Shown: piece by piece, positions 1 to 64,000 of the stretch
How the letters are laid out: the number at the start of each line of letters is the position of its first letter
How positions within the stretch are numbered: the stretch's first letter is position 1
Source of the DNA: Kordiimonadales bacterium IMCC3096
Lineage (GTDB): Bacteria; Pseudomonadota; Alphaproteobacteria; Minwuiales; Minwuiaceae
Length of the DNA stretch: 64,000 bases
Direction: 5' to 3'
Assembly: GCA_016865035.1 (NCBI GenBank)
Contig: CP018227.1
Coordinates: forward strand, 1,892,001-1,956,000
The notes under the pieces: model-generated
Told to the model about the DNA's origin: nothing
The model's database searches: none
Seen by the model: only the letters and a program-made list of their open reading frames with translations
Translations under genes and position numbers: made by a program

Positions 1-1021
1 TCCGCAGGTGCGGGTTGGCGGCCAGGGCGCCCTTCCAGCCCTTGTTGGCGATGGCGATGGCATGCTGCAGGGTGACGTTGTTCAGGGCATAGGTGGACGT
101 GCGCGCGACACCGCCCGGCATGTTGGCAACGCAATAGTGGACAACGCCCTCGACCACATAGGTCGGTTCCGCATGGGTGGTGGCGCGGGAGGTCTCGAAA
201 CAGCCACCCTGATCGATGGCGACATCGACCAGCACGGCGCCGTCCTTCATGGTCGACAGCATGTGATGCGTCACCAGCTTCGGCGCGGCGGCACCGGGCA
301 CCAGCACGGCACCGATCACCAGATCGGCGGCCGCGACCTGTTCCTCGACCGCTGTACGGGTGGAATAGAGCACGGTGGCGGAAGCCTCGAAATGGTTCTC
401 CAGCTTCTCCAGCACCACCGGATTGCGGTCCATGATGGTCACATCGGCATGCAGGCCCACGGCCATCTGCGCGGCGTTGAAACCAACGACACCGCCCCCC
501 AGGATGACGACCTTGCCCGGCGCCACGCCCGGCACGCCGCCCAGCAGCACACCCAGCCCGCCGTGGGCCTTCTCCAGCGCCGAGGCGCCGGCCTGGATCG
601 ACATGCGCCCGGCCACCTGGCTCATCGGCTTCAGCAGCGGCAGTCCGCCGGTCGGGTCGGTCACGGTCTCATAGGCAATGCAGACGGCACCGCTGTTCAC
701 CAGGTCGCGGGTCTGGTCGGGATCGGGGGCCAGATGCAGGTAGGTATAGAGGATCTGGTCCGGGCGCAGCATGGCGCGCTCGTTCGCCTGCGGCTCCTTC
801 ACCTTCACGATCATGTCGGAACGGGCGAAGACTTCCGCCGCGTCGGCTGCGATCTCGGCACCGGCCAGCACATAGGCCTCGTCCGTCGCGCCGATGCCCA
901 TGCCGGCACCGGTTTCCACCAGAACCTCGTGGCCGTTCAGCTTCAGCTCGGCCACGCTCTCCGGCGTCAGGCCGACCCGATATTCATGGTTCTTGATTTC
1001 CCTGGGGGTACCGACGCGCAT
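1..1021 (-). CDS. ald: Alanine dehydrogenase, 3' end outside the window
   Basis: Cytoplasmic NAD-dependent enzyme interconverting L-alanine with pyruvate and ammonia. The first 340 residues are present; the family is about 370 long, so only the C-terminus is missing at the window edge. The N-terminus [20 protein letters not shown] is typical, and the NAD-binding glycine run [20 protein letters not shown] is clear, followed by the family-typical [16 protein letters not shown]. The ATG at 1021 follows AGGAGG at good spacing. The gene is divergent from an Lrp/AsnC regulator across 140 bp, the arrangement expected when that regulator controls ald. Confidence 0.95.
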
Positions 1022-1102
1022 GACAGCCTCCTGAACCGTGCGAAATGTCTGATCTCCCAGTATCGCGCGCTGCCGCCGGAAAGTGCTTCGAATCCTTGCC
1101 CG

Positions 1103-1115
1103 AATTCCGGGAATT
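1103..1115. promoter_or_regulatory. Palindrome AATTCCGGGAATT between ald and the Lrp-type gene
   Basis: A perfect 13-bp dyad lies in an AT-rich stretch (about 1090-1160) between the two divergent start codons. Lrp/AsnC regulators bind such AT-rich dyads and often control themselves and the neighbouring amino-acid gene. The dyad is seen directly; its use as an operator is inferred. Confidence 0.4.
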
Positions 1116-1161
1116 ATGGTAAGAAATTTGAGAATTAGCTATAAAACTCGGAGAAAATTTG

Positions 1162-1623
1162 ATGGATCGGACGGATGCGCGCATCCTGCAGCGTCTGCAA
1201 CGGGATTCCTCCCTGTCACTGAACGACCTGGCCGAGGCGGTCGGATTGTCGCCCTCCGCCTGTCACCGGCGGGTCAAGCTGCTGGAGAAATCGGGTGTCA
1301 TCTCAGGCTACTCGGCAAGGCTGGACCGGATGGCGCTGGGGCTGACCATCCAGGCATTCGTGGAGATCAGCCTGACATCGCAGAGCGAGGAATCGCTGGC
1401 AGCCTTCGAGGAAGCGGTGATCCGTACGGACGAGATCCTCGAATGCCACCTGATGACCGGCAGTGCGGACTACATGCTGCGGGTTGCGGCGCGCGACGTG
1501 GCGGACTTCGAACGGATTCACCGCAACCGACTGTCCCGGCTGCCCGGTGTCGCCAGCATGCAGTCGGGCTTCGTGCTGCGCAGTGTCCGGGAGGGTGGTG
1601 CGTATCCGGTGGATGTGACGTAA
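1162..1623 (+). CDS. Lrp/AsnC family transcriptional regulator, probable ald regulator
   Basis: A 153-residue protein with an N-terminal winged helix-turn-helix (about residues 2-60; DARILQRLQRDSSLSLNDLA and SPSACHRRVKLLEKSGVI) and a C-terminal RAM/AsnC ligand-binding domain (ECHLMTGSADYMLRV). Members assemble as dimers to octamers and sense amino acids. I place the start at the ATG at 1162, just after an in-frame TTG at 1159, with GGAGAAAA upstream. Divergence from ald suggests an alanine-responsive activator of AldR type, an inference from context. Confidence 0.9.
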   Translation: MDRTDARILQRLQRDSSLSLNDLAEAVGLSPSACHRRVKLLEKSGVISGYSARLDRMALGLTIQAFVEISLTSQSEESLAAFEEAVIRTDEILECHLMTGSADYMLRVAARDVADFERIHRNRLSRLPGVASMQSGFVLRSVREGGAYPVDVT

Positions 1624-1668
1624 CCTGACCCTCGTGAAATCCACCTGACGGCGGAGCACCGGTCGAGC

Positions 1669-3192
1669 ATGCATGAAGAAGAACTGATCAATCTGGCCAT
1701 CGTTGCCGGTGCGGCGCTGTTGTGCGGGCTGCTGCTCAGCCGCATCAAGCAGCCGGTGGTGGTCGGTTACATCATCGCCGGGGTCGTGCTGGGTCCGTCG
1801 GTGCTGGAGCTTGTCGGCGACGGGGAAGAGCTGCAGCTGGTGGCGGAGCTGGGCGTGCTGATGCTGCTGTTCCTGATCGGCATGGAACTGTCGCTGCGCA
1901 ATTTCCGCCGCATCTGGCGCATGGCCATGACCATCGCGGGGCTGCAGATCGCCCTTGGTCTCGCCTTTGCCTGGGTCTGCGGCAAGGCCTTCGGCTGGGG
2001 ACCGGAGCTGTCGCTGATCGTCGGCTTTGGCCTGGGCCTCAGTTCGACCGCCGTGGCCATCAAGATTCTGGAAGACATTGGTGAGCTGCGGACGGAGGTC
2101 GGACGGCTGGCGGTCGGAATCCTGGTGGCGCAGGACCTGGCCGTGGTGCCGATGCTGCTGATCGTCAGCGAGATGGGTGTCGAGGGATCAAGCCCGACCA
2201 GCGCCCTGGTTCCGGTCATCATCGCCGTCTCGATCCTGGCCGGCATCGTCTTCCTGCTCAGCCGCCGCAAGCGGGAGCATCTGCCGTTCGCCCACTGGAT
2301 CAGCGACAACCACGACCTTGCCGCCATGTCCGGCCTGGCCATGTGTTTCGTCTTCGCCGCGATCAGCGGCCTGGTGGGGCTCTCGCCTGCCTATGGTGCC
2401 TTCATCGGCGGGCTGGTGGCGGGCAACACGATCGAGCGTGGCAAGATGATCGCGGCGGTGGAGCCGATCCAGTCGGTACTGCTGATGGTCTTCTTCCTCT
2501 CCATCGGCCTGCTGCTCGACCTGGGCTTCATCTGGGACAATATCCTGCTGGTGATCGGGCTGCTGCTCGCCATCTCCTTCGCCAAGACGGCAACCAACAT
2601 CATCATCCTGCGCATGCTGGGGGAGCCCTGGCCGAAGGCCTGGCTGGCAGGGACCGTCATCGGGCAGATCGGCGAGTTTTCCTTTGTCCTCGTCGCCGCG
2701 GGTCTGGCCGCCGGGGTGATCGATCCCTTCGGCTCCAAGCTCATGACGGCGGTGATTGCCCTCAGTCTGGTGGCGAGTCCGTTCTTCCTGTTCACGGCAC
2801 GGCGGATGGACCATGTGGAATGGCGTCGCGTGCACTCCTTCAGTGACTTCACCCGCGCGATCTACGGCCGGAACGTCGGTGCGTTCACCGAGGGGTCGGG
2901 GCGTGCGGCCCGCGGTGTCGGTCGCGTGACCCTGAGCGTCGGCGACTATGGCCGCAGCGAGCTGGACCGCATCGTGAGCCGCCTCCAGCCGAAACGCGCC
3001 GCCTCGCCCGAAGCCGATGAGCGGGATGATGCGATGCCGGAGGAAGAGCGTCCTGCCAGCGAAGCCCCGGCCAGCGAAGCCCCGGCCAGCGAAACACCGG
3101 CCAGCGAAACACAGGCCAGCGGAGCCCCGGCCAGCGAGGCCCCGGCTGCCCCGTCCGAAGAATCCGGAACCAATGGCCGACCGGCTACTTGA
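1669..3192 (+). CDS. CPA2 (KefB-like) cation:proton antiporter with a pentapeptide-repeat tail
   Basis: A 507-residue inner-membrane protein of the monovalent cation:proton antiporter-2 family. About a dozen hydrophobic segments fill residues 5-380. Family signatures include [18 protein letters not shown], the [13 protein letters not shown] segment with the transport aspartate, and [14 protein letters not shown]. There is no C-terminal RCK/TrkA-N nucleotide-binding domain as in KefB/KefC, so it probably lacks that gating. The cytoplasmic tail instead ends in six degenerate A-S-E-A-P repeats encoded by a 15-bp tandem repeat. Its 3' end overlaps rnhB by 20 nt. The transported ion (K+ or Na+) cannot be told. 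Confidence 0.88.
3055..3144 (+). repeat. 15-bp tandem repeat, six units, coding for ASEAP
   Basis: Six consecutive 15-bp units start with GCCAGCG and vary at a few positions (GCCAGCGAAGCCCCG is the commonest). All keep the antiporter frame and encode Ala-Ser-Glu-Ala/Thr-Pro/Gln. Copy number could vary by slippage without breaking the frame. Confidence 0.95.
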
Positions 3193-3797
3193 ACAGGCCT
3201 GGCGCGCCCGGGTCGGCGGTCCGGTCGCGGGTGTTGACGAGGTCGGGCGTGGCCCGCTTGCCGGTCCGGTTGTCGCCGCCGCGGTGATCCTGCCCTACGA
3301 CCGCATCATCGGGGGGCTGGCAGATTCAAAGGCGCTCTCCGCCCGCCGTCGGCAGGAGATCGCGGCGGTCCTGCATCAGGACGCGCTGGTCTCCATCGCC
3401 GAGGCCACCGTGGAGGAGATCGACCGGCTCAACATCCTGCACGCCGCCATGCTGGCCATGGCGCGCGCCATTGACGCCCTGTCCACGCCTGCCGCTGCGG
3501 TTCTGATCGACGGCAACCGCATGCCGCCCGGTCTCGCCATGCCGGGGGAGGCGGTGGTGAAGGGGGACGCGAAGGTCGCGGCCATTGCGGCGGCGTCGAT
3601 TGTTGCAAAAGTGCATCGTGACGCACTGATGTCGGACCTGGCGGAAACCTATCCCGGATACGGCTTCGAACGGCACGCCGGATACCCGACACGCCAGCAT
3701 CGCCAAGCGCTTGCGGCCCTTGGACCCTGCCCCGCGCACCGCCGTTCCTTCCAGCCTGTTCGTGATTTGATCATTCAAGAAGATACGATAAATCACT

Positions 3798-3799
<2 letters not shown>
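3173..3799 (+). CDS. rnhB: Ribonuclease HII
   Basis: A 208-residue cytoplasmic endonuclease that cuts RNA in RNA-DNA hybrids and excises misincorporated ribonucleotides. The active-site acidic set is complete: Asp22-Glu23 in [13 protein letters not shown], Asp113 in LIDGNRMP, and Asp150 in AKVHRD. The C-terminal HAGYPTRQH is typical. I place the start at the ATG at 3173 ([10 protein letters not shown]). An in-frame extension to 3017 only reads the antiporter's repeat in another frame as Pro/Ala/Lys sequence. The start lies inside the antiporter gene, implying translational coupling. ccrM follows, a gene order seen in other alphaproteobacteria. Confidence 0.96.
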
Positions 3800-5003
<1,204 letters not shown>

Positions 5004-5091
5004 CGCCCCGACCGTTCTCCCTCGTAACCCCTCCTAGAGGTCGCAGGCGTGTCCTGCGCGCCCAGTCTCCGACACCTGCGCGGCACACTGG

Positions 5092-5114
5092 GTACCCGGG
5101 TCGAGCCCGGGTAC
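5092..5114. repeat. Dispersed hairpin, TCAAG-loop family, copy 1
   Basis: A perfect 9-bp inverted repeat (GTACCCGGG / CCCGGGTAC) surrounds a TCGAG loop, in the 215-bp space between the convergent ccrM and M24 genes. Related hairpins with the same pentaloop but different paired stems occur at 38284-38306, 38367-38387, 48317-48339 and 48391-48413. The rest of 5004-5218 shows no gene. Confidence 0.8.
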
Positions 5115-5218
5115 GGCATGGGGATGGTGTGGCCGCCAGTGAGTCGCCTGCACAACTCCCATCACGGCGCTCGCAGACCTGATCCACGATCCCGACCTTC
5201 TCGACGCCCACCCCATGG

Positions 5219-6478
5219 CTAGATGGCGAGCAGCGCGTCCTCGAAAGGGAAATCCGACAGCAGTTCGGTGCCGGTTTCGGTGACCAGGATCTGCTGTTCC
5301 AGCTTCACCCCCTCGCCGCCGTCATTGGCACCGATGAAGCTTTCGACGCAGAGGGTCATGCCGGGCAGGATCTCCCCGTCGTAGCCCGCATCGGCGAAAT
5401 CGGCGCGGTGGTAGAGATACGGATACTCCCCGGTCATGCCGCAGCCATGGGCGGAGAGGTAGTAGCGGTGGGCGGCATACTTCTCCGGGATGTCCCAGGC
5501 CCCCTCCGCATAGTCGCGGAAGCTCAGGCCGGGGCGGATCAGGGCCATGTTGTGGTGCACCTGCTCATGCGCCACGCGGTAAAGCTCCCGCTGGGTCGCG
5601 GTCGGTGCGTCGGGTCCGGAATGGAAGGTGCGGGAGAAGTCGGAATAGTAGCCGTGGCAGCCCAGCACATCGGTGTCGAAGGCGATCAGTTCATTGGCCT
5701 GGATGATGCGGGGTCCGGTCTCCTGGAACCATGGATTGGTGCGCGGACCGGAGTTCAGCAGCCGGGTCTCGCAATAGTCGCCATTGCCCGCCACCACCGC
5801 CTGCTGCAGCACCGACCAGAGTTCATTCTCCGAGATGCCGGGCCGGATCGCGCCCCGCATCACGCCGACCGCACGACCGGTCAGGGCGAGGGAGGCACGG
5901 ACGCATTTCACTTCCTCGGCGGACTTGATGGCGCGGGCCAGTTCCACCGGGTGCTGCGCGTCCCGGATGACGAACCCTTCTGCTGCCAGCGCGATGGCCG
6001 AGCCTGCATTCATCCGCTCCAGACCCACGGTCGCGCCCGCACCGACCTCCTGGCGCAGCGTGTCGGCCATCTCCGCCGCCCACAGCCGCTCCCGCGCCGC
6101 GATGTCTGGCCCGGCGGCGACAAAGCTGGCGGTCAGGGCGGGGCGCACCTCGTCAACGGTGTCGAAGCCGTCCGCCAGGTGCATGCAGCCGGTGAACTCG
6201 TACAGGATCGACCGGTCCTGGGTCAGCAGCAGGTAGCGGGAGGCGGCATTGCGGGCACTGAACACCTGCATGTTCCGGGTGCCGGTGGCATAGCGGATGT
6301 TCACCGCGTCCGACAGGATCACGGCGTCGATCCCAGCCAGACGCATCTGTTCGCGAACCCGCCCGCGCCGGTAATGGCGCACCGCGTGCAGGTCGATCCC
6401 GTCCGATTCCGGCGCGGCATCCAGCAAGGCCAGATCGTTCAGGCCCGTGCGGCCCTGATGCCAGTCAAGCTGCGCCAT
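5219..6478 (-). CDS. dddP: DddP-like M24-fold metalloenzyme, probable DMSP lyase
   Basis: A 419-residue protein of the M24 (Xaa-Pro peptidase/creatinase) fold: N-terminal domain to about 180, pita-bread domain after. Potential metal ligands Asp268, Asp270, Asp280, His344, Glu379 and Glu394 match the Roseobacter DddP ligands as I recall them (295, 297, 307, 371, 406, 421) with a constant offset of 27. The 446-residue DddP length is reproduced by the same offset. True aminopeptidases P space these residues differently. DddP cleaves dimethylsulfoniopropionate to dimethyl sulfide and acrylate. The gene is last in a TRAP-transporter cluster, 16 nt after the ThDP gene. Other M24 non-peptidases, such as ectoine hydrolase DoeA, remain possible. 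Confidence 0.65.
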   Translation of the reverse strand: MAQLDWHQGRTGLNDLALLDAAPESDGIDLHAVRHYRRGRVREQMRLAGIDAVILSDAVNIRYATGTRNMQVFSARNAASRYLLLTQDRSILYEFTGCMHLADGFDTVDEVRPALTASFVAAGPDIAARERLWAAEMADTLRQEVGAGATVGLERMNAGSAIALAAEGFVIRDAQHPVELARAIKSAEEVKCVRASLALTGRAVGVMRGAIRPGISENELWSVLQQAVVAGNGDYCETRLLNSGPRTNPWFQETGPRIIQANELIAFDTDVLGCHGYYSDFSRTFHSGPDAPTATQRELYRVAHEQVHHNMALIRPGLSFRDYAEGAWDIPEKYAAHRYYLSAHGCGMTGEYPYLYHRADFADAGYDGEILPGMTLCVESFIGANDGGEGVKLEQQILVTETGTELLSDFPFEDALLAI

Positions 6479-6494
6479 GCAGGCTTCCCGCGTT

Positions 6495-8138
6495 TCAGCC
6501 CTTCAGATCGGCCATGGAGACATAGGCGGAGATGCGTTCCAGGCTGGAGCGGACCTCGACCACCACGGGACCGTCATGGTTCATGGCTTCCGCCACCACG
6601 CGCTCCACGTCATTGTCGTCGCGGATCTTCAGCCCCTTGGCACCGAAGGCTGCGCCCCAGGCGGCGAAGTCCGGATTGACCAGATCGGTCCCCGCCACGG
6701 TGCCGGGGAAGAACTTCTCCTGATGCAGGCGGATGGTGCCATAGGCGCCATTGTTGGAGACGAAGATCTTGATCGGTACCCGCCGCGAGATGGCCGTGGC
6801 GATCTCGTTGCCCGTCATCATCGCGCCGCCGTCGCCCAGGAAGGTGACGATCTGGCGGTCCGGTTCCCGCAGGCCCGCCGCCGCCGCTGCCGGGACACCC
6901 ATGCCCATGGCACCGGAGACCGCGCCGACCATGATCTGCCGCCCGTTCAGGCGCAGGTGGCGGTGCACCCAGCTGGAGAAGTTGCCCGCGTCCGTGACCA
7001 GGATCGCGTCGTCGGCAAGGTGCGGCTTCAGCGCCTCGATCACCATGCCGAAATTGACCCCGTCCTCCGCCGGTTCCGGCGCGCCGCCCATCAGGCGGTC
7101 GACATAGGCCTTCAGCCGTCCGAGCCAGTCGGAGCGGTCGCGTGCGGGCGGTGCCGCGTCGACCAGGGCATCCAGGAAGGCCGCCGGATCGACGGTCAGC
7201 CCGACATCCGCCGCGAAGACACGGCCCACCACATTGGCGTCCGGGTAGACATGCACCAGCGGCTGCTTCGGCGGAATCGAGGGGAAGACATATCCCTGCG
7301 TCGTGGTATCCCCGAGGCGGGTGCCGATGGCGAGAATCAGATCCGCCTCCGACAGCAGATCCACCTGCGGTTTCGGGATGTTGAAGCCCAGATAGCCGGC
7401 ATAGAGCGGGTTGTCGTTGGGGAAGATATCCTGGCGCTTGAAGCTGGTGACGACCGGGATCTGCAGGGCATTCGCGGCACGCAGCATGGCCGCCCGCCCG
7501 CGTTCGCCATCGACCTGGCCGCCGGCGATGACAATCGGTCGCTCCGCCTTGCCCAGCATCTCCGCGACCCGTGCGACATCGGCTTCGGCGGCCCGTGTCT
7601 GCGGCACCGGCATCGGATCCAGCGGTGCGTTCGTGACCTGATCGAACTGCATGTCTTCCGGCAGCACGATGACCACGGGGCCGGGGGTGCCGGAGCTGGC
7701 GATCTGCCAGGCCCGTGCCACGATCTCCGGAATCCGCTCCCCGTCCATGATGGTCCAGACGGCCTTTGCCATGCCGCCGAACATGCGGGAGTAATCGACT
7801 TCCTGGAACGCGCCGCGCCCGATCTCGTCACGGGCGACCTGACCGATGAACAGCACCATCGGCACCGCATCCTGCTCCGCCGTGTGCACGGCGATGGAGG
7901 CGTTGGTGGCACCAGGCCCCCGGCTGACGAAGGCCACGCCGGGGCGGCCAGTCAGCTTGGCGTCGGCGACCGCCATGAATCCGGCCCCGGATTCATGGCG
8001 GGTCTGGACCAGATCGATCCGGTTCTGCCGGGCCAGCGCATCGAGGGTCGCCAGATAGCTCTCCCCCGGCACGCAGAACACCCGGTCCGCCCCCTGCCGT
8101 TCCAGGCAGGCGACCAGCAGTTCCGCCGCACTGGTCAT
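6495..8138 (-). CDS. Thiamine-diphosphate-dependent enzyme, acetolactate synthase superfamily
   Basis: A 547-residue protein with the three-domain ThDP architecture: pyrimidine-binding domain (1-170), central domain (185-330) and pyrophosphate-binding domain (365-530). The catalytic Glu49 sits in TRHESGAGFMAVADAK. The ThDP motif begins GDGG (435-438) and ends NN (462-463). Members decarboxylate or ligate 2-keto acids or split acyl-CoAs; the substrate here is unknown. Its ATG overlaps the permease stop (ATGA at 8135-8138), so translation is coupled to the transporter, suggesting it acts on the imported compound or its product. Confidence 0.88.
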   Translation of the reverse strand: MTSAAELLVACLERQGADRVFCVPGESYLATLDALARQNRIDLVQTRHESGAGFMAVADAKLTGRPGVAFVSRGPGATNASIAVHTAEQDAVPMVLFIGQVARDEIGRGAFQEVDYSRMFGGMAKAVWTIMDGERIPEIVARAWQIASSGTPGPVVIVLPEDMQFDQVTNAPLDPMPVPQTRAAEADVARVAEMLGKAERPIVIAGGQVDGERGRAAMLRAANALQIPVVTSFKRQDIFPNDNPLYAGYLGFNIPKPQVDLLSEADLILAIGTRLGDTTTQGYVFPSIPPKQPLVHVYPDANVVGRVFAADVGLTVDPAAFLDALVDAAPPARDRSDWLGRLKAYVDRLMGGAPEPAEDGVNFGMVIEALKPHLADDAILVTDAGNFSSWVHRHLRLNGRQIMVGAVSGAMGMGVPAAAAAGLREPDRQIVTFLGDGGAMMTGNEIATAISRRVPIKIFVSNNGAYGTIRLHQEKFFPGTVAGTDLVNPDFAAWGAAFGAKGLKIRDDNDVERVVAEAMNHDGPVVVEVRSSLERISAYVSMADLKG

Positions 8139-10186
8139 GCCGACGCTGCCTTGCGCCGATTCAGCATCAGCGCGATCAGCACCGCAGGCACCAGCAGCAC
8201 CAGGGCGGCAATCACCAGCTCCACATGGGTGAAGCCGGTCAGCTTGCCCCCGGGCGCCAGGAACAGGATGGCCGCAACGCCAACTGCTGCCCGGACCGGC
8301 CATTGCAATGTGCCGCCGTTGGTCAGCCGCCCGACACCGATCAGGTACCCCTGCAGCGACGAGGCCATCAGGATGACGCCGACGATCGCGGTGATCGTCA
8401 CGGTCAGCACCTGGGTCACGGTCCCCTGCATGATCAGCCCCGGATTCAGTACGAAGAAGAACGGGATGAAGTAGATCACCGATCCGAGGCGCATGGCCTC
8501 GAAGCCCGTTCGCATCGGGTTCGACCCGGCCAGACTGGCCGCCGCGAAGGCCCCCAGGGCCACCGGAGGCGTGATGAAGGAGAGCATGCCCCAGTAGAGC
8601 ATGAACATGTGCACCGCCATCGGGTTCAGGCCCGACTGGGTCAGCGCCGGAGCCAGAGTGATCGCCAGGATGATGTAGGCGACCGTGACCGTGACACCGA
8701 TGCCCATGATGAAGCTGGCCAGCGCCCCCATGACCAGCAGCAGGATCACGTTGCCGTCCGCCAGGGCGAGCAATTCGCTCGCCAGGGTGGAGACCTTGCC
8801 GGTGAGCGACAGGGCACCGACGATCATGCCGATACCGGCCAGGATCGCCGCCAGTTCCGCAAACAGCCGGCCGACACCGATGATGAAGGTACCGACATTG
8901 GCCATCTTCCAGCGGGTACCGGCATTGATCTGGTTGATCGCGATCAGCAGCGCGGTGGCGTAGTAGGGGGCCAGTGCCTCCCGCTGCAGGTACAGCAGCA
9001 TGAAGACCAGCAGCGCGAAGACGAAGACATAGTGCCAGCCCTCCCGCAGTGTGTCGCTGACCCGGGGCATCTCTTCCTTGGGCAGACCCTGCAGGCCGGT
9101 ACGGGCCGCGTAGGAGTCGATCTGCATGAACAGGCCGAAGAAGTACAGGAACGACGGAATCGTCGCCGCGATGATGATCTCCGAATAGGGCACGTTCAGG
9201 TAGATCGCCATGATGAAGGCGGTCGCACCCATGATCGGCGGCATCAGCACGCCACCGGTAGAGGCACAGGCCTCGACACCCGCCGCATAGTGCGGCTTGA
9301 ATCCGGTCCGCTTCATGGCCGGGATCGACAGGGCGCCGGTGGTCATCACGTTGGTGATGACGCTGCCGCTCATGGAGCCCATCAGGCCCGACGAGAAGAT
9401 CGCGACCTTCGCAGGACCGCCGCGCACATGGCCGAGCAGGGCAAAGGCGAGGTTCAGGAAGAACTTGCCGCCGCCGGTGTGCTGCAGCGCCACGCCGAAC
9501 ATCAGGAAGCCGATGACCAGATTCGCGAAGGCGCGGAACGGGATGCCGAGGATCGATTCGGACGAGATGGCGTGATAGCCGAACGTGTTGCCGAAGGGCT
9601 CGTTCTCGAAGGTCTCGAACGGTTCCGGCAGGAATTCGCCATAGGTCGGGTACAGCGAGAATATCAGGACAATGAGGGCAACGACGGGGCCGGCGGACCG
9701 GCGCGTGGCCTCGAGCACCAGCACCCAGAGAATGCCACCGGCAATCTGGATATGGCCCGGCGCGCCATACTCCCAGCCCAGGTTCACGATGTCCCGGGCA
9801 TAGTAGAACAGGTAGGCGTTCACCCCGATGGAGGCGAGAATCAGCAGGATGTCGAACCCGAACAGCGCGCGGTCCGTGGCGGTCTCGGAGCCGGGACGCG
9901 TCGGCCGGAGTGGGAAGACAAGCAGGCACAGCGGCAGCAGCAGCGCCAGCAGTGCGAAGAAATACTGTGTATCGATCGGCACGTAGCCGAACGTGTGGCC
10001 GAGGTTGAAGAGCTTGTAGATCGACATGGCCACGGTCAGCACCGTGATGATCACAAGCAGTGCACGCCAGAACGGCGAAAGTGGCCGATACCGGAACTCG
10101 GTATCGGCCACCTGCATCGTCTGACCGTCGGAGCCGGCGGGACCCTTTCCGGGTCCCGCCGGTACATCACCAGCGGTCTGGTTCAC
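8135..10186 (-). CDS. TRAP transporter permease, fused small and large subunits (TAXI type)
   Basis: A 683-residue inner-membrane protein joining a 4-TM DctQ-like region (about 35-190) to a 12-TM DctM-like region (about 200-640), the form that pairs with TAXI binding proteins. Typical segments are GSMSGSVITNVMTTGALSIP and GVLMPPIMGATAFIM. It drives Na+-coupled uptake of an organic solute delivered by the periplasmic protein encoded upstream. The start is uncertain: GTG at 10186 lies 13 nt after the binding-protein stop, whereas ATG at 10117 would place a strong hairpin (10134-10162) between the genes. Neither has a good Shine-Dalgarno. Confidence 0.9.
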   Translation of the reverse strand: MNQTAGDVPAGPGKGPAGSDGQTMQVADTEFRYRPLSPFWRALLVIITVLTVAMSIYKLFNLGHTFGYVPIDTQYFFALLALLLPLCLLVFPLRPTRPGSETATDRALFGFDILLILASIGVNAYLFYYARDIVNLGWEYGAPGHIQIAGGILWVLVLEATRRSAGPVVALIVLIFSLYPTYGEFLPEPFETFENEPFGNTFGYHAISSESILGIPFRAFANLVIGFLMFGVALQHTGGGKFFLNLAFALLGHVRGGPAKVAIFSSGLMGSMSGSVITNVMTTGALSIPAMKRTGFKPHYAAGVEACASTGGVLMPPIMGATAFIMAIYLNVPYSEIIIAATIPSFLYFFGLFMQIDSYAARTGLQGLPKEEMPRVSDTLREGWHYVFVFALLVFMLLYLQREALAPYYATALLIAINQINAGTRWKMANVGTFIIGVGRLFAELAAILAGIGMIVGALSLTGKVSTLASELLALADGNVILLLVMGALASFIMGIGVTVTVAYIILAITLAPALTQSGLNPMAVHMFMLYWGMLSFITPPVALGAFAAASLAGSNPMRTGFEAMRLGSVIYFIPFFFVLNPGLIMQGTVTQVLTVTITAIVGVILMASSLQGYLIGVGRLTNGGTLQWPVRAAVGVAAILFLAPGGKLTGFTHVELVIAALVLLVPAVLIALMLNRRKAASA
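10134..10162 (-). promoter_or_regulatory. Strong hairpin at the binding protein-permease junction
   Basis: A perfect 12-bp inverted repeat with a 5-nt loop (CCGGCGGGACCC on both strands). A second perfect 12-bp repeat follows at 10081-10111 (GTGGCCGATACC, 7-nt loop). Placed just after the binding-protein gene, the first could stabilise the upstream mRNA or attenuate read-through, giving more binding protein than permease. Confidence 0.5.
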
Positions 10187-10199
10187 GATTCGTCAGCCG

Positions 10200-11345
10200 T
10201 CACTCGAAGACAACAGGCATGCCGGCACCGGACAGCGCCTTGGCACGGATCGGCAGCCACTTGGCCGAGATGTCTTCCGGGCTCATGCCGGACACGTCGC
10301 CCAGGGACTTCCAGGCGTCCATGATGATCTGCTGGCGCTTGATCAGCATGTCGTTGTTGGCCTGTGCCTCGTCGGTCCAGATACCCGCTTCCTTGAAGTA
10401 ACGGATGGTGCCCTCATGATACGGCATGCCCCAGACCAGGGTCTGGTTGGCCAGGGCCCAGCCGGCACCACCCGGTGCTGCGTCCTTGTACTTGTCGAAC
10501 TGGTCCACGATGGCCTTGGTCAGCGCATAGACCTCATCGGCATCGCGGTCGCTGTTCGTGACCAGGATCGGGTACGGATAGACGTAACCGGCATGCGGCT
10601 TCTCGGCAGAGATGTCCGCACCGCGGGTCGCGACATGCTGCAGGGCCACCGGATGCGCCTTGTTCAGACGTTCCCAGCCAGCCTTGTCATCCGCCGGCAG
10701 CGGCGGCCAGTGAATGCCACGCGGGCTGGCGGCGAGCCGCTGTGCATGCGGGGTGATGGTGGACATGAAGGCCGCATCGGACTGGCCATTGATGATCGCA
10801 TCGATCGACGCCTTGAAACCCGAGACCTCGACCTTCTGCACGTCATCCCAGGTCAGGCCGGCGAAGGCCATGTTGGCCGCGGCATTCCAGTTCAGTGCAT
10901 CACCGCCGACGACATAGGACACGCGCTTGCCCTTCAGGTCGGCCATGGTCGCGATGCCGGCATCCTTTGCTGTCGCCAGACTGAGATTGTTCTCACCGAC
11001 GGCGGTCAGGACGACACGCAGCGGCTGCGGGCCCCATTCGCCGGACGCGAACAGGAAGGTGCCTTCCTGGCCGAAGAACGCGGCGATACCACAGGCGCAG
11101 TAGTCGGCCTTGCCATCACGCAGCGGCGCCATGCGGGACACGTCGTTCTTGCCCGGAATGACGCGCATCTTGGTGCCATAGGCTTCGCTCAGCGCATTGC
11201 CGATGGCGACCGACTGGGCATAGCCGGAGGCGGTGGTGCCATAGGCGGTCCAGGTCATCTTCTCCGGCAGACCGTCAGCCATTGCGGCGGAAGCGGCGAG
11301 GCTCATCGCACCGGCGAAGGCCGCTGCTTTCACATAGGTTTTCAT
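10200..11345 (-). CDS. TAXI-family TRAP transporter periplasmic binding protein
   Basis: A 381-residue secreted protein. The signal peptide spans residues 1-21 and ends ASAAMA. The body matches the TAXI family: an early YGTTASGYAQSVAIGNALSE, then LKGKRVSYVVGGDALNWNAA and a C-terminal SAKWLPIRAKALSGAG. It captures the solute for the fused permease downstream. The start is the ATG at 11345, preceded by GGGAGGAA; a longer frame to 11492 lacks this site and would bury the signal peptide. First gene of the four-gene cluster. Confidence 0.9.
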   Translation of the reverse strand: MKTYVKAAAFAGAMSLAASAAMADGLPEKMTWTAYGTTASGYAQSVAIGNALSEAYGTKMRVIPGKNDVSRMAPLRDGKADYCACGIAAFFGQEGTFLFASGEWGPQPLRVVLTAVGENNLSLATAKDAGIATMADLKGKRVSYVVGGDALNWNAAANMAFAGLTWDDVQKVEVSGFKASIDAIINGQSDAAFMSTITPHAQRLAASPRGIHWPPLPADDKAGWERLNKAHPVALQHVATRGADISAEKPHAGYVYPYPILVTNSDRDADEVYALTKAIVDQFDKYKDAAPGGAGWALANQTLVWGMPYHEGTIRYFKEAGIWTDEAQANNDMLIKRQQIIMDAWKSLGDVSGMSPEDISAKWLPIRAKALSGAGMPVVFE

Positions 11346-11607
11346 CAAGTTCCTCCCTGTAACGGCCAGTCCGGATTTCCATTTTTCTGGACCGGCCAAC
11401 CTGCGGCGCATATTGACGACTGCCGCCCGCAATGAAAAGCCCTGATCGCAATGGCTTGTACAACCTGAAGGGGGTTGTGAAGGCCGCGTCACCCGTCATT
11501 CGGGATCAGGCGAGGACGTGGGGCTGTGCAATGTCGTTTTATGGCTGGTATGTTCCGGCTGCGACGTGGCGGATCCTGCCACACGGTACTGATGACAGGA
11601 GCGGATT

Positions 11608-12651
11608 GTGGGAACAGCAGGCGCGATGGTGCGCCCCATATGGCGACTTGCGCAGGCCGTTGCCGTGCTTGCGCTGCTCGTGACGGTGCCGCGACAGGCC
11701 TTGGCACAGCCCGATCCGGTCTGCGAACTGGACCGGCCGCTGGTCATGGCGGACCTGCCCTGGGCGTCGAATGCCTTTCACGTGGCGGTCGTCCGGCGCA
11801 TCGTCGAGACCGGGTTCGGCTGTACCACCGACGTTCTCACCGGGGCCACGCTGCCCCTCTTCAATGCGATGAAGGCCGGCAGGCTGGATGTGACCATGGA
11901 GGTCTGGAAGGCCAACTTCCCGGACCAGTGGGCGGATGCAGTGCAGACGGGCAAGGTCGTGGAACTGGGCATCAACTTCGATGATGCGAGCCAGGGCTGG
12001 TACGTGCCGGCCTGGCTGGTGCAGGGGCCGGATGCCCCGGCGTCGGACCTGAAGGCCGTATCGGACCTGCCCCGCCACAAGGATCTGTTCAGCGATCCCG
12101 AGCAGCGCCACAAGGGGCGGTTCTACAACTGCAGTCTCGGCTGGGCCTGCGAGGCGGTGAACACCCGCAAGCTGCACGCCTATGGTCTGGCCGATGCCTT
12201 CACCAATTTCCGGCCCGCGAACGGGGATGCCCTGGCTGAGGCCATCGGCGAGAACTACCGGCGCAAGCGCCCCTTTCTCGCCTATTACTGGGCACCGACC
12301 TGGGTATTGGGCACCTATGACCTGGTCCGGCTGGAGGAACCGGCGCACGATCCGGAGATATGGCAGGCGATGATGTCGAGCCGCCGGCCGGCGCAGGCGA
12401 CGGCCTATCCGCAGTCGCATGTCAGTGTGGGTGTGCAGGCCGGGCTGATGGCGGAAGCACCTTCGCTGGTGGCCTTCCTCCGGCGCTATCACACCAGCAG
12501 CGCGCTGGTATCCGAGGTGCTGGCGCATCAGCGGCTCTACGGCCTGACAGCGGCCGGGACAGCGGACTGGTTCCTGCGCCGACAGGTCGGGGTCTGGTCC
12601 GGATGGGTGCCGGAGGCCGTGGCGGCGCGGGTGCTGGCGGCACTCGGGTAG
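11608..12651 (+). CDS. Orphan glycine betaine/proline-type ABC substrate-binding protein (OpuAC family)
   Basis: A 347-residue secreted protein with a signal peptide to about residue 34 (AVAVLALLVTVPRQALAQ). The OpuAC/ProX domain includes VVRRIVETGFGCTTDVLTGA, KAGRLDVTMEVWKANFPDQW and, later, YYWAPTWVLGTYDLVRLEEP, rich in the aromatics that form quaternary-amine boxes. The start is GTG at 11608, 6 nt after AGGAG. No cognate permease or ATPase is adjacent. It is divergent from the TAXI-TRAP cluster by 262 bp. Betaines and the betaine analogue DMSP are plausible ligands, by family and context only. Confidence 0.85.
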   Translation: MGTAGAMVRPIWRLAQAVAVLALLVTVPRQALAQPDPVCELDRPLVMADLPWASNAFHVAVVRRIVETGFGCTTDVLTGATLPLFNAMKAGRLDVTMEVWKANFPDQWADAVQTGKVVELGINFDDASQGWYVPAWLVQGPDAPASDLKAVSDLPRHKDLFSDPEQRHKGRFYNCSLGWACEAVNTRKLHAYGLADAFTNFRPANGDALAEAIGENYRRKRPFLAYYWAPTWVLGTYDLVRLEEPAHDPEIWQAMMSSRRPAQATAYPQSHVSVGVQAGLMAEAPSLVAFLRRYHTSSALVSEVLAHQRLYGLTAAGTADWFLRRQVGVWSGWVPEAVAARVLAALG

Positions 12652-12677
12652 ATCGATCCAACAATTGATGGAATCGG

Positions 12678-12751
12678 CACCGGCCCACTCCCCCACCCGG
12701 CCACCCCTAAGGATACTCTCGTGGGCGGCCGGGTGGGGGAGCAGGCCGGTG
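12678..12751. repeat. Dispersed 74-bp hairpin element, copy 1
   Basis: Arms at 12678-12706 and 12723-12751 pair at 26 of 29 positions (core CTCCCCCACCCGGCC). The 16-nt loop contains AAGGATACT. A second copy with the same core and GAGGATACT loop is at 39919-39997. It follows the OpuAC gene and could act as a bidirectional terminator or a BIME/REP-like mobile repeat. The rest of 12652-12861 shows no gene. Confidence 0.85.
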
Positions 12752-12861
12752 ATGCGATCAGGCAGTGGATGACTCTGGCTGATGACGCCCGGGGCGGCCT
12801 GATTCCCTCCGGCCATGGTCTGCTGTAGGCTTGGCGCGGAAACGCCTGAAGGGATCCTGTC

Positions 12862-13250
12862 GTGATCACTGTTCTCTCTCCGCTGGCCGATCTGATCGGT
12901 CGCATCCTGCTGTCCGCCATGTTCATCCTGTCGGGGATTCACGGGCTCAGCGACATGGAGGGCGCGGCGCGCTACATCGAGGCCGAGGGAATTCCCGGCG
13001 AGCTGGCGATTGTCGTGATCATTACCGAAGTGGGCTGCGGATCGCTGCTGCTGCTCGGCTTTCTGACGCGTCTTATGGCGTTTCTGCTGGGGGATTCACC
13101 CTGCTGACGGCACTGCTGGTCCACGCGAAGTTCGGTGACCCGATGCAGGTGATCATGTTCCTGAAGAACCTGGCGATAGCCGGCGGGCTGGGCATTGTCT
13201 TTGCCAATGGCGCCGGCTCGCTGTCCATCGACGGCCTGCGCCGGAGATGA
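12862..13250 (+). pseudogene. DoxX-family membrane protein gene interrupted by a frameshift
   Basis: The first frame (12862-13107) encodes a DoxX start, LIGRILLSAMFILSGIHGL, then GCGSLLLLGFLTRLMAFLLG, and stops at once. The -1 frame continues exactly where DoxX should, GFTLLTALLVHAKFGDPMQV, to a stop at 13250. The switch falls in a five-G run at 13089-13093; one extra G would restore a normal DoxX protein of about 129 residues with four membrane segments. It is either a genuine null allele or a homopolymer sequencing error. DoxX proteins are small inner-membrane proteins tied to redox or thiosulfate metabolism. Confidence 0.75.
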
Positions 13251-13287
13251 TGTCCCCGGTCCTCCGCCTGCGCGGAGGGTCAGCAGA

Positions 13288-13764
13288 TCAGTGGTCGTTG
13301 TCAGGCAGCCAGGGGATGGAGCCGATCTCTATGCCCTCGTCCCGCAGTTCCTCGACCTCGTCCGGCGTCGCTTCGCCGTAGATGCCGCGTTCTTCCGCCT
13401 CGCCATAGTGGATCTTGCGGGCTTCCTCGGCGAACTTAGGTCCCACATGGTCGGCATTCTGTTCCACATGGCGGCGCAGGGTACGCAGCATGGCGACCAT
13501 CCTGGCCGGTGTGATCTCCACATCGCTCTCGCCTGCCGTGACCGGTTCCGGCGGCGAACCGGTCGGAATCGGGACCGGCGCAGGGTTGCCGAAATCCTTG
13601 CGGGAGGCGACGTTGGGCGCCATCGGGGCCTTCCCGATCCGCCCGTCGCCGCAGATCGGGCACTCCAGCAACCCGCGCTCCTTCTGGGACTCGTAATCCG
13701 CACTTGACCCGAACCAGCCTTCGAAGACGTGGTTGTCCGTGCATTTCAGGTCAAAGCGGATCAT
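13288..13764 (-). CDS. DUF1178 family protein
   Basis: A 158-residue cytoplasmic protein of a family conserved in alpha- and betaproteobacteria, function unknown. The N-terminus MIRFDLKCTDNHVFEGWFGS with a later CPICG forms a likely zinc ribbon (Cys8 and CxxC). The C-terminal half carries the family's RKIHYGEAEERGIYGEAT segment. The start is the ATG at 13764; the frame stays open upstream but without conserved sequence. It is divergent from the methyltransferase gene at 13850. Confidence 0.88.
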   Translation of the reverse strand: MIRFDLKCTDNHVFEGWFGSSADYESQKERGLLECPICGDGRIGKAPMAPNVASRKDFGNPAPVPIPTGSPPEPVTAGESDVEITPARMVAMLRTLRRHVEQNADHVGPKFAEEARKIHYGEAEERGIYGEATPDEVEELRDEGIEIGSIPWLPDNDH

Positions 13765-13849
13765 GGTCGTGCAAATCCTGCCGGAGATGTTTTGCTGTAT
13801 CGCAGTTACATGGCGGCAGACACGCCATGCCGCAAGGGAATTGAGTGAC

Positions 13850-14398
13850 ATGCATGGTCCCGAGACCTCGCCCCCGTCCCCCTGGATCGTGCGCCATCTG
13901 CCGCGTGCGTCGGCAGGCGAGACCCTGCTGGATCTGGCTGCGGGACGCGGGCGGCATGCGCGGCTGGGGCTGGCGCTGGGCTATTCCGTGACCGCGGTCG
14001 ATATCGACATCGAACCGCTTGCCGATCTGGCCGGTCAGGCAGGCGTTTCAGTCCTGCAGGCCGACCTGGAAGGTGGGGACTGGCCACTGGCGGACCGGCG
14101 CTTCGACCGGGTGGTGGTGACCAACTACCTGTGGCGACCGCTGTTTCCCGCGCTGGTCCGCTGCGTCGCGCCCGGCGGCCTGTTGCTCTACGAGACCTTC
14201 GCGCGGGGGAACGAGGTGCTGGGCCGCCCCCGCAATCCGGATTTCCTGCTGCGGCGAAACGAACTGATCGACCATGTGCGCCCGGAACTGGATGTGGTGG
14301 CTTTCGAGGATGTGTCGGAGGCCGAGCCAACCCCGGCGGTGCGGCAGCGAATTGTTGCCCGGCGCAGGGGACCCGTGGACGCAAACCAGCCCGGGTGA
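13850..14398 (+). CDS. Class I SAM-dependent methyltransferase
   Basis: A 182-residue cytoplasmic protein. Motif I is LLDLAAGRGRHARLGLALG, followed by the acidic end of strand 2 (VTAVDIDIEPL) and a motif IV-like VVVTNYLWRP. It belongs to the tellurite-resistance/Tehb-like group of small methyltransferases, but the substrate is not evident. I chose the ATG at 13850; in-frame codons reach 13733 without conserved sequence. The aspartoacylase-family gene follows 40 nt later. Confidence 0.8.
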   Translation: MHGPETSPPSPWIVRHLPRASAGETLLDLAAGRGRHARLGLALGYSVTAVDIDIEPLADLAGQAGVSVLQADLEGGDWPLADRRFDRVVVTNYLWRPLFPALVRCVAPGGLLLYETFARGNEVLGRPRNPDFLLRRNELIDHVRPELDVVAFEDVSEAEPTPAVRQRIVARRRGPVDANQPG

Positions 14399-14438
14399 TA
14401 GGTAACCCTGTCGCCCGCGCACCATCGGATCGCATCAC

Positions 14439-15425
14439 ATGAACAGCCCCCAGGGCCTGGACCTGCTCCAGCCCGTCGATATCTCGGCCTATGCCCGGGG
14501 CAACCTGGGTGTCAGTCATGCCCATCGCTTCGAAAGCGGTCGTGCGGGTGAGGATGTGGTCGTGCTGGGGCTGGTACATGGCAACGAGCTTTGTGGCGCC
14601 CATGCCCTGAAGCGGCTGCTCGATCTGGGGATCAGGCCGCGTAAGGGATCCCTGACGTTCTGTTTCGCCAATGTTGCGGCCTATGCGACCTACGACACCA
14701 AGGTACCCACACGGGCCAGGTTCGTGGACGAGGACATGAACCGCGTCTGGGATCACACCACGCTGGACGGGCCGCGCAACAGTGTGGAACTGGCGCGCGC
14801 ACGGGCCATCCGTCCACTGGTGACAGGCGCCACCCGTCTGCTGGACATCCATTCCATGCAGTCGGGCGGCGAGTCGCTGATGCTCAGCGGCATGACCCGG
14901 CGCGGGCAGCATCTGGCCATCGGGATGGGCTTTCCCCGCCTGGTCATCGCCGACAGCGGCCACGCGTCGGGACGGCGGCTGCGCGATCATGGCGCCTTTG
15001 CCGATCCGGCGGCGACGGAGATCGCCCTGCTGGCAGAGTGCGGCCAGCACCAGAGTCCGGCGGCGGCGGAGAACGCGATCGAGATCGCGGCCCGCTTCCT
15101 GCTGGCCGTCGGCAGCATTGACCGGGACACGGCGGCGCGCATCGCGCCGTTCCGCCGGCACGCGCCGTCGAAGGTGATCGAGGTGACGGAGCGCATCACG
15201 GTCACCCGGACCGGGCGCGACGGCTTCCGCTTCGTCGAGGCCTACGAGAGCCTTGCCACCATTCCCCGTGCCGGAACCGTGATCGCGGAGGAGGCGGGAA
15301 AGCCGATCCGCACCCCCCATGACAACTGCGTCCTGATCATGCCGTCGCGAAGGCTGGTGGCGGGACAGACGGCTGTCCGGCTTGGTCGCATTGTCGGTCA
15401 TGACGCACGGCCGTCCGTGGAATGA
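14439..15425 (+). CDS. Succinylglutamate desuccinylase/aspartoacylase family protein
   Basis: A 328-residue zinc hydrolase of the M14-like AstE/ASPA family. The zinc site shows as HGNE (residues about 47-50, in GLVHGNELCGAHAL) and the later LLDIHSM histidine. Substrate-binding DEDMNRVW is also present. Such enzymes deacylate N-acyl amino acids or related amides; which one is unclear. Its 3' end overlaps the AbrB-family gene, so the two are probably one operon, perhaps pairing a hydrolase with a transporter. Confidence 0.85.
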   Translation: MNSPQGLDLLQPVDISAYARGNLGVSHAHRFESGRAGEDVVVLGLVHGNELCGAHALKRLLDLGIRPRKGSLTFCFANVAAYATYDTKVPTRARFVDEDMNRVWDHTTLDGPRNSVELARARAIRPLVTGATRLLDIHSMQSGGESLMLSGMTRRGQHLAIGMGFPRLVIADSGHASGRRLRDHGAFADPAATEIALLAECGQHQSPAAAENAIEIAARFLLAVGSIDRDTAARIAPFRRHAPSKVIEVTERITVTRTGRDGFRFVEAYESLATIPRAGTVIAEEAGKPIRTPHDNCVLIMPSRRLVAGQTAVRLGRIVGHDARPSVE

Positions 15426-16494
15426 CCGCTCCGTGACCGGGACGACAACCGAACCCGTGCCCAAGGCCAGCCTGCGCGATCAGGCGATGGCCCTGGGGGT
15501 CGGTGCCCTGGGCGGCGGCCTGTTCTTCGCGCTTGCCATGCCGCTGGCCTGGATGATGGGCTCGATGGTGTTCGTCTCCATCCTGGCCCTTTCCGGTCAG
15601 ACACCCGTGGTGGAGAAGCGGTTCCGTGGCGTGATGGTCGCCATCCTGGGGGTGTTCCTGGGCAGTGCCTTCTCGCCCGAAGTCATCGACCGCGCCGTCC
15701 AGTGGGCGCAGGCCCTGCTGGTGCTGTTCGTCTACATCGTGATCGGCAGCGGCATCGTCTACATCTACCTGCGCCGGGTGGCGAAGTTCGATCCGGTCAC
15801 CAGCTATTTCGCCTCCACCCCCGGCGGCCTGAGCGAGATGGTGCTGGCCAGTGAGGCACTGGGCGGCGATCCGCGCCGGGTGTCGCTGGTACACACAACG
15901 CGCGTGCTGCTGATCGTGCTGATCATTCCCTTCTGGTTCCGGCTGGTGATGGATGTCGATGTCCCGGCCATGATGCCGCCGAAGGCAGGGGTGGTGCCAC
16001 AGGTCCAGGACTGGCTGATCCTTGTGGCCTGCGCCGTGATCGGATGGCCGCTGGCAAGGCTGTGCCGCATTCCCGCGGCGGCGCTGGTCGGACCGATGGT
16101 GGTGTCCGCCGTCGCGCATCTGCTGGGCCTGACCTATGTCACACCACCCCCGATTGCCGTTGCCGCCGGGCAGCTTGTGCTGGGGGCCTCCGTGGGGTGC
16201 CGGTTCGCCGGCACGGCCCTCTCGCTGGTCTGGCAGACCGTGCGCACCGCCTTCGTGACGACCCTGATGCTGCTGGGGCTCGCCATCATCGCCATGCTGC
16301 TGTTCAGCGACATGATCGGGGTGCAGCCGGAAGCCATGGCACTTGTCTTGTCACCGGGCGGTCTGGCGGAAATGTCTCTGATCGCCCTGGCGCTGGGCAT
16401 CGACACCGCCTTCGTCAGCACCATGCATGTCTTCCGCATCGCCATTGTCGTGATCCTGGCCCCCAGCCTCTACCGCATCTTCAGGCGCGGCTAG
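15400..16494 (+). CDS. AbrB-family membrane protein (COG3180, putative transporter/regulator)
   Basis: A 364-residue inner-membrane protein made of two homologous halves of four to five helices. Each half carries the family's signature GGLSEM or GGLAEM (STPGGLSEMVLASEALGGD and LSPGGLAEMSLIALALG). Often annotated as ammonia monooxygenase or AbrB; transport is the usual inference. The start is uncertain: ATG at 15400 overlaps the upstream gene by 26 nt, GTG at 15433 would not overlap. The end overlaps the convergent DUF2306 gene by 14 bp. Confidence 0.85.
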   Translation: MTHGRPWNDRSVTGTTTEPVPKASLRDQAMALGVGALGGGLFFALAMPLAWMMGSMVFVSILALSGQTPVVEKRFRGVMVAILGVFLGSAFSPEVIDRAVQWAQALLVLFVYIVIGSGIVYIYLRRVAKFDPVTSYFASTPGGLSEMVLASEALGGDPRRVSLVHTTRVLLIVLIIPFWFRLVMDVDVPAMMPPKAGVVPQVQDWLILVACAVIGWPLARLCRIPAAALVGPMVVSAVAHLLGLTYVTPPPIAVAAGQLVLGASVGCRFAGTALSLVWQTVRTAFVTTLMLLGLAIIAMLLFSDMIGVQPEAMALVLSPGGLAEMSLIALALGIDTAFVSTMHVFRIAIVVILAPSLYRIFRRG

Positions 16495-16948
16495 ACCTTA
16501 CCAATGTCTGCCGTCGTCCCCGGTTGCGGACGGCCTGGCGGTGCAGCGGGATGGTCGCCACGATCAGGATGGTCCAGAAGGCGGCGAGGATCGACGCATG
16601 GACACCGGAAGGCAGATCCAGTCCGTGCCGTGCGGCGGCCATCCATCCGGCCGTGACCAGTCCACCCCATGTGTTGATCATGAACAGCGCGTGTTCGGTA
16701 TGGCGCCCCTGGCGTGCGCGCCAGACACCCAGCGCCAGATTGACCAGCATGAAGACGGCCAGCCCGTGCAGATAATTGAAGCCCCCTGTCATGTCCCGCA
16801 GGAAGAAGGAACTGAGCGCCGCCACCGCCATCGCGGCCACCCAGGCACGGCCCAGCAGACGGTGGGCGCGGCCCCGCTTGCGCCGGACAATCTGGATCAC
16901 GCCGATCAGGATGGCGATGATGGCGACCGTGACATGCAGTTGTTCCAT
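16481..16948 (-). CDS. DUF2306-like four-helix membrane protein
   Basis: A 155-residue inner-membrane protein with four hydrophobic segments and a HRLLGRAWVAAM motif, then FNYLHGLAVFMLVNLALG and a HTEHALFMINTWGG segment. It resembles the COG5395/DUF2306 family of predicted membrane proteins with conserved histidines, of unknown function. The start is the ATG at 16948 after GGGAGAG. It is convergent with the AbrB-family gene and divergent from ubiK. Confidence 0.7.
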   Translation of the reverse strand: MEQLHVTVAIIAILIGVIQIVRRKRGRAHRLLGRAWVAAMAVAALSSFFLRDMTGGFNYLHGLAVFMLVNLALGVWRARQGRHTEHALFMINTWGGLVTAGWMAAARHGLDLPSGVHASILAAFWTILIVATIPLHRQAVRNRGRRQTLVRSSRA

Positions 16949-17037
16949 GTGTCTCTCCCTTTTCTGAAACCAACTGCCGACACCCTGGCGCGAAGGACGG
17001 TCAGGGAAAGTTGCCTTGCGTGGAACGGCCTGCTGAA

Positions 17038-17067
17038 TGCGTGAAATGCGCCGGTGCATTTCACGCA
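17038..17067. promoter_or_regulatory. Perfect 12-bp inverted repeat between divergent genes
   Basis: TGCGTGAAATGC and its exact reverse complement are separated by six bases (GCCGGT). It lies 90 bp upstream of the DUF2306 gene and 100 bp upstream of ubiK. There is no T-run on either side, so an operator is likelier than a terminator. Confidence 0.5.
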
Positions 17068-17166
17068 ACGCGGATGGTGCACGGAGGGGAAGGGCGACAA
17101 TCCGCTCACTGGTTCAGGGCGCGGGTCGATGCCATGTCTGGGGTTCGGTAACCACAGGAGGCACCG

Positions 17167-17484
17167 ATGCAGACCCGCAATCCGCTGTTCGACGACCTGT
17201 CCCGCCTGATGACATCCGCCGCCGGCACCTTCCAGGGCGCGCGCGACGAGATGGAGGGGCTTGTCCGCACACGGCTGGAGCGGATCCTGGCCGACATGGA
17301 CCTGGTGGACCGGGAAAGCTTCGAGACCGTGCGCGAGATGGCGGCAGAGGCCCGGCTGGAGAACGAGCGGCTGGCGGCAGAGCTGGCTGATCTGAAGACG
17401 GAACTCGCCGCCCTGAAGAAGGCAAAGCCCGCGCCGCGCCGCAAGTCACCCGCCGCCGCAAAAAAGTCCGCCCCCGAAGCCTGA
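17167..17484 (+). CDS. ubiK: UbiK-family ubiquinone biosynthesis accessory factor (BMFP protein)
   Basis: A 105-residue protein: an amphipathic N-terminal region, a coiled coil (about 55-85, ETVREMAAEARLENERLAAE), and a Lys/Ala/Pro-rich tail. The N-terminus NPLFDDLSRLMTSAAGTFQG is the BMFP/UbiK signature. UbiK supports the soluble ubiquinone-synthesis complex at the membrane in proteobacteria. The start is ATG at 17167 after AGGAGG. YbjN follows, a frequent alphaproteobacterial pairing; the proC often found next is absent. Confidence 0.85.
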   Translation: MQTRNPLFDDLSRLMTSAAGTFQGARDEMEGLVRTRLERILADMDLVDRESFETVREMAAEARLENERLAAELADLKTELAALKKAKPAPRRKSPAAAKKSAPEA

Positions 17485-17616
17485 TCCGGCTTTCCCCGCT
17501 TGACGGGGACTCCTGGCACTCCGTAGCCTCTATCTAGCGCGTTGATTCGCTGCGCGCACAACATGTGACCGTTGGATGACGGGCTCATCCCGGTCACGGA
17601 TCGGAGGACGGTCGCC

Positions 17617-18120
17617 ATGGGCATGATGATCGAACTCGCCGACCCCACTGTCACCAATCCGCTCGATTTCGTCGAAGCGTTCATCGATGCCAACGAATGG
17701 GCATCGGAACGCACCGGCGAGGACGAGCTTGCGGTGGTCGTGACCGGCAAGTGGTGTGACTTCAACGTCTGGGTTTCCTGGCGGCCGGAGATCGGCGGGC
17801 TGCATTTCGCCTGCGTCTTCGGCAACAAGTTCCCCGCGGGCAAGCATGCGGAGCTGCATGCCCTGCTGGTGCTGGCCAACGAGAAGATGAGTGTCGGCCA
17901 TTTCGACCTGTGGGCGGACGAGCAGTTGCTGCTGTTCCGCCATACCCTGCTGCTGGGCCGCGACGCCGATCTGGAGCTGGACCCGCTGGAGATGCTGTTC
18001 GAGATCGCCTTCTCCGAGTGCGAACGCTTCTACCCGGCAGTGCAGCTTGTCCTCTGGGGGGGCAAGAGCGCGCAGGAGGCCGTGGATGCAGCCCTGATGG
18101 AGTGCGTCGGCGAAGCCTGA
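17617..18120 (+). CDS. YbjN domain-containing protein
   Basis: A 167-residue cytoplasmic protein of the YbjN family, which adopts a type III secretion chaperone-like fold. Characteristic are the N-terminal NPLDFVEAFIDANEW, the central WCDFNVWVSWRPEIGGLHFA, and NEKMSVGHFDLWADEQLLLF. No enzymatic motif is seen; relatives affect motility and stress responses in E. coli. I place the start at ATG 17617, preceded by GGAGG at 17602-17606; an in-frame TTG at 17572 lacks such a site. Confidence 0.88.
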   Translation: MGMMIELADPTVTNPLDFVEAFIDANEWASERTGEDELAVVVTGKWCDFNVWVSWRPEIGGLHFACVFGNKFPAGKHAELHALLVLANEKMSVGHFDLWADEQLLLFRHTLLLGRDADLELDPLEMLFEIAFSECERFYPAVQLVLWGGKSAQEAVDAALMECVGEA

Positions 18121-18215
18121 TCGGGTTGATCGGGTCTCTGGCCTGCACCCTCGGCACTTGACGCAGCGTCCCCCGGCACGGATCAATGGTCCGGCATTTC
18201 GGGGAGGCGAGCGAC

Positions 18216-19961
18216 ATGGCGAACGAACATGATCTGGTGCTGCGCGGCGGCACTCTGGTTGACGGCACCGGCAGCGAACCACGGCAGGCCGATGTGGCCG
18301 TCAGCGACGGACGCATTACCCAGGTCGGCACCGTCACCGGTTCCGGTCGGGAAGAGATCGACGCCCGTGACCGTATCGTCACCCCGGGCTTCGTCGACAT
18401 TCACACCCACTATGATGGTCAGGCGAGCTGGGACCAGCATCTGACCCCATCCTCCCTGCATGGCGTCACCACCGTGCTGATGGGCAATTGCGGTGTCGGT
18501 TTCGCGCCCTGCCGGGTGGAGGACCACGACCGGCTGATCCGGCTGATGGAAGGCGTCGAGGACATTCCCGGCGCGGTGCTGGCGGAGGGGCTGGACTGGA
18601 ACTGGGAGAGCTTTCCCGACTATCTGAACGCCCTCGAAGCCGTGCCGCACGACATTGATTTCGGCGCCCAGGTGCCGCATGGCGCGCTGCGGGTCTATGT
18701 GATGGGCGAGCGCGGCGCCAACCGGGAACCGGCAACGGCCGAGGATATCGCCGAGATGGCGCGACTGGCGCGGCAGGGGGTCGAGGCCGGGGCGCTGGGG
18801 TTCTCCACCTCCCGTACCCTGAACCACCGCACCAGTGACGGCCAGCCGACGCCGACCGTGAATGCCGAAGCCGACGAGCTGGTCGGCATCGCCAACGGGC
18901 TCGGCGCGGCGGGACGCGGTGTGCTGCAGATGGTCTCCGACCTGAAGCACCAGGAGGAGGAGTTCGCCATCTTCAGGCGCATGGTGCGGGAATCGGGCCG
19001 CCCCATGTCGATCTCCGTCGCCCAGAACCCGCGCTGGCCCAATGCCTGGCGTGACACGCTGGACCTGATCGGTCGCGCGGCGGAGCAGGAGGGGCTGCCC
19101 ATGCGCGCCCAGGTCTGTGGCCGCCCGGTCGGGATCCTGCTGGGCTTCGAGCTGACCATGAACCCCTTCTCCGACTATCCGTCCTGGAAGGCGATTGCCG
19201 ATCTGCCGGTGGCGGAGCGGCTGAAGGCCGCCACCGACCCGGCGATGCGCGACCGGCTGCTGGCGGAGGGGCCGGAGGCGGCGAAGGGTTTCGCCCGCCA
19301 CGTGCTGGCCGATTTCGACAACATGTTCGTGCTGGGCGACGCGCCGAACTACGAACCGGAGGTGGGCGACAGCCTGGGTGCCCGCGCCCGTGCGCGCGGT
19401 GTGCCGCCGCAGTTGCTGGTCTGGGAGGCCCTTTCGGCCAAGGACGGTCGGGGCATGGTCTATGTGCCGTTCCTGAACTATGCCGGATATGACCTGGACC
19501 CGAGCTACCGGATGCTGACCGATGCCCATACCATTCCCGGACTGGGGGATGGCGGCGCGCATGTCGGGCTGATCTGCGACGGCAGCTTCCCGACCTCGAT
19601 GCTGACGCTCTGGACCCGCGACCGCACGCGGGGGCCGAAGCTGCCGCTGGAATGGGTGGTGAAGGCCCAGTGCCGCGACACGGCGGAGGCCGTGGGCCTG
19701 TTCGACCGCGGGCTGGTGGCGCCGGGCATGAAGGCCGATCTCAACGTCATCGACTATGCCAACCTGACCCTGCACGCGCCGGAAGTGCTCTACGACCTGC
19801 CCGCGGGCGGGCGGCGGCTGATGCAGCGCGCCAGCGGCTATGACGCCACCATCGTCTCCGGCCAGATCATCCGCCGCGAAGGCAATGCGACGGATGCCCT
19901 TCCGGGCAGGTTGTTGCGCGGTGGCACGGCCAAGCCCTCCGACCTGAAGGTAGCCTCCTGA
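18216..19961 (+). CDS. N-acyl-D-amino-acid deacylase family amidohydrolase
   Basis: A 581-residue metal-dependent amidohydrolase. Signatures: the metal-binding DIHTHYDGQ near residue 64, the metal-bridging cysteine in GNCGVGFAP near 97, and the late [15 protein letters not shown]. The composite beta-sandwich is formed by both termini ([14 protein letters not shown] and [11 protein letters not shown]). Relatives release D-amino acids from N-acyl forms. The start is the ATG at 18216 after GGGGAGG. Its stop overlaps the next gene's start by 1 nt (TGATG), so the two are coupled; a 2-keto or 2-hydroxy acid downstream of D-amino-acid breakdown would be consistent. Confidence 0.88.
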
Positions 19962-20908
19962 TGCCGGATCGGATCCACGTCTTCTCCAAGTTCAACGACC
20001 GGGTCGTCGGACCGCTGGCGGAGAACTTCCCCGGCGCCGAGATCATCCGTCTGGACGATGATGCCGCCTTCGTCGCCGGTCTGCCGGAGGCGGAGTTCCT
20101 GATGGCGCTGAAACCGCCGCGCGGCCACTGGGCGAAGGCGGGCAAGCTGCGCCTGCTGCAGAGCTTCGGGGCCGGGATCGACCACCTGATGCCGCTGGAC
20201 GGGTTGCGCAAGGAAACCGTTGTCTGCAACGCGGCGGGGCTGGCGGCGGGGACAATGGGGGAATTCGCCCTGACCCTGACCCTGATGCTGATCAAGCGCC
20301 TGGACTGGGCCAACACGGGCCACCGCGCATCGACCTGGCGTCAGTTCATGCCCGGTACGGCGGCGGGGTCCACCATCGGCATCCTGGGGCTGGGCCGGAT
20401 CGGCGAATCCTTCGCGCAAAAGGCCGGGGCGCTGGGGATGCGGGTGATCGGCACGCAGCGCCAGCCGCGCGACGTACCGGGCGTCGACAAAGTGGTCGGC
20501 GCGGACCGCACGGCGGAGATCGTGGCCGAGTCGGATGTGGTCGTCTGCATCCTGCCGCTGACCGAAGAGACCCGCTATGTGCTGGACGAGCCGATGATGC
20601 GCCGCATGAAACCCGGTGCCAGCCTGATCAATCTCGGTCGCGGCGGTCTGGTGGATGAACCCGCCCTGATCCGCCTGCTGGAGGAGGGGCACCTGTCCGG
20701 TGCCGCGCTGGATGTGTTCGAGCAGGAACCGCTGCCGTCCGACAACCCGCTCTGGACCGCGCCGAACCTGATCATCACCCCGCATGTCGCGGGCGGCTTC
20801 CCCGACTACATGGGCGGCATCAGTCGCCTGTTCGCGGAGAACGTCCGGGCCTTCGAGGCCGGGGAACCGATGAAGACCCACGTCAGGGATCCCGGCCGGG
20901 GCTACTGA
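19961..20908 (+). CDS. D-2-hydroxyacid dehydrogenase, NAD(P)-dependent
   Basis: A 315-residue cytoplasmic oxidoreductase. The Rossmann motif GILGLGRIGESFAQ is near residue 145, followed by the family sequences PLTEETRYVLDE, INLGRGGLVDEPAL and the catalytic histidine region ITPHVAGGFPDY. It reduces 2-keto acids to D-2-hydroxy acids or the reverse; the substrate is unknown. It is translationally coupled to the deacylase upstream. Its 3' end overlaps the convergent LysR gene by 7 bp. Confidence 0.92.
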   Translation: MPDRIHVFSKFNDRVVGPLAENFPGAEIIRLDDDAAFVAGLPEAEFLMALKPPRGHWAKAGKLRLLQSFGAGIDHLMPLDGLRKETVVCNAAGLAAGTMGEFALTLTLMLIKRLDWANTGHRASTWRQFMPGTAAGSTIGILGLGRIGESFAQKAGALGMRVIGTQRQPRDVPGVDKVVGADRTAEIVAESDVVVCILPLTEETRYVLDEPMMRRMKPGASLINLGRGGLVDEPALIRLLEEGHLSGAALDVFEQEPLPSDNPLWTAPNLIITPHVAGGFPDYMGGISRLFAENVRAFEAGEPMKTHVRDPGRGY

Positions 20909-21831
20909 TCCGCTCGTCCCAGCCGCTCCTTCAGGAAGTCGATCATGACCCGCGTGCGCCGGGGCAGGAAGCTGCGGCTGGGATAGACCAGCCAGGCAGC
21001 CGTGTCGAAGCTGGTGGCCGTGGCCAGGCGGTCCGGCCACAGGTCGGTCAGCCGGCCAGTCGCCAGATCGTCGCCGATCAGCCAGTCGGGCAGCAGCGCC
21101 ACCCCGAGCCCCAGCCGGGTCGCCGCATGCAGCGCCAGCGCGCTGGAGATGGTCATGGCGGGCTGGATCGTCACCTGCGCCTCCTCGCCGCCCGGGCTGC
21201 GGAACCGCCAGGTGGCGCGATAGTCCGGCAGGTCGAAACAGAGGCAGGGATGTTCGGTCAGCCCCTCCGGTCGGGCCGGGACCGGCAGACGGCGCAGGTG
21301 GTCCGGGCTGGCGCAGGCATGATACCGGGTTGGCATCAGCCGCGTGACGACCATGTCGCCCCTGACCTCGGGGGCGAGCCGGACCGCCAGATCGATCTGC
21401 TCGGCGACGAGATCGCTGTTGCTGTCCGTCAGGCTCAGGTCAAGCTCGATCCCCGGAAACCGTGCCCTGATTTCCGGCAACAGGGGAACGATACAGGCTT
21501 GCCCGAATGCGACCGAGGCCCCGAGACGCAGCGGCCCCTCCGGTTCGGCGTTGCCGGTGGCGGCTTCCTCCCGCGCCTGGGCCAGCTCCGCGAGGACCGG
21601 CTCGACCCGGTCGGCGTAGCGGCGTCCGGCATCCGTCAGGGCGATGCGGCGCGTGCTGCGCTGAAACAGCCTTGTCCCGATCTCTGCCTCCAGCGCGGCA
21701 ACCGAGCGCGATACCGAAGACGGGTCCTGATCCAGTTCGCGCGCAGCCGCCGTGAAGCTGCCGCTGCGCACGACCTGCAGGAAAGCAGTCAGCAGTCGTG
21801 TGTCCATTGATGCAGAATTCGCATCATTCAT
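20902..21831 (-). CDS. LysR-family transcriptional regulator
   Basis: A 309-residue regulator. The N-terminal HTH spans about residues 12-70 (FLQVVRSGSFTAAARELDQD, SSVSRSVAALEAEIGTRLF) and the substrate-binding domain about 95-300. An alternative start at 21807 (MDTRLL) would begin closer to the typical LysR N-terminus; neither start has a strong Shine-Dalgarno. It is divergent from an SDR gene across 96 bp that contains the palindrome GATGATCATC, and probably regulates it. Confidence 0.92.
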   Translation of the reverse strand: MNDANSASMDTRLLTAFLQVVRSGSFTAAARELDQDPSSVSRSVAALEAEIGTRLFQRSTRRIALTDAGRRYADRVEPVLAELAQAREEAATGNAEPEGPLRLGASVAFGQACIVPLLPEIRARFPGIELDLSLTDSNSDLVAEQIDLAVRLAPEVRGDMVVTRLMPTRYHACASPDHLRRLPVPARPEGLTEHPCLCFDLPDYRATWRFRSPGGEEAQVTIQPAMTISSALALHAATRLGLGVALLPDWLIGDDLATGRLTDLWPDRLATATSFDTAAWLVYPSRSFLPRRTRVMIDFLKERLGRADQ

Positions 21832-21927
21832 GTGTGTAGCAAGCTCTTTATCCCCGGATGATCATCAAATATCAAGCTCGGGAACCAGGTCATGTCAGAC
21901 TGCACCTGCCCACAGATCGGAGAAACC

Positions 21928-22707
21928 ATGATGACCAGCATGAAGAACAGGACCGTCCTGATCACAGGCGCGAGCCGTGGCATCGGTGCCGCGATGGCCC
22001 GCGGCTTTGCGGCGGAGGGGGCGAGCGTGGTCCTGCTGGCGCGCAGCGCGACGTCGCTGGAGGCGCTTGCGGCGGAGATCGAGGCAGATGGCGGTCAGGC
22101 GCTGGCGATCGGTGGTGACGTCAGCGTCTGGGCGGACGTGGAGGGTGCCGTCTCGCAGGCCGTGGCGCGATTCGGCGCGCTGGATGCGCTGATCAACAAT
22201 GCCGGGGTCATCGAACCCATCGCCCGGCTGGCCGACAGCGATCCGGCGGCATGGGGCCAGGCCATCGATATCAATCTGAAGGGTGCCTATCACGGCCTGC
22301 GCGCGGCGATCCCCGCCATGCTCGCCGCCGGCGGGGGCACGGTGATCAACATCAGTTCCGGCGCCGCCACCAGCGCGCTGGAGGGCTGGAGCCACTATTG
22401 CGCCAGCAAGGCGGGGGTGCTGTCGCTGACGGCCTGTGCCGCGAAGGAATTTGGCCCGCAGGGTATCCGCGTGGTCGGGCTCAGCCCCGGCACCGTGGCG
22501 ACGGAGATGCAGGTCGCCATCAAGGCCTCCGGTGTCAATCCGGTCAGCCAGCTCGACCCGAACGTGCACATTCCACCCGAGTGGGTGGCCCGGGCCGCTG
22601 TCCATCTCTGTGGCGACGGCGGCTCGGCATGGGAAGGAACCGATTTCAGGCTGCGCGATGATGCCGCCCGCAAGGCGCTGGGCCTGCCGCTGGATGGCGG
22701 CAGCTAG
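21928..22707 (+). CDS. Short-chain dehydrogenase/reductase
   Basis: A 259-residue classical SDR. The cofactor motif TGASRGIG is at about residues 14-21, NNAGV at about 90, and the catalytic pair Tyr/Lys in YCASK at about 156-160 after SSGAATS. It oxidises or reduces an alcohol/ketone with NAD(P)(H); the substrate is unknown. I place the start at ATG 21928 after GGAG; 12 further in-frame residues lack conservation. Likely target of the divergent LysR regulator. Confidence 0.92.
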   Translation: MMTSMKNRTVLITGASRGIGAAMARGFAAEGASVVLLARSATSLEALAAEIEADGGQALAIGGDVSVWADVEGAVSQAVARFGALDALINNAGVIEPIARLADSDPAAWGQAIDINLKGAYHGLRAAIPAMLAAGGGTVINISSGAATSALEGWSHYCASKAGVLSLTACAAKEFGPQGIRVVGLSPGTVATEMQVAIKASGVNPVSQLDPNVHIPPEWVARAAVHLCGDGGSAWEGTDFRLRDDAARKALGLPLDGGS

Positions 22708-22713
22708 GGACGG

Positions 22714-24363
22714 TCAGTTGCCCGCGCTCTCCATGCGGCGGTGTTCGATGACCTCTTCCAGCCAGCCGAGCTTCATTTCCGGCACGGACGACAGCAGCAG
22801 GTCGGTATAGGCGTCGAAGGGGGGTGAGAGCACCTCCGACTTCGGGCCGTAGCGCACGACCTCGCCCTGGTACATCACGGCGATGGAATCGGCGATGGCG
22901 CGGACGGTGGCCAGATCGTGGGTGATGAACAGGAACGCCACATGCTCTTCCGCCTGCAGCTTCAACAGCAGTTTCAGGATGCCGTCGGCTACCAGTGGGT
23001 CGAGGGCGCTCGTCACCTCGTCGCAGATGATCAGGTTGGGCTTGGCCGCCAGCGCGCGGGCGATGCAGACGCGCTGCTTCTGGCCGCCCGACAGTTCCGC
23101 CGGATAGCGGTCGATGAAGCCTTCGCCCATCTCGATCTCGTCCAGCAGCTCCGCGATGCGGCGCTCCTTCTCCTTGCCGCGCAGGCCGAAGTAGAACTCC
23201 AGCGGGCGACCGATGATGGTGCGGACGGTCTGGCGCGGGTTCATCGCCACGTCGGCCATCTGGTAGATCATCTGCAGTTCCCGCAGGTCGTCGCGGCTGC
23301 GCTTCTCCATCGCTGCCGACAGGGTGCGTCCGGCGAACTGCACCTCGCCCGCCCGCGGCGGCAACAGGCCGGTGATGACCCGCGCCAGCGTTGACTTGCC
23401 GGAACCTGATTCGCCGACCACGGCCAGGGTCTGGCCCGGATGTACCTCGACATTGATGTCGCGCAGCACGTCCACACCGGTGCCCGGATAGGCCGCCGTG
23501 ACGCCCCGGATGGTCAGCACCGGTTCGGGCGACGGCGGCTTTTCCTCGTGCCGGATGGAGCGGACGGAGACCAGTGCCCGGGTATATTCCTCCCGCGGGG
23601 CCTCGATCACCTGCCGGGTCTCCCCATGCTCCACCAGCTTGCCGCCCTGCAGCACCATCATCTCGTCGGAGACCTGGGCGACAACGGCCAGATCATGGGA
23701 GATGTAGAGCGCGGCGACGCCGGTCTTGCGGATCGCCAGCTTGATCGCGGCGAGAACGTCGATCTGGGTGGTCACGTCCAGTGCGGTGGTGGGTTCGTCG
23801 AACACGATCAGGTCGGGTCCGGAGGCGAGCGCCATGGCCGTCATCACGCGCTGCAACTGCCCGCCCGAGACCTGGTGCGGATAGCGCTGCCCGATGTTCT
23901 CCGGGTCCGGCAGGCCGAGCTGTCCGAACAGGTCGATGGCGCGGGCCTGGACAGTCTGGCGGTCGGCGCTGCCATGTTTCAGCGCCGCCTCCGTCACCTG
24001 GTCCATCAGCCTGTGGGCCGGGTTGAAGGCGGCGGCGGCGGACTGGGCCACATAGCAGACCTCCCGCCCGCGTACGCCGCGCAGTCCGGCCATGCCGCCC
24101 TTCAGAATGTCTCGCCCGTTCAGCAGCACCTGACCGCCGGTGATGCGCACGCCGCCCCGGCCATAGCCCATGGAGGAGAGGCCGATGGTGGACTTGCCGG
24201 CCCCGGACTCCCCGATCAGGCCCAGCACGCGACCGCGTCCCAGGGTCAGTGAGACATCATCGACGATGGTGATGTCATGCGGGTCCTCGCCCGGCGGGTA
24301 GACTGTCGCCTCGATCCGCAGGTTGCGGATGTCGAGCAGGGTCTCGTCAGCCGGATCAGCCAT
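22714..24363 (-). CDS. Peptide-type ABC transporter, fused DppD-DppF ATPase
   Basis: A 549-residue protein with two complete ABC ATPase domains. Walker A sequences are GESGAGKST and GESGSGKST; signature motifs are SGGQLQRV and SGGQKQRV, each followed by a Walker B ([24 protein letters not shown]). It powers the importer formed with the two permeases encoded immediately upstream. Its start overlaps the DppC-type permease stop by 8 nt. Last gene of a four-gene cluster. Confidence 0.95.
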
Positions 24364-25186
24364 TGCCGCGGCCCCCCTTCAGGTCCGTGGTGCGGTTCAG
24401 CACCCAGTCGGCCACCAGATTGACGGAGATGGCGAGTGCGGCGATGGCGGCGGCGGGGATCAGGGCTGCCGGAATGCCGAAGACAATGCCTTCCTTGTTC
24501 TCCTTCACCATGCCGCCCCAGTCCGCGTCCGGTGGCTGCACGCCAAGGCCGAGGAATGACAGGGCCGACAGGAACAGCACCGCGAAGATGAAACGCAGGC
24601 CGAGTTCGGCCACAAGCGGCGACAGGGCATTGGGCAGGATCTCCCGGAAAATGATCCAGATCCGCCCCTCCCCACGCAGCCGCGCGGCCTCGACGAAGTC
24701 CATGACCGTGATGTCCACAGCCACGGCGCGCGCCAGACGATAGACGCGGGTCGAGTCCAGTATACCCATGACCAGGATCAGCACGATCAGGGTGCCGGGC
24801 AGCACCGAGAGCACCACCAGCGCGAAGATCAGCGTCGGGATCGCCATCAGCAGATCCACCGCACGGGACATGGCCTGATCGACGATGCCGCCGATGACGG
24901 CGGCGGTGAATCCCAGGATGGAGCCGAGCGAGAAGGACAGTGCCGTCGCCATGGCGGCCACGAAGATGGTGGTGCGCGCGCCGTAGATCATGCGCGACAG
25001 CAGATCTCGCCCCAGATTGTCCGTGCCGAGGATGTGTTCGCCGAACACCGGCTCCCAGACATCGCCCACCACCTCGGTATTGGAATAGGGGGCCACAAGG
25101 TCCGCGAATACCGCGACGAAGACGAAGGTGAAGGTCAGCACCAGTCCGATGCGGGCGCTCCAGGGTATGGTTCTGAGTTCAAGCAT
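24356..25186 (-). CDS. Peptide-type ABC transporter permease (DppC-like)
   Basis: A 276-residue inner-membrane protein with six predicted helices. The DppC pattern is clear: NLGRDLLSRMIYGARTT, then the EAA-loop region DFVEAARLRGEGRIWIIFRE, and LSFLGLGVQPPDADWGGMVK. It forms the channel with the DppB-like partner. The gene lies 11 nt after that gene and overlaps the ATPase gene. Confidence 0.95.
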   Translation of the reverse strand: MLELRTIPWSARIGLVLTFTFVFVAVFADLVAPYSNTEVVGDVWEPVFGEHILGTDNLGRDLLSRMIYGARTTIFVAAMATALSFSLGSILGFTAAVIGGIVDQAMSRAVDLLMAIPTLIFALVVLSVLPGTLIVLILVMGILDSTRVYRLARAVAVDITVMDFVEAARLRGEGRIWIIFREILPNALSPLVAELGLRFIFAVLFLSALSFLGLGVQPPDADWGGMVKENKEGIVFGIPAALIPAAAIAALAISVNLVADWVLNRTTDLKGGRGNG

Positions 25187-25197
25187 GCGTCCCGCCC

Positions 25198-26157
25198 CTA
25201 CTTCGGATGTCGCAGGCGCGGATTGGCGATGATGGCGACAATGTCTGCGACGATGTTGAGCGAGATATAGACGGCGGCGAAGATCATGCCGCAGGCCTGC
25301 ACCACCGGGATGTCACGCTTCGACACGTGATCCACCAGATACTGGCCCATGCCGGGATAGACGAAGATCACCTCCACCACCACGACGCCGACCACCAGGA
25401 AGGCGAGGTTGAGCATCACCACGTTGACGATGGGCGCGATGGCATTGGGGAAGGCGTGGCGGAGGATGATCCGGAACGGACTCAGCCCCTTCAGTTCCGC
25501 TGTCTCGATGTAGGCCGACTGCATGACGTTCAGGATCGCTGCGCGGGTCATGCGCATCATGTGCGCCAGCACCACCAGGGTCAGCGTCGCGCAGGGCAGG
25601 GCAATCGCCGACATGCGGTCGGCGAATCCCATGCCGTCATAGACGGTGGAGACGCTGGGGAACCACTGCAGTTCCACGGCGATGAAATAGACCAGCAGGT
25701 AGCCGATGAAGAATTCGGGCAGGGAGATGGAGGTCAGCGTCGTCGCCGAGATCAGCTTGTCGATGAAGCCGTTGCGGTGCTGCACCGCCACCAGTCCCAG
25801 CAGGATGGCGATGGGGACGGAGATGATGGCCGCCCACATGGCCAGGAACAGCGTGTTGGACAGCCGCTTGCCCAGTGCCTCGGAAATGTTCTGGCCGTTC
25901 GACAGGGCTGTACCCAGATCGCCGGTCAGAACGCCACCGAGCCAGTCGAAGTAACGGACATAGGACGGATCGTTCAGCCCCAGTTCCGCCCGCAGGTTGG
26001 CCAGGGCCTCCGGTGTGGCCGTCTGGCCCAGGATCGCCTGTGCCACGTCGCCGGGCAGCAGTTCCGTTCCAACGAAGATCAGGACCGAAACCGCGAGAAG
26101 CAGGAGAATGCCCAGCGCCAGGCGCTGGGCAATCAACTTCACGATGGCGGGACTCAC
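25198..26157 (-). CDS. Peptide-type ABC transporter permease (DppB-like)
   Basis: A 319-residue inner-membrane protein with six helices, an N-terminal LILLLAVSVLIFVGTELLPGD and the family's LGLNDPSYVRYFDWLGGVL. The EAA loop is ETAELKGLSPFRIILRHAFP, followed by NAIAPIVNV. It is the second channel subunit. The gene starts 16 nt after the binding-protein stop. Confidence 0.95.
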   Translation of the reverse strand: MSPAIVKLIAQRLALGILLLLAVSVLIFVGTELLPGDVAQAILGQTATPEALANLRAELGLNDPSYVRYFDWLGGVLTGDLGTALSNGQNISEALGKRLSNTLFLAMWAAIISVPIAILLGLVAVQHRNGFIDKLISATTLTSISLPEFFIGYLLVYFIAVELQWFPSVSTVYDGMGFADRMSAIALPCATLTLVVLAHMMRMTRAAILNVMQSAYIETAELKGLSPFRIILRHAFPNAIAPIVNVVMLNLAFLVVGVVVVEVIFVYPGMGQYLVDHVSKRDIPVVQACGMIFAAVYISLNIVADIVAIIANPRLRHPK

Positions 26158-26173
26158 CGGACTGCCCGTCCGA

Positions 26174-27760
26174 TCAGGCCAACCAGGTCTTGGACAGCGC
26201 CATGCCGTTCATCAGCTCCGCACCCGGATCCACCTTGTAGCCACCGACCTTGTCGGAAACCGCGTCGATGAAGTCGTTGAACATCGGCGTGATCAGGCCG
26301 CCCTCGTCACGGACGATCGTGCCCATGGCCGAATAGAGCTCCTTGCGCTTCGCCAGATCCAGCTCGGCCCGCGCTTCCAGCAGCAGCTTGTCGAAGCGTT
26401 CGTTGAAGAAGCGGGTGTCGTTCCAGTCCGCGCTCGACAGATAGGCGGTGGAATACATCTGGTCCTGCGTCGGACGGCCGCCCCAGTAGGACGTGCAGAA
26501 CGGCTGCTTGTTCCAGACTTCCGACCAGTAGCCGTCACCCGGCTCCCGCTTGATTTCCAGCGTGATACCGGCCTTCTGGCAGCTTTCCTGGAACAGCTGG
26601 GAGGCATCCACCGCACCGGGGAAGGCCACGTCGGACGTGCGCAGCAGCACCGGTCCGTCATGGCCGGACTTCTTGAAGTGGAACTTCGCCTTGTCCGGGT
26701 CATAGGTGCGCTGCTCGATCCCTTCGTCGAACAGCGGATAGGCGGCATTGATCGGCATGTCGTTGCCGATGGAGCCATAGCCGCGCAGGATCTTGTCGAC
26801 CATCTGCCCCCGGTCCATGGCGTACTTCAGCGCCAGCCGCAGGTCGTTGTTGTCGAACGGCGCGGTGTTGCAATGCATGATGAAGACATAGTGGCCGCGA
26901 CCGCCGACGTTCTGGATCGTGACGCCCGGCACCCGCTTCACCAGATCGACGATCTTCGGTTCGACGCGGTTGATTATGTGCACCTGGCCGCCCTGCAGCG
27001 CCGCTGTGCGGGCCGTGGCGTCATTGATGACGATGATCTCGATCTGATCCGCATGGCCGCGGTTCGGCGCATCCCAGTAGTCCGCGAAGCGCTCACCGAC
27101 GTAACGCACGCCGGGCTCGTTCACCACGACCTTGTAGGGGCCGGTGCCGATGCCGGCATCCGGTGCATCCATGCCGCCGTTCGGCTGGATGATCAGATGA
27201 TAGTCGGCCATCAGATAGGGCAGGTCGGCGTTCGGGTTCTTCAGGGCCACGACGACGTTGTTGCCGTCCTGGCTGATGGTCTCGATGCCGCGCATGATGC
27301 CCAGCGCGCCGGACTTGGTTTCCTCACCCGAATGGCGCTGCAGGGTCGCGACCACGTCGGCGGCGGTCAGGGTCTTGCCGTTGTGGAAGGTCACGCCGGA
27401 GCGGATCTTGAACGTCCAGACCCGTGCGTCTGCCGTCGCGCTGATCTCCTCCGCCAGACGATTGACGACACCACCGGTGGGCGAGGTCTCGACCAGCGTG
27501 TCACCCCAGGAGTGACCGAATGCGAAGGGCACCTGGCTGGCAAAGGTCGCGGGGTCGAGGCTGTTGGTGGACTCGCCGCCGACCATGCCGGCCTTCAGGA
27601 TGCCGCCTTTCTGCGGTCCGGCGGCAAAGGCCGCGCTGGACAGCATGGAGCCCGCGAGCGTCGCGCCGGCACCCAGTGCCGCGGCGCGTCCCATGAAGGC
27701 GCGACGGTCCATGAGGCCACGCACCACGCGATCGCTCAGATACTTCAGTTCGTCTGACAT
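26174..27760 (-). CDS. Peptide-type ABC transporter substrate-binding protein, Tat-type signal
   Basis: A 528-residue periplasmic protein of the SBP_bac_5 (DppA/OppA) family. The N-terminus has a twin-arginine motif (DRRAFMG, residues 19-25) and a hydrophobic stretch ending AAFAA, suggesting Tat export. Family sequences include WTFKIRSGVTFHNGKTLTA and DNNDLRLALKYAMDRGQMVD. Such proteins bind peptides, opines, glutathione or similar molecules; the ligand is unknown. The start is ATG at 27760 after GGGAGAA. First gene of the importer cluster. Confidence 0.93.
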   Translation of the reverse strand: MSDELKYLSDRVVRGLMDRRAFMGRAAALGAGATLAGSMLSSAAFAAGPQKGGILKAGMVGGESTNSLDPATFASQVPFAFGHSWGDTLVETSPTGGVVNRLAEEISATADARVWTFKIRSGVTFHNGKTLTAADVVATLQRHSGEETKSGALGIMRGIETISQDGNNVVVALKNPNADLPYLMADYHLIIQPNGGMDAPDAGIGTGPYKVVVNEPGVRYVGERFADYWDAPNRGHADQIEIIVINDATARTAALQGGQVHIINRVEPKIVDLVKRVPGVTIQNVGGRGHYVFIMHCNTAPFDNNDLRLALKYAMDRGQMVDKILRGYGSIGNDMPINAAYPLFDEGIEQRTYDPDKAKFHFKKSGHDGPVLLRTSDVAFPGAVDASQLFQESCQKAGITLEIKREPGDGYWSEVWNKQPFCTSYWGGRPTQDQMYSTAYLSSADWNDTRFFNERFDKLLLEARAELDLAKRKELYSAMGTIVRDEGGLITPMFNDFIDAVSDKVGGYKVDPGAELMNGMALSKTWLA

Positions 27761-27904
27761 GCCAGTTCTCCCTCGTTGACGCACGTTGGTGCTGTCGAAT
27801 TCCCTGTGGCTGCATCATGCGGCGCGATGTTTCAGGGGGCAACCTTGTTGCCGCCCTCCCGTTCATAGTGACGCTTCTGGACAGATTTCTGACGGTTCTG
27901 GGGT

Positions 27905-30211
27905 TCAGCGCCGCTTCTTGGGCTTGCCGCGCTTCTGGCCCGGGGGTGGCCGATGCGGCTTCAGGTTGCCGCGACCAGGCCCCTTCAGGCTGCCCTTGCC
28001 ACCACCGCCGCTGGCGCTGTCCCCCTTCGGATCGATGATCTCGAACGCGAGACCGCCGGTGACGGGCGAGGCCTCCTTCAGGCGCACGGTGACGCGCTCA
28101 CCCAACTGCCAGACCTTGCCTGTGCGGCGTCCGACGAGCTGCATCGCCGCCTCGTCGAAGTCGAAGAAGTCACTGCTGAGGCTGCGCATGGGGATGATGC
28201 CGGATGCTCCGGTCTCGGCCAGGGCCACGAACATGCCGAAACGGGTGATGCCGCTGATCCGGGCCGCGAACTGTCCCCCCACCTGGTCCTGCAGGAAGAT
28301 GGCGGTGAAGCGGTCCAGCGCATCACGTTCCGCCAGCATCGCCCGGCGCTCGAACGTGGACGTCTGCTCCGCCAGCCGCTGCACCGTATCCGGATCGGTG
28401 TCGCCCAGCCCGCCCGCGCCTGCGCCCATGGCATCGATCAGCGCGCGGTGCACCAGCAGGTCGGCATAGCGCCGGATGGGGGAGGTGAAATGGGCGTAGC
28501 GGCGCAGGGCCAGGCCGAAATGGCCCTGGTTGTCCGTGTCGTAATAGGCGGCGGTCTGGGCGCGCAGCACCGCCTCGCTGACCATGGGTGCGGTTTCCCG
28601 GCCCGCAACCTTCGACAGGGCGCGGTTGAACATGGCGGGCTTCACCACATCGCCGGCATTGAACGACAGCCCCAGCGTGCCGAGGAAGTCCTTCAGGCCG
28701 CGCAGCCGCTCCGGATCAGGGGGTTCGTGGACGCGATAGACGCAGGGCTTGCCGCGCCGCTCCAGCGTTTCCGCCGCGCAGACATTGGCCAGCACCATGA
28801 ACTCCTCGACCACCCGGTGCGCATCCAGCCGTTCCTGCGGCACGATCCCGGCGATGTAGCCGTCGTCGCCCAGCAGCACCTTGCGCTCCGGCAGGTCGAG
28901 CTCCAGCGGTCCCCGACGCCGCCGCGCCTGGTCCAGCAGTGCCCATGCCGCGAACAGCGGTTTCAGCACCGGGTCCAGCAGGCCGTCCAGCTCCGGGCGC
29001 GGGTCACCGTCGATGGCCGCCTGCGCATCGGCATAGGCGATGTTGGCGGCGGAGCGCATCATGGCGCGGAAGAAGCGGTGGCGGCGTTTCCGGCCCGTGG
29101 CGTCGATCACCATCTCCACCGCCATCACCGGACGGTCTTCCCCCGGCATCAGGGAGCAGAGGTCGGCCGACAGCCGCTCCGGCAGCATCGGCGCGACCCG
29201 ATCGGGGAAATAGACGGAGACGCCGCGCGCCTGTGCATCGCGGTCGATCGCACTCTCGGGACGCACGTACCAGGCGACATCGGCAATGGCGACGGTCAGG
29301 CGATAGCCGCCGGGATTGTCCGGGTCGTCGTCGGCGACCGCGTGGATCGCATCATCATGGTCGCGGGCGTCAGGCGGGTCGATGGTGACCAGCGGGGTCT
29401 CCCGCAGGTCCGTCCGCTTGCCAAGGTCGGTGACCGGCATGGCCTCCGCCGCCGCACCCAGCGCCTCGGGCGAGAACTCGCGCGGGATCTCGTGGGTCTG
29501 CAGCGCCAGCAGCGAAATGGCGCGTGGGTCGTCGAAGCTGCCGACAACCTCCACCACCTTTCCGAGCCGGGGACCGAGCGCGCGTCCGGGCAGCGTTTCG
29601 ACCATCACCAGATCACCACTGGTGGCGCCGCCGTCATTGCCCGGCTCGATGATCATTTCCTGGCGCAGCTTCCGGTCGGTCGGCTGGACCCGCCCGCCCC
29701 GTCCCGGCGGCATGGCCTGCTGGAACACGCCGAAGATCTTCCGTGCGGTGACCTCCAGCCGATGCAGCACCCGCGCCTGGTAGATCTGACCGTCACGACC
29801 CAGCCTGGCGAGGAACTGGTCGCCGGGCTTTGCCGCCGGTCCGCGCACCGTCTTCTCCACCAGTTCGATCCGTGGCGGCGGCGCATCGGATTCCCACTTC
29901 AGCGGGCGGCACAGCAGGTCGCCGTCGTCATCGACTTCCGTGACCTCGATGACGCCGACCGGGGGCAGTCGCTGCTGCCTGCCGCCGGACTCCCGCCGCT
30001 CCCGCGGGGGATGGTCCTTGCGGCCCGGCAGACCCTCCGCATCGCGGTCGGCGGTGATCTCCTTCAGCAGCCGTTTCAGCCAGATCCGGTCCTGGCCCTT
30101 GATGCCGAAGGCCTTGCCGACCTCGCGCTTGCCTGCCCTGCCGCCGGATTCGTCGATGAAACGCCGGATTTCCTGCTTCGAGGGCAGATGCGGGGGAACG
30201 GACTTTACCAT
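27905..30211 (-). CDS. rnr: Ribonuclease R
   Basis: A 768-residue 3'-5' exoribonuclease that degrades structured RNA. Domain order: N-terminal helix-turn-helix (10-75), cold-shock domains, RNB catalytic domain (about 270-600, with the metal-binding TIDPPDARDHDDAIH aspartates), and a C-terminal S1 domain (about 640-720) with a basic tail. It follows topA by 31 nt on the same strand; dprA-topA-rnr is a common alphaproteobacterial order. The ATG at 30211 begins MVKSVPPHLPSKQEIRRFI. Confidence 0.95.
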   Translation of the reverse strand: MVKSVPPHLPSKQEIRRFIDESGGRAGKREVGKAFGIKGQDRIWLKRLLKEITADRDAEGLPGRKDHPPRERRESGGRQQRLPPVGVIEVTEVDDDGDLLCRPLKWESDAPPPRIELVEKTVRGPAAKPGDQFLARLGRDGQIYQARVLHRLEVTARKIFGVFQQAMPPGRGGRVQPTDRKLRQEMIIEPGNDGGATSGDLVMVETLPGRALGPRLGKVVEVVGSFDDPRAISLLALQTHEIPREFSPEALGAAAEAMPVTDLGKRTDLRETPLVTIDPPDARDHDDAIHAVADDDPDNPGGYRLTVAIADVAWYVRPESAIDRDAQARGVSVYFPDRVAPMLPERLSADLCSLMPGEDRPVMAVEMVIDATGRKRRHRFFRAMMRSAANIAYADAQAAIDGDPRPELDGLLDPVLKPLFAAWALLDQARRRRGPLELDLPERKVLLGDDGYIAGIVPQERLDAHRVVEEFMVLANVCAAETLERRGKPCVYRVHEPPDPERLRGLKDFLGTLGLSFNAGDVVKPAMFNRALSKVAGRETAPMVSEAVLRAQTAAYYDTDNQGHFGLALRRYAHFTSPIRRYADLLVHRALIDAMGAGAGGLGDTDPDTVQRLAEQTSTFERRAMLAERDALDRFTAIFLQDQVGGQFAARISGITRFGMFVALAETGASGIIPMRSLSSDFFDFDEAAMQLVGRRTGKVWQLGERVTVRLKEASPVTGGLAFEIIDPKGDSASGGGGKGSLKGPGRGNLKPHRPPPGQKRGKPKKRR

Positions 30212-30242
30212 GGGTTCCCATGGCCAGCGGCCTGAGGAGAAA

Positions 30243-32861
30243 TCACGAGTCTCCTTCCGCCTTCTTCTTCGGCGCGGCCTTCTTCCTTGCCGGTGCCTTC
30301 TTCGCGGCAGGCTTCTTCGCCGCCGGCTTCTTCTTCGCCGGGGCCTTCTTGCCGGACTTCGCGGCGCGTTCGGCGATCAGCTGCACGGCCTGATCCATGG
30401 TGATCTCGGTCGGTTCGATCCCCTTGGTGATCGTCGCATTGATCTTGCCGTGCTTGACGTAGGGGCCATAGCGCCCGTCCAGCACCTGGACCTCGCCACC
30501 GCCGTCCGGGTGCTCGCCCAGCACCTTCAGCGGCTTTGCCGCGGTGCGCCCGCCCCGGTTCTTCGCTTCCGCCAGCACCGTCACCGCCCGGTTCAGACCG
30601 ACCTCCAGCGCCTCGCGCCAGTCGCTGAGCCGACCGTACTTCTTCTCGTGCTCCACATAGGGGCCATAGCGTCCCAGTCCGGCATTGATCGGGTTGCCGG
30701 TCTCCGGATGCTTGCCGACCTCGCGGGGCAGGGAGATCAGCTGGATCGCCAGCGGCAGGTCGACCGCATCCGGCTCCAGTCCCTTCGGCAGGGAAACACG
30801 TTTCGGCTTCTGCCCCTTCTCCACCGGCTCGCCCAGTTGCAGGTAGGGACCGTAGGGACCGTGCTTCAGCCAGATCATCTCCCCCGTCGCCGGGTCGATG
30901 CCCATCTCCCGGTCCTCACCGGCCTGCGCCTCGACATCCGACGGGTCGCCGCCGAGCTTGCGGGTGAACTTGCAGTCGGGATAGTTGGAGCAGCCGAGGA
31001 ACGCGCCGAACTTGCCCAGCCGCAGGCTGAGCTCGCCGATGGCACATTTCGGGCAGGTGCGCGGATTGCTGCCGTCTTCCTTCGGCGGGAACAGCGACGG
31101 CGCCAGGAATTCGTTCAGGGCGTCCAGAACCTCGCCGATGCGCAGGTCCTTGGTCTCCTCGACCGCGGCGTGGAAATTGGTCCAGAACCGGCGCAGCACT
31201 TCCTTCCAGTCGATCTTGGCGGCGGAAATGTCGTCCAGTTCCTCCTCCAGCGTCGCCGTGAAGTCGAACTGCACGTAGCGCTCGAAGAAATTGATCAGGA
31301 ACGCCGTCACCAGCCGACCCTTGTCGTCGGGAATGAAGCGTTTCTTGTCCAGCCGGACATAGTCGCGTTCCTGCAGCACCGACAGGATGGAGGCATAGGT
31401 GGACGGGCGGCCGATGCCCAGTTCCTCCAGCTTCTTCACCAGGCTGGCCTCGGAGAATCGCGGCGGTGGCTCGGTGAAGTGCTGCTTCGGCTCGATCTTC
31501 TCCCGGTCCAGCGGCTGGCCTTCCGTCATCTTCGGCAGACGGCTCTCATCATCATCGTCGGACCGGTCGTCCTGGCCTTCCTCGTAGAGTTTCAGGAAGC
31601 CGGGGAATTCGACCACCGTGCCATTGGCGCGGAACGTCAGTCCGTTCTCCGCCGTGATGTCCACGCCGGTCTGGGCCAGACGGGCATTTTCCATCTGGCT
31701 GGCGACCGTGCGCTTCCAGATCAGGTCGTAGAGCCGGTGCTGCTCCGCCGAGAGCACGCGTTTCATCTCGTCGGGGGTGCGGCTGATATCGGTCGGGCGA
31801 ATGGCCTCATGCGCTTCCTGCGCGTTCTTGGCCTTGGTCGACCATTCGCGGGGCCTGCCGGGCAGGAAGGCATTGCCGAAGGTCGACTGCACCGTGTCGC
31901 GGATCGCGCTCACCGCCTCTGCCGCAAGCTGCACGCCGTCGGTCCGCATGTAGGTGATCAGGCCAACCGTCTCGCCGCCGATGTCCGCGCCTTCGTAGAG
32001 GCGCTGGGCCACCTGCATGGTCTGCTTGGCGCTGAATCCCAGCTTCCGGGCGGCTTCCTGCTGCAGGGTCGAGGTGATGAAGGGCGGCTGCGGGCGGCGC
32101 TGGGTCTGACGCGTCTCGATCCCGGCAACACTGAAACTGCCCTGCGCGGCGCGCGCGGCCAGTTCGGTCGCCTGGCTCTCGTTGGCGATATCGAACTTGT
32201 CCAGCTTCCTGCCGTCGATCTGGGTCAGGCGGGCACTGACTTCCTCGCCGTCCGCAGTGCGGAACACGGCGCGGATGGACCAGTATTCGCGCGGCACGAA
32301 CTTCTCGATCTCCAGCTCGCGCTCGACGATCAGGCGCAGGGCAACCGACTGCACGCGACCGGCGGAACGGGCACCGGGCAGCTTGCGCCAGAGCACGGGG
32401 CTGAGCGTGAAACCCACCAGATAGTCCAGGGCGCGGCGGGCCTGCTGCGCATTCACCAGATCCATGTCGATGTCGCGCGGCTGCTTCATCGCGGCCAGGA
32501 TGGCGCGCTTGGTGATCTCGTTGAACACCACCCGCTCGACACCCACGTCCTTCTTCACCGCGCGCTTGGCCCGCAGGGCCTCCAGCACGTGCCAGGAAAT
32601 GGCCTCGCCCTCGCGGTCCGGGTCCGTGGCCAGGATCAGGCGATCCGCACCCTTCATGGCATCCGCGATGGCCTTAAGGTGCTTGGCGGACTTCGGGTCC
32701 GCCTGATAGGTCATGGCGAAATCCTCATCCGGCAGCACCGACCCGTCCTTCGACGGCAGGTCACGCACATGGCCGAACGAAGCCAGGACGGTATAGCCCG
32801 GGCCAAGATACTTACCGATGGTTTTCGCCTTGGCAGGCGACTCGACGACGACGACGTCCAT
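30243..32861 (-). CDS. topA: DNA topoisomerase I
   Basis: An 872-residue type IA topoisomerase that relaxes negative supercoils. The Toprim domain starts the protein (MDVVVVESPAKAKTIGKYLG). The acidic triad region is LATDPDREGEAISWH, and the active-site tyrosine lies in GLITYMRTDG. One four-cysteine zinc finger (CPKC...GCSNYPDCKF) is followed by several GRYGPYV-type repeats and a Lys/Ala-rich tail (about 35 residues), as in other alphaproteobacteria. The start is ATG 32861; 22 in-frame upstream residues are not conserved. Confidence 0.97.
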   Translation of the reverse strand: MDVVVVESPAKAKTIGKYLGPGYTVLASFGHVRDLPSKDGSVLPDEDFAMTYQADPKSAKHLKAIADAMKGADRLILATDPDREGEAISWHVLEALRAKRAVKKDVGVERVVFNEITKRAILAAMKQPRDIDMDLVNAQQARRALDYLVGFTLSPVLWRKLPGARSAGRVQSVALRLIVERELEIEKFVPREYWSIRAVFRTADGEEVSARLTQIDGRKLDKFDIANESQATELAARAAQGSFSVAGIETRQTQRRPQPPFITSTLQQEAARKLGFSAKQTMQVAQRLYEGADIGGETVGLITYMRTDGVQLAAEAVSAIRDTVQSTFGNAFLPGRPREWSTKAKNAQEAHEAIRPTDISRTPDEMKRVLSAEQHRLYDLIWKRTVASQMENARLAQTGVDITAENGLTFRANGTVVEFPGFLKLYEEGQDDRSDDDDESRLPKMTEGQPLDREKIEPKQHFTEPPPRFSEASLVKKLEELGIGRPSTYASILSVLQERDYVRLDKKRFIPDDKGRLVTAFLINFFERYVQFDFTATLEEELDDISAAKIDWKEVLRRFWTNFHAAVEETKDLRIGEVLDALNEFLAPSLFPPKEDGSNPRTCPKCAIGELSLRLGKFGAFLGCSNYPDCKFTRKLGGDPSDVEAQAGEDREMGIDPATGEMIWLKHGPYGPYLQLGEPVEKGQKPKRVSLPKGLEPDAVDLPLAIQLISLPREVGKHPETGNPINAGLGRYGPYVEHEKKYGRLSDWREALEVGLNRAVTVLAEAKNRGGRTAAKPLKVLGEHPDGGGEVQVLDGRYGPYVKHGKINATITKGIEPTEITMDQAVQLIAERAAKSGKKAPAKKKPAAKKPAAKKAPARKKAAPKKKAEGDS

Positions 32862-33004
32862 GGAACCTCTGCTTGGCTTCGGGTGACGCGCAATGCCTGT
32901 CACCCCGGGCGGCTGGAACATGGGCAAAGCGTTTCAGCCTGTCAACGGGGCCGCGGTCACGGGATCGGGTCCGTCCCGCTCCTGACGTGACTCATGACGA
33001 CCAC

Positions 33005-34189
33005 TTACAGAACCAGGGAGAACCTGTTTCCCGCATGCCGGGTGACCCGTCCGGCGATCTCCAACTCCAGCATGGCGGCATGGAAGACGGGGGCCGCGAT
33101 GTCAGCCGCGCGCATCAGGTGATCCGCAGGCGACGGCTCCGCGGACAGGGCGGCCAGCAGGCTGTCGCGGGCATGATCCATCCCGTCTGACACATCGTCG
33201 GCCCCGGCGATCCCGTCTGTCGCGTCGCCATGGGGGGCGAAGCGGAGGGACGGCCCCTCCGGCATGCCCGGGGCGCGTGCGCCCGAGAGGCTGTGCGCAG
33301 TGAGCAGTGGCTCGATGATGTCATCCGCCGTCTCGACCAGGGTCGCCCCCTCCCGCAGCAGCCGGTTGGCACCACGGGCGCGGGGGTCGAGGGGAAATCC
33401 GGGAACCGCGAACACTTCCCGACCCTGCTCCCCCGCCAGCCGGGCCGTGATCAGGGTGCCGGAGCGCACCTGCGCCTCGATCACCAGAACGCCGAGCGAA
33501 AGGCCGGAGATGATCCGGTTGCGCCGGGGAAAATGCCGCGCCATCGGCTCCGCGCCCAGCGGTGCCTCCGCGATGACCAGACCCTGCTGCCCGATGGCGG
33601 CCTGGAGCTCGCGATTCTCCGGCGGGTAGAAGATGTCGATCCCGCCCGCGACGACCGCGACGGTTCCGGTGGCCAGACTGGCGCGATGCGCCTCCCCGTC
33701 GATGCCGCGGGCCAGTCCCGAGACGACCGCGATCCCGGCGTCCCCCACTGCCGCGACGATCTGGCGGCAGATTGTCCTTCCGTTGGCGGAGGCATTGCGG
33801 GCGCCGACCACGCCCAGCATCGGTCGCGCCAGAAGTTCCCGCCTGCCGACCGTGGCCAGCACCGGTGGCGCCTGGCTGATGGCGGCAAGGGGGGCGGGAT
33901 AGTCCGGATCGCCGATGATCAGGAAACTGCCGCCCAGCCGCCGCAATGCCTGCCATTCCCGCTCCGCATCGGCTGCGGGCGCGATCCGCAGCTTTCGCCG
34001 GCCCGCCCGTGCCGCGATCTCCGGCAGGGCCTCCAGCGCCCGGATCGCGGACCCGTAGCGGGCCAGCAGGCCATGGAAGGTGGCGGGGCCGATGTTCTCG
34101 CTGCGGATCAGCCGCAGCCGCGCCAGCCGCTCCGCCTCCGGCAACGCGGTGGCCTCGTCCCCTGGTTGCATGTCAGGTGCCGTGCTCAT
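33005..34189 (-). CDS. dprA: DNA-processing protein DprA
   Basis: A 394-residue cytoplasmic protein that loads RecA on incoming single-stranded DNA during transformation. An N-terminal helix-hairpin region (20-75) precedes the Rossmann-like core: LGVVGARNASANGRTICRQI, SGLARGIDGEAHRASL, and RRNRIISGLS. The C-terminal 65 residues form the winged-helix DML1-like domain. Length is typical. It is first in the dprA-topA-rnr series. Confidence 0.95.
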   Translation of the reverse strand: MSTAPDMQPGDEATALPEAERLARLRLIRSENIGPATFHGLLARYGSAIRALEALPEIAARAGRRKLRIAPAADAEREWQALRRLGGSFLIIGDPDYPAPLAAISQAPPVLATVGRRELLARPMLGVVGARNASANGRTICRQIVAAVGDAGIAVVSGLARGIDGEAHRASLATGTVAVVAGGIDIFYPPENRELQAAIGQQGLVIAEAPLGAEPMARHFPRRNRIISGLSLGVLVIEAQVRSGTLITARLAGEQGREVFAVPGFPLDPRARGANRLLREGATLVETADDIIEPLLTAHSLSGARAPGMPEGPSLRFAPHGDATDGIAGADDVSDGMDHARDSLLAALSAEPSPADHLMRAADIAAPVFHAAMLELEIAGRVTRHAGNRFSLVL

Positions 34190-34597
34190 CCTGTGATCCT
34201 GCCAGACGCCCCGGGCCGGTGCCAGCCCCCCTGTCGGCCTGCGGTGCCGAAACCGGCTCCTCCGCCCTGATATTGCCTCTTCTGTTTCACACCGATGCCA
34301 CGGTCAATCGGCGACCATGGGGACATGGAGAAGCCGCATCAGATCGAACAGCGAATGATCGCGACCCGGGACCTTGCAACGGTTACGGGTGCCGAAGCCC
34401 GTCGTGCGCCGCATCAGGCAGGCCGATCCGGTGGAAAGGCCGCCGATGACCATCGGTCACAGATCGGCCACAGCCGCGACGCTGACCGGTCACGTGCGGC
34501 CCCCCAGATCAATGGACAGCGACGGGCAGTCGATCTGCCCCCCGGCCGGCAGACGAACGGGACTGGTTCGGACGCAGGTCTCTTGGAAGGACACGAC
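34190..34597. other. 408-bp intergenic region without a supported gene
   Basis: It lies between the divergent dprA and the gene at 34598. An in-frame extension of the downstream gene reaches 34295, but its translation is low-complexity, Arg/Gln/Ala-rich and has no conserved pattern, so I treat it as non-coding. Promoters for both flanking genes must lie here; no convincing box stands out. Confidence 0.5.
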
Positions 34598-35347
34598 ATG
34601 TACTTCACAGCTTTGCAGGATCATCCCCTGGGCCAGTTCGGTGTCTCGGTCGGGGGTGCGACCTACAGCCCCGTAACCACCCGCCGGGCGCTGCAGGAAC
34701 TCGACTATGACCCCTATCATGCGACCCGTGCCGGCTTGCGGATACCGCGCCGCTTTGCGGACGCCCTGCCGACAGACATTTCCCGCAGCCGCCGCATGAC
34801 CGAACGGCAGCAGGCCTTCGTGACCATCATGCTGCCCATCGTGCTGCGCGCCAACGAGATCGTCTGTGTGCTTGACGCGGTGGCCCGGGCACAGGCTGGC
34901 GTGGAGGCGCCCGCCGTGCCGTCGGATCTGCCCCCGTCGCTGCTGATCGGACTGGCCGCAGCCGTGACCGACTGGGGCAGCGACCTCGCGGGCGGCAGGG
35001 CGAGCAATCCCTATCCGGAGACGCTGACCGTGCCCTATGGCCTGGGTCTGGATGCGGTCCGCGCCGCAGGCGGGATCAGCCGGGCGCGGCACAACAGCCT
35101 GCTGGAGGCGACGCTGGACATCATTCACGGCCTCGACTCCCTGGTCACGGATCCCGCATTCCGGCGGGAACAGGTGCGCCAGCATGACAGCAAGCGGCCC
35201 GACGGCTATCGCCTGGCCCTGCTGATGTCCGATACCGGCCCGTGCGACCGGATTCTGGCCAGTGACGTGCTCTATGCCATCGAAGGCGCGGCCCTGACCC
35301 TGCTGGACCGGTCCCGGCTGACGCCGCCGACTGCGATAATCCACTGA
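34598..35347 (+). CDS. Hypothetical protein
   Basis: A 249-residue predicted cytoplasmic protein without a signal peptide or membrane segment. I do not recognise a family with confidence. Residues about 65-85 (TERQQAFVTIMLPIVLRANE) recall the short segment before the glucosaminidase domain of Bax-like proteins (F...LP..L.AN), but no catalytic glucosaminidase domain follows. The C-terminal half (TLDIIHGLDSLVTDPAFRRE, LASDVLYAIEGAALTLLDRS) is helical. The ATG at 34598 follows GGAAGG. It stands alone between dprA and an acyl-CoA gene pair. Confidence 0.6.
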   Translation: MYFTALQDHPLGQFGVSVGGATYSPVTTRRALQELDYDPYHATRAGLRIPRRFADALPTDISRSRRMTERQQAFVTIMLPIVLRANEIVCVLDAVARAQAGVEAPAVPSDLPPSLLIGLAAAVTDWGSDLAGGRASNPYPETLTVPYGLGLDAVRAAGGISRARHNSLLEATLDIIHGLDSLVTDPAFRREQVRQHDSKRPDGYRLALLMSDTGPCDRILASDVLYAIEGAALTLLDRSRLTPPTAIIH

Positions 35348-35478
35348 CCCGGTCAGGCCCCAGAGGCCCCTGACCGTCAACAGGTTCGTTGTGCCGCACC
35401 GGCTGGTCCCACCGTCGGCGTGCCAACGGACCAGATGATGCTGTCGCCCCCTCCTTTCCCAGACGGCATCCATCTGGC

Positions 35479-35517
35479 GGGGAAGCCCGGGTCCCCCCGA
35501 CCGAACCGGGCTTCCCC
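35479..35517. terminator. Strong hairpin downstream of the hypothetical gene, possible terminator
   Basis: A 12-bp perfect inverted repeat (GGGGAAGCCCGG / CCGGGCTTCCCC) with a 15-nt loop, followed only by TACCCTTTCCC, a weak U-rich tail. A smaller hairpin (CTGCCTG/CAGGCAG) follows at about 35535-35557. Nothing else is evident in 35348-35632 apart from the GGGGAGGG site of the next gene. Confidence 0.45.
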
Positions 35518-35632
35518 TACCCTTTCCCTGCATTCTGCCTGTCGGATGGGCAGGCAGCCCTAATGCACTTGTCTCAATTCGACTTCCCCGGCATAAGAAT
35601 GCGCAGAGCTTCAGGGTCGGGGAGGGCCGGAC

Positions 35633-36457
35633 GTGGACTACGAGCAGATTCTCTACGAGGTGTCGGACGGTGTCGCCACGATCACCATGAACCGTCCGGA
35701 CCGGATGAACGCCATGACCCTGCAGATGGGCGGGGAGATCCGGCATGCCATGCAGGCCGCCTCCGATGACGCTGCGGTGCGGGCCATCGTGCTGACAGGC
35801 GCCGGTCGCGGCTTCTGCGCCGGTGCCGATGCGGCACGGCTGTCCAACACGGCCAGCGGCGGCAAGGAGCAGGAACCGCTGCCCAACCACGGCGCGATCG
35901 CGGGCGGGCTGGACCTGCCGGAGGGGTTTCACGCCAAATATGCCTATCTCACCACGGTGCCGAAGCCGCTGATTGCCGCCATGAATGGCGCAGCCGTCGG
36001 GGTCGGGCTGGTTCTGGCGCTGTTCTGTGACGTGCGCATCGCGGCGACCGAGGCCAAGATGGGCACGGCCTTCGCCAAGCGCGGCATGGTGGCGGAATAT
36101 GGTCTGGCCTGGCTGCTGCCGCGCCTGATCGGACCGTCGCGCGCTCTCGACCTGCTCTATTCGGCACGGATCATCCAGGGTGACGAGGCGCAGCGCATGG
36201 GACTGGTGGACCGGACCGTGCCCGCCGCCGACGTGCTGCAGACCGTACAGGATTATGCGCGCGACATTGCGGCCAACGTCTCGCCGCGCTCCACCCGCAT
36301 CATGAAGGATCTGGTGCTGCGGGCGATGGAGCAGTCCATGGATGCCGCGCAGGACCAGGCCGCCGAGGAACTGGCGGCTGCCCTGAAGTCGGAGGATTTC
36401 CGGGAAGGCATCGCCGCCTGGCAGGAAAAGCGGGCACCCGCCTTCACGGGCCGCTGA
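35633..36457 (+). CDS. Enoyl-CoA hydratase/isomerase family protein
   Basis: A 274-residue crotonase-fold enzyme. Oxyanion-hole sequences are TGAGRGFCAGADAARL (about 60-75) and AAMNGAAVGVGLVLALFCD (about 115-135). The likely catalytic Glu is in GMVAEYGLAWLLPRLIG. It probably hydrates an enoyl-CoA in fatty or aromatic acid breakdown; the substrate is unknown. The start is GTG at 35633 preceded by GGGGAGGG. It is followed 15 nt later by an acyl-CoA dehydrogenase, a functional pair. Confidence 0.93.
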   Translation: MDYEQILYEVSDGVATITMNRPDRMNAMTLQMGGEIRHAMQAASDDAAVRAIVLTGAGRGFCAGADAARLSNTASGGKEQEPLPNHGAIAGGLDLPEGFHAKYAYLTTVPKPLIAAMNGAAVGVGLVLALFCDVRIAATEAKMGTAFAKRGMVAEYGLAWLLPRLIGPSRALDLLYSARIIQGDEAQRMGLVDRTVPAADVLQTVQDYARDIAANVSPRSTRIMKDLVLRAMEQSMDAAQDQAAEELAAALKSEDFREGIAAWQEKRAPAFTGR

Positions 36458-36472
36458 CGGGAGGATTGGGAC

Positions 36473-37669
36473 ATGGAACTCGCACTGAGTGCCGATGAAC
36501 AGGCCTTCCAGACGGAAGTCCGTGATTTCCTGAAGGCCGAGCTGCCTGCCGACATTGCCGACAGGGTGAAGCGGGGCCTGCCTGTGGGGCGGCAGGACAT
36601 GCTGCGCTGGCATGAACCGCTGCGGGCGCGGGGCTGGCTGGCGGCAAGCTGGCCGAAATCCGCCGGGGGTCCGGGCTGGACCATCATGCAGCGCCATATC
36701 TTCGACATGGAATGCCGTCTGGCCCATGCGCCGCCGCTGATCGCCTTCAACTTCAACATGATCGGCCCGGCACTGATTGCCTTCGGGCGACCGGAGCAGA
36801 AGGAACATTACCTGCCGAAGATCCTCTCCGACGAGCACTGGTGGTGCCAGGGCTATTCGGAGCCGGGGGCAGGTTCCGACCTCGCCGGGGTCCAGACGCG
36901 GGCGGTGCGCGACGGCGACCATTATGTCGTCAACGGCTCCAAGATCTGGACCAGCGCGGCGGAGGAGGCCAACCACATCTTCTGCCTGGTGCGTACCGAC
37001 CCGACCGCCAAGAAGCAGGAGGGGATCACCTTCCTGCTGATCGAGATGGATACGCCGGGGCTGGAGGTCCGGCCGCTGATCGCGCTGAACGGGCGGCGGC
37101 TGTGGAACACGGTGCATTTCGATGATGTCCGCGTGCCGGTAGAGAACGTGCTGGGGCGTGAGAACGAAGGCTGGACCGTGGCCAAGAAGCTGCTGGGGGA
37201 TGAGCGGCTGTTCGTCTCCCGCGTCTCGGAGAACGCCCGCGTCCTCAGTATCGTCAAGGAAGTCGCGGCCACGGAAAGCGCCGATGGCGCGCCGCTGATC
37301 CGTGACCCGGACTTCGCCATGAAGATCGCGGACCTGGAGGCACGGCTGAACGCGCTGGAGATGACCAGCCTGCGCATCCTGTCCCGCGCCACGGAAGGCG
37401 GGCGCATCGGCGCCGAGCCGTCGATGACCAAGCTGCTGGGCAGCCACATGGTGCAGGACCTGGACGTGGTGCTGTACCAGGCCATCGGTTACTACGGCGC
37501 GCCGGACCATTCCGACTTCCTGTTCCGGGGCGGCAACCAGCTGCCCGTGGGTCCGGACCACGCGGTCGGCATCACGTCGGGCCAGTTGCACCATCGCGGC
37601 TATACCATCGCCGGCGGCACGTCGGAGGTGCAGCGCGGCATTCTTGCCAAGGCGGTTCTGGGTCTCTGA
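36473..37669 (+). CDS. Acyl-CoA dehydrogenase
   Basis: A 398-residue FAD flavoprotein of normal length. The N-terminal helical domain (ALSADEQAFQTEVRDFLKAE) precedes the family signature GYSEPGAGSDLAGVQTRA near 125, the beta domain, and the C-terminal helical domain ending GGTSEVQRGILAKAVLGL. It oxidises an acyl-CoA to the 2-enoyl-CoA that the upstream hydratase would take. The absent Glu near the end of the C-terminal domain places it among FadE-like variants of uncertain substrate. Confidence 0.93.
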   Translation: MELALSADEQAFQTEVRDFLKAELPADIADRVKRGLPVGRQDMLRWHEPLRARGWLAASWPKSAGGPGWTIMQRHIFDMECRLAHAPPLIAFNFNMIGPALIAFGRPEQKEHYLPKILSDEHWWCQGYSEPGAGSDLAGVQTRAVRDGDHYVVNGSKIWTSAAEEANHIFCLVRTDPTAKKQEGITFLLIEMDTPGLEVRPLIALNGRRLWNTVHFDDVRVPVENVLGRENEGWTVAKKLLGDERLFVSRVSENARVLSIVKEVAATESADGAPLIRDPDFAMKIADLEARLNALEMTSLRILSRATEGGRIGAEPSMTKLLGSHMVQDLDVVLYQAIGYYGAPDHSDFLFRGGNQLPVGPDHAVGITSGQLHHRGYTIAGGTSEVQRGILAKAVLGL

Positions 37670-37710
37670 TACTCCCGCGCGGAACGAACAGCCCCGGGGA
37701 GACTGCGCGC

Positions 37711-38211
37711 ATGGCACTGGACATCAGGCCCGCGACCGCCGACGACATTCCGGCGATCACCGCCATCTATGGCCACTGGGTCGAGAACGGCACGTCATCG
37801 TTCGAGCTTGAGGCTCCGGATGAGGCGGAGATGCAGGCGCGCTTCGCCGCCCTGAAGCAGAAGGACCTGCCCTGGCTCGCCGCGACGCGGGAGGGCGCGC
37901 TGGTCGGCTATGCCTACGCCGGTCTCTACCGCCCCCGCCCGGCCTATCGTTTCACGCTGGAGGATTCGATCTACGTCGCCCCCGATGCCGTCGGCACCGG
38001 CATCGGCCGCCCGCTGCTCGGTGCCCTGATCGAGACCTGCCGTGGGCTGGGTTGCCGCAACATGATCGGCATCGTCGGCGACCCGCAGACCAACCAGGGC
38101 TCCGTCGCCCTGCACCGCGCCCTCGGCTTCGAACCCATCGGTACCGCCCGCCAGATCGGCTTCAAGTTCGACCGCTGGCTGGATGTGATGACGATGCAGA
38201 AGGTGCTGTGA
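37711..38211 (+). CDS. GNAT N-acetyltransferase, phosphinothricin/methionine-sulfone type
   Basis: A 166-residue acetyl-CoA-dependent acetyltransferase. The N-terminus DIRPATADDIPAITAIYGHW and the central EDSIYVAPDAVGTGIGRPLL (acetyl-CoA loop) match the PAT/MnaT subfamily, which acetylates phosphinothricin, methionine sulfone or sulfoximine and L-amino acids. The C-terminal HRALGFEPIGTARQIGFKFD is also typical. It sits 41 nt after the acyl-CoA dehydrogenase, probably by chance. Confidence 0.9.
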   Translation: MALDIRPATADDIPAITAIYGHWVENGTSSFELEAPDEAEMQARFAALKQKDLPWLAATREGALVGYAYAGLYRPRPAYRFTLEDSIYVAPDAVGTGIGRPLLGALIETCRGLGCRNMIGIVGDPQTNQGSVALHRALGFEPIGTARQIGFKFDRWLDVMTMQKVL

Positions 38212-38283
38212 GGGGCGCAGGCCCGTCTCCGTCCATTTGCTGATCAGGGTGTCCCGCCGCTCGGCGTTCGGGCGGCACGCCGG

Positions 38284-38387
38284 GTACCCGCATCAAGTGC
38301 GGGTACGTCGTCCTGAGAGAGCAGGCGGCAGGGAAGTCAGTGCAGCCAGCCGCCTGACCCACGCCGCACCCTGACTTGATCAGGGTG
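38284..38387. repeat. Two opposed TCAAG/CTTGA-loop hairpins (copies 2 and 3)
   Basis: The first is GTACCCGCA-TCAAG-TGCGGGTAC at 38284-38306, the second CACCCTGA-CTTGA-TCAGGGTG at 38367-38387. Both stems are perfect and their loops are reverse complements, so the pair is inverted. They fill the 304-bp convergent space 38212-38515 with the terminator at 38454. Confidence 0.8.
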
Positions 38388-38453
38388 CCCAGCCTTCCCG
38401 CGTTCGGCTCAGGGACCAAACAGTCGCCATCGGACACCGGACCGGTCAGCCAT

Positions 38454-38489
38454 AGAAAAAGCCCGGCGAACTTGCATCCGCCGGGCTTC
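38454..38489 (-). terminator. Rho-independent terminator of the thiolase gene
   Basis: Read on the minus strand, a 10-bp stem (AAGCCCGGCG / CGCCGGGCTT, 10-nt loop, 38459-38488) is followed by a run of five T (38460-38456). It lies 28 nt after the stop at 38516. A classic intrinsic terminator. Confidence 0.88.
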
Positions 38490-38515
38490 GTTCGTCACGT
38501 CACTGTCGTCGCGGG

Positions 38516-39718
38516 TCAGCCGTTGTAGAGGCCGACGATGGCGATGGAGGAGACGTTCTGGTGCGGGGCGCCGCCCAGGTTGTGGGTCATGCCGATGCTC
38601 GGGTTCGAGAGCTGGCGGGCGCCGGCGCGGCCATGCAGCTGCAGGTACATCTCGTAGAGCATCCTGAGGCCGGAGGCGCCGATCGGATGACCGAAGCACT
38701 TCAGGCCGCCGTCGATCTGGGCCGGGACCTTGCCGTCGGCATTGTAGAAGCCGTCGAGGAAGTCCTTCCAGGCTTCGCCTTCCTTGGAGATGTAGAGGTC
38801 TTCCGCCGTCACCAGTTCGGTGATGGAGAAGCAGTCATGACACTCGAACATCGAGACCTGCTCACGCGGGTTGGTGATGTCGGCTTCCTTGTAGGCGCGC
38901 TGGGCGGCCTGGCGGGTGGTCATGAAGTACGACCCGTCCCAGGAGCTGTGGGCCGACTCGGTGCCATTCGACACGGCGAGCTGCAGGGCCTTCACGGTCA
39001 CCAGATCCTTCTTGCCAAGCTTGCGCGCGATCTCCGGCGTGGTGACGATGGCGGCGGCGGAACCGTCGGACACGCCACAGCAGTCGAACAGGCCCAGCGG
39101 CTCCGCGATCATCGGCGCGTTCAGCACCGTGTCCATGGTCACGGCCTTCTGCAGATGCGCCTTCGGGTTCTTGGCACCATTGTCATGGCTCTTCACCGAG
39201 ACCTGGGCAATGCCGCGCTTCAGGTCCATCGCCTGCACGCCATGCTTCTTCTGGTAGGCGGTGGCGAGCTGGGCGAAGTTGCCCGGCGCGGAGGCGTTCG
39301 GGTTGATCATGTCGTTCAGGGGGCCACGGCCACGCTGCGGCAGGCCGCCGTAGCCGGTGTCCTTCAGCTTCTCGACGCCGACCGCCAGGGCGATGTCGGC
39401 GGCACCGGAGGCCACGGCATAGACCGCGCCGCGGAAGGCTTCGGTGCCGGAGGCGCACATGTTCTCGACACGGGTCACCGGGATGTAGGGCAGGCGCAGC
39501 GCGACGGACAGCGGCACGGCGGACTTGCCGACATGCACTTCCTCGATCGCCGTGGAGAACCATGCGGCGTCGATCTGCGAGGTCTCGATCCCCGCGTCCT
39601 TCACGCATTCCTCATAGGCTTCCATGATCAGGTCTTCGGCGTCGCAGTCCCAGCGCTCACCGAACTTGGAGCAGCCCATCCCCAGAATGGCTACCTTGTC
39701 ACGAATTCCTGACGCCAT
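38516..39718 (-). CDS. Thiolase family protein (SCP-x/acetyl-CoA acetyltransferase-like)
   Basis: A 400-residue enzyme of the SCP-x-type thiolase group. The nucleophilic Cys88 is in VENMCASGTEA. The histidine-containing FECHDCFSITE and the late GGLKCFGHPIGASG supply the remaining catalytic residues. Such thiolases cleave or form beta-ketoacyl-CoAs; several members lack partner OB-fold proteins, as here. The start is ATG 39718 after GGGAGGA. It is transcribed alone and ended by the terminator at 38454. Confidence 0.9.
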   Translation of the reverse strand: MASGIRDKVAILGMGCSKFGERWDCDAEDLIMEAYEECVKDAGIETSQIDAAWFSTAIEEVHVGKSAVPLSVALRLPYIPVTRVENMCASGTEAFRGAVYAVASGAADIALAVGVEKLKDTGYGGLPQRGRGPLNDMINPNASAPGNFAQLATAYQKKHGVQAMDLKRGIAQVSVKSHDNGAKNPKAHLQKAVTMDTVLNAPMIAEPLGLFDCCGVSDGSAAAIVTTPEIARKLGKKDLVTVKALQLAVSNGTESAHSSWDGSYFMTTRQAAQRAYKEADITNPREQVSMFECHDCFSITELVTAEDLYISKEGEAWKDFLDGFYNADGKVPAQIDGGLKCFGHPIGASGLRMLYEMYLQLHGRAGARQLSNPSIGMTHNLGGAPHQNVSSIAIVGLYNG

Positions 39719-39918
39719 CGTCAAATCCTCCCGGTCGATACATCATGTTCAGAACACACTTGCGCGCACTGTAACATGATTTCTGCCGGGCCAAAGACAA
39801 GACAGATGCAGGGCTGCCATAGGCAAACGTCATGTTTGCGCAACGGTCACCGGTACGTCCCGCATACCCTCCGCCCGCAAACGGTCCTATGATCGTCCCG
39901 AGTGCCGTTCGGCACAGC

Positions 39919-39997
39919 GGCGCCTGCCCGCTCCCCCACCCGGCCACCCATTGAGGATACTGCCGTGGGTGGCCGGGTGGGGGAGCGGGCCGGTGCC
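39919..39997. repeat. Dispersed 79-bp hairpin element, copy 2
   Basis: Arms at 39919-39950 and 39966-39997 pair at 30 of 32 positions around a 15-nt loop containing GAGGATACT. Core arm sequence CTCCCCCACCCGGCC is shared with 12678-12751. It lies in the 318-bp divergent region between the thiolase and amidase genes (39719-40036), which otherwise shows only their start signals. Confidence 0.85.
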
Positions 39998-40036
39998 GCA
40001 AGAAGCGACCACGACAATCCGGGAGGGATGAAGACC

Positions 40037-41500
40037 ATGGGGACCAGAGCCTTGCACCACGCATCGGCGTTGCAGATTGCTGCCGCCATCCGCGATGGCG
40101 AGACCAGCGCGGCGGAGATGCTGGAGGTCTTCATCGACCGGACGGAGCGGCTGAACCCGGCGATCAACGCGGTCATCGCCACGGACTATGCGGCGGCGCG
40201 GGAGGCGGCGGCGGGGCTGGACCAGCTCAACCGGCGCGGCTATCGCCTCGGCCCCTTCCACGGCGTGCCGATGACGGTGAAGGAAAGCTACAATGTGACC
40301 GGGCTGCAGACCACCTGGGGCGACACCGGCTACATCGGCAATGTTGCCACCGCCGACGCGGTCGTGGTGGAGCGGATCAAGCGCCAGGGCGCGGTGGTCT
40401 TCGGCAAGACCAACGTACCGCTGAACCTGACCGACTGGCAGTCCTACAATGATGTCTATGGCAGCACCGGCAACCCCTGGAACCCGGAGCGCACGCCGGG
40501 CGGATCGTCGGGCGGTTCGGCGGCGGCGCTGGCGGCGGGACTGACGGGGCTGGAATTCGGCTCCGACATCGGGGCCTCCATCCGCAACCCGGCGCATTAC
40601 TGCGGTGTCTTCGGGCACAAGCCGACCTGGGGCATCGTGCCTCCGCGCGGCCATGGCAAGGTGGTGTCGAACCAGCCGAGCGACGTGGCCGTCTGCGGCC
40701 CGCTGGCCCGTTCCGCCGCGGATCTGGAGGCGGCACTGCTGGCCGTCGCCGGGGCCGACCCGGTCTATGGGGAGGGCTGGCACCTGACCCTGCCGCAGCC
40801 GAAGAAGGACGATCTGGGTGATTTCCGCGTGGCGCTGATGCTCGACTCCCCGGCCTCGGAGGTGGACGAGGAGGTGAAGACAAAGCTGCTCACCCTGGCC
40901 GACCAGCTGCGCAAGGCAGGCGTCACGGTGGACGAGCGTGACCCGTTCGAGGTCGACTGGCTGCAGTATCACGAGGACTATTTCCGCCTGTTCCGCCCCG
41001 TCACCCACAGCCGCCTGCCGAAGGAAGTCTTCGACGGCTGGCTGGCGCAGCGTCCCGGCATCGCCGACGACGACCGCAGCTACAACGGCATGAACATCAA
41101 GGCGGCGACCGAGTCCTACTACGAATGGGCCGCTGCCGACCGCCGCCGCTATGGCTACCGCGACCAGTGGAACGGCTTCTTCCGGGACTACGACCTGCTG
41201 CTTTGCCCCGCCGCCGCCTCCGCCGCCTTCCCGCGGGAGGAGGGCATCCCGCGCGAGCACCGCATGATCACCGTCAACGGCCATGAGGTCGAATATAACG
41301 ACCAGCTCTTCTGGGCCGGTATCTCGGGTTCCGTCTATCTGCCCGGCACCGTCGCCCCGCTGGGCCCGGGCGGCACCACGGGCCTGCCCGTCGGCGTCCA
41401 GATCATCGGCCCCTGGATGGGCGACCTCACCACCATCCGCTTCGCCGGCCTGATCGAGGAAGCCTTCGGCGGCTGCCACGTACCGCCGGGGTTCGAGTGA
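40037..41500 (+). CDS. Amidase signature family enzyme
   Basis: A 487-residue hydrolase with the Ser-cisSer-Lys triad: Lys82 in MTVKESYNV, the cis-serine in GGSSGGS (Ser157/158), and the nucleophile Ser181 in GSDIGASIR. It hydrolyses an amide bond; the substrate is unknown. It is not GatA-like, as it lacks the neighbours gatB and gatC. I prefer the ATG at 40037 because GGGAGGG lies 9 nt upstream; the ATG at 40028 abuts it. Confidence 0.92.
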   Translation: MGTRALHHASALQIAAAIRDGETSAAEMLEVFIDRTERLNPAINAVIATDYAAAREAAAGLDQLNRRGYRLGPFHGVPMTVKESYNVTGLQTTWGDTGYIGNVATADAVVVERIKRQGAVVFGKTNVPLNLTDWQSYNDVYGSTGNPWNPERTPGGSSGGSAAALAAGLTGLEFGSDIGASIRNPAHYCGVFGHKPTWGIVPPRGHGKVVSNQPSDVAVCGPLARSAADLEAALLAVAGADPVYGEGWHLTLPQPKKDDLGDFRVALMLDSPASEVDEEVKTKLLTLADQLRKAGVTVDERDPFEVDWLQYHEDYFRLFRPVTHSRLPKEVFDGWLAQRPGIADDDRSYNGMNIKAATESYYEWAAADRRRYGYRDQWNGFFRDYDLLLCPAAASAAFPREEGIPREHRMITVNGHEVEYNDQLFWAGISGSVYLPGTVAPLGPGGTTGLPVGVQIIGPWMGDLTTIRFAGLIEEAFGGCHVPPGFE

Positions 41501-41580
41501 GGGGGCAGCCTCTTCCCGACTGACGCTTCCTGAAGTGCTCGAAACCGCACGCCGGGAGGCGCGGCAGAAAGGCCTGCTGC

Positions 41581-41772
41581 GTGACGCGGGTTGACCTCAC
41601 CGCTGACGCGGAACGCGACCTGATCGGTATCTATCTCTACAGCGCGGAACAGTTCGGTCCGGCTATGGCGGAGCGGTATTCAGAGACGCTGAATGCAAGG
41701 ATCATGTTCGTGGCCGAGCACCACACTGTCGGGTCCGACTACGGCTCCATCCGGGCGAACCTGCACTGCTGA
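41581..41772 (+). pseudogene. ParE/RelE-family toxin, C-terminally truncated
   Basis: 63 residues resemble the first two thirds of a ParE toxin (DLTADAERDLIGIYLYSAEQ, then AERYSETLNARIMFVAEHH, SDYGSIRANLH). The usual C-terminal strands that complete the fold (about 30 residues) are missing after ANLHC. The preceding frame, ending at 41594 (RREARQKGLLRDAG), overlaps the GTG start by 14 nt, as antitoxin genes do, but its beginning is not recognisable. Probably an inactive remnant of a toxin-antitoxin pair beside the scar region. Confidence 0.6.
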
Positions 41773-41873
41773 ACCTGTCAGGAATTCGGGCGTGGCTGCC
41801 GTGGTTTGCACGGCAGCCCCTTTTGGTCAGACTTTGCAGCAGGGACGCCAGGCCGGAACGCTGAAGGGTCGGC

Positions 41874-42296
41874 TTACTTGGCCAGCGCCACGTCGCGGGG
41901 TCCGGCGAAGTCGAGCAGACCGATGCACGGGACGTCGCTGTCGCAACGGTCGGCGTGGGGTACTCCGCCTCTCACGAGCGAGTAATCTCCTGCCCCAGTC
42001 GCGACTTCGGTGCCATCGGCCTCGATGTGCACCCAGTTGCCCTGAATGGTCATGCCTCGATAATCACTGGTGTGCGTGTGCATCGGCAGCGCCACGCCAG
42101 GGCCCATCTTGAAGAACCAACGTGCACCGGTTTCGTCGTCGCCCCAGAGATGGGCAAGCTGCACGCCGGGGATCGGGGCTTCGAACCATTCAACATTGTC
42201 GAGCGCAACATGGTGCTTCGTACTGTGGGTGTCGTCTGCAACGGCTGCTGTCGCAATGAGGGCCACCACTGTGGCGCACAAGATCGGTTTCATCAT
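41874..42296 (-). CDS. Secreted cupin-domain protein
   Basis: A 140-residue protein with a signal peptide (MKPILCATVVALIATAAVA) and a single cupin domain. Metal-binding-like residues are in LPMHTHTSDYRG (His-x-His), with a later Gly-His-type PHADRCDSD. It resembles the DUF4437 group of periplasmic cupins; substrate unknown. The start has two adjacent ATGs (42296, 42293) after AGGAGA. It is divergent from a TetR regulator whose twin operators lie in the shared 213-bp region. Confidence 0.8.
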   Translation of the reverse strand: MMKPILCATVVALIATAAVADDTHSTKHHVALDNVEWFEAPIPGVQLAHLWGDDETGARWFFKMGPGVALPMHTHTSDYRGMTIQGNWVHIEADGTEVATGAGDYSLVRGGVPHADRCDSDVPCIGLLDFAGPRDVALAK

Positions 42297-42449
42297 CGGG
42301 TTTCTCCTGTTCTGGTGGTCAGTGTGTTGGTAGTTTCGCGGGCGTCCTTGCCGACATGGCGCTCCGTCAGATCGAGTGCGGCGCGCTGTCAGGCGGCATC
42401 TGATCCTGGTGCTGTACTGGTCCTTCTTCCGGTGGCTTGAGTTTTTTGT

Positions 42450-42505
42450 TACCGATTGGTATCAATATAGACAGGGCTGCGTCAATAAATAAATACCATG
42501 CGGTA
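42450..42505. promoter_or_regulatory. Twin TACC-N4-GGTA operators between the cupin and tetR genes
   Basis: TACCGATTGGTA (42450-42461) and TACCATGCGGTA (42494-42505) are each dyads. Their extended flanks (TTTGTTACCG and CGGTAACAAA) are inverted relative to one another, and the centres are 44 bp apart, about four helical turns. The second box ends 4 bp before the tetR ATG. Autoregulation by the adjacent TetR protein is the likely reading. Confidence 0.65.
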
Positions 42506-42509
42506 ACAA

Positions 42510-43133
42510 ATGAGTGACCCCGATCAGAAGCCGGCCCGTGGTCGCCCACGCAAGATGAGCAGCGACGCCGTGCTCGACGTTGCGATGAATGCGTACTGGG
42601 ATAACGATCCGGTCGATGTGTCCGTGAACGCGATCTGCCAGATGGCGGATGTGTCCAAACCGTCGATCTATCGGACTTTCGGCAGCGAAGACGGGCTGAC
42701 ATCTGCAGCGCTGGCGCGATATGCAGAACAAGTGCTGTCAGACGTATTCGCGATCCTGCAAAGCGGTGCAGACATGCCGACGGTGCTTGATGCGCTTGTC
42801 GACTTTGCCTGCGCTGACCCGCGCATGGAAACGGGCTGCCTCTTCAACAAGATGCGCGCGGGCAAGCACCGTTTGGGGCCGGACACACGTGCGAGAGTCG
42901 ACGAGATCGGCGCAGCTGCGTTGGCAGGCTACGCTGATTTTCTGCAGGCCCGCCGCGATGCAGGTGAGTGGGCCGGGCCGATATCAGTAGAGGCGGGCGC
43001 ACAATACCTGAGCGAGCAGATCGCACTTGCATTCACACAGCGGGGCTCGGGCGTGGATCCGGATAACATCCGGAACATGCTGGGACTGGCGCTCTCGGTC
43101 TTGCGGCAGCAGCCCACCGAAACACCGGATTGA
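42510..43133 (+). CDS. TetR/AcrR family transcriptional regulator
   Basis: A 207-residue repressor. The N-terminal HTH covers about residues 15-60 (MSSDAVLDVAMNAYWDNDPV, ICQMADVSKPSIYRTFGSED), followed by an all-helical ligand domain with METGCLFNKMRAGKHRLGPD. There is no clear Shine-Dalgarno, because the operator box abuts the start codon. Base composition is lower in GC than the flanks, as in the whole 42.3-45.7 kb scar. It probably represses itself and the divergent cupin gene. Its stop overlaps the start of a DUF924 remnant (TGATG). Confidence 0.9.
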   Translation: MSDPDQKPARGRPRKMSSDAVLDVAMNAYWDNDPVDVSVNAICQMADVSKPSIYRTFGSEDGLTSAALARYAEQVLSDVFAILQSGADMPTVLDALVDFACADPRMETGCLFNKMRAGKHRLGPDTRARVDEIGAAALAGYADFLQARRDAGEWAGPISVEAGAQYLSEQIALAFTQRGSGVDPDNIRNMLGLALSVLRQQPTETPD

Positions 43134-43285
43134 TGCGGCAGCATACGGCGGTGCTGGCTTTCTGGTTCGGTTACCTGAGCACTGGCGTTCGGCCACGCTG
43201 GTTCGAGGCCGATATCGTCGTTGACCGGAATGCTGCGACTTGCGCGACGCTAAATGAAACACGTCGCGAGACAGTCGTTGGTTGA
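43133..43285 (+). pseudogene. DUF924 N-terminal remnant
   Basis: Fifty codons start at an ATG that overlaps the tetR stop. The translation contains VLAFWFGYLSTGVRPRWFEAD, cut here to its key residues FWFG and RWFEAD, which match the opening of DUF924 proteins (about 180 residues). It then diverges and stops. A truncated gene once coupled to tetR is the simplest reading; too short to be certain. Confidence 0.4.
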
Positions 43286-43368
43286 TTCTGCAGCATTCAC
43301 TTCTCCAGGAGTGAGGTTGCCATCCACCTTGTTCTGCGGAGCCTTCGTCTTTGGCCCCCCACTCATAT

Positions 43369-43545
43369 TCACCCCCTCCCCACCACCAACCGATACCCCA
43401 GATCGCAACTCTCCATCCCCAGCAGATCCCCGTATCTCGCCTCCCACGCCCCCGTCTCCAGATCGTGCGCCAGCGGTGCCAGTTTCGCGTCCACATCCTC
43501 TATTGCCCAGAAACACGAGATGGCGGCGCGGATGCGGGGGTCGAG
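43369..43545 (-). pseudogene. C-terminal fragment of a methyltransferase, paralogous to 45825-46001
   Basis: The minus strand reads LDPRIRAAISCFWAIEDVDA and ends ESCDLGYRLVVGRG then stop, closely matching the last 58 residues of the intact methyltransferase at 45825-46559. The 176-bp segments (43370-43545 and 45826-46001) are in the same orientation but differ at many positions, so this is an old paralog fragment and not a fresh duplication. It joins the MarR fragment abruptly at 43545/43546. The 83 bp before it (43286-43368) hold no supported gene. Confidence 0.7.
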
Positions 43546-43824
43546 TTCGCCAAGCGCATGCACATCAGCGCCTCGACTATCACGAGAATGGCGGCACCGA
43601 TGGAGAAGCCCGGTCTGATCGAACGCCACACGGACGAACGCGACGCGAGACTGGCCTTCATGGTCATTACGCATGCGGGAAGAGAGAAGCTGTCCGAGGC
43701 CCGCGCGACCTTCGCCAAGCAAGCAGGCTACCTGTTTGACGAACGTTGGGATGAGGCTACTCTCAACCAGTCTTCAACCGAGTTGCATCGTCTCGTATCA
43801 GGTTCGGTAAGCAATCTCACCTGA
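43546..43824 (+). pseudogene. MarR-family regulator, C-terminal fragment
   Basis: The plus frame reads FAKRMHISASTITRMAAPME, then GLIERHTDERDARLAFMVIT and AGREKLSEARATFAKQ. This is the recognition helix, wing and dimerisation helix of a MarR protein. The N-terminal 50 residues are absent and replaced by the antisense of the methyltransferase fragment. No start codon with a ribosome site is evident. The following 43825-43947 shows no gene before the IS element. Confidence 0.75.
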
Positions 43825-43989
43825 CCATACGCGGTCGAAGATCGTGAGGATCGAAACCGCAAAGGTGGCGATGAGCCCATCATCTCTGAACGGATAATAC
43901 CCTTGATACACTTGATTAGCGGTTCCACAGAGGTGGTTCGGTTCGTTTGAACAGTTTCGAGCCGTTTCTTAGGTGGATTTTCCGCTTGG

Positions 43990-44820
43990 TTATGCCGCCA
44001 CCGGGATTGGTTGCAACTTGATGTGATATGCCTGATCGGGCGTTTGCCCTTCCAGCGATGAATGCGGTCTCCTTGTGTTGTAGAAGGCCAGGTATCGGTC
44101 GATGCCCTGTCGGGCGGCTGACACGCTTTCATAGGCGTGCAGATAGACCTCCTCGTATTTGACGCTGCGCCAGAGCCGTTCGACAAACACGTTATCGCGC
44201 CAAGCGCCCTTGCCATCCATGCTGATCTGGATGTCGGCGTCCTTCAGCGCCTTGATGAAGTCAATGGACGTGAACTGTGATCCTTGGTCCGAGTTCATGA
44301 TCTCCGGCTTGCCATATCTGCGCAGGGCATCATTCAAGGCCTCCAGACACGGCGCTGTTTCCAGCGTCACCGACAGCCGCCAGGCCAGAACCTTGCGGCT
44401 GAACCAGTCCAGAACGGCGACCAGATAGACGAACCCTCGGGCCATGGGAATGTAGGTAATATCCATGGCCCAGACCTGATTGGGCTGCGTCACGGCCAGC
44501 TTGCGCAGCAGGTAGGGATAGATCCTGTGACCGGGCGCAGGCTTGCTGGTGTTCGGTCTGCGATAGAGCGCCTCAATGCCCATCGTTTTCATGCAGGTTG
44601 CCACGTGCAGCCGCCCGGCCGTGAAGCCTTCCTGCCGCAGCAACCCTTTCATCATACGGCTGCCCGCGAACGGGTAGTCCATGTGCAACTCGTCAATTCT
44701 GCGCATAAGCTTGAGGTCCGCCGCACTGGTCGGGCGCGGCGCGTAATACAGGCTGCCCCGGCTGATCCCGAGAAGCCGGGCTTGCCGTGTCAGGCTCAGC
44801 CTGTGGTCCGGGCCCGTCAT
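43990..44820 (-). CDS. IS3-family transposase OrfB (DDE integrase core)
   Basis: A 276-residue protein with an HTH_21 region (ADLKLMRRIDELHMDYPFAG) and rve integrase core. The DDE residues are visible in VWAMDITYIP, NSDQGSQFTS and NVFVERLWRSVKYEEVY. It appears full length and intact. Its ATG overlaps the orfA stop as ATGA, so coupled re-initiation is enough and a programmed -1 frameshift is not obvious. Confidence 0.93.
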   Translation of the reverse strand: MTGPDHRLSLTRQARLLGISRGSLYYAPRPTSAADLKLMRRIDELHMDYPFAGSRMMKGLLRQEGFTAGRLHVATCMKTMGIEALYRRPNTSKPAPGHRIYPYLLRKLAVTQPNQVWAMDITYIPMARGFVYLVAVLDWFSRKVLAWRLSVTLETAPCLEALNDALRRYGKPEIMNSDQGSQFTSIDFIKALKDADIQISMDGKGAWRDNVFVERLWRSVKYEEVYLHAYESVSAARQGIDRYLAFYNTRRPHSSLEGQTPDQAYHIKLQPIPVAA

Positions 44821-45128
44821 TTCCTTGCGCTCGGCAACAGACCGGCCTTGTCGAGCGCGCCCTCTAAAAAATCGTTTTCCAGCGCCAGCTGGCCAATCTT
44901 CGCGTGCAGGGACTTTACGTCGATCTGCGGCTCTTTCGCGGCCTTTGGCGTGTCATCGAAGACACCCGTTACGCCCTCAAGCAGCTGATCCTTCCACTGC
45001 TTGATCTGATTGGGATGCAGGTCGAACTGCGTCGCCAGCTCGCTCATCGTCCTGTCGCCCTTCAGCGCCGCCAATGCGACTTTCGCTTTGAAGGCAGGGC
45101 TGTGGTTCCGCCTGGGTCGTCTTGTCAT
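44817..45128 (-). CDS. IS3-family transposase OrfA
   Basis: A 103-residue DNA-binding protein. The HTH lies in FKAKVALAALKGDRTMSELA and QFDLHPNQIKQWKDQLLEG, followed by a leucine-zipper-like region. The start is ATG 45128 (MTRRPRRNHSPAFK), with GGAGCGAAG upstream. It encodes the sequence-specific half of the IS3 transposase. Confidence 0.92.
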   Translation of the reverse strand: MTRRPRRNHSPAFKAKVALAALKGDRTMSELATQFDLHPNQIKQWKDQLLEGVTGVFDDTPKAAKEPQIDVKSLHAKIGQLALENDFLEGALDKAGLLPSARK

Positions 45129-45195
45129 CTTCGCTCCTTCGTCCCGGCAACGCTGCCGGATTGGGAGCAGAAAATCCACCTAACTCAACTGTCCA

Positions 45196-45665
45196 GATTT
45201 GTCGGGCCACCTCTCACTGGCGCTGGCAAAACGACGTACGCTCAAGCTTTGGCGAACGAAGTCGATGGGTTCGTTTTCTCGATCGATAAGTGGATGATTA
45301 CGTTGTTTGGCGATGATACTCCCGAAGAGCTTACTCCGGCGTGGTTCATGCCAAGAGTCGAGCGTTGCGAGGAGCATATCAGGTCGCAGATTATCAGACT
45401 TGCGGACTTGAATGTCCCGTCGATTCTCGATCTCGGGTTTCAGCGGAAGGACCATCGAATCAGCTACTATACGTTCGCCGGAGAACACGGCCTTGCGGTC
45501 AAGCTTCACGTGCTCGACTTTCCGGTCGCTGTTCGTTGGGGTCGCGTCGAGCGACGTAACGCAAGCCCAGATAGAGACGGATCGCTGAAGGTGTCCCGGC
45601 CGATGTTTGATTACATCGAGACAATCTGGGAAGCTCCTGACCAGAATGAGCTTGCACGGGCTTGA
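45196..45665 (+). pseudogene. P-loop kinase/ATPase (zeta-toxin-like), 5' end removed at the IS boundary
   Basis: Directly after the IS right end the frame reads VGPPLTGAGKTTYAQALA, a Walker A loop. It is followed by FSIDKWM (catalytic-type aspartate), LGFQRKDHRISYYTFAGEHG and a C-terminal FDYIETIWEAPDQNE. This resembles small AAA/zeta-like kinases that phosphorylate small molecules. The start codon and first few residues are missing, and no matching 5' piece is found left of the IS at 43948. The stop is intact. The next 160 bp (45666-45824) show no gene. Confidence 0.65.
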
Positions 45666-45824
45666 CCGCGAACGCCAACCGGTCGCTTCGTCCGCGCAGC
45701 AGACCTTGGTGGCCCGCTGAGTTGTCGCTTGAAAATGTCATGATTGCTGGTTGCCGTAGGTGAATGGCAGCGATCAGAGTGCATCCCGTAAAGCCTTCGT
45801 TCCCCGGAACCCCACTTCCTGCGC

Positions 45825-46559
45825 TCACCCCCTCCCCACCACCAACCGATACCCCAGATCGCAACTCTCCAACTCCAGCAAATGCCCGTACTTCTCCCCC
45901 CACGCCCCCGTCTCCAGGTCGCGCGCCAGCCGCTCCAGTTTCGCCTCCAAACTCTCTATTGCCCAGAAACACGAAATGGCGGCGCGGATGCGGGGGTCGA
46001 GGTAGGCGGTGGGGCGGCGCCAGTAGGCGGCGAGGAAGCCGTCGGCGCAGTCGTGCGGGATCGGGACCGGGGTGATCCGTACCGGGCCGAGGGCGGCGGC
46101 ATAGGCGCTCATGGGCGGCATCTGGGCGGCGTCGATGGTGATGAGCTCCGGCAGGTAGTCGGTCAGCCAGAAGCCCCGGTGGGTGGGGTCGAAGGTCAGG
46201 ATCACGGTGGGGCCGCGTGACACCCGGCGCAGTTCCGCCAGGCCCTTCGGCTGGTCGGACCAGTGGTGCACGGTCAGCACCGCCATCACGGCGTCGAAGG
46301 CCTTGTCTGCGAACGGCAGATCCTCCGCAAAGCCCCGGATCACGGGGGCGGCGCCGGCGGGGCGCTGGCGGATCATGGCGATGGAGGGTTCCAGGGCGGT
46401 GACGGTGCGGTGTGTCGGCTCGTAGGACCCCGTCCCGGCGCCGACGTTCAGCACCGTGGCCGCGTCACCCAGCGCGGCGCCGATCGCCGCCCCGATCCGC
46501 GGGTCCGGCTGGCGCAGGTTGGCGTAATTGATGCCGATGGTGTCATAGGCCGCAGGCAT
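45825..46559 (-). CDS. Class I SAM-dependent methyltransferase
   Basis: A 244-residue cytoplasmic protein. Motif I is VLNVGAGTGSYEP near residue 39; then TALEPSIAMIRQRP, DLPFADKAFDAVMAVLTVHH and the UbiE-like RVSRGPTVILTFD. The last 58 residues, beginning LDPRIRAAISCFWAI, have a diverged copy at 43370-43545. The substrate is unknown. It starts 22 nt upstream of the DUF2867 gene's stop and is probably co-transcribed with it. Confidence 0.85.
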   Translation of the reverse strand: MPAAYDTIGINYANLRQPDPRIGAAIGAALGDAATVLNVGAGTGSYEPTHRTVTALEPSIAMIRQRPAGAAPVIRGFAEDLPFADKAFDAVMAVLTVHHWSDQPKGLAELRRVSRGPTVILTFDPTHRGFWLTDYLPELITIDAAQMPPMSAYAAALGPVRITPVPIPHDCADGFLAAYWRRPTAYLDPRIRAAISCFWAIESLEAKLERLARDLETGAWGEKYGHLLELESCDLGYRLVVGRG

Positions 46560-46581
46560 GTCGCCGGTCTCCCGTCTCCGG

Positions 46582-47055
46582 TCAGGTCACGGCCGATCTG
46601 GTCGCCACCCGCGCCAGTGCATTGCGCGAGATCAGGATGTGAAACGGCATGATCGCGCGCAGGTAGAGACGGCCGCCCAGATTGTGCGGATGTACCCAGG
46701 TGGCGAGAAACACCCGCCCCTCCCGCGACTGCACGGAGACCCGGAAGTTCAGGTGCCGGTCGTTGAAGCCGGCGATGATCTCCTCCGCCGATTCCGTCTC
46801 GACGGGGAAGATGCCGATGCTGTCCCGCGTCCTGGGGCCTTCGCTTGCCAGACCGAAAGGTGCGGTCAGCATCCCGCGCAGGCGCATCAGGAACTGCACC
46901 CAGCCGGGAAAGCTGGTGATGATCTCCGCCGCCTGGCGGGGCGCCAGGTCGGAGGCCACGGCATAGCAGTCCAGGAAATCCGCGGGGGCGGTCCGTTGGT
47001 GCAACAGGCTCTGCGCCGGCAGGGGTGTCGCGGTCACGTCAGGGCGGCGGTTCAT
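46582..47055 (-). CDS. DUF2867 family protein
   Basis: A 157-residue protein of unknown function. Family-like sequences are DFLDCYAVASDLAPRQAAEI, IGIFPVETESAEEIIAGFND, HLNFRVSVQ and the terminal AIMPFHILISRNALARV. DUF2867 domains also occur fused to NmrA-type oxidoreductases. No catalytic motif is evident. It lies upstream of, and on the same strand as, the methyltransferase gene. Confidence 0.75.
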   Translation of the reverse strand: MNRRPDVTATPLPAQSLLHQRTAPADFLDCYAVASDLAPRQAAEIITSFPGWVQFLMRLRGMLTAPFGLASEGPRTRDSIGIFPVETESAEEIIAGFNDRHLNFRVSVQSREGRVFLATWVHPHNLGGRLYLRAIMPFHILISRNALARVATRSAVT

Positions 47056-47202
47056 CTGCGGAACTCCGGCATTGCCTGATACTCCGTGTGACTATGGGCC
47101 GGATGCCCGCCGATTGCATTTCCCGTTTCAGCGCCATAACAACGCAGCGGGACAGGGAGCACGTGATCCGGTTCGCGGCGACAGGGCGGGGAGTGACAAG
47201 GC

Positions 47203-47826
47203 ATGGATGAAACCGATGAGCGGCCCTTCTTTCACGAAGGCATGCGCGCCCTGCAGGACCAGATGGACGGGCGGCGGACGGCGGATGCCATCGTGGCGGC
47301 GGCGCGCCATTTCGAGTTCTCGGAGGCCGACCGGAAGCTGATCACGGAGGCCCCCTGCGTCTTCATCGCCAGCGCCTGGAAGGAGCATGTGGACTGCAGC
47401 ATGAAGTCCGGTGACCCGGGCTTCGTGAAGATCGTCGGGCCGGGCGTGCTCGAATATCCCGAATATGACGGCAATTCGATGTACCGCACCCTGGGGAACA
47501 TCCGGCAGAACCCGAACATAGGCCTGCTGTTCGTGAAGTTCGACGGGCGGACCCTGCGGATGCGGATCAAGGGCCGCGCCACGATCCTGCAGGATGCCGA
47601 GAGCCTGTCGCGCCATCACGGGGCGCGGTTCGTGGTGCGCGTTGACTGCGAGATCTATCCCAACTGCACCCGCTACATCCCGGATTTCGAACAGGGCACG
47701 CCCGCGCGGCACGTCCCGCGTCCGGGGCAGGGCACACCGCCGGTGCCGAGCTGGAAGAAGATGCCCGAATTCCGCGACAGCCTGCCCCGCGATGATCCGC
47801 ACCGCGACATGCTTGACGACGACTGA
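47203..47826 (+). CDS. Pyridoxamine 5'-phosphate oxidase-family flavoprotein
   Basis: A 207-residue split-barrel protein. The FMN-binding core shows as CVFIASAWKEHVDCSMKSGD, PGVLEYPEYDGNSMYRTLGN and IGLLFVKFDGRTLRMRIKG. It resembles the PPOX-type group of predicted FMN-dependent oxidoreductases rather than true PdxH. The start is ATG 47203 after GGGGAG. A thioesterase gene follows 72 nt later in the same direction. Confidence 0.88.
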   Translation: MDETDERPFFHEGMRALQDQMDGRRTADAIVAAARHFEFSEADRKLITEAPCVFIASAWKEHVDCSMKSGDPGFVKIVGPGVLEYPEYDGNSMYRTLGNIRQNPNIGLLFVKFDGRTLRMRIKGRATILQDAESLSRHHGARFVVRVDCEIYPNCTRYIPDFEQGTPARHVPRPGQGTPPVPSWKKMPEFRDSLPRDDPHRDMLDDD

Positions 47827-47898
47827 CCGCACGGGCAATCGGTGCACGGGCCAGGCACAGGTAAAGGTACGGGCACCTTGGGGGGAGGAGACACGGAC

Positions 47899-48270
47899 AT
47901 GCAGCATCCATACGGAGATCTGATCGGCTTTCGTTTCACGGCGCAGGGGCAGGGCACCAGCACCATGGAACTGGAGGTGCGCGAGGACCTGATGAACCCG
48001 CACGGCGTCGTGCATGGCGCGGCGCTCTATTCGCTGGCGGATACCGGCATGGGCGCCGCGCTGTACGGTTTGCTGGAGAAAGGCGAGAGCTGCGCCACCA
48101 TCAATTGCGCCATCAGCTATTTCCGGGGCGTGACCGGCGGAACGCTGACCTGCACCACGAAGGTCACCAACAAGGGGCGCAGCGTCGCCACGCTGGACTC
48201 CGAGATCTGGAACGACGGCAAGCTCGCCGCCACCGCACACGGCCAGTTCTCCATCTTCCAGCGCCGGTAG
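47899..48270 (+). CDS. PaaI-type hotdog thioesterase
   Basis: A 123-residue protein with the PaaI hotdog motif NPHGVVHGAALYSLADTGMG, containing the HGG-like turn and the Asp that serve catalysis. SCATINCAISYFRGV and the later strand TKVTNKGRSVATLDSEIW complete the fold. It likely hydrolyses an acyl- or aryl-CoA thioester. The start is ATG 47899 after GGGAGGAG; 19 in-frame upstream residues are glycine-rich and unconserved. Confidence 0.9.
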   Translation: MQHPYGDLIGFRFTAQGQGTSTMELEVREDLMNPHGVVHGAALYSLADTGMGAALYGLLEKGESCATINCAISYFRGVTGGTLTCTTKVTNKGRSVATLDSEIWNDGKLAATAHGQFSIFQRR

Positions 48271-48316
48271 GGCGGTTATTGCGGTCCGGCCATCGGCACC
48301 TGAGCGGCACGCCTGG

Positions 48317-48413
48317 GTACCCGGGTCAAGCCCGGGCACGACGTGGTTGGGTGTGGTCAAGTCGTCTCTCCCTATCCACCCCATCAGGACGCCCGCGGAC
48401 TTGATCCGCGGGC
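48317..48413. repeat. Two opposed TCAAG/CTTGA-loop hairpins (copies 4 and 5)
   Basis: GTACCCGGG-TCAAG-CCCGGGCAC (48317-48339, one non-paired position) and GCCCGCGGA-CTTGA-TCCGCGGGC (48391-48413, perfect) are inverted relative to each other, like those at 38284-38387. They fill the 219-bp convergent space between the thioesterase and hydratase genes. Confidence 0.8.
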
Positions 48414-48489
48414 CCAGTCCTCCACATCTGCGCGGCGCTCCCGGATACCCGGCTGAGGGAGAGGGATGGAACAGACCACCCGAAGCGCC

Positions 48490-49254
48490 TCAGCCCTTCG
48501 CCTTGGCCGCGAAGAAGGCGTCGATGAAACCCTGCGGTTCGCCCTTCGCGAAGGCTTCCTGCTGCCCCAGCACGGCGGCGCGGAAGGCTTCGTCGAAACC
48601 CTTCAGCGCCACTTCCCGGAACCGCAGCTTGGTGCGCGCCCAGGCGGTGGGCAGCTTGGCCGCGAGCTGGCCGGCGAGGTCGCAGGCGGTGGGGACGACG
48701 TCCTCCGGCGCGACGACACGGTTCAGCAGGCCAAGCCGTTCCGCCTCCCCCGCGTCCATCAGCCGTCCGGTCATCGACAGCTCCTGGTTCATCGACCAGC
48801 CGAGATGCAGGCTCATCCAGTAGGAACCCATGACACTGGGAATCCCGGCATTGATCTCCGGCTGGCCGAGGCGGACGCCGGGATGGGCGACGCGCAGGTC
48901 GGAGACCAGGCTCAACTGGAACCCGCCGCCGGTGGCAACCCCGTTCAGGGCGGCGATGACCGGCTTCTCCGTCATCAGGATCTGCCGATAGCAGTTGCAG
49001 ACCCGCCCGAACCATTCCTCCACCTCATGCACCTGCACGTCGCGGGCTTCCTGCAGGTCGACACCGGCGCAGAACGACCGGTCCCCGGCGCCGGTCAGCA
49101 CGATTCCCTTCACCGCCGGGTCGGCATCCAGCCGGATCAGGGCCGCGGCAAGCCCCCGCGCCAGATCGGCGCTGATGGCATTCAGGGCGTCGGGCCGGTT
49201 CAGGATCAGCAGGGCGATCTCCCCCCGCATTTCGGTCGTGACGGCGTTGTTCAT
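48490..49254 (-). CDS. Enoyl-CoA hydratase/isomerase family protein
   Basis: A 254-residue crotonase-fold enzyme. Oxyanion-hole segments are TGAGDRSFCAGVDLQ (about 57-71) and AALNGVATGGGFQLSLVSD (about 100-118). The usual catalytic region is GQPEINAGIPSVMGSYWM. The specific reaction is not evident. The start is ATG 49254 after GGGGAGAA; the frame runs on upstream without conserved sequence. It is 94 bp downstream of the MocR gene on the same strand. Confidence 0.9.
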   Translation of the reverse strand: MNNAVTTEMRGEIALLILNRPDALNAISADLARGLAAALIRLDADPAVKGIVLTGAGDRSFCAGVDLQEARDVQVHEVEEWFGRVCNCYRQILMTEKPVIAALNGVATGGGFQLSLVSDLRVAHPGVRLGQPEINAGIPSVMGSYWMSLHLGWSMNQELSMTGRLMDAGEAERLGLLNRVVAPEDVVPTACDLAGQLAAKLPTAWARTKLRFREVALKGFDEAFRAAVLGQQEAFAKGEPQGFIDAFFAAKAKG

Positions 49255-49348
49255 GCGTGTTCTCCCCTTCGGCATGGCGCGCGCCATCCTTGCGCCGCAC
49301 AGGGCGGGATGCAATGTGACACCGGGTGGAAGCCGATATCCGCGAACG

Positions 49349-50827
49349 TCATCGCCGACCCGGACCAGTGCTTCCCCGCGACCCGGAGTTTCCGGCCCTT
49401 TCCATCGCGCGTTCGAGGATGGGAATGATGGCCGGGTCCAGGGTCTGCGCCACGTTGAAACGCATGAAACCGCTGGCCGCGTCACCGGGGCTGAAGGCAT
49501 TGCCCGGTGCCAGCACGACATGCTCCCGCAGGGCCGCGCGGGCAACATCGGCGGCATCCAGCCCGTCGGGCAGGCGGCACCAGAGGAACATTCCGGCCCC
49601 CGGTTCGATCCATGGCTTCAGGCCCAGCGGGCGGAGCCGCCTGCTGACCGTCTCCATCGCCGTCGCCAGGCGGGTGCGCAGGCCGCCGGTGTGCCTGCGC
49701 CAGGCCCCGTCCTGCAGCACGGCCAGCACCAGTTCAGCCGACAGGGCCGCGCCGCCGAAGGAGGTCGCGATCCGCAGGTCCACCAGTTCGCTGATCCAGT
49801 CCTGCCGCGCGGCAATGAAACCGGTGCGCACCGCCGCCGACAGGGACTTGGAGAAGCTGCCGATGTGAATGACCCGCGCCAGCCCGTCGAAGGCGGCCAG
49901 CCGGGGCGCCGGTTCATGCTCGAAGTCGGCGAAGATGTCATCCTCGATGATGATCAGATCATGGGTTTCCGCCTGTTTCAGAACCCGGTGGGCGACGACG
50001 GGTGACAGGGTCGCGCCGGTCGGATTCTGCAGCGCCGAGTTGGTGATGTAGAGACGCGGCGCATGATGTTTCAGGGCCTGTTCGAACCGGACCAGGTCAG
50101 GGCCGTCCGGGGTATAGGGCACACCGGCAACCTTCACCTGATGCGCACGCAGCATGGCGTGGAAGTTGAAGTAGCAGGGGTCGTCCACCAGAACGGTATC
50201 GCCTGGCTGCAGCAGGAACCGGCAGAGCAGGTCGATGGCCTGGGTGCCCGACTCGGTCAGCATGATCTGGCCGGGTGCCGCTGCCACGCCCCGTTCCGCC
50301 AGCCGTCGCGAAAGCACCTGCCTCAGCCCCGGAAGGCCCAGCGGAGTGCTGTAGTCCGTCAGGCGGAAATCGGCAGCGCGCGCGACCCGGCGCAGGGCAC
50401 GGCGGATCTCCGCCTCCGGCATCCAGGATGGGGGCAGCCAGCCGCAACCCGGTTTCGGTGTGGCTTCGTCCGCGTCCAGCGATTGCCGCGCGATCCAGAG
50501 CGGATCGACATCCCGCTCCAGCTCCGGCGCGGTGTCGGCGATGGAGAAGGGGGGCGGGTGCCCGGCGACATAGAAGCCCGAACCCCGGCGGGACCGGATC
50601 ACGCCCTCCGCCACCAGCCGGTCATAGGCATCGACGACGGTGGAGCGGGACACCCCCATCCGGTCGGCCTGACCCCTGATCGAGGGCAGCCGCATGCCCG
50701 GTGTCATCTGGCGGCTGGCGATCTGCTGTCGGACCGTCTGCATCACCTGCCCGACAAGGGAGATCGGTCCGGCCGGGGAATCCGTCGCCCCCTGAGCGTC
50801 ACGTTCGAAGGTCATCTGTATTGCCAT
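49349..50827 (-). CDS. MocR/PdxR-type regulator (GntR HTH fused to aminotransferase-like domain)
   Basis: A 492-residue chimeric regulator. The GntR winged helix is at about residues 20-90 (MRLPSIRGQADRMGVSRSTV, DAYDRLVAEGVI). The fold-type I PLP domain is at 115-480, with the Schiff-base lysine in HIGSFSKSLSAAVRTG. MocR proteins sense PLP or amino-containing ligands and control adjacent genes. It is divergent from an EamA transporter gene across 97 bp with a strong palindrome. Start at 50827; an internal ATG at 50815 is possible. Confidence 0.92.
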   Translation of the reverse strand: MAIQMTFERDAQGATDSPAGPISLVGQVMQTVRQQIASRQMTPGMRLPSIRGQADRMGVSRSTVVDAYDRLVAEGVIRSRRGSGFYVAGHPPPFSIADTAPELERDVDPLWIARQSLDADEATPKPGCGWLPPSWMPEAEIRRALRRVARAADFRLTDYSTPLGLPGLRQVLSRRLAERGVAAAPGQIMLTESGTQAIDLLCRFLLQPGDTVLVDDPCYFNFHAMLRAHQVKVAGVPYTPDGPDLVRFEQALKHHAPRLYITNSALQNPTGATLSPVVAHRVLKQAETHDLIIIEDDIFADFEHEPAPRLAAFDGLARVIHIGSFSKSLSAAVRTGFIAARQDWISELVDLRIATSFGGAALSAELVLAVLQDGAWRRHTGGLRTRLATAMETVSRRLRPLGLKPWIEPGAGMFLWCRLPDGLDAADVARAALREHVVLAPGNAFSPGDAASGFMRFNVAQTLDPAIIPILERAMERAGNSGSRGSTGPGRR

Positions 50828-50832
50828 TTGTT

Positions 50833-50860
50833 CCAGTACAGTATGTCCTGATTGTACTGG
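50833..50860. promoter_or_regulatory. CCAGTACA-N12-TGTACTGG palindrome, probable MocR operator
   Basis: A perfect 8-bp inverted repeat with a 12-bp spacer lies just upstream of the MocR gene and 65 bp before the EamA gene. A partial third copy (ACTGTATCTGG) follows. MocR regulators bind repeated half-sites between divergent promoters, so this is the natural operator candidate. Confidence 0.6.
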
Positions 50861-50924
50861 ACTGTATCTGGCGTGACCATCTCCCCCGACCCAATGTCCG
50901 GGCGAGACAAGGGGGAAGTCCCGG

Positions 50925-51785
50925 ATGGACAGTCGGTCAGCAGCATGGATCTACGGGTTCGCCGGTGTCGCCATATTCAGCGGCAGCCTGCCGGCCACGC
51001 GGGTGGCCGTCGCGGATTTCGATCCGGTGTTCCTGACGCTGGTGCGCGCGGCGATTGCCGGTCTCGTCGGCGGTGCCTGTCTGCTGTTGCTGCGGCAGGA
51101 CCGTCCGGGTCGCGGTGACATGCTGTCCCTGCTGATCACGACGCTGGGTGTGGTCATCGGGTTCCCCCTGCTGACCGCCCTGGCGCTGCAGCGGATCACG
51201 TCGGCGCATTCCATGCTCTTCATCGGACTGCTGCCGCTGGCCACCGCCATCTTTGCCGTGGTGCGGGCCCGGGACCGGCCACGCCCGGCATTCTGGCTGT
51301 TCTCCGTCATCGGGGCGGTGCTGGTTGCCGGATTTGCCCTGACGGAGGATCTCTCCGCCTCCTGGAGCGGTGACCTGCTGATGCTTGCGGCGATTCTGGT
51401 CTGCGGGCTCGGCTATGCGGAGGGGGCGAAGCTCTCCCGCGCCCTGGGGGGCTGGCAGGTGATCAGCTGGGCGCTGGTACTGGCACTGCCGGTGATGCTG
51501 CCGCTGGCGCTGCTGGCGCAGCCGGACAGCTACGCCGGGATCGCGCCTCCGGCCTGGCTTGCGCTCGGCTATGTCTCCCTTTTCAGCATGCTGATCGGGT
51601 TCGTGTTCTGGTACCGCGGTCTGGCGCAGGGCGGCATTGCGGCGGTGGGGCAACTGCAGTTGCTGCAGCCCTTCATGGGGCTGATGCTGGCGGCGGGACT
51701 GCTGGGCGAGGACGTCAGTCCGGCCCTGGGCCTTGTCTGTCTGGCCGTGGTGGCCTGTGTCGTCGGGGCGCGCCGTTTCGCGTGA
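50925..51785 (+). CDS. EamA/DMT-superfamily transporter
   Basis: A 286-residue inner-membrane protein with ten predicted helices in two EamA repeats (about 8-135 and 147-285). Features include GVAIFSGSLPATRVAVADFD, ALQRITSAHSMLFIGLLPL and GQLQLLQPFMGLMLAAGLLG. DMT exporters move amino acids or other metabolites. Pairing with a MocR regulator suggests an amino compound. The start is ATG 50925 after GGGGGAAG. Confidence 0.92.
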   Translation: MDSRSAAWIYGFAGVAIFSGSLPATRVAVADFDPVFLTLVRAAIAGLVGGACLLLLRQDRPGRGDMLSLLITTLGVVIGFPLLTALALQRITSAHSMLFIGLLPLATAIFAVVRARDRPRPAFWLFSVIGAVLVAGFALTEDLSASWSGDLLMLAAILVCGLGYAEGAKLSRALGGWQVISWALVLALPVMLPLALLAQPDSYAGIAPPAWLALGYVSLFSMLIGFVFWYRGLAQGGIAAVGQLQLLQPFMGLMLAAGLLGEDVSPALGLVCLAVVACVVGARRFA

Positions 51786-51862
51786 GGCCCGCCGCTGACG
51801 GGATTGTCGCCGGGGGGCCCTTTGGTCAAAGATGCGACAGCGATCAGAGGGGAGGCACGATC

Positions 51863-52309
51863 ATGACGGAACAGGCGCAGGATGCGGGATTCACGCTGGC
51901 GCAGGCGCGCGAGGCTGCGGAGACATGGTTCGCGCCCTGGGTGAAGGACCTGGGGCTCGAGGTGGAGGAAATCCGGCCGGGCTTCGTGCGGGTCCGGCTG
52001 CCGAACAATGGGCGGCTGAACCGGGTCGGCGGCATCCTGTCGGGCCAGGCCATGATGGCGGTGGCCGATACCGCGATGGTCTTCGCCGTCCGCTCGGCGC
52101 TGCGGGGGGAGGCCGACATCGCGACCGTACAGCAATCCACCAGCTTCTTCCGCGCCGTTGCCGATACGGACCTGATCTGCGAGGCGCAGGTCACCAAGGA
52201 AGGGCGCAGCATGATGTTCGGCGACTGCACCCTCTATGCGGACGGTCAGCAGGCGAAACCGGCCGCCCAGGCGACGCTGGTCTATGCGGTAATACCGAAA
52301 CGAAAGTAG
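51863..52309 (+). CDS. PaaI-family hotdog thioesterase
   Basis: A 148-residue hotdog protein. Family pattern: VRVRLPNNGRLNRVGGILSG, QAMMAVADTAMVFAVRSALR (central helix), and TSFFRAVADTDLICEAQVTK. The canonical HGG before the helix is replaced by LSGQ, so catalytic details may differ. The start is ATG 51863 with GGGGAGG upstream. Its last codons overlap the start of a field of CGGTA/TACCG boxes shared with the following small gene. Confidence 0.85.
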   Translation: MTEQAQDAGFTLAQAREAAETWFAPWVKDLGLEVEEIRPGFVRVRLPNNGRLNRVGGILSGQAMMAVADTAMVFAVRSALRGEADIATVQQSTSFFRAVADTDLICEAQVTKEGRSMMFGDCTLYADGQQAKPAAQATLVYAVIPKRK

Positions 52310-52610
52310 AAAAATACCGCAGAAGACCTTGTAACGGTATAAATACCTGTATATTGTTCCGGTATCACAACCGGAGGAATGACGCATGGGCAAGCCCCGA
52401 GGTCCCTATCGCGATGAACGCCGTCGCACCATTCTCGGCCCACGGTCGGGCCGGACGCGCAGGAAATGCCTGAACTACCAGGAATGTGGCAATGAAATCA
52501 TGAGTCTGGGTGCCCATCACCGCATGTGCAACAGCTGCTGTGAGCTGCCCGGCGACTATTCCCTGACATTGCCGCCCGGAAGTATGCGGTAAATCATCAA
52601 AAATACCGAA
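52286..52610. promoter_or_regulatory. Field of CGGTAT/ATACCG boxes around the small zinc-ribbon-like gene
   Basis: Boxes read directly: GCGGTAATACCG (52286-52297), ATACCGC (about 52314-52320), CGGTATAAATACC (52335-52347), CCGGTATC (about 52359-52366), then after the gene GCGGTAAA (about 52586) and ATACCGA (about 52603). A possible promoter (TTGTAA 52329-52334, TATATT 52350-52355, 15-bp spacer) overlaps the third box. The role is unknown; repeated sites for one regulator would be one explanation. Confidence 0.45.
52386..52592 (+). CDS. Small protein with a cysteine-rich, zinc-ribbon-like C-terminal half
   Basis: 68 residues: a basic N-terminus (MGKPRGPYRDERRRTILGPR), then CLNYQECGNEIMSLGAHHRM with CNSCC. 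Four or more Cys plus His pairs resemble small ribbons of the form CxxCgxxFxSxGxHNRxCxxC found in alphaproteobacteria and their phages. A nucleic-acid-binding role is plausible but unproven. The start is supported by GGAGGA 7 nt before ATG 52386. It lies within the CGGTAT-box field. Confidence 0.65.
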   Translation: MGKPRGPYRDERRRTILGPRSGRTRRKCLNYQECGNEIMSLGAHHRMCNSCCELPGDYSLTLPPGSMR

Positions 52611-52642
52611 ATCGCCGGCCGGCAGGCACGCCGCCGCGCCGA

Positions 52643-53500
52643 TCAGGTGTCCGGGCCGATGCTGACCGTCTCGCCATTCTCGAGCGGCACCCGCACGGAT
52701 CGGCCCCCGGCATTCAGGGTCAGCGGGCCTTTCACCTCGGCCGGTAGCGGCAGCGTGGTGAGGACCCGCGTGGTCCCGCCAGAGAGCGTCACAACGGCCA
52801 GCGAGCGTCGCCCGACCTCCGGCAGCAGCAGATCCGCGATGCCGTCGCCGTCCCAGTCGAGCGTGGCGCTCAGGTCCTGTATCCGGCTGCCGATCCGGTG
52901 ATTGGAGAACCCGTACAGTTCGCCCCTGGCGATCAGCTCACCACCGGCAAGCTGCCAGAACTGCAGGGTCCCGCCGATATGGGGGGTCCGGACCAGGGCG
53001 ATCTCCATCACGCCGTCACCATCGTAGTCGGCGATGCCCGCCGGATTGAGCCACCGGTTGCGGGTGCCGATCCAGGGCGTGCGTGCGATGGCCTGCAGGC
53101 GTCCGGCACGCAGGCCGAGCACCGCCAGGGCCGAACCCTGCTCCAGGCTCGACTGCACCACGACCAGTTCGTCCTGTCCGTTGCCGTTCAGGTCGGCAAG
53201 GCGCACGGTCAGATCCTCGAACACGGAGCGACTGTCCAGCCGGTGCCCGACAACCCGGCCATTGGCCAGGCGCGCATAGAGGGTTCCAGCCTCTGTCCGG
53301 TCGCCGAGGACACCATGTCCGTAGCGCCCTACCGGCTGCCCCAGCCAGGCCTCCGCGATCAGTCCTGTTCCCCTTGCGACCGTCGAATCGGGCAACAGGT
53401 CCTGAACCCCTTGTTCGGCCGTCGCCGGGGGTGTCAGGAGGATGAGAATGAGCCCAACAAAGAGGCATTTCTGTACGAAATCGGGAATCGGGCGAAACAT
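52643..53500 (-). CDS. Secreted FG-GAP/VCBS repeat protein
   Basis: A 285-residue exported protein. A signal peptide (FVQKCLFVGLILILLTPPAT, cleaved near residue 28) precedes a beta-propeller-like region with three Asp-rich calcium-binding-type loops: DLNGNGQDEL, DYDGDGVMEI and DWDGDGIADL. Such repeats mediate binding on the cell surface or in the periplasm. The start is ATG 53500; 13 upstream in-frame residues precede the signal sequence implausibly. It is divergent from a PAS-type gene with direct repeats between. Confidence 0.8.
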   Translation of the reverse strand: MFRPIPDFVQKCLFVGLILILLTPPATAEQGVQDLLPDSTVARGTGLIAEAWLGQPVGRYGHGVLGDRTEAGTLYARLANGRVVGHRLDSRSVFEDLTVRLADLNGNGQDELVVVQSSLEQGSALAVLGLRAGRLQAIARTPWIGTRNRWLNPAGIADYDGDGVMEIALVRTPHIGGTLQFWQLAGGELIARGELYGFSNHRIGSRIQDLSATLDWDGDGIADLLLPEVGRRSLAVVTLSGGTTRVLTTLPLPAEVKGPLTLNAGGRSVRVPLENGETVSIGPDT

Positions 53501-53516
53501 GAGCAAAATTGTTCCC

Positions 53517-53561
53517 TTTTTGGTGTCCACATACTTCATCTACCCGTTTTTGGAGTCCACA
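53517..53561. repeat. Two direct repeats TTTTTGG(T/A)GTCCACA, 30 bp apart
   Basis: The 15-bp units at 53517-53531 and 53547-53561 differ at one base and are in phase by about three helical turns. They sit between the divergent FG-GAP and PAS genes, a position fitting tandem regulator sites. Confidence 0.6.
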
Positions 53562-53618
53562 AGCTTTGGTAGCTGTCGTATGGGAAACGGAGCCGGGGGG
53601 CTTGGGGTAGAGGGACTG

Positions 53619-54203
53619 ATGTCGACAGAATCGTTGCTATGGGCAGAGGTCGGGTCCTCCGATGGGTATCCGGAAGCACTCGAAAGCGGCCTGCAGTCGT
53701 TCCTCGACTACTGGATGTCCCTGGAGAGGAAGCACGGTCGCACCCCGCGCAAGAGCGAGTTCGATCCGCTTGACGTCGCGCGTCTGTGGCGCGGTATCGC
53801 GGTGATCGAGGTCGCCCGCAAGGAAGGCCGCGCCAACCGTTTCCGCTACAGGTTCCTGGGCACCAACCATGACCATGTCAATGGCGCTTCCCACAGTGGC
53901 AAATTCATGGATGAAACCCTGCCCGAGGCGGAAATGGCGGCCATTCAACCGGTCTACGAGGATGTCATTCGTCAGGGCCGGCCGCACTACTGGCATCGTC
54001 GCGGGCGGATGACGACTCTCGAGCCCCAGTCCTACGAGCGGGTGCTGACGCCGTTCCTGGGCAGCGGTGATCGCGTTGACTTCCTGATCGGTTACTGGCG
54101 GTGGCACTGGCGCACCGGGATTCCGACAGGCCTGCGCCTGGTCCATTCCAGCACCCGTACGGCGCACCTGCCGCCCCAGGCACCCGCAGGCGACCATCCC
54201 TGA
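53619..54203 (+). CDS. PAS_5-type (DUF1851-like) PAS domain protein
   Basis: A 194-residue protein. The core (about 27-150) carries FLDYWMSLERKHGRTPRKSE, FDPLDVARLWRGIAVIEVAR, RFRYRFLGT and YEDVIRQGRPHYWHRRGR, the pattern of alphaproteobacterial single-domain PAS proteins (PAS_5 family). No output domain is attached, so it may act through a partner. Start ATG 53619 follows AGGG; an upstream ATG at 53580 is possible. It is convergent with the DUF1489 gene. Confidence 0.75.
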   Translation: MSTESLLWAEVGSSDGYPEALESGLQSFLDYWMSLERKHGRTPRKSEFDPLDVARLWRGIAVIEVARKEGRANRFRYRFLGTNHDHVNGASHSGKFMDETLPEAEMAAIQPVYEDVIRQGRPHYWHRRGRMTTLEPQSYERVLTPFLGSGDRVDFLIGYWRWHWRTGIPTGLRLVHSSTRTAHLPPQAPAGDHP

Positions 54204-54204
54204 C

Positions 54205-54651
54205 TCAATAGACGCCGATGTCGCGCAAGGCCACCTGCAGCTCCGGCGGCAACCCTTCCGCGTCGGCACGGCCGGAAAGGTCCGGCGGCGCATCCTTCGC
54301 CTCCAGGTAGCGCCAGCCCTGATGCGGGCGACGCAGCCACGGTTCCGTACGGACCAGTTCCGGGTCCAGTACCAGGCCGCACTTGATGCCCGTGTCGGTC
54401 TCCACCCGGTCCAGCCCGACGATCCGCTGCCGCACCCGGATCGCGCCTGCGATGATCCAGTAGAGTGATCCCCCGGCCAGCACCTCCGCGTCCCGCCGTG
54501 GCCGGCTGCGGGTGACATGACGCAACGGCTCGCCGCGCGCCACGCGCTGGCCCTGCCAGAGTTCCAGCTGCTCCACCTGATCGACGCCGACGCAGATCTT
54601 CAGCAGATGCACCACCTTCGGCGCATCGCGGTCTGTCTTCCGGTCAGCCAT
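54205..54651 (-). CDS. DUF1489 family protein
   Basis: A 148-residue cytoplasmic protein of an alphaproteobacterial family without known function. Typical sequences are VVHLLKICVGVDQVEQLELW, HVTRSRPRRDAEVLAGGSLY and the terminal RRPHQGWRYLEAKDAPPDL. It overlaps the SLC13 gene by 8 nt and ends the carbonic anhydrase-SLC13 operon. Confidence 0.88.
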   Translation of the reverse strand: MADRKTDRDAPKVVHLLKICVGVDQVEQLELWQGQRVARGEPLRHVTRSRPRRDAEVLAGGSLYWIIAGAIRVRQRIVGLDRVETDTGIKCGLVLDPELVRTEPWLRRPHQGWRYLEAKDAPPDLSGRADAEGLPPELQVALRDIGVY

Positions 54652-56026
54652 CGAACCGTCCGAGTACCTGCCACCACAGATAGTCGAGCGGCAAGAGGAT
54701 CACGATGGTGATGATCGCGACCATCAGGGTGGCCCGGATGCCGTCACGCATCGGCACCTTGCCGAGCTGCATGGCAACCACCATCGGTGGCCCCTGGAAC
54801 GGAAACAGGACCGTCGAATAGGCCGGCACCTGCATCATCAGGGTCGTGGCCAGCGGCAGCCCCATGGCAACGGAGAGCTGGTCCGCCAGCGGTGTCAGCA
54901 CCGCAGGCACGGTCGGCGCGGTGCCGAGCAGGCTGACACCGATCGACGCGCCCACGACGGCAGCGAAGTTCCAGGCATCCTTGCCCGGCTCCAGCTCCGC
55001 CAGCCGCAGGAAACCGCTGGCCATGTGGTCGGCAATGCCTGTGGTCGCGACCACCGCGCCCAGGGAAAGCACGCCGGAGATGTAGAGCAGTGGACGGAAC
55101 TGCACCGCATCGGTCATCTTCGCCGGGTCGATGAGCCGGAACGGCGGCAGCATGCAGGCGACACCGGCCCCCAGCGCCACCCAGGCCGGCGAGACGCCGT
55201 GAATGAAGTCCGTCGCCCACAGTGCCAGCGCCACCACCAGGATCACGGCCAGTCGCCGCTCCTCTGATGACAGCGGCCCCGGTGTGGAGGTGGTTCGGGC
55301 ATCGGCACGGATACTGTCGGGAAACAGGATCCGGATCACGGCAACGACCGTGATCGCCTTCAGCAGGCCCAGGACCGGAAAATGCAGCAGCAGGTAGTCC
55401 CCGTAGACCGGCTTCAGCCCGTAGAGCGTATCAGCCGCGCCGATCATCACCAGATTCGGCACGTTGGCGGGCATGACGCCGAATCCGGGCAGGAAAGCGC
55501 CCAGCCCGGCGGTCATCGCGATGCCGATCCGGCCACGCGAACCCTCCTCGAAACCGAAGACATCGGCCAGACCCAACGCCACGGGCATCAGCAGCACGAC
55601 ACGTCCTGTCGATGACGGCATGACGAAGGCCAGGCCCAGTGCCACGCACATCACGCCGCTCAGGATTCCGAGATAGCTGACCCCCATGCGGCGGGCCAGA
55701 ACACCGGCGACCCGCGCGCCGAGACCCGTATCACGCACGGCGGCGCCGACGATCATGCCGCCGAACAGCAGCCAGAATGCGGAGGATGCAAAGCCCGAGA
55801 AGACGACCGGTGCCGTGGCGACACCGGCCACCATGGCGACCAGGAAGAACAGCAGCGCCGTCAGATGTTCGGGAATGGCGTTGGTTGCCCAGAGCCCGAT
55901 GGCCGCCAGTGCCAGCGCCCCGCCCAGGGCGGCCTCATGCGAGAGGCCCTCGATCGGGATCAGCAGCAGCGCCGCACCCGCCAGCAGGAACAGGGCGGCG
56001 ACCGATGGGCCGAGCCGCAGTCTCAC
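54644..56026 (-). CDS. SLC13/DASS-family anion transporter
   Basis: A 460-residue inner-membrane protein with about 11-12 helices and two inverted repeats. DASS features include MPSSTGRVVLLMPVALGLAD (first SNT-like clamp), GMIVGAAVRDTGLG, and GASIGVSLLGTAPTVPAVLT (second clamp). Members co-transport Na+ with di- or tricarboxylates or sulfate. Its ATG overlaps the carbonic anhydrase stop (56023-56026), so the two are coupled; the anion might be bicarbonate-related, an inference. Confidence 0.88.
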   Translation of the reverse strand: MRLRLGPSVAALFLLAGAALLLIPIEGLSHEAALGGALALAAIGLWATNAIPEHLTALLFFLVAMVAGVATAPVVFSGFASSAFWLLFGGMIVGAAVRDTGLGARVAGVLARRMGVSYLGILSGVMCVALGLAFVMPSSTGRVVLLMPVALGLADVFGFEEGSRGRIGIAMTAGLGAFLPGFGVMPANVPNLVMIGAADTLYGLKPVYGDYLLLHFPVLGLLKAITVVAVIRILFPDSIRADARTTSTPGPLSSEERRLAVILVVALALWATDFIHGVSPAWVALGAGVACMLPPFRLIDPAKMTDAVQFRPLLYISGVLSLGAVVATTGIADHMASGFLRLAELEPGKDAWNFAAVVGASIGVSLLGTAPTVPAVLTPLADQLSVAMGLPLATTLMMQVPAYSTVLFPFQGPPMVVAMQLGKVPMRDGIRATLMVAIITIVILLPLDYLWWQVLGRFDG

Positions 56027-56682
56027 GCCTGCAACGCCCCGGCACCCGTCCCGACGGTCACGAAGGTGTCGGTTTCCGGGTCCAGGCGTGCCAGCCGTCC
56101 CTCGGCAATGCCGAAATGCATGCCGTGCAGGGCGATCCTGCCGGCTCTCACGGGTTCCGATATCCAGGGGAAGGTCATCAGGTTGGACAGGCCGAGGCGG
56201 ATGTTCTCCTCCTCCATCCGGCCGAGGATCGTTTCGACATCGTGCCCGGCCGAATGCCCCATCACCCGGTCAAGGATGCCGCGCGAACTGGCCATCCAGG
56301 GAGCCACGAACTCGCCGATCCCGTCCGTGTTGTTCTCATCCATCAGCAGCGCCTTGACGCCGCCGCACTGGGCATGGCCCAGCACCACGATATCGCTGAC
56401 CCTCAGCACCTTGACCGCGAACTCCAGCGCCGCGCTGACGCCATGTGCGCGCCCGTCGGGGGCATAGCTCGGCACCACGTTCGCCACATTGCGGATGACG
56501 AACAGCTCCCCCGGACCGGCATTGAATATGGTCGCCGGATCGACGCGGCTGTCGGCGCAGGCAATGATCATGGTGCTGGGCGACTGGCCCAGCGCCTCGA
56601 GCTGCCGATAGCGGTCCGCATTTGCCGCGAAGCCATCCTCGATGAAGGCGTGATATCCATCCAGAAGCTGGTTCAGGGACAC
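56023..56682 (-). CDS. Beta-class carbonic anhydrase
   Basis: A 219-residue zinc enzyme interconverting CO2 and bicarbonate. Zinc ligands are Cys42, His103 and Cys106 (CADSRVDP, GHAQCGG), with the Asp44-Arg46 dyad. ELFVIRNVANVVPSY is family-typical. Length is normal for beta-CAs. It is first of a three-gene overlapping operon with an anion transporter and DUF1489. The start is ATG 56682; a weak GGAGAATCG lies upstream. Confidence 0.95.
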   Translation of the reverse strand: MSLNQLLDGYHAFIEDGFAANADRYRQLEALGQSPSTMIIACADSRVDPATIFNAGPGELFVIRNVANVVPSYAPDGRAHGVSAALEFAVKVLRVSDIVVLGHAQCGGVKALLMDENNTDGIGEFVAPWMASSRGILDRVMGHSAGHDVETILGRMEEENIRLGLSNLMTFPWISEPVRAGRIALHGMHFGIAEGRLARLDPETDTFVTVGTGAGALQA

Positions 56683-56830
56683 AAACGATTCTCCGGGTCA
56701 GGGCAAGGGTCGGGGAGACAATCGGACGCTTTGCGTTGTCATGCAAGGTGGCTAGGCTTTCAGCAGACTGGATTTGGCGTCGCACTTCGACGGTGGACGG
56801 CCTGCGGCAGGTGACGGGATTGGCGAGCAG

Positions 56831-57598
56831 ATGAGCGTTTGGGGGAAACTGATCGGTGGCGGACTGGGCTTTGCCGTCGGCGGGCCGATCGGGGCGATCG
56901 TGGGCGGACTGGCCGGCCATGCTGTCGACCGGATCCGCGAATCCGATGAGGATGCGGCAGACGCGCTGTTGCAGGATGGTGTGGAGGGGGGACGCCCCGC
57001 CGCAACCAAGAAGGTCGCCTTCACCATCGCGGTCATCGTGCTTGGCGCGAAGATGGCCAAGGCCGATGGCGTCGTGACCAGGGACGAGATCCTGGCCTTC
57101 CGGGAAGTGTTTCAGGTTCCGCCGGACGAGATGCGCAATGTCGCGCGGGTCTTCAATCAGGCGAAGCGGGAGGCGACGGGCTTCGAGCCCTATGCCGAGC
57201 AGATCGCCGGGATGTTCCAGGGTAACCCGGAAGTGCTGGAGGATCTGCTGGCCGGCCTGATGCACATCGCCCGTGCCGACAATGTGATTCACCCCAACGA
57301 GGTGACGTTCCTGAAGGCTGTCGCCGAGATCTTCGGGATCGGCCATGCCGCCTACAGCCGCCTGCATGCCACCTATCTGGGGCTGGATGAGGAAGATCCC
57401 TATGCCGTGCTCGGCATCGCGACCGACGCCGGGGATGCGGAGGTGAAGGCGACCTACCGCAAGCTGATCAAGGCCAACCATCCGGACCGGGTGATCGCGC
57501 AGGGCCTGCCGGAGGAATTCGTCGCCGTGGCCAACGAGAAGCTGGCCAAGATCAACGCGGCCTATGACCGGATCTCGAAGGAACGCGGGTTCGGCTGA
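56831..57598 (+). CDS. DjlA-like co-chaperone (TerB plus J domain)
   Basis: A 255-residue protein. A glycine-rich N-terminal segment (about 6-30, GLGFAVGGPIGAIVGGLAG) may anchor it in the membrane. A TerB-like domain (about 62-175) follows, then a C-terminal J domain (188-252) with the HPD motif at 217-219. It should stimulate a DnaK ATPase at the membrane. The start is ATG 56831 with a weak ribosome site. An AmiD-like amidase gene follows, a pairing seen in other alphaproteobacteria. Confidence 0.88.
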   Translation: MSVWGKLIGGGLGFAVGGPIGAIVGGLAGHAVDRIRESDEDAADALLQDGVEGGRPAATKKVAFTIAVIVLGAKMAKADGVVTRDEILAFREVFQVPPDEMRNVARVFNQAKREATGFEPYAEQIAGMFQGNPEVLEDLLAGLMHIARADNVIHPNEVTFLKAVAEIFGIGHAAYSRLHATYLGLDEEDPYAVLGIATDAGDAEVKATYRKLIKANHPDRVIAQGLPEEFVAVANEKLAKINAAYDRISKERGFG

Positions 57599-57672
57599 TG
57601 ACGCCGGTCCCGCCGAGCCGATGCATCAGGGCCCCGCAATGATGGGGGCCTCGCGATGATCAGGGCCACACG

Positions 57673-58389
57673 ATGAGCAGGAACCGCCCGTCCCCCAATC
57701 ATGACGACCGCAAGGGCACGGCGGTGGACATGCTCGTGCTGCACTATACGGACACGCCCGATGCGGCGACGGCACTGGATCTGCTGACGGATCCTGCCAC
57801 GAAGGTCTCGGCACACTATCTCGTCGATACCGATGGGCGCGTCCATGCGCTGGTGGCGGAGGACCGTCGCGCCTGGCATGCGGGCGTTGCCTCATGGCGC
57901 GGTGTCACGGACATCAATGCCTGCTCCATCGGGATCGAGTTGCAGAACCGGGGTCACTCCTGCGCCGGGCCAGATGGCCCCGAGCCTTACCCGGACACCC
58001 AGATCGCGGCCCTGATCCACCTGGTCCGCGACATACGCCGCCGCCACGACATTCCGGACCGGCGCATCCTCGGGCATTCGGATGTGGCCCCGATGCGCAA
58101 GCAGGATCCCGGTGCGCATTTCCCCTGGTCGCGGCTGGCCGAAGCCGGAATCGGGCTCTGGCCGGGGCCTGGCCCTTCAGATGCTCCGCCCGTGGCGGGG
58201 ACACGGCAGGTGCAGGCGGCCCTGGCCCGGATCGGCTACGGGGTGCAGGTCGATGGCCGGGCAGGCGAAGAGACGCGTTCCGTCATCACGGCGTTTCAGC
58301 GGCATTTCCGGCCGGATCGGATCTCCGGAACGGCAGACGCCGACACGGTTTCCCGCATCGGCGTCGTGGACAGTCTGATGAACGTCTGA
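57673..58389 (+). CDS. N-acetylmuramoyl-L-alanine amidase (AmpD/AmiD-like) with peptidoglycan-binding domain
   Basis: A 238-residue zinc amidase. Zinc ligands are His24 (VLHYTDTP) and the His and Asp of GHSDVAPMRKQDPG. WHAGVASWRG and the catalytic-type Glu in GIELQNRG are also present. A PG_binding_1 domain follows (about 175-235, VQAALARIGYGVQVDGRAGE). It cuts the amide bond in muropeptides. No signal peptide is apparent, so it may act in cytoplasmic recycling like AmpD. Confidence 0.92.
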   Translation: MSRNRPSPNHDDRKGTAVDMLVLHYTDTPDAATALDLLTDPATKVSAHYLVDTDGRVHALVAEDRRAWHAGVASWRGVTDINACSIGIELQNRGHSCAGPDGPEPYPDTQIAALIHLVRDIRRRHDIPDRRILGHSDVAPMRKQDPGAHFPWSRLAEAGIGLWPGPGPSDAPPVAGTRQVQAALARIGYGVQVDGRAGEETRSVITAFQRHFRPDRISGTADADTVSRIGVVDSLMNV

Positions 58390-58429
58390 CCGGCAGCGCC
58401 GGATTTCGCGTCACTCAGTTGATTTCATT

Positions 58430-58621
58430 TCAGGCAAAAAGTGCGGTGAAGGCCTTCCTGATCGCCAGCAGGCTCTTGGCTGATTCTTCTGCCCGCGCCT
58501 TCTGTGCGCGCGCCAGATAGTAGTCCATGTCAATCGAGCCATTCTCCCGCAGGTGCACTTCTGTGCCCGGAGTGCGGTTCATCGCATTGAATTCATTGAG
58601 GTTGAGTTGCTGGTATTGCAT
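58430..58621 (-). CDS. Small protein of an unrecognised paralogous pair, member 1
   Basis: 63 residues starting MQYQQLNLNEFNAMNR and ending RAEESAKSLLAIRKAFTALF plus A. It shares 25 of 63 residues (40%) with the protein encoded at 58911-59102: the N-terminal MQYQQ[LI]NLN[DE]FN, a central G..D.D, and the C-terminal RA..AR and RKA...LFA. The C-terminal half is a likely amphipathic helix. There is no signal peptide. The start is fixed by GGAGAG 5 nt upstream. Its control region is nearly identical to that of member 2. I do not recognise the family. Confidence 0.8.
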   Translation of the reverse strand: MQYQQLNLNEFNAMNRTPGTEVHLRENGSIDMDYYLARAQKARAEESAKSLLAIRKAFTALFA

Positions 58622-58683
58622 TTGAACTCTCCATCTTCAGCGAGGGTCTGTCGGGTCAGGCGCCCCTCGCTCAACGTCTGACT
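58622..58683 (-). promoter_or_regulatory. Structured 5' leader of small gene 1, predicted H-type pseudoknot
   Basis: In transcript order: A GTCAGACG (58682-58675), B AGCGAGGG (58671-58664), A' CGCCTGAC (58662-58655), B' CCCTCGCT (58646-58639), then Shine-Dalgarno GGAGAG (58632-58627). A pairs A' at 7 of 8, B pairs B' at 8 of 8, with connecting loops of 3, 1 and 8 nt, a geometry suited to an H-type pseudoknot. The same layout occurs at 59103-59164. Confidence 0.6.
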
Positions 58684-58689
58684 GAAACC

Positions 58690-58756
58690 AATATGTTGCC
58701 GGACAGCGCGAATGACAAAAGATCATCTCTCACCGAGAAGATGAATCAAATTCATC
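58690..58756 (-). promoter_or_regulatory. Promoter and LysR-type box of small gene 1
   Basis: On the minus strand: palindrome GATGAAT-N3-ATTCATC (58756-58740, containing T-N11-A), a conserved TGAGAGATGATC block, -35 TTGTCA (58718-58713), 17-bp spacer, -10 CATATT (58695-58690). The box centre is about 65 bp upstream of the expected start near 58683, the usual LysR recognition position. Confidence 0.7.
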
Positions 58757-58848
58757 AATAAGTACCGTAGATGCCCTGCTGCTTCGCGGCCGGCATGCCC
58801 GGAGCCATGCATTCCGCGCAATGCTATATTGCGCTGCATCATAAATGC

Positions 58849-58882
58849 CGAACGCCGCCGCATTTCGGTGCGACGGCGTTCG
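58849..58882 (-). terminator. Strong hairpin 28 bp past small gene 2, probable terminator
   Basis: Arms CGAACGCCGCCGCA (58849-58862) and TGCGACGGCGTTCG (58869-58882) pair at 13 of 14 around a 6-nt loop. On the minus strand it is followed by GGCATTTAT, a weak U-tract. A smaller perfect repeat (GCGCAAT/ATTGCGC, 58816-58834) lies beyond. Together they separate the two small-gene units. Confidence 0.55.
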
Positions 58883-58910
58883 AAACGCTTAACGAAAGGT
58901 TGATATCAGG

Positions 58911-59102
58911 TCAGGCAAACAGGCGCAGCATCGCCTTGCGCATGCCGTTGATGCCCTTCAGGGTCGCGGCGGCGCGTGCGGCATGCGCCCGCTGCTCGAT
59001 CGCGTCCAGGTCGAGAAAACCGAGAGCTCCAGTCTCGCCATCGACGGGGCTTGACTGCTTCAGTTCATTGAAATCATTCAGGTTGATCTGCTGGTACTGC
59101 AT
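58911..59102 (-). CDS. Small protein of an unrecognised paralogous pair, member 2
   Basis: 63 residues starting MQYQQINLNDFNELKQ and ending KGINGMRKAMLRLFA. The start is ATG 59102, aligned with member 1 and preceded by AAGGAG at 59115-59110; a GTG one codon upstream is possible. Between the conserved ends, residues 15-30 differ completely from member 1. The C-terminal half is alanine-rich and probably helical. It lies between a structured leader and a terminator-like hairpin, and is divergent from the LysR gene at 59294. Confidence 0.8.
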   Translation of the reverse strand: MQYQQINLNDFNELKQSSPVDGETGALGFLDLDAIEQRAHAARAAATLKGINGMRKAMLRLFA

Positions 59103-59164
59103 CACGATACTCCTTGCTCAGCGAGGGTCTGTTGGGTCAGGCGTCCCCCGCTCAACGTCTGACT
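59103..59164 (-). promoter_or_regulatory. Structured 5' leader of small gene 2, predicted H-type pseudoknot
   Basis: Transcript order: A GTCAGACG (59163-59156), B AGCGGGGG (59152-59145), A' CGCCTGAC (59143-59136), B' CCCTCGCT (59127-59120), Shine-Dalgarno AAGGAG (59115-59110). Relative to copy 1, B changes at one base (A to G), giving a G-U pair that keeps the stem. A, A' and B' are identical and loop lengths are conserved. Confidence 0.6.
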
Positions 59165-59170
59165 GATTGG

Positions 59171-59236
59171 AATATGTCAACAGTGCTGACGCTTGACAAA
59201 GGATCATTTCTCATCACATTGATGAATTCAATTCAT
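59171..59236 (-). promoter_or_regulatory. Promoter and LysR-type box of small gene 2
   Basis: Palindrome ATGAAT-N3-ATTCAT (59236-59222), block TGAGAAATGATC, -35 TTGTCA (59199-59194), 17-bp spacer, -10 CATATT (59176-59171). Spacing of every element equals that of copy 1, although the spacer sequence differs. The box centre is 65 bp from the expected start near 59164 and also 65 bp before the divergent LysR start codon. Confidence 0.7.
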
Positions 59237-59293
59237 TGATCAGGCAAATGTTGCGTTGCAACATGCGCCGCACGCCTTCCTGGAGGGTCCGAC

Positions 59294-60205
59294 GTGCCCA
59301 GAAGATTGCCCCCGCTGAATGCCCTGCGCGTGTTCGAGGCCGCGGCGCGCCAGCTCAGTTTCACGCGCGCGGCGGAGGAGTTGAATCTGACGCCGTCCGC
59401 CATCAGCCATCAGATCAAGGGACTGGAGGACCTGCTGGGTGTGAAACTGTTCGAGCGTCGCCAGCGCAAGGTGCTGCTGACCGCTGCCGGCGGCCGCTAC
59501 TATCCGGCGCTGCGCCAGGCATTCGACCAGATGAACGAGGCGACGGAAGCCCTGAAGGCGGAAGACAGTTCAGGTTCGCTAACGGTCAACGTGCTGCCGA
59601 CCTTCGCCATGCGCTGGCTGGTGCCGCAGCTCTCCGCCTTCCAGAAGCGCCACCCGGAGATCGAGGTGCGGATGACCACGAACGTGGAAGCCATCGACTT
59701 CAGCCGTGTGGAGGCCGATGCGGCCATCCGCTATGGCGTCGGCGGCTGGAAGGGACTGACGGCCAAGCTGCTGCTGCGGGAGGAGATCGTGCCTGTCTGC
59801 AGCCCGGCGCTGCTGGAAGGCCGACCGAAGCTGAGGACACCGGCGGATCTGGTGCATTACCCGCTGCTGCATGACGTCAACCGCCCCGATACCTGGCGGC
59901 AGTGGCTGACCGCCGTGGGGGAGACCGGTGTCGATCCTGATCGGGGCCTGAAGCTGGACACCACCAACCTGGCAGTCCAGGGCGCCATCCAGGGACTGGG
60001 CATCGTGCCCGTGAACCCGAATCTGGTCCGCCCGGAGCTTGAGGCGGGCACGCTGATCGAACCGCTCGATTTCCACCTGGCGGTGAAGGGGGGCTATTAC
60101 CTGGTCTATCCGGAAGGCCGCGAGAGCAGGCCCCGCCTGAAGGCTTTCGAGACCTGGCTGATGGAGGTCACGGCGGAGGCGGAGGAGCGGCTGCAGCAGT
60201 CCTGA
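59294..60205 (+). CDS. LysR-family regulator, GcvA type
   Basis: A 303-residue regulator. The HTH (about 6-65) reads LNALRVFEAAARQLSFTRAA and LTPSAISHQIKGLEDLLGVK, the GcvA/AmpR subfamily pattern. The ligand domain begins with LTVNVLPTFAMRWLVPQLSA. The start is GTG 59294, 6 nt after GGAGGG. It is divergent from small gene 2, and the T-N11-A palindrome at 59222-59236 lies between them, so autoregulation and activation of the two small genes is the natural model. The effector is unknown. Confidence 0.93.
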   Translation: MPRRLPPLNALRVFEAAARQLSFTRAAEELNLTPSAISHQIKGLEDLLGVKLFERRQRKVLLTAAGGRYYPALRQAFDQMNEATEALKAEDSSGSLTVNVLPTFAMRWLVPQLSAFQKRHPEIEVRMTTNVEAIDFSRVEADAAIRYGVGGWKGLTAKLLLREEIVPVCSPALLEGRPKLRTPADLVHYPLLHDVNRPDTWRQWLTAVGETGVDPDRGLKLDTTNLAVQGAIQGLGIVPVNPNLVRPELEAGTLIEPLDFHLAVKGGYYLVYPEGRESRPRLKAFETWLMEVTAEAEERLQQS

Positions 60206-60259
60206 AGGCCGGCACGGTCCCGTCCGGCTCCAGCTCCGGCCCCGGCCCCGTGTGGCAGG

Positions 60260-61984
60260 TCAGGCGACGCGATCACCCTTCTTGGCCTGCACGGTCCTGT
60301 TGTCGACAGCAGGCAGCATCCTGGCCGGATCACGGGTCACGACGACGTCGATGACACAGGGGCCGTCCGTGGTCTCGATCCCGGCCGCGATGGCGGCCTG
60401 CAACTGGTCGGGGTGCTCGACGCGAATGCCGCGGCAGCCCATGGCCTCCGCCACCTTCGCGTAGTTCACTTCCTTCAGGTCCGATGACTGGTAGGCATCG
60501 GTGCCATACATCAGGTGCTGCAGCGCCTTGACGTAGCCGGAGGCGGCATTGTTCACCACCATCAGCGCAAAGCCGATCCCGAGGCGGCGCGCGGTCTCCA
60601 GCTCACCGATCATCATGTTGAAGCCACCGTCGCCGGTGATCGCGAAGGTGGTCCGTTCCGGCGCGGCCAGTTTTGCCCCCGCTGCGCCCGGCAGGCCATA
60701 GCCGATGGAGGCGAAGCCCCGATCCGGCACGAAACCCCGGCCGGCGCGCGGCTGGTCATAGAGCAACCCGCCCCAATGCGCCGCAAAGCCGCCATCGGCC
60801 ACCAGCAGGGCGTCATCGGGCAGCATGCCGTTCAGTTCATTGAGCATCCGCGCCATGTTGACCGGCACCTCGGCGGAGGTGAGACGGTCCTGCACCGACG
60901 CCCGCCATGTCGCCATCCGCTGCGGCACGCTGTCCGCCCAGGCACGCCGGTCCGCATCGGGGCGGGAATCGGACAGGGCCTCGGCCAGATCCAGGCAGCC
61001 TTCACGTGCATCGCCCCAGAGCCGGACATCGGCGGCAGTGGTCCGATCGAACTCCTCCGCCAGGATGTCCAGATGGATGATGGTCTTGCCCGCGCCCGGC
61101 AGCACATAGCGCTTGGTGGCGATCTCCCCCAGCTTGCAGCCGATGACCAGCAGCACGTCCGCCTCTTCGATCATGCTGTTGGCAATCCGGTCATAGCGCC
61201 CGAACAGCCCGGCACTCAACGGATCGGTGCAGGCAATGGCACCCTTGCCGGTCATGGTGTGCGCCACCGGCAGGGCCGCGGCGGTGGCCAGCGCCTGCAG
61301 CGCGTCCCAGGCCCGGGAGATGTGAACCCCGCCCCCGGCCAGGATCATCGGTTTCCGCGCCCTCGCGATCAGTGCCGCCGCGCGTTCCACGTCGGCGCGG
61401 GCGGGGCGTGAGCGGATCGACGGGGCGGACTGGTAGGCGGGATCAACCTCGAACTCGGCGGGGTCGAAGGGGAAGGTGTCGTGGGCAATGTCCTCCGGCA
61501 CGTCGACCACGACCGGCCCCGGCCTGCCCGATGTGGCGACGGCGAAGGCCCGCGTCATCAGTTCGGGAATGCGCTCGATCCGTTCCACCCGGATCATTTC
61601 CTTGGCGGCGGGGGCCAGGATCTCGGTCTGGCGCGATTCCTGGGTCATGTTCTTCCAGGAATGGGCGCGGTGGCTGTCACCCACCAGGGCAACGATCGGG
61701 GTACCGCTGTTCAGCGATTCCACCAGACCGGTGACAAGGTTGGTGGCCCCTGGACCCAGCGTCGCGTCGATGACGCCGACCCGACCCGACACCTTGGCGT
61801 AGGCATCGGCGGCGAACGCACCGAAACGCTCGTCATTCACCAGGTTATGGCCAAGCCCCAGCCGGCGCACCGCGTCGTAGAAGGGAAGCAGCTGGAATCC
61901 ACCCATGCCGAACATCGGTCCGACGCCATAGGCCTGGAACATGCGTGCCAGGGCCTCGCCGCCCGTCATCTCGTTGCTGGACAT
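60260..61984 (-). CDS. Thiamine-diphosphate-dependent enzyme, acetolactate synthase-like
   Basis: A 574-residue protein of the ThDP decarboxylase/ligase superfamily. The catalytic Glu52 is in NDERFGAFAADAYAK, and the ThDP-binding motif begins GDGGFNMMIGELETA and ends VVNNAASG. Domain layout and length match acetolactate synthase large subunits, but no small regulatory subunit (ilvH) is adjacent, so anabolic acetolactate synthase is unlikely. An enoyl-CoA hydratase gene lies 57 bp upstream on the same strand. It is only a distant relative of the ThDP enzyme at 6495-8138. Substrate unknown. Confidence 0.88.
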   Translation of the reverse strand: MSSNEMTGGEALARMFQAYGVGPMFGMGGFQLLPFYDAVRRLGLGHNLVNDERFGAFAADAYAKVSGRVGVIDATLGPGATNLVTGLVESLNSGTPIVALVGDSHRAHSWKNMTQESRQTEILAPAAKEMIRVERIERIPELMTRAFAVATSGRPGPVVVDVPEDIAHDTFPFDPAEFEVDPAYQSAPSIRSRPARADVERAAALIARARKPMILAGGGVHISRAWDALQALATAAALPVAHTMTGKGAIACTDPLSAGLFGRYDRIANSMIEEADVLLVIGCKLGEIATKRYVLPGAGKTIIHLDILAEEFDRTTAADVRLWGDAREGCLDLAEALSDSRPDADRRAWADSVPQRMATWRASVQDRLTSAEVPVNMARMLNELNGMLPDDALLVADGGFAAHWGGLLYDQPRAGRGFVPDRGFASIGYGLPGAAGAKLAAPERTTFAITGDGGFNMMIGELETARRLGIGFALMVVNNAASGYVKALQHLMYGTDAYQSSDLKEVNYAKVAEAMGCRGIRVEHPDQLQAAIAAGIETTDGPCVIDVVVTRDPARMLPAVDNRTVQAKKGDRVA

Positions 61985-62041
61985 GGGCTTCTCCGCCTCT
62001 TTCTTACTTCCCGTTCTGGCCGGTCACTGCTGCCGAGAGGC

Positions 62042-62839
62042 CTACTTCCCGGTGAACTTCGCCTTGCGCTTCTCGACGAAGGCATTGACGCCCTCGCGAT
62101 AGTCCTCGCGCTTCGCGCATTCCGCGAAGCACTCCGCCTCGAACTGCAGCTGGCTCTCGAATTCGTTCTCCAGGCTGCGGTACATCAGCCGCTTGCCCTG
62201 TCCCAGCACGAAGGTCGGACCATTCGCCAGCCGCGTGGCCAGCTTGTCGGTCTCCGCATCCAGATCGGCGTCCGGCACGACGAAGTTGACCAGACCGGCG
62301 TCGGCCATCTGCTGCGCGGTGTGGCGGTCGCCCAGCATGGTCATCTCGATGGCCTTCTTGATGCCGACGGCGCGGGGCAGGTGAAAGCTGGAGGATGCAT
62401 CCGGCGTCGTGCCGATGTGGACATAGGCCAGGGTATAGAAGGCGCTCTCGGCGGAGATCACCATGTCACAGGCCGCGGCCATGGAGACACCGGCACCGGC
62501 GGCGGCACCGCGGACCTTGGCGATGATCGGCTTCGGCATCCGGCGCATGGAATACATGATCGGGTGCAGGTCATGGATGCGGTTGACGAAATAGGCCTGG
62601 ATCTCGCTCTCGGAGGCCGTGCCGAGGTATTCGTGCATGCCCTTCACATCGCCACCGGCCATGAAGTGATCACCGGCGCCGGTCAGCACGACGCAGCGCA
62701 CCGCGTCGTCATATTCCAGCTCGTGCATGGCTTCGCGCATCAGCGCCCGCATCTCCATCGACAGCGCGTTGCGTGCCTCGGGACGGTTCATGGTGACGGT
62801 GGCGATACCGTCGGCGATGCCTACTTCCAGATCAGCCAT
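62042..62839 (-). CDS. Enoyl-CoA hydratase/isomerase family protein
   Basis: A 265-residue crotonase-fold enzyme. TGAGDHFMAGGDVKGMHEYL (about 54-72) and RGAAAGAGVSMAAACDMVIS form the oxyanion hole. The region IGTTPDASSSFHLPRAVG carries Asp at the position often used by isomerases and related members instead of Glu, so isomerase or hydrolase activity is as likely as hydration. It is upstream of the ThDP gene and may share its transcript. Confidence 0.9.
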   Translation of the reverse strand: MADLEVGIADGIATVTMNRPEARNALSMEMRALMREAMHELEYDDAVRCVVLTGAGDHFMAGGDVKGMHEYLGTASESEIQAYFVNRIHDLHPIMYSMRRMPKPIIAKVRGAAAGAGVSMAAACDMVISAESAFYTLAYVHIGTTPDASSSFHLPRAVGIKKAIEMTMLGDRHTAQQMADAGLVNFVVPDADLDAETDKLATRLANGPTFVLGQGKRLMYRSLENEFESQLQFEAECFAECAKREDYREGVNAFVEKRKAKFTGK

Positions 62840-62884
62840 TTCTCTCTCTCCCCAAAAAGAATCTCGTGACGATAGCGGAGCCTT

Positions 62885-63640
62885 TCAGACACCGCCACAG
62901 AGTGGACATTCCGGGTCCGGCCTGACCCGTACCTTGCGGAACGTCGCGCCCAGCGCATCATGGATCAGCAACTGCCCGGCCATGCTTTCGCCCAGCCCGA
63001 GCAATTCCTTGATCACCTCCACCGCCTGCATCGACCCCATGACCCCGGCGATGGCGCCAAGCACGCCGTCCTGGGCGCAGGTCTGCTCCTCCGGCGGGAT
63101 CTCCGGGTACAGGCAGCGATAGCAGGGCAGCCCGTCCTCATAGCCACGCCAGGTGGCCAACTGACCGTCAAAGCGCAGGATCGCGGCGGAGACGAGCGGC
63201 TTGCGGTTCCTGAAACAGGCGTCATGTACGGCGAAACGGGTGGCGAAATTGTCCGATCCGTCGCAGACGAGATCATAGCCGGAGACCAGTTCGTCGGCGT
63301 TCTCGGCGCTGATCCGGGTCTGATGCGCCTCCACGGTGACATCATCGTTCAGACGGGCGACCGAAGTGATCGCGCTGTCTGTCTTCGGGCGATCGAGCAT
63401 GTCGCCGCCATGCAGGACCTGGCGCTGCAGGTTGGAGCGGGAGACGATATCGTCATCCACCACGCCGATGGTCCCGACCCCGGCTGCGGCCAGATACATG
63501 ATCAGCGGGGAACCGAGCCCGCCGGCACCGACCACCAGGACCCGCGCCCGCAGCAGCTTCTGCTGGCCGGCGCCGCCGACTTCCTTCAGGACGATGTGGC
63601 GGGCATAGCGGTCGATCTGGCTGTCGGTCAGACCGCTCAT
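62885..63640 (-). CDS. moeB: MoeB/ThiF-type E1-like adenylyltransferase
   Basis: A 251-residue enzyme that adenylates the C-terminal Gly-Gly of a ubiquitin-like sulfur carrier. The nucleotide loop VVGAGGLGSPLIMYLAAAG is at 37-55, then VVDDDIVSRSNLQRQ with the ATP-binding Asp and Arg. Zinc-binding CxxC pairs are in LPCYRCLYPE and PECPLCGG. The catalytic SDNFATRF segment is present. No rhodanese domain is attached. It overlaps the Anbu stop as ATGA (63637-63640). MoaD activation in molybdopterin synthesis is the default assignment; ThiF/HesA roles are possible. Confidence 0.88.
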   Translation of the reverse strand: MSGLTDSQIDRYARHIVLKEVGGAGQQKLLRARVLVVGAGGLGSPLIMYLAAAGVGTIGVVDDDIVSRSNLQRQVLHGGDMLDRPKTDSAITSVARLNDDVTVEAHQTRISAENADELVSGYDLVCDGSDNFATRFAVHDACFRNRKPLVSAAILRFDGQLATWRGYEDGLPCYRCLYPEIPPEEQTCAQDGVLGAIAGVMGSMQAVEVIKELLGLGESMAGQLLIHDALGATFRKVRVRPDPECPLCGGV

Positions 63641-64000
63641 GCAGAGAAATCCAGTTCCAGATCGGGGATCTCGCGATAGGCGGCGCGCAAGGCATCGGAC
63701 CAGCGGTTGCGGATGTCCTCGAAGTAGGGGTCGCCCTCCTCGAACCGACGCTCCAGCCAGGTTCCGGGATGGTCGCGACGATAGAGCAGCAGATCCACCG
63801 GCAGGCCCACCGACATGTTCGACCGCAGGGTCGAATCCATCGAGATCAGGCCGACCTTCACCGCCTCCACCAGTGGCATCTGGAAGTTCATCACCCGGTC
63901 GAGAATCGGCTTGCCGTACTTGGTCTCCCCGATCTGGAAGAAGGGCGTGTCCTCGGATGCCTCGATGAAGTTGCCTTCCGCATAGACCTGGTAGAGCCGC
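63637..64000 (-). CDS. Anbu (proteasome-type peptidase), C-terminal part
   Basis: The last 121 residues of a COG3484-type protein; the N-terminus with the catalytic threonine-side region lies beyond the window. Recognisable segments are YQVYAEGNFIEASEDTPFFQ, IGETKYGKPILDRVMNF and STLRSNMSVGLPVDLLLYRR, all characteristic of Anbu, a bacterial relative of proteasome beta subunits and HslV that forms open rings. Its stop is coupled to the MoeB-like gene. The usual Anbu partners (ATP-grasp, alpha-E, transglutaminase-like) would be expected upstream, outside the window. Confidence 0.88.
   Translation of the reverse strand, partial: RLYQVYAEGNFIEASEDTPFFQIGETKYGKPILDRVMNFQMPLVEAVKVGLISMDSTLRSNMSVGLPVDLLLYRRDHPGTWLERRFEEGDPYFEDIRNRWSDALRAAYREIPDLELDFSA

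Follow-up and report, generated by a model that had tools for sequence, protein, structure and literature searches.

A glycine-type clade of DddP-like M24 proteins, represented in Minwuia, with a betaine-like compound as candidate substrate

What does a DddP-like gene encode when it lies beside a TAXI-TRAP transporter and a ThDP enzyme? DddP is a marine enzyme that produces dimethyl sulfide (DMS), and no other family of bacterial DMSP lyase genes is reported to be as widely distributed among marine genomes (PMC5395565). An earlier note on this DNA had proposed either a DMSP lyase, with the transporter and the ThDP enzyme as new partners, or a DddP-related enzyme acting on another substrate. 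The window, that is the whole stretch of 64,000 nucleotides that was analysed, comes from a 4.29 Mb genome in a single contig; among its named relatives, Minwuia assemblies are the nearest (92-95% identity).

The M24 gene and the TAXI-TRAP-ThDP module

The features on which the argument turns are the following:

5219..6478, minus strand: DddP-like M24 metalloenzyme of 419 amino acids (PF00557 and PF01321); its best matches in sequence and fold are DddP structures
5297..5677, minus strand: stretch with six predicted metal ligands, D268, D270, D280, H344, E379 and E394, from alignment with RlDddP at an offset of 27 (ligand roles from PMC4108388)
5420..5449, minus strand: HGCGMTGEYP motif, in which alignments place Gly350 at the position of DddP Asp377 (His in prolidase)
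6495..8138, minus strand: ThDP enzyme of the acetolactate-synthase superfamily, PRK08199 subfamily (617.9 bits, cut-off 539), part of the TAXI-TRAP-ThDP module
8135..10186, minus strand: fused TRAP permease (TIGR02123, 566 bits), in ATGA overlap with the ThDP start
10200..11345, minus strand: TAXI-type TRAP solute-binding protein (TIGR02122, 210 bits), its start set at the ATG preceding the signal peptide
11608..12651, plus strand: OpuAC betaine-type solute-binding protein (PF04069), divergent from the TAXI gene

The gene order read previously, namely TAXI, fused TRAP permease, ThDP enzyme and M24, all on the minus strand, proved correct, as did the position of the M24 gene downstream of the ThDP enzyme and the ATGA junction between the latter and the permease. 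The gap between the ThDP and M24 genes is 16 bases.

Is this arrangement a pathway? The M24 protein might hydrolyse a compound carried by TAXI-TRAP and handled by the ThDP enzyme, in a true three-part route of Minwuia. The common strand and the short gap after the ThDP gene would agree with this, and the order is retained in four Minwuia genomes (G000, G005, G006 and G008), which are the only ones where M24 adjoins ThDP. However, the TAXI-TRAP-ThDP block is present without an adjoining M24 gene in the related genomes G002, G003, G004 and G007, usually with an OpuAC gene (which adjoins the TAXI-TRAP module at L085, L086 and L087), and two of these, G003 and G007, carry their M24 orthologue (75-76% identity) elsewhere in the genome. 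In G004 synteny is kept, but the position that M24 has in the other Minwuia genomes is occupied by another ThDP-type gene, which is divergent (30% identity; L085, 11388-13010). Neither a ThDP nor a TAXI gene was found near M24 at the named loci from other genera. We therefore consider the three-part pathway unlikely. The 'operon' is a genus-level juxtaposition, seen in Minwuia only, and the TAXI-TRAP-ThDP block is an older, independent module and poor evidence of a pathway shared with M24. The pathway partners suggested earlier are thus weakened, module and M24 each occurring without the other. The juxtaposition may matter within Minwuia, but it gives no ground for deducing what the enzyme does in general.

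Kinship with DddP and the missing aspartate

A phmmer search of all PDB sequences placed four DddP chains at the top (E-values of 1e-65 to 1e-67), followed by prolidases at 1e-14. The DddP match spans residues 26-418 of the M24 protein, and its E-value, about 1e-66, rules out chance similarity. The same four DddP structures are the best fold matches of the predicted AlphaFold model (mean pLDDT 75.6), with a TM-score of 0.85 and 32% identity; residues 345-352 of this model have a pLDDT under 50, so that it leaves the active-site geometry unseen. A maximum-likelihood tree was built from 85 proteins, with the M24 proteins of this same genome (peptidase, DoeA) as a long-branched outgroup. The DddP-like proteins, including that of the window, split from this outgroup at 100/100. 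A grouping with DoeA or peptidases was the outcome that the earlier note had set against its reading, and the tree places the protein with the DddP-like sequences instead. By sequence, predicted fold and tree, the M24 protein belongs with DddP. Within this branch, it falls in a clade of 15 members (support 100/99) outside the 60-member clade that contains DddP (99/100).

Two further groups were observed among the DddP-like proteins. Other Minwuia genomes hold an extra paralogue with the aspartate of DddP at position 377, 40-42% identical (L016, L018 and L020). A distant group on a long branch (L094, L095 and L096) shows the motif HQAGLEDEGP and possibly has another new function.

The likeness to DddP (NCBIfam NF043017; structures 4b28, 4rzy, 4s00 and 4s01) extends to the two-domain M24 fold, the SGPRTNPWFQE motif, Tyr366, a Phe at the position of the first peptidase histidine, and the six metal ligands, with Asp297 as the additional one among them. 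Residues D268, D270, D280, H344, E379 and E394 correspond to D295, D297, D307, H371, E406 and E421 of RlDddP, with a constant offset of 27, as in the earlier note, and the identity of the six ligands in DddP is confirmed in PMC4108388. The difference in overall length, claimed to be 27 residues as well, is actually 28 when measured on the 447-residue PDB chain. This DDDHEE ligand set is found in 90 of 90 proteins of the close clade and in 67 of 71 other DddP-like proteins; all but four of the 161 superfamily sequences thus have the six ligands. Tyr339, the equivalent of the Tyr366 that sits above the metals in DddP, is likewise kept in 90 of 90 members of the M24 clade. The M24 protein most likely binds two metal ions through the six ligands of DddP, judging from these alignments. 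As a superfamily-wide trait, however, the ligands are no mark of a DMSP lyase.

The differences concern the catalytic positions. Tyr366 and Asp377 were called invariant among DddP lyases, and Asp377 was preferred as the base (PMC4108388). In DddP, an aspartate is described as taking the alpha proton, and Asp and Phe occupy the positions of two histidines that M24 peptidases have (PMC5395565). When the M24 protein, both DddPs and a prolidase are aligned, Asp377 falls on the second catalytic-site His of prolidase, the motif is free of gaps, and the M24 protein presents Gly350 at this position. Position 377 is Asp in 12 of 12 DddP sequences and Gly in all 16 close orthologues (63-95% identity) that were collected by unbiased protein searches. 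The count rises to 90 of 90 once named genomes are added, although this larger figure is biased, as the named set was fetched partly through a Gly-containing pattern. Orthologues in this identity range are present in many genomes, and the Gly-type proteins form a distinct, widespread clade among the DddP-like members of the M24 'pita-bread' enzymes. Two tryptophans also differ: Trp379 is replaced by Tyr352 in the M24 protein, and Trp95, which is invariant in the 12 DddPs and which we take to be the sulfur-binding tryptophan, corresponds to Phe73 in 90 of 90 members of the M24 clade. Finally, the M24 protein reaches only 298.1 bits with the NCBIfam DddP model, against a cut-off of 600. Its identity to RlDddP is 33% (the comparison covered the two crystallised DddPs), which is under the filter of at least 40% identity to a ratified DddP applied in PMC10686828, and its gene neighbours are different as well.

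Could the protein still be a genuine lyase of DMSP (or DMSOP) that has diverged, with another residue such as Tyr339 or Glu351 acting in place of Asp377? The fold, the six ligands and Tyr366 are common to both proteins, Tyr366 itself has been proposed as an alternative base (PMC4108388), the fungal FgDddP yields DMS at only 32% identity to RdDddP, and many orthologues come from marine bacteria. Another base could in principle still permit beta-elimination. However, an aspartate described as invariant in DddP lyases is Gly across the whole clade, and Glu351 offers no compensation, as it occurs in Asp-type DddPs too. The Phe at the place of Trp95 and the low family score also stand against a lyase, as does the presence in the same genome of two proteins of the cupin DMSP-lyase family (PF16867; 158.8 and 136.5 bits, above the Pfam cut-off). 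We regard a divergent lyase as quite improbable. Function as a DMSP lyase, the first reading of the earlier note, is thus abandoned as the likeliest one, on the Asp377 to Gly350 change and a score half of the family cut-off, to which the Trp95 to Phe73 change and the position outside the DddP-containing clade are added; the M24 protein probably does not work as a DMSP lyase in the way that DddP does. The two cupin proteins are encoded at G000:C1:299133-299624 (L214) and G000:C1:3343611-3344081 (L215), and neither receives an NCBIfam name. A DmdA-like protein is also encoded in this genome, slightly below its cut-off (387.5 versus 410 bits).

An Xaa-Pro type peptidase or another ectoine hydrolase (DoeA) would share the M24 fold, and relatives of the protein are named 'Xaa-Pro peptidase family protein' in public records. 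Xaa-Pro dipeptidases and aminopeptidases have five of the six ligands in common with the M24 protein, which differs from them in its extra Asp270 and its separate clade. In addition, Phe251 and Gly350 stand where M24 peptidases have their two substrate-binding histidines (besides the metal His). The score with the DoeA model TIGR02993 is 34.5 bits, against a cut-off of 613, whereas a true DoeA is found elsewhere in the same genome (674.6 bits); DoeA/EutD structures (6twj, 6twk) share the M24 fold at 20-21% identity by fold alignment. Profile scores, fold, sequence and the tree split separate this protein from DoeA and peptidases, and both readings are very unlikely and were set aside on the scores, the tree and the absent histidines. 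The absence of the known catalytic base might also suggest a DddP homologue that has lost catalysis and serves in binding or regulation. This is scarcely credible, since the six ligands and the clade-wide invariant residues are kept across phyla, unlike what is expected from the decay of a dead enzyme.

Neighbourhoods in other bacteria and a candidate substrate

The Gly-type clade is found in marine Rhodobacterales, Hyphomicrobiales, Halomonas and Acidimicrobiia, and we compared M24 neighbourhoods at 80 named loci (32 from Rhodobacterales, 22 from Hyphomicrobiales, the others from Halomonas, Acidimicrobiia and further groups). Most of these loci come without an informative partner. The commonest neighbour is a divergent LysR gene directly upstream (33 of 80 loci), whose best models, below cut-off, are those of GcvA and of the regulator of choline-sulfate utilisation. 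At 13 of the 80 loci, M24 has a betaine or methylamine gene within 3.5 kb (MttB at eight, a DMGDH-like DAO-GcvT demethylase at six, OpuAC at four and BCCT at one); the far-flank control gave seven loci with such a gene, but over more sequence. Several of these neighbours are close to M24 and on the same strand, such as the MttB-M24-DAO/GcvT arrangement of Oricola (L175) and the M24-OpuAC-permease-ATPase arrangement of Loktanella (L189). Relatives from Sinorhizobium and Shinella (45-46% identity) occur with MttB, FAD oxidoreductase, GlxA and betaine ABC genes. GbdR-type regulators were dropped as partners, being mostly distant (two near, seven far), and acyl-CoA ligases, kinases, EAL proteins and other neighbours seen at single loci were set aside as they did not recur.

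Some observations concern the placement of demethylation genes. In Nitratireductor (L141), a DAO-GcvT gene lies between two Gly-type M24 copies. No demethylation gene adjoins M24 in Minwuia. In the genome of the window, an MttB-family methyltransferase sits beside a DAO-GcvT protein about 60 kb from M24 (L213 and L221, G000:C1:1836061-1837563 and 1833634-1834593).

What, then, may the enzyme cleave? As both peptidase histidines and the aspartate of DddP are absent, a peptidase is improbable, and so is a DMSP lyase of the DddP mechanism. The reading that we favour, with modest confidence, is that of a separate and widespread clade of DddP-related metalloenzymes cleaving an N-methylated, betaine-like compound, whose substrate, chemistry and metals we infer. 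The fallback of the earlier note, a DddP-related enzyme with another substrate, is thus the best fit, the substrate itself being our deduction. In a metal-dependent reaction, the enzyme would cleave a small, zwitterionic compound that carries N-methyl groups; the metals would bind the carboxylate of this substrate and activate water. This cleavage would be one step in a catabolic route that, in other bacteria, might involve uptake of betaine- or choline-type compounds, an MttB-family methyltransferase and a folate-linked N-demethylating oxidase. Creatinase (1chm, 1kp0, 7yto), which has the M24 fold and hydrolyses a small N-methylated compound without being a peptidase, offers a plausible functional analogy, although its match is far weaker than that of DddP by sequence and by fold (about 19% identity by fold alignment).

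A broader view, which we put forward only tentatively and hold to be on the doubtful side, is that the Gly-type clade would be an uncharacterised family cleaving an abundant quaternary-ammonium osmolyte, the nitrogen counterpart of DMSP, with the metal site of DddP and a different base. DddP would then be a single branch, specialised in sulfur compounds, within a larger family of enzymes that degrade betaines. In the open-access literature on M24 with MttB or betaine, we came across no Gly-type protein that has been characterised.

The gene dddP reportedly represents about 65% of ocean ddd genes (PMC10686828). Surveys based on loose homology could count the large Gly-type sister clade, with the same metal site and no catalytic Asp, as dddP, and a check of residue 377 would help to tell dddP from its relatives. 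The Gly-type clade is also a testable candidate for an unknown step of betaine or methylamine breakdown in marine bacteria.

Follow-up and report, generated by a model that had tools for sequence, protein, structure and literature searches.

A narrowly distributed structured leader RNA, probably an H-type pseudoknot, precedes RSP_7527-type small-protein genes in Minwuia

Tandem small-protein genes and their surroundings

Within the window (the whole stretch of 64,000 nucleotides that was analysed), two genes for small proteins lie next to one another and adjoin a divergent gene for a GcvA-like LysR regulator. The first small protein belongs to the RSP_7527 family (NCBIfam NF046098, with a curated cut-off of 26 bits), and the second, which scores slightly below that cut-off, is referred to here as RSP_7527-like. 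The genes and the sites around them are as follows:

58430-58621, minus strand: small protein 1, 63 aa, RSP_7527 family (28.3 bits)
58911-59102, minus strand: small protein 2, 63 aa, RSP_7527-like (25.2 bits)
59294-60205, plus strand: divergent GcvA-like LysR regulator (355.5 bits to PRK11139.1)
58690-58718, minus strand: copy 1 promoter, TTGTCA-17-CATATT (promoter scan)
59171-59199, minus strand: copy 2 promoter, TTGTCA-17-CATATT (promoter scan)
58742-58754, minus strand: copy 1 T-N11-A LysR-type box, TGAATTTGATTCA (from sequence; a similar box lies upstream of relatives)
59223-59235, minus strand: copy 2 T-N11-A box, TGAATTGAATTCA (from sequence)
58848-58883, minus strand: 15-pair hairpin in the copy 2 3' UTR, conserved in copy 2 of genomes G003 and G006

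Two sigma-70-like sites were found in the region, against 0.4 expected, and both lie directly 5' of the leaders. Upstream of each leader are a T-N11-A box, a GTGAGAAA-like stretch and TTTGTCA, an arrangement that also precedes related small genes in genomes G001 and G005 and is looser in other families. Because the same upstream arrangement recurs before related genes, control of the small genes by a LysR-type regulator is likely, and the GcvA-like protein is probably, to judge from these sequences, the activator of both. The VtlR/LsrB regulon of Brucella and Agrobacterium offers a parallel, in that a LysR-type regulator there activates small proteins together with sRNAs (PMC12595884, PMC7486931). 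The small proteins of that regulon are DUF1127 proteins, however, whereas the Minwuia regulator is GcvA-like and a different box is present at these promoters. A literature search for a link between DUF1127 and pseudoknots found nothing relevant.

In Rhodobacter sphaeroides, two reports (PMC9779115, PMC8625941) describe an RpoHII-dependent promoter for the transcript of RSP_7527, whose product falls in the same protein family (NF046098) as those of the Minwuia genes, and an sRNA, UdsC, that is cut from its 3' UTR. The Minwuia element differs in being a leader, and no mention of a leader structure for RSP_7527-udsC was found in the parts of those reports that were consulted. The 3' UTR of copy 2 in the window (58885-58910, minus strand) contains ATCAACCTTTCGTTAA, which is similar in relatives, and is followed by the strong hairpin at 58848-58883, a probable terminator of copy 2. 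By analogy with UdsC, it is possible that this 3' UTR also gives rise to a 3'-UTR-derived sRNA. Located 3' of the hairpin is a palindrome, GCGCAATATAGCATTGCGC (window 58815-58850), whose core is also present after copy 2 of G003 and G006 and which resembles the VtlR motif CAATGCAGCCATGCA (PMC12595884). The amidase gene ends with a 10-mer, GTCAGACGTT, that was set aside as a chance occurrence, since G006 and G003 do not conserve it.

Layout and occurrence of the 62-nt leader

Each small gene is preceded by a leader of 62 nt, which extends from the predicted transcript start (the A of UCAGUCAG) to the last base 5' of the ATG and comprises the following parts:

58622-58683, minus strand: copy 1 leader
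58675-58682, minus strand: copy 1 segment A, GUCAGACG
58664-58671, minus strand: copy 1 segment B, AGCGAGGG
58655-58662, minus strand: copy 1 segment A', CGCCUGAC
58647-58654, minus strand: copy 1 loop L3, 8 nt, constant in length and not in sequence
58639-58646, minus strand: copy 1 segment B', CCCUCGCU
58629-58632, minus strand: copy 1 Shine-Dalgarno GGAG, not part of the fold and invariant in all copies
59103-59164, minus strand: copy 2 leader
59156-59163, minus strand: copy 2 segment A, GUCAGACG
59145-59152, minus strand: copy 2 segment B, AGCGGGGG, forming one G-U pair with B'
59136-59143, minus strand: copy 2 segment A', CGCCUGAC
59120-59127, minus strand: copy 2 segment B', CCCUCGCU
59110-59113, minus strand: copy 2 Shine-Dalgarno GGAG (from sequence)

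The initial annotation had described four segments in the order A, B, A', B', beginning at the predicted 5' end of the transcript, and this layout was confirmed in both leaders, with loops of 3 nt (L1), 1 nt (L2) and 8 nt (L3). Since the sigma-70-like promoters sit directly upstream, A is predicted to begin at about +2, in agreement with the proposed 5'-terminal position. The pairing claimed for B and B' likewise holds at 8 of 8 positions in copy 1 and, counting the one G-U pair, at 8 of 8 in copy 2. Between A and A' there are seven pairs (GUCAG.CG/CG.CUGAC) and a single constant A.C mismatch at the sixth position, which had gone unmentioned. The whole element measures 44 nt and ends 6 nt upstream of GGAG. 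When both leaders were subjected to dinucleotide shuffling with generous loop ranges allowed, the interleaved layout (at least 7 of 8 and 8 of 8 pairs) recurred in 18 of 20,000 and 11 of 20,000 shuffles, or roughly 1 in 1100-1800; simple hairpins of 8 bp, by comparison, are fairly common, appearing in 12-14% of shuffles.

DNA and covariance-model searches recovered nine copies of the leader in five of seven Minwuia genomes (two each in G000, G003, G004 and G006, and one in G002), and all nine precede a 63-aa RSP_7527-type small protein. Two covariance models, R1 and R2, were run against overlapping sets of 385 class-level and 289 relative genomes. No convincing copy outside Minwuia was detected in approximately 390 alphaproteobacterial genomes, no further convincing copy was found in the 289 relatives, and model R1 gave no leader match at 28 RSP_7527-family loci from other genera. 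Weak non-Minwuia matches, nine of which were inspected, fall mostly inside long open frames and were taken as chance. These include the match at L097, which is in no long open frame but is gapped, and that at L095, where the locus ends at the contig end and placement is inexact. Searches of Rfam 15 at the gathering score and at E values up to 10 returned no relevant match, bearing out the earlier remark that no described RNA class was known to have these sequences. The leader is a real, new and narrowly distributed structured RNA element, found in Minwuia only among the genomes searched.

Leaders from G001, G005 and G008 were considered as members and rejected; hairpins are present in them and a convincing A-A' helix is absent. 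The loci L070 and L083 (in G001 and G005) are more distant homologues that adjoin the same LysR-type box, probably use a GTG start, and have a leader of about 59 nt with a different hairpin, GGCGGGA/TCCCGCC.

In G000, G003 and G006, the two paralogues of a genome share 86-93% identity in the element, as compared with 46-59% in the promoter and 52-56% in the coding sequence, and the similarity stops at the borders of the element. The two copies of G004 are 64% identical in the element. The single-copy lineage, G002, has the most diverged leader as well. Its coding sequence is placed in the tree with the copy-1 type (82% to cy_G004), whereas in the promoter it is closer to the copy-2 type (90% to cx_G004 versus 54% to cy). 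This combination suggests that G002 is probably a recombinant in which one tandem copy was lost near the leader.

Helices B-B' and A-A'

The nine leaders align without gaps, each exactly 62 nt long, while their loop sequences turn over. Helix B-B' is paired in 98.4% of cells across the nine copies, with two-sided changes at three pairs (A-U/G-C, C-G/U-A and G-C/A-U) and several further variants retained as G-U. RNAalifold, a program that does not model pseudoknots, arrives at B-B' without any prompting. With both helices taken together, 98.3% of cells pair, and none of 500 shuffles matched either the percentage paired or the covariation score; slid registers in the same test pair just 28-42%. 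Helix B-B' is real, as its compensatory changes indicate, and the covariation in homologues that had been called for is present for B-B'; A-A' is without two-sided change. The earlier proposal of a conserved structured leader is thereby supported by the nine gap-free copies of fixed length and by the covariation of B-B'.

Helix A-A' is paired in 98.2% of cells, two of its pairs change only to G-U, and one cell is broken. The seven paired columns of A are invariant in all nine copies, and identity across deep lineages is 100% for A, 84% for A', 51% for L1 and 40% for L3. A sits at the start site, so a constraint on initiation could also have conserved it. The start site probably does hold A in place, and this would account for the changes in A' being mostly to G-U. 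Eight of the nine copies have an unchanged CUGAC in A', with variable sequence on either side, and a column-shuffle test matched the A-A' pairing in 29 of 2000 trials (p ~0.015); single-sequence duplex tests of A-A' were weak (p 0.04-0.45). In G002, the gapless A-A' pairing has two mismatches, one of which is shared by all copies, and its energy is unfavourable. On this comparison among copies, the A-A' helix is likely to form.

The order A, B, A', B' and the loop lengths are constant in all nine copies, with A-A' weak in G002, and an H-type pseudoknot with loops of these sizes is sterically feasible. In an approximate calculation that sums the helix energies and applies a Dirks-Pierce-type penalty, the knot comes out ahead by about 3 kcal/mol in three genomes (G000, G003 and G006), and the balance is neutral in G004. 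The H-type pseudoknot put forward in the initial annotation is the best geometric fit for the leader, with covariation on the side of B-B' and with A-A' a likely second helix. The option offered alongside it, that A-A' and B-B' are mutually exclusive hairpins, does not hold, because the two helices share no nucleotide; the summed energy also favours their coexistence in the copies of the window. In predicted nested folds, the Shine-Dalgarno sequence and AUG are unpaired only in part.

The evidence also has to be weighed against a simpler arrangement, which we consider rather improbable, in which the B-B' hairpin alone is functional as a 5' UTR stem-loop upstream of the Shine-Dalgarno sequence, A is conserved as an initiation region, and the match of A' is accidental or has another cause. 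The restriction of covariation to B-B', the invariance of A in G002 despite its altered A', and the B-type hairpin (GGCGGGA/TCCCGCC) that G001 and G005 retain in a comparable position, with no convincing A-A', are all consistent with such an arrangement. The conserved CUGAC, the constant loop lengths and the column-shuffle result weigh against it.

Proposed role of the leader

We favour, with moderate confidence, a functional structured leader in which B-B' and A-A' form a pseudoknot and which acts by its structure rather than through a small ligand. B would pair with B', and A, from about +2, would most likely pair with A' within the B-B' loop to give an H-type knot. Such a knot may close off the 5' end and hinder the decay pathway that depends on this end and involves RppH and RNase E, and the fixed stretch carrying the Shine-Dalgarno sequence and AUG would be kept free just 3' of it, leaving the mRNA stable and translated. 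The 5'-end-protection step, taken alone, is put forward tentatively. In ompA mRNA, a stabilising 5'-terminal stem-loop starts near the 5' end and the Shine-Dalgarno region lies downstream; the Minwuia leader may be analogous in this placement of the stem, and differs in being a probable pseudoknot.

Because both paralogues retain nearly the same element, a single shared partner, for example an RNA-binding protein, may recognise both leaders. One version of this idea, compatible with the pseudoknot and to our minds somewhat unlikely, is an autoregulatory or shared protein-binding leader, in which one of the two small proteins, or else a protein of ribosomal or cold-shock type, would attach to the knot and either block or aid 30S binding on both mRNAs. 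It would account for leaders that are near-identical between paralogues with diverged coding parts and promoters, for a likeness that ends at the element borders, and for the fixed sequence of the A/A' stem. No candidate protein has emerged, neither small protein is notably basic, and the loops are variable although they are a common recognition surface. A further extension, that the leaders form a new pseudoknot class which coordinates tandem small-protein genes through one trans-acting partner and evolves in concert, is in our judgement unlikely.

SAM-II and preQ1-II are riboswitches with H-type pseudoknot folds, short two-helix interleaved leaders close to the ribosome-binding site, and the Minwuia leader resembles them in size, topology and position before the Shine-Dalgarno sequence. 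A metabolite riboswitch of this kind, suggested in the initial annotation, is nonetheless very unlikely, because the loops are unconserved, the Shine-Dalgarno sequence is outside the fold and uncomplemented, and no Rfam class matches. Just one of 12 loop bases, in L3, is invariant in the nine copies, and all of L1 and L2 vary, unlike ligand pockets; the element is, moreover, limited to a single genus. The related suggestion that folding could hide or expose the ribosome site is likewise unsupported, since inspection of the segments shows none with complementarity to GGAG. It is similarly hard to credit a DNA-level inverted repeat (an operator or recombination site), even though the repeat adjoins the promoter and G002 resembles a recombinant of two copies near the leader: one-sided B-B' changes are nearly all to G-U, which argues for an RNA rather than a DNA dyad, and, relative to the predicted start, the element is on the downstream side whereas the LysR-type boxes are upstream.

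With the structured leader as the preferred reading, these data add a covariation-supported leader RNA to the RSP_7527 family, whose Rhodobacter transcript yields a stress-related regulatory RNA. They also provide a compact pseudoknot candidate in a poorly studied marine lineage, Minwuia, and a case in which a leader is near-constant between paralogues despite diverged promoters and coding parts.
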